A DNA stretch of 21,611 nt from a virus, in the IMG/VR virus record IMGVR_UViG_3300025151_000351, positions 1 to 21,611 of that record. One strand, given 5' to 3'. A model generated the notes under the pieces. It saw only the letters and a list, made by a program, of their open reading frames with translations, was not told the origin of the DNA and did not search any database. A program made the position numbers and the translations under genes. Each line of letters begins with the position of its first letter. Within the stretch, counting starts at the first letter, position 1. Below are positions 1 to 21,611 of the stretch, one piece after another.

Positions 1-2
1 TA

Positions 3-296
3 AATGACGTCAGAACTACAACATTAAATGGTTTTAAAAGTGGATCAGTTTTTGTTGACAGTGAAAAAGCTTATTTTTTATTTCATAAATTTTATGAAGA
101 GCTTAAAAGAAATGAATGGAGGATGGATGAAAATGAAACTAAGACTATGGTTATAGATGTTTTCAAAGCAGAGAAAGTTCAGAAAAAAATAAATAAATCA
201 GCTGTTAGATGTATCTCTGTTGATATGAAACAATTTGAAGAGGATGAGCCACCATCAGAAATATTAGAATTTGAAAAGGAAGAGGACATAGTATGA
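3..296 (+). CDS. 3' end of an unrecognised replication-region protein (partial)
   Basis: An open frame enters from the left edge and stops at TGA 294-296, giving the last 97 residues of a longer protein. The tail is acidic (QFEEDEPPSEILEFEKEEDIV is its last stretch, residues rich in E and D). The preceding part is mixed helical and charged, with FLFHKFYEELKRNEW and SAVRCISVDM as distinctive segments. I do not recognise a family from this fragment. The stop overlaps the helicase start in an ATGA junction, so both are probably translated from one message. Its place just before helicase and polymerase suggests a replication role (primase, ATPase or similar), which is only inference from context. 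Confidence 0.75.
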   Translation, partial: NDVRTTTLNGFKSGSVFVDSEKAYFLFHKFYEELKRNEWRMDENETKTMVIDVFKAEKVQKKINKSAVRCISVDMKQFEEDEPPSEILEFEKEEDIV

Positions 297-1714
297 TATA
301 TAAAACATATGGGCCACCCGGCACCGGTAAGACACATCGTTTAATAAATAGAGCTAAAGCTTATGTAAGAATAGGAACACCTTTACATAAGATAGGATAC
401 TTTGCATTTACAAGAAAGGCAGCAAAAGAGGCAAGAGAAAGAATGCCAATTGAAGATAAAAAATTAGTTCACTTTCAAACACTTCATTCTTTTGCATTTA
501 ATATTTTAGGACTTCAAGAAGAAAATATTATGCAGCCTTATCATTATGAAGATTTAGGTAAACAACTTGGAATTAGAGTTAAATACACAGACAAGTACAA
601 TGAAGAAGAAACACATTTTTTAACACATAAAAATCCATATTTTCAAATAATAGGAAGAGCTATAAATAGAGACATAACTATTAGAGAAGAATTTGACAGA
701 AATGAACACGATAGAAAAGAAGTAAAATGGCATTCTTTAAAATATATATATGATAATTTTTTAGAGTACAAAAAGACTGCAAAACTGTATGACTTCAATG
801 ACATAATAAATAATGTGTTAGAAAAAATTCCTAATTTTGATGTAGTATTTATAGATGAAGCACAAGATTTATCTCCATTACAGTGGAAATTGTACGACAA
901 ACTAAAAGAAAAAAGTAAAGACATCTATCTTGCAGGGGACGATGATCAAGCTATCTTTGCGTGGGCCGGCGCAGATGTCAACAGATTTATAAATGAGCCT
1001 GCAAAAGAAAAGGTCTTAGTGCAATCAAGACGTATATCAAAAGCAGTTCAAATGGAATCATTATTTCCTATAATGAGAATAAATGGAATCAGGAAAGGTA
1101 AATATTATAAGTCAAGAAATTATACAGGTCACACCATACATATATCTAATCTTGGACAAATTAATTTAGCAAAAGGAAAGTGGTTAATATTAACAAGGAC
1201 CAGAAATGAATTGTTAAATATTGCAAAAGAATTAGTAAAAAGAAATTTATATTATCAAACTAATAAAGGTAAAAGTTATAAAGTAGGAATATATAAAGCA
1301 GCTTTAGCGTACACCAGATGGTGTAAGGACGAAAAAATGGAAGATCAAGATGTAAAATATATAAAAGAATATATACCTCATGCAAAATTTTGGGACAAAA
1401 ATAAAAAATGGTATGAAGTTTTTACAGCTGCACCAGAAAAAGAAAGAATCTACATTAGAAATATGTTGGAGAACAATGAAAACTTAAATGAAGATGCTAG
1501 AATATTTTTATCAACTATACACGCTATAAAAGGAGGTGAGGCGGATAATGTAGTATTAGCCCTGCATCAAGGATCTAAAATACAAAAGTCAATTAAAAGA
1601 AGTGTAAATAAAAGAGATGAAGAACATAGAGTATGGTATGTTGGTATAACAAGAGCAAGAAATAATTTATATAAATTAAAATCAAAAGTAAAAAGAAAGG
1701 AGTATCAATTATGA
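293..1714 (+). CDS. UvrD/Rep-like superfamily 1 DNA helicase
   Basis: ATP-driven DNA unwinding enzyme, probably for phage replication or recombination. The Walker A loop GPPGTGKT is at residues 7-14. The Walker B motif with DEAQD is at about 188-192. Motif III, GDDDQAIFAWAGAD, begins near 215 and has the typical UvrD/PcrA QAIF..AGA form. A motif IV-like VLVQSRR follows. Motif V (LSTIHAIKGGEADNVVL) and motif VI (VGITRARNN, arginines near 454 and 456) are near the C-terminus. At 473 residues it is much shorter than cellular UvrD (about 700), so the large 1B/2B insertions are probably reduced. Its start overlaps the upstream stop as ATGA, and its own stop overlaps the DUF3310 start in the same way. 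All motifs needed for ATPase activity look intact. Confidence 0.92.
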   Translation: MIYKTYGPPGTGKTHRLINRAKAYVRIGTPLHKIGYFAFTRKAAKEARERMPIEDKKLVHFQTLHSFAFNILGLQEENIMQPYHYEDLGKQLGIRVKYTDKYNEEETHFLTHKNPYFQIIGRAINRDITIREEFDRNEHDRKEVKWHSLKYIYDNFLEYKKTAKLYDFNDIINNVLEKIPNFDVVFIDEAQDLSPLQWKLYDKLKEKSKDIYLAGDDDQAIFAWAGADVNRFINEPAKEKVLVQSRRISKAVQMESLFPIMRINGIRKGKYYKSRNYTGHTIHISNLGQINLAKGKWLILTRTRNELLNIAKELVKRNLYYQTNKGKSYKVGIYKAALAYTRWCKDEKMEDQDVKYIKEYIPHAKFWDKNKKWYEVFTAAPEKERIYIRNMLENNENLNEDARIFLSTIHAIKGGEADNVVLALHQGSKIQKSIKRSVNKRDEEHRVWYVGITRARNNLYKLKSKVKRKEYQL

Positions 1715-1950
1715 CAAATAAAGATATATTTAAGGATGCATTTCCTCAACAACGTCAAATAGGTGGGAGTCATTATAAAAATTTTAAGATTCAACCATAT
1801 GAATTTATTTCAAAAAATGATTTATCATTCTTTCAGGGTAACGTTGTTAAATATGTTTGTAGATATTTACATAAAAATGGTATAGAAGATTTAGAAAAGA
1901 TCAAACATTATTGCGACTTAGAAATCAAAAAACTGAAAGATAAAAAATGA
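1711..1950 (+). CDS. DUF3310 family small phage protein
   Basis: A 79-residue protein with the DUF3310 signature: IGGSHYKNFKIQPYEFI at about 17-33, then GNVVKYVCRYLHKNGIEDLEKIKHY. DUF3310 proteins are common in tailed phages, often close to replication and nucleotide-metabolism genes, and their biochemical role is not firmly established. Here the gene sits between helicase and polymerase with 4-base ATGA overlaps on both sides. That indicates translational coupling and supports a part in DNA metabolism. The family assignment rests on a clear motif match; the role is inference. Confidence 0.85.
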   Translation: MTNKDIFKDAFPQQRQIGGSHYKNFKIQPYEFISKNDLSFFQGNVVKYVCRYLHKNGIEDLEKIKHYCDLEIKKLKDKK

Positions 1951-3866
1951 TATTACCTGAAACAGAATGGTTACAGCCAGAGGAGTTTCCTGATTTAAGA
2001 GATGCCTCTGAAATATCAATTGACTTAGAAACTTATGATCCGGATTTAAAATCTAGAGGATCAGGCTCTGTCATTGGAAATGGATATGTTGTTGGCATAG
2101 CAGTTGCTGTTGATGGCTATAAAGGATATTTTCCAATTGCTCATGAACAAGGTCCCAACATGGATAGAGATAAAGTTTTGTTGTGGTTTAAAGATGTTTG
2201 TGAATCACCAGCTACAAAAATATTTCATAACGCCATGTATGACGTATGTTGGATACGTAAATTAGGTATAAAAATCAATGGTTTAATAGTAGATACAATG
2301 ATTGCATCTTCTTTAATTGATGAAAACAGATACTCTTACACTTTAAATACTTTATCTTGGCATCATTTATCAAAAGGTAAAAATGAATCTAGACTAATAA
2401 AAGCTGCAAAGGAAAGAGGACTAGATCCAAAAGCAGATATGTGGAGACTACCCCCTATGGAAGTAGGCTCTTATGCAGAAAAAGATGCAGAGCTCACATT
2501 AGAACTTTGGCATAAGGTTAAAAAAATAATTATAGAAGAAGATTTACAGTCTGTATTTAGTTTGGAGACTGATCTATTTCCTTGTTTGGTGGACATGAGA
2601 TTTCTTGGCGTAAAGGTTGACGTTCAAAAAGCCCATGAAGTAAAGCAAGACCTAGCATACCGAGAAGAATTAATACTCCGAGAGATAAAAAAAGAAAGTA
2701 ACATAGATATTCAATTAATGGCTGCAAGAAGCATCGCCACACTTTTTGACAAATTAAAACTACCTTATTCAAGAACTGCAAAATCTGATGAACCATCTTT
2801 TACCAAAAATTTTCTTATAAATCATCCTCATCCTTTAGTAAAGAAAATAGCTGAAGCTAGAAAAATAAATAAAGTAAGAACTACTTTTATTGATTCGATA
2901 ATTAAATATGAACACAACGGTAGGATTCATGCTGAGATAAATCAAATTAGATCTGATGATGGGGGTACGGTTACCGGTAGATTTAGCTATACTAATCCAA
3001 ATTTACAGCAGATACCAGCCAGGGATCCGGACACAGGTCCTATGATAAGATCATTATTTATACCAGAAGATGGTTGTAAGTGGGGTTGTTTTGATTACTC
3101 ACAACAAGAACCAAGACTTGTAGCACACTATGCTTTAAAATTTAAATTACCCTCTGTTAATATAATTGCTGATTCGTATGAAAATGACCCCTCAACAGAC
3201 TTTCATAAAATAGTTTCTGATATGGCAGAAATACCAAGATCACAAGCAAAGGTAATTAATTTAGGTTTGTTTTATGGAATGGGTAAAAATAAATTGCAAA
3301 CAGAATTAAGTGTTACCAAAGAAAAAGCAAATGAACTTTTTGAAAAGTATCACACCAGAGTTCCTTTTGTAAAACAGTTGATGAACAAAGTAATGAATGC
3401 TGCTCAAGGAAAGGGTCAGATTAAAACTTTGTTAGGTAGACGCTGTAGGTTTCCAAAATACGAACCAGTATTACGGGGTTCAGATTGGGGCACATTTGTT
3501 CCTGCAGAAGATCACGAAAGAATGTTGGAGCTACAAGAAATGGGTCCAGAAATATTAGATCTTGAAGGAAAGAAAACAGGTAAAAAAAATTATTGGTGGA
3601 GAAATCCTACAAGAAGAGCATTTACTTATAAAGCTTTAAATAGGCTAATACAGGGATCAGCTGCTGATATGACAAAAAAAGCAATGTTAGAATTATATAA
3701 AGAAGGTATACTAGGACATATACAAATTCATGATGAATTAGACTTTTCTATTGAATCAGACAGTCAGGCTGTTAAAATAAAAGAAATCATGGAGCAAGCT
3801 GTTGATTTGGAAATACCTAATAAAGTTGACTATGAATTTGGAACTAATTGGGGAAATATAAAGTAA
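1947..3866 (+). CDS. polA: Family A DNA polymerase with 3'-5' exonuclease domain
   Basis: Replicative phage DNA polymerase of the Pol I family. The N-terminal proofreading domain has Exo I (SIDLETYD, D26 and E28), Exo II (HNAMYDVCW) and Exo III (YAEKDAELT). The polymerase domain has motif A FDYSQQEPR (D383, E388), motif B R-SQA-K-VINLGLFYG (R431, K435, Y443) and motif C IHDELDF (H595-D596-E597). There is no N-terminal 5' nuclease domain, as usual for phage enzymes of about 640 residues. The residue matching E. coli Pol I Phe762 is Leu (L439, codon 3261-3263). That variant has been associated in surveys of environmental phages with slower replication and often with temperate lifestyles. The start overlaps the DUF3310 stop as ATGA. 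The enzyme looks fully active in both domains. Confidence 0.96.
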   Translation: MILPETEWLQPEEFPDLRDASEISIDLETYDPDLKSRGSGSVIGNGYVVGIAVAVDGYKGYFPIAHEQGPNMDRDKVLLWFKDVCESPATKIFHNAMYDVCWIRKLGIKINGLIVDTMIASSLIDENRYSYTLNTLSWHHLSKGKNESRLIKAAKERGLDPKADMWRLPPMEVGSYAEKDAELTLELWHKVKKIIIEEDLQSVFSLETDLFPCLVDMRFLGVKVDVQKAHEVKQDLAYREELILREIKKESNIDIQLMAARSIATLFDKLKLPYSRTAKSDEPSFTKNFLINHPHPLVKKIAEARKINKVRTTFIDSIIKYEHNGRIHAEINQIRSDDGGTVTGRFSYTNPNLQQIPARDPDTGPMIRSLFIPEDGCKWGCFDYSQQEPRLVAHYALKFKLPSVNIIADSYENDPSTDFHKIVSDMAEIPRSQAKVINLGLFYGMGKNKLQTELSVTKEKANELFEKYHTRVPFVKQLMNKVMNAAQGKGQIKTLLGRRCRFPKYEPVLRGSDWGTFVPAEDHERMLELQEMGPEILDLEGKKTGKKNYWWRNPTRRAFTYKALNRLIQGSAADMTKKAMLELYKEGILGHIQIHDELDFSIESDSQAVKIKEIMEQAVDLEIPNKVDYEFGTNWGNIK

Positions 3867-3872
3867 TGTGTT

Positions 3873-4523
3873 ATGGCTTATTTAAATGCAAACATACCAC
3901 CTATCTATTGCAAAGTAAGGAAGGAGTATCTTTATGATTTGGACAAAAACTATTCTAAAGATTCTGAAGACTGCGTGGTCTTTGGGGTTACTTCGATCTC
4001 AGGACGTGCGCTCCTTTTTAATATCATGTTACCCAACGGTGCGTGCTTTTGGAGGCTGCCTATCTCAGCGTTTTTCCAAAAACGTTTTTCTAGATCCGAA
4101 GTGCAAGATATGTCAGTTGACCAGCTTCAGTTGTGGAACTGTTTCAGCTATTGGCCTAGTGTTCATTGCTTTGATTTCTTGGCTGGTATAGACGGAAAAT
4201 TTAGAGGAAAAGATAAAAAATTCTACGGAGGACAATATCTTTTTACTATTGACTGGGCGCATCCAGAGACTAATATACTAAATACGGAACATTCTGAAAT
4301 TCCGCAAGAGCACAAGTGTGCACACATAATAGCGTTAGATAACGGTAATTATGCAGCTCAACCAAACAATAGAATAATTTGGCACGTTAATAATTATACA
4401 ACAGATAATTCATGGCCAGATTATAAAGTACAAACAACCTATTGGGATGTTGAAGGAAAAGATTGGGTGACAGAAGACACCGATAATATGTTTTATGAGA
4501 TAGAGGAGAAGAAACATGATTGA
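3873..4523 (+). CDS. Uncharacterised 216-aa phage protein
   Basis: Not recognised. It is a 216-residue soluble-looking protein rich in aromatic residues and tryptophan (for example CFWRLPISAFFQKRF, QLWNCFSYWPSVHCFDFLAG, TYWDVEGKDWV). There is no signal peptide or obvious membrane segment. It has several cysteines but no CxxC pair. It begins 6 bases after the polymerase stop and ends overlapping a 30-codon gene. The first third has a higher GC content and fewer AT-rich codons than its neighbours. Its position right after polymerase suggests a replication-associated early protein, but nothing in the sequence shows a function. Confidence 0.8.
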   Translation: MAYLNANIPPIYCKVRKEYLYDLDKNYSKDSEDCVVFGVTSISGRALLFNIMLPNGACFWRLPISAFFQKRFSRSEVQDMSVDQLQLWNCFSYWPSVHCFDFLAGIDGKFRGKDKKFYGGQYLFTIDWAHPETNILNTEHSEIPQEHKCAHIIALDNGNYAAQPNNRIIWHVNNYTTDNSWPDYKVQTTYWDVEGKDWVTEDTDNMFYEIEEKKHD

Positions 4524-4608
4524 AAAATGTAAAAGAATTTGTTGTAAAATTTGGGACATAATTTGTTGGCCCTGGAGAAGATTTGTAAAGTGGTTATTCA
4601 CAAAGTAA
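4516..4608 (+). CDS. 30-aa cationic Trp/Cys-rich peptide, possible membrane-active peptide
   Basis: A 30-codon gene with a strong Shine-Dalgarno sequence (GAGGAGAAG, ending 4 bases before the ATG). Its start lies inside the previous gene, overlapping by 8 bases. The peptide begins MIEKCKRICCKIWDIICWPW and continues RRFVKWLFTK. It has four Cys (5, 9, 10, 17), four Trp (13, 18, 20, 26) and many Lys and Arg, so the charged and aromatic residues would separate on an amphipathic helix. It stands just before a membrane protein gene and, further on, an M15 peptidase, so a lysis or membrane-disturbing role is possible. The good ribosome site and compact spacing argue that it is expressed; the function is inference. 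Confidence 0.65.
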   Translation: MIEKCKRICCKIWDIICWPWRRFVKWLFTK

Positions 4609-4611
4609 TTT

Positions 4612-5037
4612 ATGTCTAACAAACCACTCAACATATCTGAAGAGGCAGCCGTCCAAATGCCAATGAAGACGGTTGCTTCATTAATAATTATCGTAGCACT
4701 TGGAACAATGGGCTACTTTCAAATAATAGAACGTCTCAATGTTGCAGATACTCGTATACAGATAATGGAGAAAGATCTTGAAGAGAATACAGAGTTTAGA
4801 ATCAAATGGCCACGTGGACAGTTAGGTTCATTACCTGCAGATTCTGAGCAGTTCATGATGATTGAAGATCTTTATAAGACTACGGATAAATTAAACAAAC
4901 ACATAGAGTCTATGGCGTTAAACAAAGTTAACATAGAATTTTTACGTAGACAAATGGACAAAGTTTTAGTTGATATAGAAAAATTAAAAGATGCCAATAG
5001 AGATCTTGGTTACAAGAATGGAAATTATTCACAATGA
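4612..5037 (+). CDS. Single-pass membrane protein with coiled-coil domain
   Basis: A 141-residue protein with a short N-terminal tail, one clear transmembrane segment at about 20-39 (VASLIIIVALGTMGYFQII) and a long charged helical region at about 45-135. The helical region is broken by a short loop around residues 65-80 (KWPRGQLGSLPADSEQ). This layout resembles spanin-like or signal-anchor proteins, but no lipobox or partner is visible. It starts 3 bases after the 30-aa peptide gene and overlaps the next gene as ATGA. With the M15 peptidase two genes downstream it fits a lysis cassette, although a virion-membrane role is also possible. Confidence 0.8.
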   Translation: MSNKPLNISEEAAVQMPMKTVASLIIIVALGTMGYFQIIERLNVADTRIQIMEKDLEENTEFRIKWPRGQLGSLPADSEQFMMIEDLYKTTDKLNKHIESMALNKVNIEFLRRQMDKVLVDIEKLKDANRDLGYKNGNYSQ

Positions 5038-5243
5038 TTGAGGCTGTAGTGGCTCTTCTTATGTTCTACAACGGAGAGATTAAGGAGCATCGTATTCAAG
5101 AATCTATGGCTGCATGTCTTCGCGGCAAGCGCCAGGCTGAGAGACAATATAGCGAATCTGTATCTTACAAATGTTATAAAGGTAAAGCAGAAACAGAAAT
5201 ATATTTAGGTGAAAAAAGTATTAAAAAGATTATACTAAACTAA
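5034..5243 (+). CDS. Small protein with hydrophobic N-terminus and two cysteines
   Basis: A 69-residue protein with a short hydrophobic N-terminus (IEAVVALLMFY), then the basic, polar segment NGEIKEHRIQESMAACLRGK, and cysteines at 28 and 47 that could form a disulphide. This suggests export or a periplasmic domain, though the N-terminal stretch is short for a standard signal peptide. It is coupled at both ends: ATGA overlap with the membrane protein upstream and TAATG overlap with the M15 peptidase downstream. That placement suggests a part in the same lysis-like unit. Not recognised as a named family. Confidence 0.72.
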   Translation: MIEAVVALLMFYNGEIKEHRIQESMAACLRGKRQAERQYSESVSYKCYKGKAETEIYLGEKSIKKIILN

Positions 5244-5719
5244 TGAACCTTTCACGAAATTTTAGCTTATTAGAGCTTACTAAATCAGACACAGCGATAC
5301 GTTTGGATATAGATAACAATCCAAATGCAGATCAAATAGAAAAACTAAAATCATTATGTGAAAATGTTTTACAAAAAGTACGTGATCACTTTGGCAGGGT
5401 TAAGGTGACGAGCGGATACCGTTCTCCTGAGTTATGTGCAGCAATAGGTAGTTCTGTAAATTCACAGCATGCACGCGCAGAGGCCGCAGACTTCGAGGTT
5501 TTAGGCGTAGACAACGCTGAAGTTGCTGATTGGATCAATATGAACTGCACGACAGATCAGCTAATCCTGGAATTCTACACTCCAGGTGAACCTAACAGCG
5601 GATGGATTCATGCATCATACGTACCCTTTCAACCAAGAGCACAGTATATGAGAGCTTATAAAGAAGATGGTAAAACAAAATACAAACCAATTATTGGCAG
5701 AGCCGTGGATCTTGTATGA
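5243..5719 (+). CDS. Peptidase M15-like, probable endolysin (murein peptidase)
   Basis: A 158-residue zinc peptidase of the M15 type, the family that includes D-Ala-D-Ala carboxypeptidases and phage L-Ala-D-Glu endolysins. The conserved core reads VTSGYRSPELCAAIG, then SQHARAEAADFEV with zinc ligands H76 and D83. Next comes DQLILEFY with E110 as the likely catalytic acid, and GWIHASY with ligand H123. There is no cell-wall binding domain and no signal peptide, so a holin or other membrane partner would have to release it. It probably cleaves peptidoglycan peptides at lysis; a virion-associated role at infection cannot be excluded. It overlaps both neighbours (TAATG before, ATGA after). Confidence 0.88.
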   Translation: MNLSRNFSLLELTKSDTAIRLDIDNNPNADQIEKLKSLCENVLQKVRDHFGRVKVTSGYRSPELCAAIGSSVNSQHARAEAADFEVLGVDNAEVADWINMNCTTDQLILEFYTPGEPNSGWIHASYVPFQPRAQYMRAYKEDGKTKYKPIIGRAVDLV

Positions 5720-5928
5720 AATTTATAAAATTATTTAATAACATAGATACTGTTCAAGGGACATGTGAAGAGTGTCAAGAAGAGACTATTTTAGTTGCAA
5801 TTGTTTCAGATTTTTATAGATGCACTAATTGTGGTTCTGACACCAAACAATATATAAATGGTAGAATTAGATACCTGCAGCTGTCTGATGAAGAAAAAAA
5901 TTTTTTAAAAGAACATGGCAAAACGTAA
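5716..5928 (+). CDS. Small zinc-ribbon protein
   Basis: A 70-residue protein with two CxxC knuckles, C17-EE-C20 and C36-TN-C39, about 16 residues apart, which is the classic zinc-ribbon arrangement. The first knuckle is followed by a beta-rich stretch (ETILVAIVSDFYR), and the tail is helical and charged. Such small ribbons usually bind nucleic acid or proteins in transcription or replication complexes. Its start overlaps the peptidase stop as ATGA, and the next gene starts inside its 3' end. Partner and target are unknown. Confidence 0.78.
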   Translation: MKFIKLFNNIDTVQGTCEECQEETILVAIVSDFYRCTNCGSDTKQYINGRIRYLQLSDEEKNFLKEHGKT

Positions 5929-6049
5929 ATTTACAAATTTTACACCCAGGCCAAAGCCTCGTAAAAGACCGCGGCGTCACTCAAAAAAACTAAACAAACA
6001 CGCGAAAAGATCATTTAAAAAATACAATCGTCAAGGTCGTCCACAATAG
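5915..6049 (+). CDS. 44-aa extremely basic protein
   Basis: A short gene overlapping the zinc-ribbon gene by 14 bases. The product starts MAKRKFTNFTPRPKPRKRP and is nearly half Arg and Lys, with a proline-rich first half and a KKYNRQGRPQ end. Very basic peptides of this sort are frequent in marine phage genomes and probably bind nucleic acid or ribosomes, but I know of no proven role. Its stop lies 3 bases before a strong promoter -35 box, so it is probably the last gene of the left operon. Confidence 0.65.
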   Translation: MAKRKFTNFTPRPKPRKRPRRHSKKLNKHAKRSFKKYNRQGRPQ

Positions 6050-6052
6050 GTA

Positions 6053-6081
6053 TTGACAAATCTCCTAATTAATCCTATATT
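6053..6081 (+). promoter_or_regulatory. Strong sigma70-type promoter
   Basis: A perfect -35 TTGACA (6053-6058), a 17-base spacer and a -10 TATATT (6076-6081). It lies in the short gap between the 44-aa and 41-aa genes. Transcription would start near 6088, just before a GGAG ribosome site (6091-6094) and the ATG at 6101. The fit suggests host RNA polymerase use early in infection. Confidence 0.8.
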
Positions 6082-6100
6082 AATACAAAAGGAGAAAGTC

Positions 6101-6226
6101 ATGAACAAAAAGAAAAAAATAAAAGTGCCTAAAAAATTAAAAAAATTAGGTTTTAAAAAAATGTATCAAGATAAAGATGGGTTTTTTATGTTTGGTATGT
6201 CGCCAGCGTCTTTGAAAAAAAAGTAA
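6101..6226 (+). CDS. 41-aa lysine-rich protein
   Basis: A short gene directly behind a near-consensus promoter and a GGAG ribosome site 6 bases before the ATG. The product starts MNKKKKIKVPKKLKKLGFKK and then has a YQDKDGFFMFGMSPASL segment. It is strongly basic and was not recognised. Being the first gene after a strong promoter suggests high early expression. Its end is only 3 bases from the stop of a leftward gene, so the two are convergent with no clear terminator between. Confidence 0.6.
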   Translation: MNKKKKIKVPKKLKKLGFKKMYQDKDGFFMFGMSPASLKKK

Positions 6227-6229
6227 GAA

Positions 6230-6475
6230 TTAAACACCCGTACCAGGTTTTTTAGGAGGTATAACGTATTTTTCGCATCTAAATTGTGGATATATTTTAT
6301 TAGCAACTATGGCTTCAGGGTCCATGAATTCGTTTTCAAATAGAATTTCATAGGTTCCTTCTAAACCTTGTTTAACACATGAGTAATAATCCGTAGTAAT
6401 TTTTGGATACCCGGGGGGTATCATACACGTCTGAGCTACCTGAGAGCATAAATAAATAGTTAAAAAAAATTTCAT
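6230..6475 (-). CDS. Small secreted protein, Cys-containing
   Basis: An 81-residue leftward gene. I chose ATG at 6475 over a GTG two codons upstream because an AGGTG ribosome site lies 5 bases ahead and the protein then begins with a signal-like MKFFLTIYLCSQVAQT. Cysteines occur at 10, 17, 33 and 67. The mature part has a CVKQGLEGTYEILFENEF region and a proline-rich basic end. It is likely exported to the periplasm or envelope, where it could act in superinfection exclusion or lysis timing; both are guesses. It is divergent from the ribbon-helix-helix gene and shares its upstream region. A TATAAT-like -10 for this gene is at 6498-6493, but its -35 is poor. Confidence 0.65.
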   Translation of the reverse strand: MKFFLTIYLCSQVAQTCMIPPGYPKITTDYYSCVKQGLEGTYEILFENEFMDPEAIVANKIYPQFRCEKYVIPPKKPGTGV

Positions 6476-6502
6476 TGACACCTATTGTAAAAATTATATA
6501 TT
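6475..6502 (+). promoter_or_regulatory. Strong sigma70-type promoter before the RHH gene
   Basis: A -35 TTGACA (6475-6480), a 16-base spacer and a -10 TATATT (6497-6502), reading right toward the ATG at 6540. The -35 box is followed after 5 bases by TGTAAA, an imperfect inverted copy. The same arrangement occurs at 13739-13755. Transcription from here would drive the regulator, its overlapping neighbour and the LAGLIDADG gene. Confidence 0.75.
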
Positions 6503-6539
6503 GTCCTATATGTTTATATAAATTGAAAGGATACATTAA

Positions 6540-6728
6540 ATGACAGACATAAGCAAATATAAAAGTATCGCAATAGATCATGATTGCTATAACAAAATTA
6601 GTAGGCTTACCAAAATATTAGCTCCTAAAAATATAAAAATTTCTAGAGCTCAAGTTGTTAAAGTATTAGTTGAAGAAAAAACAGAGAATTTAAATGGACA
6701 ATTTTCTAAGAGTAACAAAACTAGGTGA
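6540..6728 (+). CDS. Ribbon-helix-helix-like DNA-binding protein
   Basis: A 62-residue protein that fits the Arc/MetJ ribbon-helix-helix pattern. A short beta strand (KSIAID, about 8-13) is followed by a first helix (HDCYNKISRLTKIL), a turn and a second helix (SRAQVVKVLVEE, about 35-46). Such proteins dimerise and bind inverted or direct repeats as repressors. It sits behind a strong promoter with an inverted repeat over the -35 box, so self-regulation is plausible. AAAGG lies about 10 bases before the start. The family call is from the pattern only, and the C-terminal tail is not part of the fold. Confidence 0.6.
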   Translation: MTDISKYKSIAIDHDCYNKISRLTKILAPKNIKISRAQVVKVLVEEKTENLNGQFSKSNKTR

Positions 6729-6981
6729 GCAATTTGACCCGGAAAGAAATCTTTGGAGAAACGTTTTAATTGTTGCTTTAGAAGATGCAATTGGTAGACA
6801 TTGGCGTAATAAAAATTATGGTATGTCGCATGGTTATGGAGCCGAAAGAGCACGTGCTTATTTTACGGAACCAAATCGTGATTTTAAAATGGTTTGTGGT
6901 TTAGCAGGTTTTGACCATGAATATATAAGGATGAAAGCAAAAGAATTTTTTAAAAAACATAGTTATGTTGAAAGAGACTGA
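6694..6981 (+). CDS. Uncharacterised 95-aa phage protein
   Basis: It overlaps the preceding gene by 35 bases and the next by 17. The N-terminal half (DPERNLWRNVLIVALEDAIG) is helical. The middle has SHGYGAERARAYFTEPNRDF, and the end has KMVCGLAGFDHEYIRMKAKEFF. Proteins with this arrangement (an ARAYF.....DF..VC.LAGFD pattern) are common in phages and prophages of Alphaproteobacteria, but I do not know a proven function. The compact size and helix content suggest a DNA- or protein-binding adaptor. Confidence 0.75.
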   Translation: MDNFLRVTKLGEQFDPERNLWRNVLIVALEDAIGRHWRNKNYGMSHGYGAERARAYFTEPNRDFKMVCGLAGFDHEYIRMKAKEFFKKHSYVERD

Positions 6982-7384
6982 TATATCTTACATTGCAGGT
7001 TTATTCGACGGAGAGGGATCAATTACTTACAAACAATACATGGTAAAAAGACCCCATAATAAAAAAGCATATCCTACCTGGTCTATTAGAATGGAAATGG
7101 CCATGACTGATGAATCTGTTTTACGTTGGGTCCATGAAATTTTAGGTGTGGGTACAGTAGGTGAAAAAAGATACAAGACTCCTTACACTGTGGGTTGGAA
7201 AAAACAATGGCGGTGGAGATGTCAATTTAGAGACGCTTTTCAGGTTGCGTGTTTGTTATGGCCTTATGCACATGTAAAAATGGAGGGTATTCAAAAAATT
7301 ATTAATCATTACTCCGACAAAAAAATTGCTGAAGGTAATGTAATTAATTTAAAAAAATATAAAGAGGTGATGAGTTTAGAATGA
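6965..7384 (+). CDS. Free-standing LAGLIDADG-type homing endonuclease
   Basis: A 139-residue protein with one LAGLIDADG motif near the N-terminus, YIAGLFDGEGSI (residues 9-20), E17 being the likely metal-binding acid. A beta-rich body with many Trp and basic residues follows (for example GWKKQWRWRCQFRD), then a helical end (MEGIQKIINHY). Single-motif members act as homodimers that cut long asymmetric sites and spread their own gene. No intron or intein surrounds it, so it is free-standing. It overlaps genes on both sides (17 bases before, ATGA after), so it is well integrated and may have been domesticated. Confidence 0.82.
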   Translation: MLKETDISYIAGLFDGEGSITYKQYMVKRPHNKKAYPTWSIRMEMAMTDESVLRWVHEILGVGTVGEKRYKTPYTVGWKKQWRWRCQFRDAFQVACLLWPYAHVKMEGIQKIINHYSDKKIAEGNVINLKKYKEVMSLE

Positions 7385-7500
7385 CATTTTATCATGGGTT
7401 AGGTATGTTTATACTGGGTATGGCAGCATTGTTTATAGCAGCAATTGTTGCTTACATAATTATTAATAAGTTTGTTAATTATAAAAATTCTGATGAGTAG
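7381..7500 (+). CDS. 39-aa single-helix membrane peptide
   Basis: A short gene starting in an ATGA overlap with the endonuclease stop. After MTFYHG comes an uninterrupted hydrophobic stretch from about residue 7 to 29 (GMFILGMAALFIAAIVAYI), then a short polar tail ending in NSDE. It would span the membrane once. Small phage peptides of this kind may modify the host membrane or help lysis; no family was recognised. Confidence 0.6.
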   Translation: MTFYHGLGMFILGMAALFIAAIVAYIIINKFVNYKNSDE

Positions 7501-7512
7501 AATCGCGTTTAA

Positions 7513-7537
7513 CATTGATACGTGTAAAAAATCAATG
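7513..7537. promoter_or_regulatory. Inverted repeat upstream of the GHKL gene (possible operator)
   Basis: CATTGAT (7513-7519) and its exact complement ATCAATG (7531-7537) are separated by 11 bases in the 62-base gap before the GHKL gene. The arms are one helical turn and a half apart, as for a dimeric repressor site. No convincing promoter accompanies it. An AAAGGA ribosome site for the next gene follows at 7549-7554. Confidence 0.3.
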
Positions 7538-7562
7538 CAATTTAATATAAAGGATAAAGAAA

Positions 7563-9434
7563 ATGACAAAACAAATAACTGAAGTAACACAAATGACAGG
7601 AAGTGCGGAGGGTTTATCACTTCTAATAGATTCTTGGAGAAATCAAATAGCTCAAGATCAACAATACAGAGAGTTTACACAAAACTCAATTGAATCAATT
7701 AAAAGAGTACAAAAGAAAAACCCGGAATATAAAGGTATTATCAAATGGTGTATTGACGAAAGATACCTAAAAAAACATAAAGTAAAAAAATTATGTATCA
7801 TTGACAATGGTGAAGGTATGACTCCACAAGAGATGTTACTAAATATAAATAGTTTAGGTGGTTCCACTAGAAACAATGAACACTATAATCATGGTTGTGG
7901 TGCAAAGATTGCGGGTCTTGCACATAACAGAGAAGGTTTAATTTATAGATCTTGGAAAAATGGACAAGGTTATGTTGCTAAATTTATGCGTAATGAAATG
8001 GGTCAATATGGTGCCGTGAAAGTGCATGGTCGTAACACCCATCCACTACCAGATATTGAAAAACCTGCTGAGATAAAAGAACATGGTTGTATGGTTACAT
8101 TATTGGGTGATAGTCCTAAACAAAATACAACCGAACCAGTAAAGGGTAATTATGGAACTCTCTTAAAAAATTCTAGAAATTCCAAAGCTGAATGGTTGAC
8201 TGCATATCTAAATACTAAATTTTATCATGTACCAAATAATATAAAAATAAGTTGTTCTAGGTTTACAACAGATACTGGAGTAACAAACATAATAAGAGGA
8301 CACGAGTATGGGTTGGGACTTGATTTTGAAAAACAAGATGAAGTTCAATTAACAAAAACAAAAGTAAAAATTTTCTATAGAGAAAAATTGGCATATTTAA
8401 AAACTAGTAATAAAACAAATTACTTGACAAACGGACAGTTGGCCATAGTCAATCAAGATGAAGTTATTAAGCTAGAGTTCTCTAGTGGCGGTGGTGTCAA
8501 CCCATTACCAGCATGGGGATTACAGTGTTTAAAGAAAAATGTTGCATTAGTTTTGATACCCGAAGGTCAATTTAAACAAAACATTGAACGAACTGACTTA
8601 ACTCACGAAGGTATGAGTATTAATGAACAATTAAACTTGTGGAAGACAGAGTTTAGAGAAGCTATGCCTCAGTGGTTAAAAGACATTGAAGCTAAAAAAC
8701 AATTAGAACAGATGGAAAAAGATAATGACACAGAAACAAGACTAAAAAATCTATCTTCATTGTTTAAAAAAGAGCGTTACTTTAATTCTGAAACGGGAGA
8801 CGTTGACATTGAAGAAGATGAAAAAAGAAAAGCTTCAAGTAAAAAAGAAGGTAAAAAGGTCGAACCTGATCCGAATCCTAATCCAAACCATGATCCTAAA
8901 GACGAGTTTGGTAAGATAGATGCTATCTTTGGAGTTGAGGTGGATAGAAGTAAATATAAAGGTAAAAAGATAAATATAATTAATGAATATCCTGATGTTC
9001 TTAAAACAAATGAAGGTCCATCACCGATAATAGGTTCTTTCGAAAAGAGTAATTATACCATTGAGATAAATGTAGAATCTGATTTGGTGGTAGAACTAAC
9101 TGATTATCTTTATAAAAAATTTAATAAGATAATGAGAACTGTTATAGTTGATGAGGTTTTTAGATTAATTGGTTTAAGTCTTAGACAACAAGTAGCCCAT
9201 GTACATAATAGAATGGGCGCTACTGAGGAAGAGATTGACAATGCTCTAAGTCCTTTGTCCTTGACAGCATGTGCCGCTAATAAAGATTTTATTGTGGATA
9301 GATTAAAAACTAGGTTCAGTAATAAAGATGTTAAAAATAATTGGCCAAAAGATAGAGAGGAGTCTGGAGACATAGAGGAGCATAATTTTCATATTAGAAA
9401 TAATCCTAATAGATTTCCAATTGGTCTTAAATAG
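7563..9434 (+). CDS. GHKL-fold (Hsp90/MORC-like) ATPase
   Basis: A 623-residue protein whose first third is a GHKL ATP-binding domain. The N-box FTQNSIESI has E37 and N41 with the four-residue spacing of Hsp90 and MutL. The G1 box is IIDNGEGM (D81, G83, G85). The G2 loop is HGCGAKIAGLAHN (G111, G113, K115), and HGCMVTLLGD is the last motif. A second domain ends in QNIERTDLTHEG, like the linker domain of Hsp90 or MORC proteins. Residues about 380-460 form a charged linker with a Pro-Asn run (DPNPNPNHDPKD). A helical C-terminal domain follows (residues about 500-600, including RLIGLSLRQQVAHVHNRMG). It is probably an ATP-driven clamp acting on DNA or protein. It is followed one base later by a nuclease gene, suggesting joint action. 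Confidence 0.85.
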   Translation: MTKQITEVTQMTGSAEGLSLLIDSWRNQIAQDQQYREFTQNSIESIKRVQKKNPEYKGIIKWCIDERYLKKHKVKKLCIIDNGEGMTPQEMLLNINSLGGSTRNNEHYNHGCGAKIAGLAHNREGLIYRSWKNGQGYVAKFMRNEMGQYGAVKVHGRNTHPLPDIEKPAEIKEHGCMVTLLGDSPKQNTTEPVKGNYGTLLKNSRNSKAEWLTAYLNTKFYHVPNNIKISCSRFTTDTGVTNIIRGHEYGLGLDFEKQDEVQLTKTKVKIFYREKLAYLKTSNKTNYLTNGQLAIVNQDEVIKLEFSSGGGVNPLPAWGLQCLKKNVALVLIPEGQFKQNIERTDLTHEGMSINEQLNLWKTEFREAMPQWLKDIEAKKQLEQMEKDNDTETRLKNLSSLFKKERYFNSETGDVDIEEDEKRKASSKKEGKKVEPDPNPNPNHDPKDEFGKIDAIFGVEVDRSKYKGKKINIINEYPDVLKTNEGPSPIIGSFEKSNYTIEINVESDLVVELTDYLYKKFNKIMRTVIVDEVFRLIGLSLRQQVAHVHNRMGATEEEIDNALSPLSLTACAANKDFIVDRLKTRFSNKDVKNNWPKDREESGDIEEHNFHIRNNPNRFPIGLK

Positions 9435-9435
9435 T

Positions 9436-10143
9436 ATGATTTGGAATAAAAGGTTTATTTATCCACCGTCGACTAGATCTTTAGTCATGGGTCAAAGACA
9501 CTACGATATAAACGATAGTAAGCTACCATCTGTTACAACCATACTACAACAAACGCAGCCAGAAGAAAAGAAGTTAAGTTTGGCTAATTGGCAGCAAAAG
9601 GTAGGCAAGGATAAGGCAGACAGCATCAGGGACCAAGCGGCAGAGCGTGGTAGTATAATGCATAGGATCATAGAAGGCTATTTAACAGGCCAAAGACATG
9701 CTGATTTAAGTGATTTGGGAGAGACTGCAGGGGTAATGGCCAAAACTATATATGATGAAGGTTTAAAGGACTCTATGGACGAAATATGGGGTACTGAGGT
9801 TACGGTATATTATCCTGGGCTATACGCCGGCCAGACTGATTTGGTTGGAGTTTACAGAGGTGTCCAAAGTATTGTGGACTTTAAACAGACTAACAGACCC
9901 AAGAGGCGTGAATGGATTGACGATTATTTCCTGCAGCTTGCTGCATACGGCATGGCCCACAATCACGTGTATGGAACGGCTATACAGTCTGGAACCATTC
10001 TAATGTGCAGCGTAGAAAATAGGTATCAAATGTTTACGGTCACACCCCAGGAGTATCAGCGTTACCAGTGGAGATGGTTAAAAAGAGTTGATTTATATTA
10101 CAAAAATAAGGAATCAGGCATCAGGAATCAGGGAAACCTATAG
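9436..10143 (+). CDS. PD-(D/E)XK nuclease, RecB/Cas4-like
   Basis: I chose ATG at 9436, one base after the GHKL stop, over a TTG five codons upstream. The 235-residue protein has the RecB-like nuclease order. AERGSIMHRIIEGYL carries H76 and E80. IWGTEVTVYYPGLYAGQTDLVG has E121 and D135, IVDFKQTN has D148 and K150, and a Gln-Tyr motif lies in YFLQLAAYGMAHN. This fits phage exonucleases of the Cas4/RecB group that process DNA ends in recombination or replication. The last residues (ESGIRNQGN) are encoded by a 7-bp tandem repeat. Downstream lies a non-coding iteron array. All active-site residues appear present. Confidence 0.87.
   Translation: MIWNKRFIYPPSTRSLVMGQRHYDINDSKLPSVTTILQQTQPEEKKLSLANWQQKVGKDKADSIRDQAAERGSIMHRIIEGYLTGQRHADLSDLGETAGVMAKTIYDEGLKDSMDEIWGTEVTVYYPGLYAGQTDLVGVYRGVQSIVDFKQTNRPKRREWIDDYFLQLAAYGMAHNHVYGTAIQSGTILMCSVENRYQMFTVTPQEYQRYQWRWLKRVDLYYKNKESGIRNQGNL
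10110..10130. repeat. Short 7-bp tandem repeat (GGAATCA/GGCATCA)
   Basis: Three units, GGAATCA-GGCATCA-GGAATCA, lie at the very end of the nuclease gene. A related pair, GGGATCA-AGAATCA, is at 11709-11722 near the end of the VRR-NUC gene. The word GGGATCA also occurs in the palindromes at 13915-14032. The recurrence at gene ends suggests one repeat family. Confidence 0.6.
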
Positions 10144-10194
10144 TACTAAAAAAATATTTTTATGAAAAATTTTTTTGAAATAGATACGAAAGTG

Positions 10195-10283
10195 TGTGAC
10201 TCTGTGACTTTGACCTATAAGTGTTGGTATACAACGATAGTAGAGTCACAGTGTGGGTGTGACTGGGTGTGACTGCTGTGACT
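10195..10283. repeat. TGTGACT iteron array with hairpin, in 213-base non-coding gap
   Basis: The gap 10144-10356 has no gene. It holds TGTGACT as direct copies at 10195, 10203, 10258, 10268 and 10277 and as an inverted copy (AGTCACA) at 10244-10250. The inverted copy and the copy at 10258-10264 form a perfect 7-bp stem with a 7-base loop. GTATAC occurs at 10227 and 10284 on either side. Both flanks are very AT-rich (poly-A/T at 10147-10178 and 10311-10356). Iterons beside AT-rich DNA are typical of replication origins; an operator array is the alternative. Confidence 0.7.
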
Positions 10284-10331
10284 GTATACAGAATCCCAAG
10301 AACTTTTAAAACTTTTGACTGAAAAATAAAA

Positions 10332-10340
10332 TGTTATAAA
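10332..10340 (+). promoter_or_regulatory. Possible extended -10 promoter
   Basis: TG-T-TATAAA at 10332-10340 fits an extended -10 element, 16 bases before the ATG at 10357. There is no good -35 at the standard distance (the nearest, TTGACT at 10315, is only 14 bases away). The resulting transcript would have a very short leader without a ribosome site. Confidence 0.35.
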
Positions 10341-10356
10341 TGTAAAAAATAATAAT

Positions 10357-10644
10357 ATGGGTACTCCAAAAAAATCAAAATACAAATCCGTGGTGATAAA
10401 AAAGAAAAGATATTATTACTACAAAATTACCTGGGCCGATCCTACCGGTGATTCCGGGCATGCTGATAAACATTCTTCTTACGGATTAATACCATCTACA
10501 ATGATAACTCATGCTTATGTGTTTGACAAAAATAATAAATATGTCTGGACCTTTGCAAGCTATGAAGATAATGATGAACTATTCTCCGACAGGAACGTCT
10601 TTCCGCGGGGTTGCATTCTTAAGATGGAGAGAGTCGCTGTCTGA
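10357..10644 (+). CDS. Uncharacterised 95-aa phage protein with IPRG-like C-terminus
   Basis: The N-terminus is basic and tyrosine-rich (MGTPKKSKYKSVVIKKKRYYYY). It is followed by ITWADPTGDSGHADK, a SYGLIPST segment, a DNDELFSDR stretch and the end VFPRGCILKMERV. A W-D---DSG...G-L....DR--IPRG-I--M plan occurs in small beta-rich phage proteins of unknown role, and I think this is one. The last 66 bases overlap, tail to tail, with the terminase small subunit gene on the other strand. There is no Shine-Dalgarno sequence. Confidence 0.72.
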   Translation: MGTPKKSKYKSVVIKKKRYYYYKITWADPTGDSGHADKHSSYGLIPSTMITHAYVFDKNNKYVWTFASYEDNDELFSDRNVFPRGCILKMERVAV

Positions 10645-11163
10645 TGGATCCGATTCTTTTTTTAAAAATTTTTCTGGCTTTTTCAGTACTTTCTCTTTCA
10701 ACTCTTCTACTTCAACACCTTCTAAGATTGGAGAATAATCTTCCATTATCTGTTTCATTCTTACTTCTAATTCTTCTGTTGTTAAGTCTTCTAACTTACC
10801 TGTGCGTATTATCTTCTGCTCAATATACAAGCCAGCTGCCTTTCCTCTTGCAACCTCTGCATTGACAGCAGCAGACCATGCTCCTTTTTTAAGAGCTGAT
10901 TGTCTAATTTTTCCTAACTCTGCTATGTGTCTTTCATAAGTGACTTCATATTTTCTCTGCCATTCCTCTCTCAATTCACCTATGTATTTAACTACAAGTG
11001 GATATAATTTTGGATTCTGTAATTTACTTGCATACGATCTAGCTGAGTCTTTTGCAAAGCCTGCATCGATAGCACATTCTGTTGCTGTTTTTCTACCTTC
11101 ATTAGTTACAAGTTCATATGCAAATTTCATTTGCTGTTCTGATAATTTTTTTGGTAAACCCAT
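10579..11163 (-). CDS. Terminase small subunit-like DNA-binding protein
   Basis: A 194-residue leftward protein. The N-terminus has the typical small-terminase helix-turn-helix region: LSEQQMKFAYELVTNEGRKT, ATECAIDAGFAKDSARSYASKL (about residues 8-48), then NPKLYPLVVKYIGELREEW. A central helical region (AELGKIRQSALKKGAW, ARGKAAGLYIEQKI) matches the oligomerisation part. The acidic and basic C-terminal tail would bind the large subunit. It recognises phage DNA for packaging. It is unusual in lying on the strand opposite to, and about 3 kb from, the large subunit. It ends inside the convergent 95-aa gene. Confidence 0.82.
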   Translation of the reverse strand: MGLPKKLSEQQMKFAYELVTNEGRKTATECAIDAGFAKDSARSYASKLQNPKLYPLVVKYIGELREEWQRKYEVTYERHIAELGKIRQSALKKGAWSAAVNAEVARGKAAGLYIEQKIIRTGKLEDLTTEELEVRMKQIMEDYSPILEGVEVEELKEKVLKKPEKFLKKESDPSDSDSLHLKNATPRKDVPVGE

Positions 11164-11208
11164 GCTTTACTTTTACTACAACAATGATATTAATCAATAC
11201 TTAGTTGT

Positions 11209-11433
11209 ATGAATGGAAAGCTATTAAGACAAATATTAGATAAGATGTTAAAAGGTGAAGCTGCCGGTGAAGCAAGAGTTCAAGTCTGTTTGCCTGATGG
11301 AAAATATTATGACATTACCTCTTTACAATTGATGGAAAATAAATTAATTGGCGTGAGAGAAACACATCGACTAGTATTTACTGTCAAGGCTGAAACATGG
11401 AGTATGGGTAAAGTTTTGAAGAAAATTCAATAG
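11209..11433 (+). CDS. Uncharacterised 74-aa protein
   Basis: A small basic protein starting at ATG 11209, divergent from the small terminase with 45 bases between. It begins with a helix (GKLLRQILDKMLKGEAAGEARV). Beta strands follow, with the pattern VCLPDGKYYDITSLQLMENKLIGVRETHRLVFTV. This helix-then-DG-YYDI-L pattern is common to short phage proteins that I cannot name. There is no clear ribosome site. The gene ends 9 bases before the GTG of the VRR-NUC gene. Confidence 0.72.
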   Translation: MNGKLLRQILDKMLKGEAAGEARVQVCLPDGKYYDITSLQLMENKLIGVRETHRLVFTVKAETWSMGKVLKKIQ

Positions 11434-11442
11434 CCTGTTGTA

Positions 11443-11805
11443 GTGAAATCAGAAACAAAATTTTACCATGAAGTTAAAAAATCTTTATCAAAAATATCTT
11501 GGATTAGAATTGAAAACCTTAGTTTACCTGGGACTCCTGACCTATTGGGGTGTTCTCCTAGGGGCACCTTTTTCACAGTAGAGTTGAAGGTTACAAAAAC
11601 AAACAAAGTCAGACTGTCTCCACATCAAATAGCATTCCATATTAAACATCCGAAGAATACTTTTATCTTGGTTAAGACCCAGAAGCCTGGTTCTGTAAAA
11701 CTTTATGAGGGATCAAGAATCAAGGAGCTTGTCGCTTGCGGCTTGAAGCTTGACGCTTGTTGCTTGACACTTGATGCTTGCCGCTTGAAGCTTGAATCTC
11801 TGTAG
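11443..11805 (+). CDS. VRR-NUC-like PD-(D/E)XK nuclease
   Basis: Starts with GTG at 11443. The first 65 residues carry the nuclease core. A helix (ETKFYHEVKKSLSK) is followed by LPGTPDLLG with D33, then TFFTVELKVTK with E47 and K49, and VRLSPHQIAFH with Q62. This is the pattern of VRR-NUC domains and Holliday-junction-type resolvases that cut branched DNA. The C-terminal 25 or so residues (VACGLKLDACCLTLDACRL and on) are a translated 7-bp DNA repeat and are unlikely to matter for catalysis. On the opposite strand the same repeat is open in the 56-aa gene at 11720-11890. Confidence 0.8.
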   Translation: MKSETKFYHEVKKSLSKISWIRIENLSLPGTPDLLGCSPRGTFFTVELKVTKTNKVRLSPHQIAFHIKHPKNTFILVKTQKPGSVKLYEGSRIKELVACGLKLDACCLTLDACRLKLESL

Positions 11806-11890
11806 GCTTGTCGCTTGGCGCTTGCTGCTTTTCTAATTCTTTTTTTCGCTTGGCCATCTCCTGCCAATACTTCGGGGACCTATAAACCAT
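11720..11890 (-). CDS. 56-aa basic repeat protein, antisense to the VRR-NUC 3' end
   Basis: A leftward frame starting at ATG 11890, 12 bases after the stop of the GP88-like gene. The first half is MVYRSPKYWQEMAKRKKELE. The second half is the 7-bp repeat read as SSGKHQV, SSNKRQA and SSRKRQA heptads, so the protein is basic and polar. Its 3' half overlaps the C-terminal coding part of the VRR-NUC gene. No ribosome site is visible, so expression may depend on coupling from the gene upstream. The non-repeat start looks like real protein, but I would not exclude an accidental frame. Confidence 0.45.
   Translation of the reverse strand: MVYRSPKYWQEMAKRKKELEKQQAPSDKPTEIQASSGKHQVSSNKRQASSRKRQAP
11727..11833. 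repeat. 7-bp GCTTGNN tandem repeat
   Basis: Ten contiguous units at 11727-11796 (GCTTGTC, GCTTGCG, GCTTGAA, GCTTGAC, GCTTGTT, GCTTGAC, ACTTGAT, GCTTGCC, GCTTGAA, GCTTGAA). A 9-base break then contains the VRR-NUC stop, followed by four more units to 11833, the last one degenerate (GCTTTTC). The first five bases are nearly fixed and the last two vary. Because 7 and 3 share no factor, three units make a 7-residue protein repeat. Related units recur at 12545-12562. Confidence 0.85.
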
Positions 11891-11902
11891 TTTTTTATTT
11901 TA

Positions 11903-12496
11903 TTAGTGTTTGCCGTAACTTACAACTTTTATTGAAGAATCCCAACAAGCCCGACAATCTCCACACTTGCCACCCTGCTTTGGTGCCGGGCAACTTGCAC
12001 CACTGTCAACAACCATTGAAGAGTTAGGCCACGTCTCCACGCTTTGGCCTATCATTGGCGGACTAAATCTAATAATTAAATTTTCAGGCTTCCTGTCTAA
12101 ATGATCCTTGATCCATGCTTCACGCGTCGGGAGCCAGTGATTCGTATCCGGTGTCGCTTCACAAATTTTAAAAATATTGTTTAAGTGTTGTAAGTCCTGG
12201 ACGTCTCCGGCGTCATGCCACCTGAACCACTTTTGACGCTTGATCACCACTATCATTGCATCCACCCACAACGGTGACTTCATAGCTTCCAATCTTTTAT
12301 ATTGTGCAGCCTTAATAGCTTTGTATCTTGTATAGTTACCCTTCAGAGCATAACACATGCTGCAAACGCTGCCTTTAATTTTTCTAAGCTTAGAACCTGT
12401 TTTGCATTCCCACGCCGGTAGACTGTAACTAAGTCCAGGCATTTTAGAAGTTCTAGTAAATGATCCCGTAATTTTTAAAGCTTCTTTTACTTTCAT
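11903..12496 (-). CDS. GP88-like Cys-rich phage protein
   Basis: I chose ATG 12496, with an AAAGGAT ribosome site directly ahead, over an upstream TTG at 12532. The 197-residue protein resembles the phage Gene product 88 family. KGSVCSMCYALKGNYTRY has C45 and C48, with C31 upstream. The middle has WFRWHDAGDVQDLQHLNNIF, followed by THWLPTREAW with NHW in place of the first residues. The end has CPAPKQGGKCGDCRACWD with C169, C178, C181 and C184. Six or more conserved cysteines in CxxC and CxxCxxC groups suggest a zinc or iron-sulphur site. The biochemical role of the family is not established. A strong promoter with a palindrome lies just upstream. Confidence 0.68.
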   Translation of the reverse strand: MKVKEALKITGSFTRTSKMPGLSYSLPAWECKTGSKLRKIKGSVCSMCYALKGNYTRYKAIKAAQYKRLEAMKSPLWVDAMIVVIKRQKWFRWHDAGDVQDLQHLNNIFKICEATPDTNHWLPTREAWIKDHLDRKPENLIIRFSPPMIGQSVETWPNSSMVVDSGASCPAPKQGGKCGDCRACWDSSIKVVSYGKH

Positions 12497-12503
12497 AATA
12501 TCC

Positions 12504-12532
12504 TTTATAATCCTATATATAATAAATGTCAA
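12504..12532 (-). promoter_or_regulatory. Leftward sigma70-type promoter of the GP88-like gene
   Basis: Reading left, -35 TTGACA at 12532-12527, a 17-base spacer and -10 TATAAA at 12509-12504. The transcript would start about at the ATG 12496 or a few bases before it, so this promoter gives a very short leader. The -35 box overlaps the end of a perfect palindrome (12530-12549). Confidence 0.6.
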
Positions 12533-12549
12533 GCGGCAATTGCCGCTTG
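12530..12549. repeat. Perfect 20-bp palindrome next to GCTTG units
   Basis: CAAGCGGCAATTGCCGCTTG is its own reverse complement. Its right arm continues into GCTTGCC and GCTTGTT units (12545-12558), so it is made of two opposed copies of the 7-bp repeat. It lies over the -35 box of the leftward promoter and could serve as an operator, or form a cruciform. Confidence 0.8.
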
Positions 12550-12560
12550 CCGCTTGTTGC

Positions 12561-12725
12561 TTAAATCTTTTTTAATCTTTTTATTTCTGTATAAACTTCC
12601 GTCAATTGCGGTAGGTCCGCTGTTTCCGCAAAGTCTATAATTTCTTTTCTAATTTCTTTTTTCTTTTCAAATTGCTTTGCTTTGTTTTCAGATTGTAACG
12701 CTTGTATTATTTCATCTTGTGTCAT
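12561..12725 (-). CDS. 54-aa charged helical protein
   Basis: A leftward gene from ATG 12725 with an unusually purine-rich ribosome site (AAGGGGGG, 3 bases ahead). The protein starts MTQDEIIQALQSENKAKQFE and is almost wholly helix-forming, with alternating Lys and Glu and hydrophobic positions compatible with a short coiled coil (KKKEIRKEIIDFAETADLPQ). Its stop is set by the start of the GCTTG repeat region. No family recognised; possibly a small regulator or protein-binding partner. Confidence 0.6.
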   Translation of the reverse strand: MTQDEIIQALQSENKAKQFEKKKEIRKEIIDFAETADLPQLTEVYTEIKRLKKI

Positions 12726-12768
12726 TTTCCCCCCTTCAATGGTTTAAATAAATCTCGATGTAGTGTCA

Positions 12769-13071
12769 TTAATTAAGCTCCATTTTTAATTGTTTAAATT
12801 TATTCATTTTATGAATTTGAGTGTTAGCTACGCTTCTATAATAAATATAAATCCCTGGGTTATCATATTCAATAAGATGATTAATAATACCCCAGGAACC
12901 AAATCTAGAACCTCTAATTTGTTTACCACCACCTTTTGATTTTGGAATTTTAACAAAATTATTTTGTTTAAATAAATTTACTTTTACCAAAAATTTAAAT
13001 TTACTTTTAGCAGCCTTAAACAAATGACCCTGCTTACTTAAAAAGCTTGGGTAAAAACCATATTTCTTCAT
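12769..13071 (-). CDS. Uncharacterised 100-aa basic protein
   Basis: A leftward AT-rich gene starting at ATG 13071 with an AAAGGA ribosome site. The protein is strongly basic: the N-terminal part has MKKYGFYPSFLSKQGHLFKAAKSK, the middle IPKSKGGGKQIRGSRFGSWG, and the end is YIYYRSVANTQIHKMNKF. No signal peptide or catalytic motif was seen. The glycine-rich basic centre could bind nucleic acid. It differs from its leftward neighbours in being much more AT-rich. A hairpin and a promoter lie directly upstream. Confidence 0.68.
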   Translation of the reverse strand: MKKYGFYPSFLSKQGHLFKAAKSKFKFLVKVNLFKQNNFVKIPKSKGGGKQIRGSRFGSWGIINHLIEYDNPGIYIYYRSVANTQIHKMNKFKQLKMELN

Positions 13072-13091
13072 AATTTATCCTTTCTGGGACA

Positions 13092-13120
13092 ATCCTAAAC
13101 TAAGGATTGTCCCTTGTCAA
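13092..13120 (-). promoter_or_regulatory. Leftward promoter overlapping an inverted repeat
   Basis: Reading left, -35 TTGACA at 13120-13115, a 17-base spacer and -10 TAGGAT at 13097-13092. The spacer and -10 lie in an inverted repeat at 13086-13113: GGGACAATCCT and AGGATTGTCCC, 11-bp arms with a 6-base loop. The same sequence would form a stem in RNA crossing from the 192-aa gene, but it is followed by the AGAAAGG ribosome site and not by a T-run. An operator is therefore more likely than a terminator. Confidence 0.5.
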
Positions 13121-13124
13121 ATTA

Positions 13125-13703
13125 TTAATTAATTGTTTCACCTATAGGTGGTAACGCTTTTTGATCCTTGGTCCAGGTCAAGCCATCTTTTTTAAGATTG
13201 CTTTGGAGCTTGTCGCGTAAGTCCGCCGGGCTTCCTGCTTCCATGATGTCTTTTAAAGATACTCTTTTATTGTCTTCTAATATCTTTAATGCTTTACCTT
13301 CCGGAGTTTTTTCAATTTGTTTTCGCGCAAGATCCCCGGCCCATTCTCTTATTTGCTCCCAACAATCATCAGGCGTTATGCTGCTTGAATTGTAACCATT
13401 TATATCAAATTCCTTTTCACGAAATTTGTAATTGACTTCTTTTTTTCTGGCTACCTTGGAAGTTCTAAAGAACCGCGCCGCCTTACTCATTTTGGTTTTT
13501 ACATTTTCAATAGCCTTCTCCAGCTCTTCAATGATAGGCGTTGCGCCTATTTCATCCGCTAGATTTTTTTCAGCTATCTCCACCGCTTCTGCTTCAAGCG
13601 ATCTTATTTTTAATTGTGCAGCTTGGATCAATGGGTCGTAGTCCCTGTCTAGTTCTTTTACGAACCAATCACGCTGCCATTTTTGCATTGTTGCTTTTGC
13701 CAT
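13125..13703 (-). CDS. Uncharacterised 192-aa helical protein
   Basis: A leftward gene from ATG 13703 with an AGAAAGGA ribosome site. The protein is almost all helix: MAKATMQKWQRDWFVKELD at the start, then a long charged region (residues about 20-80, LKIRSLEAEAVEIAEKNLA) likely to be a coiled coil. A basic stretch (RFFRTSKVARKKEVNYKF) and a C-terminal part with WEQIREWAGDLARKQIEK follow. No known domain was recognised. It is the first gene of the leftward block and is driven by the promoter at 13755-13727. Its higher GC content resembles the GP88-like gene and not the phage average. Confidence 0.72.
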   Translation of the reverse strand: MAKATMQKWQRDWFVKELDRDYDPLIQAAQLKIRSLEAEAVEIAEKNLADEIGATPIIEELEKAIENVKTKMSKAARFFRTSKVARKKEVNYKFREKEFDINGYNSSSITPDDCWEQIREWAGDLARKQIEKTPEGKALKILEDNKRVSLKDIMEAGSPADLRDKLQSNLKKDGLTWTKDQKALPPIGETIN

Positions 13704-13726
13704 GTTTTATCCTTTCTGTTATTTTT

Positions 13727-13755
13727 TTTATAAACTACTTGACAAACATTGTCAA
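13727..13755 (-). promoter_or_regulatory. Leftward promoter of the divergent pair
   Basis: Reading left, -35 TTGACA at 13755-13750, a 17-base spacer and -10 TATAAA at 13732-13727. Transcription would begin near 13720, 17 bases before the ATG at 13703. Its -35 box lies inside the spacer of the rightward promoter at 13739-13767. Confidence 0.65.
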
Positions 13756-13767
13756 TGGGATTATATA
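13739..13767 (+). promoter_or_regulatory. Rightward promoter toward the terminase large subunit
   Basis: -35 TTGACA at 13739-13744, a 17-base spacer and -10 TATATA at 13762-13767, with a start near 13774. The -35 is one arm of the inverted repeat TTGACA-N5-TGTCAA (13739-13755), whose other arm is the -35 of the leftward promoter. It would give the packaging and head genes an untranslated leader of about 520 bases. Confidence 0.65.
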
Positions 13768-13870
13768 GGAGATAGCGTCTGTTTACTTGTTCCGACGTCG
13801 TTAAACTCAAACAAGTGGGATAAGATCCAGGGTCACACCGCTACTTTTCGTTGGCCGTCTTCCCTGGATG

Positions 13871-13928
13871 CTGATCCCTGGTCCAATGAAGATGGAGACG
13901 TCCGGGCAGTAATTGGACCTGGGATCAG
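13871..13928. repeat. Inverted repeat arms 1 and 2 (17 bp, one mismatch)
   Basis: CTGATCCCTGGTCCAAT (13871-13887) faces ATTGGACCTGGGATCAG (13912-13928) across a 24-base loop; 16 of 17 positions pair. Arm 2 is also the left half of the palindrome at 13915-13942. Confidence 0.85.
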
Positions 13929-13942
13929 CTGATCCCAGGTCC
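13915..13942. repeat. Perfect 28-bp palindrome (arms 2 and 3)
   Basis: The half-site GGACCTGGGATCAG is followed at once by its exact complement, with no spacer; the centre is CAGCTG. The base pairs just outside do not match, so the palindrome has sharp ends. It competes with the pairs formed by arms 1-2 and 3-4. Confidence 0.9.
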
Positions 13943-14032
13943 TGTATACGGAAGGCCAATCGTTGGTGGTTAAGGTGCGAAAGATGCCATCTCGTACGAC
14001 GATCGCGCCACGACAACAGGACCTGGGATCAG
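13929..14032. repeat. Inverted repeat arms 3 and 4 (16 bp, perfect)
   Basis: CTGATCCCAGGTCCTG (13929-13944) pairs perfectly with CAGGACCTGGGATCAG (14017-14032) across a 72-base loop. Arm 3 is the right half of the 28-bp palindrome, so the two structures exclude each other. Confidence 0.85.
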
Positions 14033-14118
14033 TTAAGCTGGAGCAGGCTCCGTTAAATAACGCGGCTGGCTTTCTGGTCCGGCAATACAGTACTCCGGCG
14101 TTGCTAAAGCACTGGAAA

Positions 14119-14155
14119 GGTTTACCACCTTCCTGGATATCCAGGAAGGTAAACC
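14119..14155. repeat. Nested palindrome, 24-bp perfect core with outer arms
   Basis: The core 14127-14150 is a perfect 24-bp palindrome with half-site ACCTTCCTGGAT. Just outside, GGTTTACC (14119-14126) matches GGTAAACC (14148-14155), so a 3-base insertion separates two alignments of the same repeat. There is no T-run directly after it, so a simple terminator is unlikely. Confidence 0.85.
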
Positions 14156-14297
14156 CGAATAGAGGTACCAGGCTTCATTCAATTTTTGCAATTTTTTATT
14201 TTAGTTGATTACCATTTATACAAAAGGGGTCCCAACATATGGCCATATATTGCAGGATTTGTATATTTATGATAGGAAAATACTTTATGGGACTCCT

Positions 14298-15776
14298 ATG
14301 AACCTAGATAAAGAAAAATTAAAAAATTTAGATAAGTTACCACCGGATGTAAAAAGACAGTTTGCCTTGTACATGAATCAATGGCAAGAGAAGAAAAAGG
14401 AGTCTCAGATAGCAACTGATTTTTTAAGTTTTGTAAAACATGTTTGGCCAGATTTTGTAGAAGGGTCCCATCATAAACAGGTCGCAAAAAAATTTAATGA
14501 TATTGCAAATGGAAAAATAAAGCGTGTTATAATTAATATGGCACCTAGACATACTAAGTCTGAGTTTGCATCTTATCTTTTACCTGCATGGATGGTGGGT
14601 CGTAATCCTAAATTAAAAATTATTCAATCAACTAATACAACTGAACTATCTGTAAGGTTTGGTCGTAAAGCAAAACAATTAATTGATTCGCAGGAATATC
14701 AACAAGTATTTAAAACAAGACTTAAAGAAGATAGTCAAGCTGCTGGTAAATGGGAAACAGAACAAGGCGGTGAATATTATGCTGCGGGTGTTGGCTCTGC
14801 AATTACAGGAAGAGGTGCTGACCTTTTAATTATTGATGACCCACATACTGAACAAGATGCTATGAACGCTGCAGCACTGGAGAGAACTTACGAGTGGTAT
14901 ACTTCTGGTCCACGTCAACGTCTTCAACCTGGGGGTACGATTGTAATTGTAATGACTCGTTGGAACGAAAAAGATTTAACCGGTAGATTAATATCTGCAC
15001 AAAAAGAACCTAAAGCTGATCAATGGGAGGTAATAGAGTTCCCTGCTATTATGCCTTCCGGTAAACCCCTGTGGCCTGAATACTGGAACTTGAAAGATTT
15101 AGAAGCAGTTAAAGCATCTATTCCGTTATCAAAATGGAATGCACAATACATGCAGAATCCAACTGCAGAAGAAGGATCATTAATCAAGAGAGAATGGTGG
15201 CAAGACTGGGACGGAGACATACCACAATTAGAACATATTATACAATCTTACGATACAGCTTTTATGAAAAAAACTTCTGCAGACTTTTCTGCAATTACAA
15301 CATGGGGTGTATTCACACCGGATCAAGATTCAGGGCAGCACTTAATATTGGTGGATGCTATAAAAGGTCGTTATGAATTTCCTGAACTACGTCGTATCGC
15401 ATTAGATCAATACGGATACTGGAAGCCTGAAACCGTAATCATTGAGTCTAAAGCATCAGGACTCCCATTAACTTATGAGTTGCGAAAGATGGGTATTCCT
15501 GTTATAAATTTCTCACCCTCTAAAGGTAACGATAAACACACGAGGGTTAACGCAGTTTCTCCGCTGTTTGAATCCGGGAGAATATGGGCGCCCAAAGAAA
15601 TGGAATTTGCTCAAGAAGTGATAGAGGAATGTGCTGCTTTTCCTTTTGGAGATCACGATGACTTGGTAGATTCTATGACACAAGCAGTGATGAGATTTAG
15701 ACAAGGCGGATTTGTAATGCATCCTGAAGACTATCAAGATGAACCAACGCCACAAAAGAGGAGGACATACTATTAA
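14298..15776 (+). CDS. terL: Terminase large subunit
   Basis: Packaging motor ATPase and headful or cos nuclease. I chose ATG 14298 (492 residues) over an upstream in-frame TTG because the protein then starts MNLDKEKLKNLDKLPPD, the usual form in this group. The ATPase half has a deviant Walker A, APRHTKSE (82-89), a Walker B LLIIDDP (D180-D181), and a coupling motif in MTRWNEKDL. The nuclease half has SYDTAF (D319), VIIESKASG and DHDDLVDS (D454-D455). A tiny 4-codon frame (ATG 14287) ends in TGA at 14299-14301, overlapping the start, and may couple or tune translation. The long structured leader upstream is unusual for this gene. Confidence 0.95.
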   Translation: MNLDKEKLKNLDKLPPDVKRQFALYMNQWQEKKKESQIATDFLSFVKHVWPDFVEGSHHKQVAKKFNDIANGKIKRVIINMAPRHTKSEFASYLLPAWMVGRNPKLKIIQSTNTTELSVRFGRKAKQLIDSQEYQQVFKTRLKEDSQAAGKWETEQGGEYYAAGVGSAITGRGADLLIIDDPHTEQDAMNAAALERTYEWYTSGPRQRLQPGGTIVIVMTRWNEKDLTGRLISAQKEPKADQWEVIEFPAIMPSGKPLWPEYWNLKDLEAVKASIPLSKWNAQYMQNPTAEEGSLIKREWWQDWDGDIPQLEHIIQSYDTAFMKKTSADFSAITTWGVFTPDQDSGQHLILVDAIKGRYEFPELRRIALDQYGYWKPETVIIESKASGLPLTYELRKMGIPVINFSPSKGNDKHTRVNAVSPLFESGRIWAPKEMEFAQEVIEECAAFPFGDHDDLVDSMTQAVMRFRQGGFVMHPEDYQDEPTPQKRRTYY

Positions 15777-15949
15777 TGGCAAACAAATTTCATAGACAAA
15801 AATTCTCAACTGGATCTTCAATTAAACGTGACTTTCCTGGTTTAAGAGAATCTAAAAAAGATTTTAGAAAATTTTTACAAAAGTACAAAAACAAACCTCT
15901 TGACATAGATGCTGTTTTTAAAAGCTATAAAATATTTAAAAAGAAATAA
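15776..15949 (+). CDS. 57-aa basic protein
   Basis: A short gene between terL and the next gene, joined to both by single-base TAATG overlaps. The protein starts MANKFHRQKFSTGSSIKRDF, has PGLRESKKDFRKFLQKYKNK in the middle and ends with a basic helix (AVFKSYKIFKKK). It is rich in Lys, Arg and Phe, with no named domain. The perfect stop-start coupling on both sides supports it being a real gene. Possible roles are a head or packaging accessory protein. Confidence 0.7.
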   Translation: MANKFHRQKFSTGSSIKRDFPGLRESKKDFRKFLQKYKNKPLDIDAVFKSYKIFKKK

Positions 15950-16845
15950 TGGGACCTTTAGCAAAATTTTTACTATCATTAGCAAATCTAGTTAGATCTG
16001 GAGGAATTAAAAAAATAGATCAAGCTATTAAGTTTGCTGAACAACAGTTTGGTCAAGTGTCTCCTCTTCTTAAAAAACAGATAGAAATGGTTTTTAAAAA
16101 AGCCAAGAAGCCTGAATCAGGAACCAAGAAGAAAGGTGAAGTGGTTCCTATGAGAGAAGGTATAGAATCATTAGACGAATTTAATTTATCAAAAGATGAT
16201 CCGATGGGTGACCTTGAAAAAATTGTAAAAGGTGAGGGAGATACGGGTCTTCCAAAAGTTAATCCTACAAACATGAGCACCGGTCTTACAAGAACAATAG
16301 CTAGAGAGATTTTAATGAAAAGAGGAATTGAGTTATCAAAAGGTATGGATCCAATTGAAGTGTTTAGAAAAACCTTTGGTCAAGACTCTTTGGGAGATGT
16401 TGCTAATCTTGCAGAAGAATTACTAGAAATGGATAGAATGGGTAGAAGACCTAAACCATTAACTGAAATTATAGAGCAAGAAGGTTTCTTTGATATTAAA
16501 ATGCCTAAAGAACCACCTCAAGGATTTAGTGCAGATGATCTTGCAAAAATTCAAAAAGAAATAGATGAGGAGGAAGTATTAAAAAAATTTGACCCAACAG
16601 ACAGAAAACCAAACGCAGAGGGTGGATTAAATTCCTTGATGGCTTCAGCACCAGATCCTATGGATGAAAGAAACTCAGTAATGGAAAATCTTTCAAGACA
16701 ATTTTTTAATAGACCTTTAAAAGATTTATCTGACGATGAAATAATTCAAATAGAAGAAATGATGGACGAGATGACTAAAAAACCAAAAGAAGCACCGTCA
16801 ATTAAATTAGCTGGAGGTGGACTAGCTTACTTAATGGGTATGTAA
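15949..16845 (+). CDS. Uncharacterised 298-aa protein with KPNAEGGL motif
   Basis: Not a named family. The first part is helical and basic (LAKFLLSLANLVRSGGIKKI), the middle is charged, and two related glycine-rich motifs stand out: RKPNAEGGLNSLM near residue 222 and IKLAGGGLAYLMGM at the very end. Such PNA-GGL and GGGLAYLMG motifs recur in large proteins of marine phages beside head genes. Its position between terL and portal suggests a virion or packaging protein, possibly internal or ejected with DNA. It is TAATG-coupled at both ends. Confidence 0.75.
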   Translation: MGPLAKFLLSLANLVRSGGIKKIDQAIKFAEQQFGQVSPLLKKQIEMVFKKAKKPESGTKKKGEVVPMREGIESLDEFNLSKDDPMGDLEKIVKGEGDTGLPKVNPTNMSTGLTRTIAREILMKRGIELSKGMDPIEVFRKTFGQDSLGDVANLAEELLEMDRMGRRPKPLTEIIEQEGFFDIKMPKEPPQGFSADDLAKIQKEIDEEEVLKKFDPTDRKPNAEGGLNSLMASAPDPMDERNSVMENLSRQFFNRPLKDLSDDEIIQIEEMMDEMTKKPKEAPSIKLAGGGLAYLMGM

Positions 16846-17450
16846 TGAAGATAGGTGAGTATGAACAGATGATGGCCTATCTTACACGTCCTAGATTTAA
16901 GGACGGTACAATTCCAAAACAAAAACCTTTTACAAAAGAAGAATTTGAAAAAAGAGCGGATGGATTAGTTCAGGGTTCCTTTGGTGGAATGAGAAGAAAC
17001 ATTGAAGGTGTTAAATTATTAAAAGACACCATGGATGAATTAATATCAAAAGCTTTAGATTCAGGTGCAATTAAATCTAGAAAAGAAGCGGTAGACTTTA
17101 TTTTAGAAAGAGAAAAATATTATTCTGATTTTATAGAGTCTGAAAAATCAAAAGGTGTAGAGGTGCCTGTTTTATCAAGAGACGAATTTAGTTCTGGTTC
17201 CCTGGCTTCTGGAGCTAGACAAGGTATGAGTTTTTTAAAAAGAAAATATAAAGGCTCAGATCTTGAAGCTATTTTAGAAAATCCAAAATTATTAGCAGCA
17301 GAATTAGGAGTAGAAGGAGCTTCAGAATTATTAAGATTATTAGGAATGTTTTCAGAAGGAGGTATGGTTGGAAAAAAATCAGGCCCACCACCAGAATCAG
17401 GACCCATGCCTCAGGGCTTGAATTTAAAAGACAATACTGATAAAGGTTAA
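16845..17450 (+). CDS. Uncharacterised 201-aa protein, likely head-module component
   Basis: Begins MKIGEYEQMMAYLTRPRFKDG, a start similar to other marine phage head-module proteins. The middle is helical (KLLKDTMDELISKALDSGAI, FILEREKYYSDFIESEKSK). Near the end comes GMFSEGGMVGKKSGPPPES, a glycine-rich motif reminiscent of the upstream protein's GGGLAYLMG. It is TAATG-coupled to the preceding gene and ends 16 bases before the portal gene. Function unknown; a portal-associated or scaffold-like role is a guess. Confidence 0.75.
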   Translation: MKIGEYEQMMAYLTRPRFKDGTIPKQKPFTKEEFEKRADGLVQGSFGGMRRNIEGVKLLKDTMDELISKALDSGAIKSRKEAVDFILEREKYYSDFIESEKSKGVEVPVLSRDEFSSGSLASGARQGMSFLKRKYKGSDLEAILENPKLLAAELGVEGASELLRLLGMFSEGGMVGKKSGPPPESGPMPQGLNLKDNTDKG

Positions 17451-17466
17451 AAATTGGAGAAAATAA

Positions 17467-19977
17467 ATGGCAGATGATACTATAGACAAGGCTCTACCTA
17501 ACGAGCCTAGAAAAGAATTCTCATTACCTGGTGAAGAAGAAATTCAAGAAGAAGTTTTAGAAGAAGTTAAAAAAGATTCAGAGTCTCCTGATGACGTAGA
17601 GATAACTGAAAATGAAGATGGGTCTGTTGACATTGATTTAGATCCGGCTGCTGCAACACCGGAAGGTGGCGATGAGCATTATGCAAACTTAGCAGATTTT
17701 TTACCGGATGAAGTATTAGCATCTTTGTCTTCTGATTTAAATTCAAAGTACATGGATTATGTTTCTTCTAGAAAAGATTGGGAAAAAAGTTATACTCAAG
17801 GTTTAGATTTATTAGGGTTTAAATATGATCAAAGAACAGAACCTTTTCAAGGCGCTTCTGGCGCGACTCACCCGGTGTTGGCGGAAGCTGTTACTCAGTT
17901 TCAAGCGCTCGCTTATAAAGAGTTACTCCCGGCTGATGGACCAGTCAGAACACAAATCTTAGGACTACAAACTCCAGATAAAGTTCAACAAGCTTCTCGT
18001 GTAAAAGATTTCATGAATTATCAAATCATGGATCAGATGAAAGAATACGAGCCAGAATTTGATTCTATGTTATTCCATTTACCTTTATCAGGTTCAACTT
18101 TTAAAAAAGTTTACTATGATGAGGTGGAAGGACGAGCTGTATCAAAGTTCGTTCCTGCAGATGATTTAATCGTTCCGTACACGGCTACCTCATTAGACGA
18201 TGCGGAAGCGATTATTCATCGCGTAAAAATTTCTGAAAACGAATTAAGAAAACAACAGGTTGCTGGTTTCTATAGAGATATAGAATTAGGACAAGCTCAA
18301 GATAAAGAATCTGAAGTTGACAAAAAAGAAAGAGAATTAGAAGGAGTTAAAAAAACAAAAGACGAAGATTTATATACCTTGTTAGAGTGTCATGTAAATT
18401 TAGATTTAGAAGGATTTGAAAATATAAATGAAGAAACTGGTGAACCATCTGGAATCAAACTTCCTTACATTGTAACCTTAGAAGAAGGTTCTACAGAAAT
18501 TTTATCAATAAAAAGAAATTATGAAATTGGAGATCTGAAGAGAAATAAAATACAGTACTTTGTCCACTTTAAATTTCTGCCAGGACTAGGTTTCTACGGC
18601 TTCGGTCTCATCCATATGATTGGTGGTTTGTCAAGAACTGCAACAGCAGCTCTTCGTCAATTATTGGATGCGGGTACGCTCTCCAACTTACCCGCAGGAT
18701 TTAAAATGCGTGGCATCCGAATCAGAGATGACGCACAATCAATACAACCAGGTGAGTTTAGAGATGTAGATGCACCAGGTGGTAATTTAAGAGATTCATT
18801 TATGATGTTACCATTTAAGGAACCATCACAAACATTATTGAGTCTAATGGGTATCGTAGTTCAAGCGGGTCAAAGATTTGCATCAATTGCTGACATGCAA
18901 GTTGGAGATGGAAATCAAAGAGCAGCAGTTGGAACTACAGTTGCATTATTGGAGCGTGGTTCCAGAACCATGTCTGCTATACACAAAAGAATTTACTCAG
19001 CTCTTAAAAATGAATTTCAATTATTAGCTAGAGTATTTAAGTTATATCTACCACAAGAGTATCCATATGATGTAGTTGGGGGTCAAAGAATGATTAAACA
19101 AACAGACTTTGATGATAGAGTAGATATTTTGCCAGTTGCTGACCCCAACATTTTCTCTCAAACTCAGCGTATTTCCCTCGCGCAAACGGAGTTGCAGCTG
19201 GCACAATCTAATCCTCAAATGCATAATTTATATCAAGCTTATAGAAATATGTACGAAGCGTTAGGTGTAAAAAATATTGATTCGATATTAATGAAACCAA
19301 TGCCACCTGCACCAAAAGATCCTGCATTAGAACACATTGATGCATTAGGTGGTAAACCTTTTCAAGCTTTTCCAGGTCAAGATCATAGGTCTCACATTAC
19401 AGCCCACTTAAGTTTTATGGCAACTAACATGGCAAGAAACAATCCTATGGTGATGGCAAGCTTAGAAAAAAATATTTTTGAACATATTAGTTTAATGGCT
19501 CAAGAACAGATTGAATTAGAGTTTAGAAATGAATTACAACAGCTACAACAGATGCAAATGCAGATACAACAGAATCCTATGATGGCTCAACAGATGCAAA
19601 TGCAAATTTTAGAGATGCAACAAAAGATTGAAGCAAGGAAAGCTATGCTGATTGCAGAGATGATGGAAGAGTTTATGAACGAAGAGAAGAAAATTACATC
19701 ACAATTTGACAATGATCCAATTGCAAAACTAAGATCTAGAGAATTAGACCTAAGAGCTCAAGAAAATGCTAGAAAAGAACGTGAAGGTAAGGAAAGAATG
19801 GACCTTGACAAGATGAGAGCTATGTTAAATCAAGCAAACACTGATGAAAAACTAGATCAAAATGAAGAATTAGCAAAATTAAGAGCTGATACATCAATTG
19901 AAAAGACAATTTTAAGTAAGACACTACCTAATTCTGATCAAATGGTGCCAAATATTAACATCATAAGAAAACAATAA
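17467..19977 (+). CDS. Portal protein
   Basis: Head-tail connector through which DNA is packaged and ejected. A GGAG ribosome site lies 8 bases before the ATG. The 836-residue protein has an acidic N-terminal tail (about 1-70, with EEEIQEEVLEEVKKDSE). The portal body includes DLLGFKYDQRTEPFQGASGATHP and FHLPLSGSTFKKVYYDEVEG. Conserved regions follow around 380-500 (GGLSRTATAALRQLLDAGTL, and RAAVGTTVALLERGSRTMSA). The C-terminal part at about 690-745 is a Gln/Met-rich coiled coil (QQMQMQIQQNPMMAQQ), then a charged helical tail. Length and domain plan fit the large portals of podovirus-like phages. Its position after terL supports the call. Confidence 0.88.
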   Translation: MADDTIDKALPNEPRKEFSLPGEEEIQEEVLEEVKKDSESPDDVEITENEDGSVDIDLDPAAATPEGGDEHYANLADFLPDEVLASLSSDLNSKYMDYVSSRKDWEKSYTQGLDLLGFKYDQRTEPFQGASGATHPVLAEAVTQFQALAYKELLPADGPVRTQILGLQTPDKVQQASRVKDFMNYQIMDQMKEYEPEFDSMLFHLPLSGSTFKKVYYDEVEGRAVSKFVPADDLIVPYTATSLDDAEAIIHRVKISENELRKQQVAGFYRDIELGQAQDKESEVDKKERELEGVKKTKDEDLYTLLECHVNLDLEGFENINEETGEPSGIKLPYIVTLEEGSTEILSIKRNYEIGDLKRNKIQYFVHFKFLPGLGFYGFGLIHMIGGLSRTATAALRQLLDAGTLSNLPAGFKMRGIRIRDDAQSIQPGEFRDVDAPGGNLRDSFMMLPFKEPSQTLLSLMGIVVQAGQRFASIADMQVGDGNQRAAVGTTVALLERGSRTMSAIHKRIYSALKNEFQLLARVFKLYLPQEYPYDVVGGQRMIKQTDFDDRVDILPVADPNIFSQTQRISLAQTELQLAQSNPQMHNLYQAYRNMYEALGVKNIDSILMKPMPPAPKDPALEHIDALGGKPFQAFPGQDHRSHITAHLSFMATNMARNNPMVMASLEKNIFEHISLMAQEQIELEFRNELQQLQQMQMQIQQNPMMAQQMQMQILEMQQKIEARKAMLIAEMMEEFMNEEKKITSQFDNDPIAKLRSRELDLRAQENARKEREGKERMDLDKMRAMLNQANTDEKLDQNEELAKLRADTSIEKTILSKTLPNSDQMVPNINIIRKQ

Positions 19978-19985
19978 GAAAAAAA

Positions 19986-20156
19986 ATGACAAAATCAGAA
20001 AAAAAGATTAAAAAGGTAATGAAAAAGTTCAAAAAAGGTGAACTTAATATTGGTGGTTCGGATAAAAAAGTAAAATCACGTAAACAAGCCATTGCAATTG
20101 CTTTATCTGAGGCCGGTAAACAAAAAACAAGGAGAAAAAATGGAAAAACTAGATAA
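19986..20156 (+). CDS. DUF6496 family small protein
   Basis: A 56-residue basic protein whose core, KKVMKKFKKGELNIGGSDKK followed by VKSRKQAIAIALSEAGK, matches the DUF6496 pattern found in phages and bacteria. The function of the family is not known. It begins 8 bases after the portal stop and overlaps the next gene by 17 bases. It may be a small virion or nucleic-acid-associated protein. Confidence 0.75.
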   Translation: MTKSEKKIKKVMKKFKKGELNIGGSDKKVKSRKQAIAIALSEAGKQKTRRKNGKTR

Positions 20157-20322
20157 CATTAAAGATGTTAAAGTTGAAGATCAGAAAGTTGAAGTTGATC
20201 CAAGATCAAAAACAACTGCAGACAAATCTTTTAACTTAATAGGTACAGGAGATCCTGAATTAGAAGTTCAAGGTCAAGGTGCTGTGCTTCCGGAAAAAAA
20301 AAGAAAATCTAAAGCTTATTAA
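20140..20322 (+). CDS. Uncharacterised 60-aa acidic/basic small protein
   Basis: I chose ATG 20140, just behind an AAGGAG-type ribosome site, over a TTG upstream that lies inside the DUF6496 gene. The protein is MEKLDNIKDVKVEDQKVEVD followed by PRSKTTADKSFNLIGTGDPE and the end ELEVQGQGAVLPEKKRKSKAY. Its acidic N-terminal part and very basic end suggest an extended protein. No family recognised; the head-module position suggests a virion-related role. Confidence 0.72.
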   Translation: MEKLDNIKDVKVEDQKVEVDPRSKTTADKSFNLIGTGDPELEVQGQGAVLPEKKRKSKAY

Positions 20323-20324
20323 TT

Positions 20325-20711
20325 ATGTGGTTTAGTGCGCTTAAAATTGCTTTAAATGCTGGTAGTAAGATATACGCCAATAAACAAAAAGCAAAAATGG
20401 CTATGTCTGAAGCGCAGTTACTACATGCGGAGCGTCAAGCCCGTGGTGAAGAAGCTTATCAAGGTAAATTGTTAGAAGCTCGACAATCAGATTGGAAAGA
20501 CGAGGCGGTCCTCATTATCTTGTCTGCGCCAATCGCTGTTTTGGCGTGGTCAGTGATAAGTGAAGATCCTGAAGCGATGAATAAAGTAAAACTGTTCTTC
20601 GAAATGTTCTCGCAGCTTCCGGGATGGTTCACAAATTTGTGGATCCTTGTCGTGGCGAGTATTTATGGTATAAAGGGTACACAGATTTTTAGAAACGGAG
20701 GAAAAAAATAA
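20325..20711 (+). CDS. Holin-like membrane protein
   Basis: A 128-residue protein with a helical, charged N-terminal part (about 1-55) and two hydrophobic segments. These are residues about 60-78 (EAVLIILSAPIAVLAWSVI) and about 101-116 (WFTNLWILVVASIYGI), separated by a polar loop containing PGW. It ends basic. This fits holin-like proteins seen in the head-module end of marine phages, with WKDEA before the first helix. It could provide the pore that releases the M15 peptidase. Alternatively it may be a virion membrane-contact protein. It starts 2 bases after the previous stop and is TAATG-coupled to the next gene. Confidence 0.55.
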   Translation: MWFSALKIALNAGSKIYANKQKAKMAMSEAQLLHAERQARGEEAYQGKLLEARQSDWKDEAVLIILSAPIAVLAWSVISEDPEAMNKVKLFFEMFSQLPGWFTNLWILVVASIYGIKGTQIFRNGGKK

Positions 20712-20908
20712 TGAGAAAAAGAATGATGGGCGGCGGAATGATGGGCCGTAGAATGGGATATTCAAAAGGATCAAATGGTAAACCAATAAGTAAAAGTAAA
20801 AATAAAGGTTTAGCTAAAATGGCTAAGACAGCAAAAGGAAAAGAAGCAATTAAAAAAATGGGTTTTAATCCTAATAGAATGGTTGCTAAAAAAGGTGGGA
20901 GAGCGTAA
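20711..20908 (+). CDS. 65-aa Met/Gly/Lys-rich basic protein
   Basis: Starts with a GGGMMGRRMG stretch (MRKRMMGGGMMGRRMGYSKG) and continues as a Lys/Ala-rich helix (NKGLAKMAKTAKGKEAIKKM), ending KKGGRA. It has no catalytic motif. Together with the following three genes it forms a series of small very basic proteins. DNA-binding or head-filling roles are possible. It is linked by TAATG overlaps to its neighbours. Confidence 0.7.
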   Translation: MRKRMMGGGMMGRRMGYSKGSNGKPISKSKNKGLAKMAKTAKGKEAIKKMGFNPNRMVAKKGGRA

Positions 20909-21207
20909 TGGCTGGACTAGGAATAGCTTTAAGAGGTTTTGGAAAAGCTTTAGGTAAGCTTGCTAAAAAACAAAAAACTACTGGCACAGAAGTCATTAGT
21001 TCTGTTAAACCTAATCCATCTACTAGAGAATCAAAACATAAAGTAGATTTAGCTAAACTCCCTGGTCAAGTAAAAAGAAGACATATGATTAGTTCTATAA
21101 TGGGAGACATGGAAAAAACAGCTCGTTCTTTTAGACAAATTAATCAAAAATTAAGAGGTGAGAAAGTTACTAAATCAGGAGTATCCAAAGGAAAGGATAA
21201 AAAATAA
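20908..21207 (+). CDS. Uncharacterised 99-aa basic protein
   Basis: The N-terminus is an Ala/Gly/Leu-rich helix (MAGLGIALRGFGKALGKLAK) that looks amphipathic. The middle and end are charged and basic, with KLPGQVKRRHMISSIMGDME and a Lys/Gly-rich finish (KVTKSGVSKGKDKK). No family recognised. TAATG-coupled at both ends, so it is part of the same translational chain. Confidence 0.72.
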   Translation: MAGLGIALRGFGKALGKLAKKQKTTGTEVISSVKPNPSTRESKHKVDLAKLPGQVKRRHMISSIMGDMEKTARSFRQINQKLRGEKVTKSGVSKGKDKK

Positions 21208-21422
21208 TGGCAAAACTATGTCCTAGAGGTAAAGCGGCAGCGAAGCGAAAGTTCAAGGTCTACCCAAGCGCATATGCAAATATGTACGCATCAGCTGTTT
21301 GCAGCGGTAAAGTTACACCCGGTGGTAAAAAGAAAAGAAAAAAAGCTATGGGTGGTGGCATGATGCGTGATTCGTATAGAGTAGGCGGACTAGCTAGAAG
21401 AAAAAGATCGGCCTGTGTATAA
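21207..21422 (+). CDS. 71-aa basic protein with CPRGKAAAKRKF motif
   Basis: Begins MAKLCPRGKAAAKRKFKVYP and continues SAYANMYASAVCSGKVTPGG, a motif that recurs in head-region proteins of marine phages and of other large phages. The rest is basic with a GGGMMRDSYRVGGLARRKRS end. The two Cys (5 and 32) of the motif could form a disulphide or bind metal. Function not known. TAATG-coupled to both neighbours. Confidence 0.72.
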   Translation: MAKLCPRGKAAAKRKFKVYPSAYANMYASAVCSGKVTPGGKKKRKKAMGGGMMRDSYRVGGLARRKRSACV

Positions 21423-21611
21423 TGGCGAAAAAAGGTTTAAGAGCATGGGTGAAAGAAAACTGGGTCGATATTGCAAACAAGCGGCCGGATGGTTCATACC
21501 CGAAGTGTGGAAGAAGTGGTGGAGAAAAAAGAAAAAATTATCCAAAATGCGTGCCCATTGCAAAAGCAAGAGCGATGACCAAAGGTCAGCGTGCGGGTGC
21601 CGTAAGAAGAA
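21422..21611 (+). CDS. DUF5872-like protein, 3' end outside the window
   Basis: Starts at ATG 21422 in a TAATG overlap and runs off the right edge after 63 complete codons. The visible part is MAKKGLRAWVKENWVDIANK, then RPDGSYPKCGRSGGEKRKNY and YPKCVPIAKARAMTKGQRAG. The WVDI...DGSYPKCGR...YPKCVPIAKA pattern matches the DUF5872 domain found in phages and giant viruses; its role is unknown. Two PKC motifs hint at metal or disulphide use. Confidence 0.75.
   Translation, partial: MAKKGLRAWVKENWVDIANKRPDGSYPKCGRSGGEKRKNYPKCVPIAKARAMTKGQRAGAVRR

Follow-up and report, generated by a model that had tools for sequence, protein, structure and literature searches.

The stretch of DNA analysed here (the window; 21,611 nt) is a 21.6-kb virus fragment that carries DNA polymerase A, helicase, TerS, TerL and portal genes. 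Its TerL shares 81% identity with the TerL of Pelagibacter phage HTVC027P, which was isolated on Candidatus Pelagibacter HTCC1062 and is classed as HTVC023P-type (PMC12753301). The initial annotation covered only four complementary arms upstream of terL, which it described as having the topology of an attenuator. Judged from its sequence, the real object is an array at 13739–14157, in which a sigma-70-type promoter with a palindromic operator is followed by at least six putative structured RNA modules (Table 1). The operator palindrome inside the promoter was absent from that annotation, as were the 5′ pseudoknot-like module, module C and the hairpins up to 14157. No conserved protein was found within 13739–14157.

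Table 1. Positions of the array, its modules and neighbouring genes in the window
Feature	Position	Strand	Description
Promoter	13739–13767	+	TTGACA (13739–13744), 17-nt spacer, TATATA (13762–13767); from sequence
Operator-like palindrome	13739–13755		TTGACA-AACAT-TGTCAA; overlaps the −35 element and spacer
Module A	13781–13819	+	5′ pseudoknot-like; stem ACTTGTT/AACAAGT, A-rich TTAAACTCAAA; pseudoknot assigned by eye
Module C	13825–13869	+	outer stem, G-UCACACC/CGUCUUC internal loop, inner stem-loop
D hairpin 1 (arms 1, 2)	13871–13928	+	stem CUGAUCCC-U.U-GGUCCAAU, tip GAAGAUGGAGACGUCCGGGCAGUA
D hairpin 2 (arms 3, 4)	13929–14032	+	D-type stem, 76-nt tip; pair probability 0.94
Module E	14033–14076	+	stem-loop with GUUAAAUAACGCGGCUGGC; blastn and reading
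Modules F and G	14077–14157	+	CCGGCAAUACAGUACUCCGG element; 24-bp palindromic hairpin (14127–14150) closing the array
ORF of 192 aa (ORF192)	13125–13703	−	divergent from the array promoter
GP88 (PF17338, phrog_1392)	11903–12532	−	commonly neighbours the array downstream in relatives
terL	14298–15776	+	adjoins the array in the window's clade only

Most of these parts recur in related loci, which are designated below by L-numbers. The stem of module A varies in relatives with matched changes in its partner strand (ACTTGT/ACAAGT, ACTAGT/ACTAGT and ACCTGT/ACAGGT), module E is found in the same sense in the arrays of L013, L035, L037 and L052 (by blastn and reading), and modules F and G are found in L001 and L003. 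The 3′ boundary of the array was placed at 14157 because homology to the terL leaders of array-less phages starts at 14158. A search for an intrinsic terminator at the 3′ end of the array was negative, so that read-through into terL or gp34/GP88 is possible. Beyond the boundary, the ~140 nt at 14158–14297 (AATAGAGGTACC...AAAAGGGGTCCCA) recur before terL in many of 80 relatives, whether or not the array is adjacent, and are a possible terL leader or terminase site. Elsewhere in the window, the intergenic stretches 11726–11829 and 12537–12568 contain seven-base tandem repeats CAAGCNN (GCTTGNN on the + strand), which in relatives lie between the array and GP88, often directly before the GP88 promoter. 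Positions 7563–9431 encode a 623-aa product that has no match in PHROG and contains an ATPase domain of the histidine kinase/HSP90 type (PF13589).

Arms, palindrome and predicted fold

An inverted-repeat search recovers all four arms. Arms 1 and 2 form an inverted repeat of 18 nt (13870–13887/13912–13929; 94%, with T.T as the sole mismatch), and arms 3 and 4 one of 17 nt (13929–13945/14016–14032; 100%). Arms 2 and 3 match at 100% over 14+14 nt with zero gap (13915–13928/13929–13942), giving a perfect 28-bp palindrome, as against 16 bp for the longest palindrome among 1000 dinucleotide shuffles of the element. The topology that had been described, in which 1:2 can coexist with 3:4 but 2:3 rules out either, is therefore confirmed along with the arms and the palindrome. 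By their sequence, 1:2 and 3:4 are adjacent copies of one hairpin type, termed D. The palindrome arises because two D hairpins with like stem ends abut, and is a by-product of neighbouring like hairpins. An exact search of viral contigs for the 28-bp palindrome gave zero matches, blastn of the element against phage records gave zero homologs, and no further D hairpins were found elsewhere in the window.

The 429 nt 3′ of the promoter are predicted to fold at −177.6 kcal/mol (z = −6.9 against shuffles). In the complete array RNA, the mean pair probability is 0.93–0.94 for 1:2 and 3:4 and 3e-8 for 2:3, and imposing 2:3 on the full transcript costs 11.8 kcal/mol. The 2:3 pairing is preferred only if the 3′ end of the transcript falls between about 13942 and 14031, and because only such incomplete transcripts prefer it, the 2:3 fold is predicted to be possible in principle but transient.

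Homologous arrays in related phages

Relatives were collected via TerL (80 related contigs), and blastn places homologous pieces either directly before terL (L001–L003) or ~2 kb off on the opposite strand. The shared order is promoter, module A (pseudoknot-like), module C, D hairpin, more hairpins and, ahead of GP88, 7-bp repeats followed by a second promoter. A pattern of C followed by D, for which the chance expectation in the viral collection is estimated at less than about one, matched 100 viral stretches, and 82 distinct arrays were parsed. This pattern was used instead of a loose pattern for C alone, which was contaminated by chance matches in GC-rich DNA; 18 C-D matches in bacterial genomes, with low complementarity and scattered taxa, look like chance. 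All 105 further loci reached through D-pattern matches carry HTVC023P-type marker genes. More than 150 HTVC023P-type pelagiphage contigs contain homologous arrays, which are usually encoded on the opposite strand to terL, between gp35 and GP88. Because IMG/VR contigs are partly redundant and related, array counts do not represent independent events.

At the typical locus gp35/ORF192 is divergent, GP88 and TerS lie downstream on the array's strand (GP88 in 60 of 64 cases) and terL occupies the opposite strand. Accordingly, 42 of 46 placed arrays are opposite in sense to terL, and 4 of 46 are adjacent to it in the same sense. In the window, L168 (=L001), L211 (=L003) and L246, array and ORF192 are inverted together relative to most relatives. 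The survival of array and promoter as a unit through this inversion suggests an autonomous transcription unit and argues against a leader of terL. HTVC023P itself has no array, and a D hairpin is absent in 12 of the 23 terL loci with 3 kb upstream, some of which have other modules. L001 matches the window closely in terL (98.1% identity), ORF192 (98.4%) and promoter plus modules A and C (98.8%), yet it carries a single D hairpin with a different tip and then other modules, so that arms 3 and 4 are missing, which we read as rapid turnover of the array. At L002 (2666–3000), where terL is 98.4% identical to that of the window, a shortened array with a weaker module C (40.2 bits) and a degenerate D hairpin suggests an array in decay.

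The promoter TTGACA-N16-18-TATAWN stands upstream of 117 homologous arrays, 112 of which have the operator palindrome TTGAC..GTCAA in that promoter; when all distinct promoter-like sites of the same loci are taken together, 66 have the palindrome and 64 do not. Promoter-type sites precede module C in 44 of 74 arrays, compared with 132 of 1640 random windows. The array thus appears to possess a promoter of its own, as is characteristic of structured noncoding RNAs of phages.

Selection on RNA structure is evident in modules C and D. Across 36 module C sequences, 94.4% of cells are paired versus 61.8% in shuffles, a percentage that is biased by the selection of sequences in which the first six pairs of the outer stem and three pairs of the inner stem are intact (at least five of six), whereby modules with a bulged outer stem were excluded. 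The same set holds 149 double-sided changes versus 38.6 shuffled, and pairing drops to 27–50% when the structures are slid out of register. The internal loop GUCACACC/CGUCUUC is invariant, and a covariance model of the module (R1) scores 51.4 bits on the window (E = 2e-10); module C is not in Rfam. The sequence GUCACACC (13832–13839) equals a universal stretch of helix 44 in 16S rRNA, a match that may be due to chance. Module C is optional, since HTVC027P, 023Pt_psg01 and HTVC023P lack it.

The D stem is characterized by a constant CUGAUCCC, a U.U mismatch and GRUCY, the ninth position being a T.T mismatch in 96 of 110 hairpins and A-T or T-A in 12. Double changes in D stems number 109 versus 34.5 shuffled. 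Among 287 hairpins, G-U outnumbers A-C by 102 to 2, an asymmetry unaffected by the pairing criterion (14 of 16) with which D hairpins were gathered, which inflates the percentage paired. Such an excess of G-U implies selection on the RNA of the promoter's strand and not on the other strand or on double-stranded DNA. The helices of C and D therefore covary on one strand, as do those of structured noncoding RNAs of phages. The compensatory changes that the initial annotation had proposed to seek in relatives are present inside each hairpin, but the competing 2:3 pairing is unconserved.

In contrast with the constant stem, the tips (D hairpin minus 14 nt of stem per side) are hypervariable. A first set of 110 D hairpins gave 87 tip families, and the enlarged set of 287 gave 217, with 170 singletons and a Chao1 estimate of about 640. 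Over 619 kb of array loci, every D hairpin falls within −188 to +488 relative to module C. A lone D hairpin is seen in 48 of 77 arrays, and the two members touch in only 2 of the 34 consecutive D pairs. The tip of the window's D hairpin 1 recurs unaltered in L253 (=L013) and, together with compensated changes in both stem and tip, in L141 (=L044), whereas the 76-nt tip of D hairpin 2 stands alone in the clustering of D tips. Stems that differ by compensated pairs can carry identical tips (L090, L099 and L240; L141, L215 and L244), and tips are also found in non-D hairpins, for example GGCCUGUUGCCCGGGCUAUUAAAAUAAAGCACGCCGGCC in L003, L004 and L048. Tip reuse is in sense in 233 cases versus 4 in antisense, nearly always inside arrays. 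Most of the 20 matches outside array neighbourhoods fall in anchorless array loci (L297, L274, L275 and L318) or stem from a single L003 coding hairpin misread as D. From this pattern, D tips evidently move from array to array and from stem to stem while keeping one orientation. No convincing spacer-like targets of the tips were found in 2.6 Mb of related viral DNA beyond other array loci. A tRNA-like look of the L160 tip was discounted, as the likeness is not retained in its relatives L292 and L331.

Some arrays include a module of the Rfam family RF02976 (Flavobacterium-1, 'Gene; sRNA'; a single motif of 121 nt with a gathering score of 58.9). It matches four arrays only, those of L065 (110.3 bits), L046 (88.5 bits), L116 (114.6 bits) and HTVC027P (90.2 bits; 17753–17873, minus strand), and has no match in the window. 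At relaxed E-value, an Rfam scan yielded nothing but chance miRNA matches in the window and no match in seven array loci, and RF02976 was not found in 395 sampled Bacteroidota genomes, searched with stricter filters and no positive control. The Flavobacterium-1 RNA reportedly stems from a 2017 paper. In the HTVC027P record MN698241, the stretch 17671–18218 is unannotated, and its reverse strand opens with the promoter TTGACAATGGGATAGTCAAGGATTATATA and holds a D hairpin. Infection RNA-seq exists for this phage (PRJNA1253180); the corresponding paper makes no mention of noncoding, sRNA or intergenic, and reports that gp33 and gp34, just downstream of the array, are highly expressed at 6–9 h (PMC12753301). 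The gp34 gene (L084:9021–9161), a 46-aa ORF directly 3′ of the array, is named peptidase C33-associated protein and shows early-middle expression (PMC12753301), which could partly be read-through from the array. No papers describing such hairpin arrays were found in the open-licence literature.

Rival readings of the array

An attenuator or riboswitch for terL, alternating between the exclusive 1:2/3:4 and 2:3 folds, would agree with the topology and with the preference for 2:3 in transcripts ending at 13942–14031. The alternative pairing is however unconserved, given the rarity of abutting D pairs and the prevalence of arrays with one D hairpin; the near-identical L001 and L002 (terL 98% DNA identity) lack the arrangement, most relatives have the array on the opposite strand, ~2 kb away from terL, with 4 of 46 in a terL-leader position, and 2:3 has a vanishing probability at full length. 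The terL switch is thus largely refuted and extremely unlikely, and from the regulatory leader RNA envisaged in the initial annotation there survives the structured noncoding RNA region behind a promoter, but not the role as leader or switch of terL. A cis-acting leader or antiterminator of the put type (HK022), modifying RNA polymerase or the message of the downstream operon (gp34-GP88-TerS in most phages, terL in the window), accounts for an array that begins near the promoter, ends without a detected intrinsic terminator and has GP88 downstream in the same sense, and for the high expression of gp33/gp34 in HTVC027P. On the other hand, in those relatives that were read by eye GP88 is preceded by a TTGACA-N17-TATA promoter of its own, the inversion sets the array before an unrelated gene and yet array and promoter are kept, and the 217 tip families are left unexplained, all of which makes a cis role unlikely. 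A packaging RNA like phi29 pRNA is very improbable: the window's clade does place a structured phage RNA beside terL, but the array is optional, absent in HTVC023P, hypervariable in its modules and usually away from terL. The put RNA of HK022 is structured and near a promoter, and phi29 pRNA is structured and tied to packaging; neither is known to have hypervariable exchangeable tips.

In favour of a DNA-level element, be it a recombination site, a cruciform or a packaging/terminase site, near-palindromic stems, an unpaired position and variable tips recall the anatomy of integron attC sites, and TerS and TerL lie within a few kb. Such an element is nevertheless quite improbable, in view of the excess of G-U over A-C on one strand, the fixed order behind a promoter, the reuse of tips almost only in sense, the strand-specific internal loop of module C and the absence of gene cassettes between hairpins. 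The hairpins stand back to back or are separated by other hairpins, and no integrase was identified among the genes examined. Dispersed palindromic mobile repeats of the REP/BIME or MITE type could place hairpins with the same stem ends side by side, but the tips are mutually unrelated and the single-locus distribution of D hairpins refutes this reading, the probability of which is next to nil. The cruciform, packaging site and mobile repeat that the initial annotation had entertained are all disfavoured by this evidence.

Known systems and proposed function

The array is likely to encode an independently promoted modular noncoding RNA (13739–14157), with constant parts, variable tips and a presumed action in trans. 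CRISPR, TIGR and integron arrays likewise combine a constant element with a variable part and exchange units. Here, however, what varies is a folded tip within a single hairpin. Genes for Cas, Tas or an integrase were not identified beside the array and, unlike CRISPR spacers, the tips have no spacer-like matches outside arrays in the 2.6 Mb searched. Type III (ToxI-like) RNA antitoxin repeats are tandem pseudoknot RNA units. The STAXI motif also forms tandem pseudoknot RNA units, near DNA-manipulating or antirestriction genes (PMC2864571). Both repeat one unit, whereas the units of the array differ and share only the stem base. Flavobacterium-1, which supplies a module to some arrays, consists of just one 121-nt motif and covers neither A, C, D nor the array. 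GOLLD and ROOL are large structured noncoding RNAs of phages and prophages without known function, one of them marine (PMC12286853), but each is one co-evolving fold, and both assemble into cages, whereas the modules here are independent, shuffled and hypervariable, and the arrays have no Rfam match to either. Racr anti-CRISPRs are phage small RNAs with their own promoter that mimic a host RNA and sequester proteins (PMC10651486). By analogy, they might serve as a model for how the tips act, although Racr are solitary CRISPR-repeat mimics and D hairpins join a constant stem to variable tips.

For the modular RNA, we infer that the array transcript would be made during infection, cut or read as separate hairpins, and act in trans. 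Modules A and C and the D stem would serve as the handle for a shared partner, e.g. an RNase or a protein that binds RNA, and the tips would recognise targets that differ from tip to tip; these targets, most probably proteins or RNAs of the host or of a competitor, would thereby be titrated or blocked. Tips as decoys of host or competitor factors are the function we favour, albeit tentatively. A constant scaffold, diverse swapped tips, fast turnover and a single locus would be the pattern expected of conflict-driven binders, and one constant stem with hundreds of tips suggests a fast-evolving RNA toolkit. It is conceivable, if still doubtful, that the locus is an RNA display array, in which a fixed scaffold presents interchangeable tips, aptamer-like and numbering in the hundreds, that recombination moves from phage to phage and each of which neutralises a different component of host defence or of a competitor. 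We regard the array as previously unrecognised.

SAR11 is the dominant bacterial group of the surface ocean. The HTVC023P-type phages are widespread pelagiphages (PMC9599517), and their hypervariable modular RNA locus is missing from the annotations examined and, one module apart, from Rfam. It is directly testable in HTVC027P, an isolate with a culturable host, published infection RNA-seq and an array at 17671–18218. If the tips bind different targets, the arrays would constitute a naturally occurring repertoire of RNA binders, moulded by the conflict between phage and host, and would offer a route to the anti-phage means of SAR11. A display array, if true, would be the RNA counterpart of a variable protein arsenal in phages of the most abundant bacteria of the sea.
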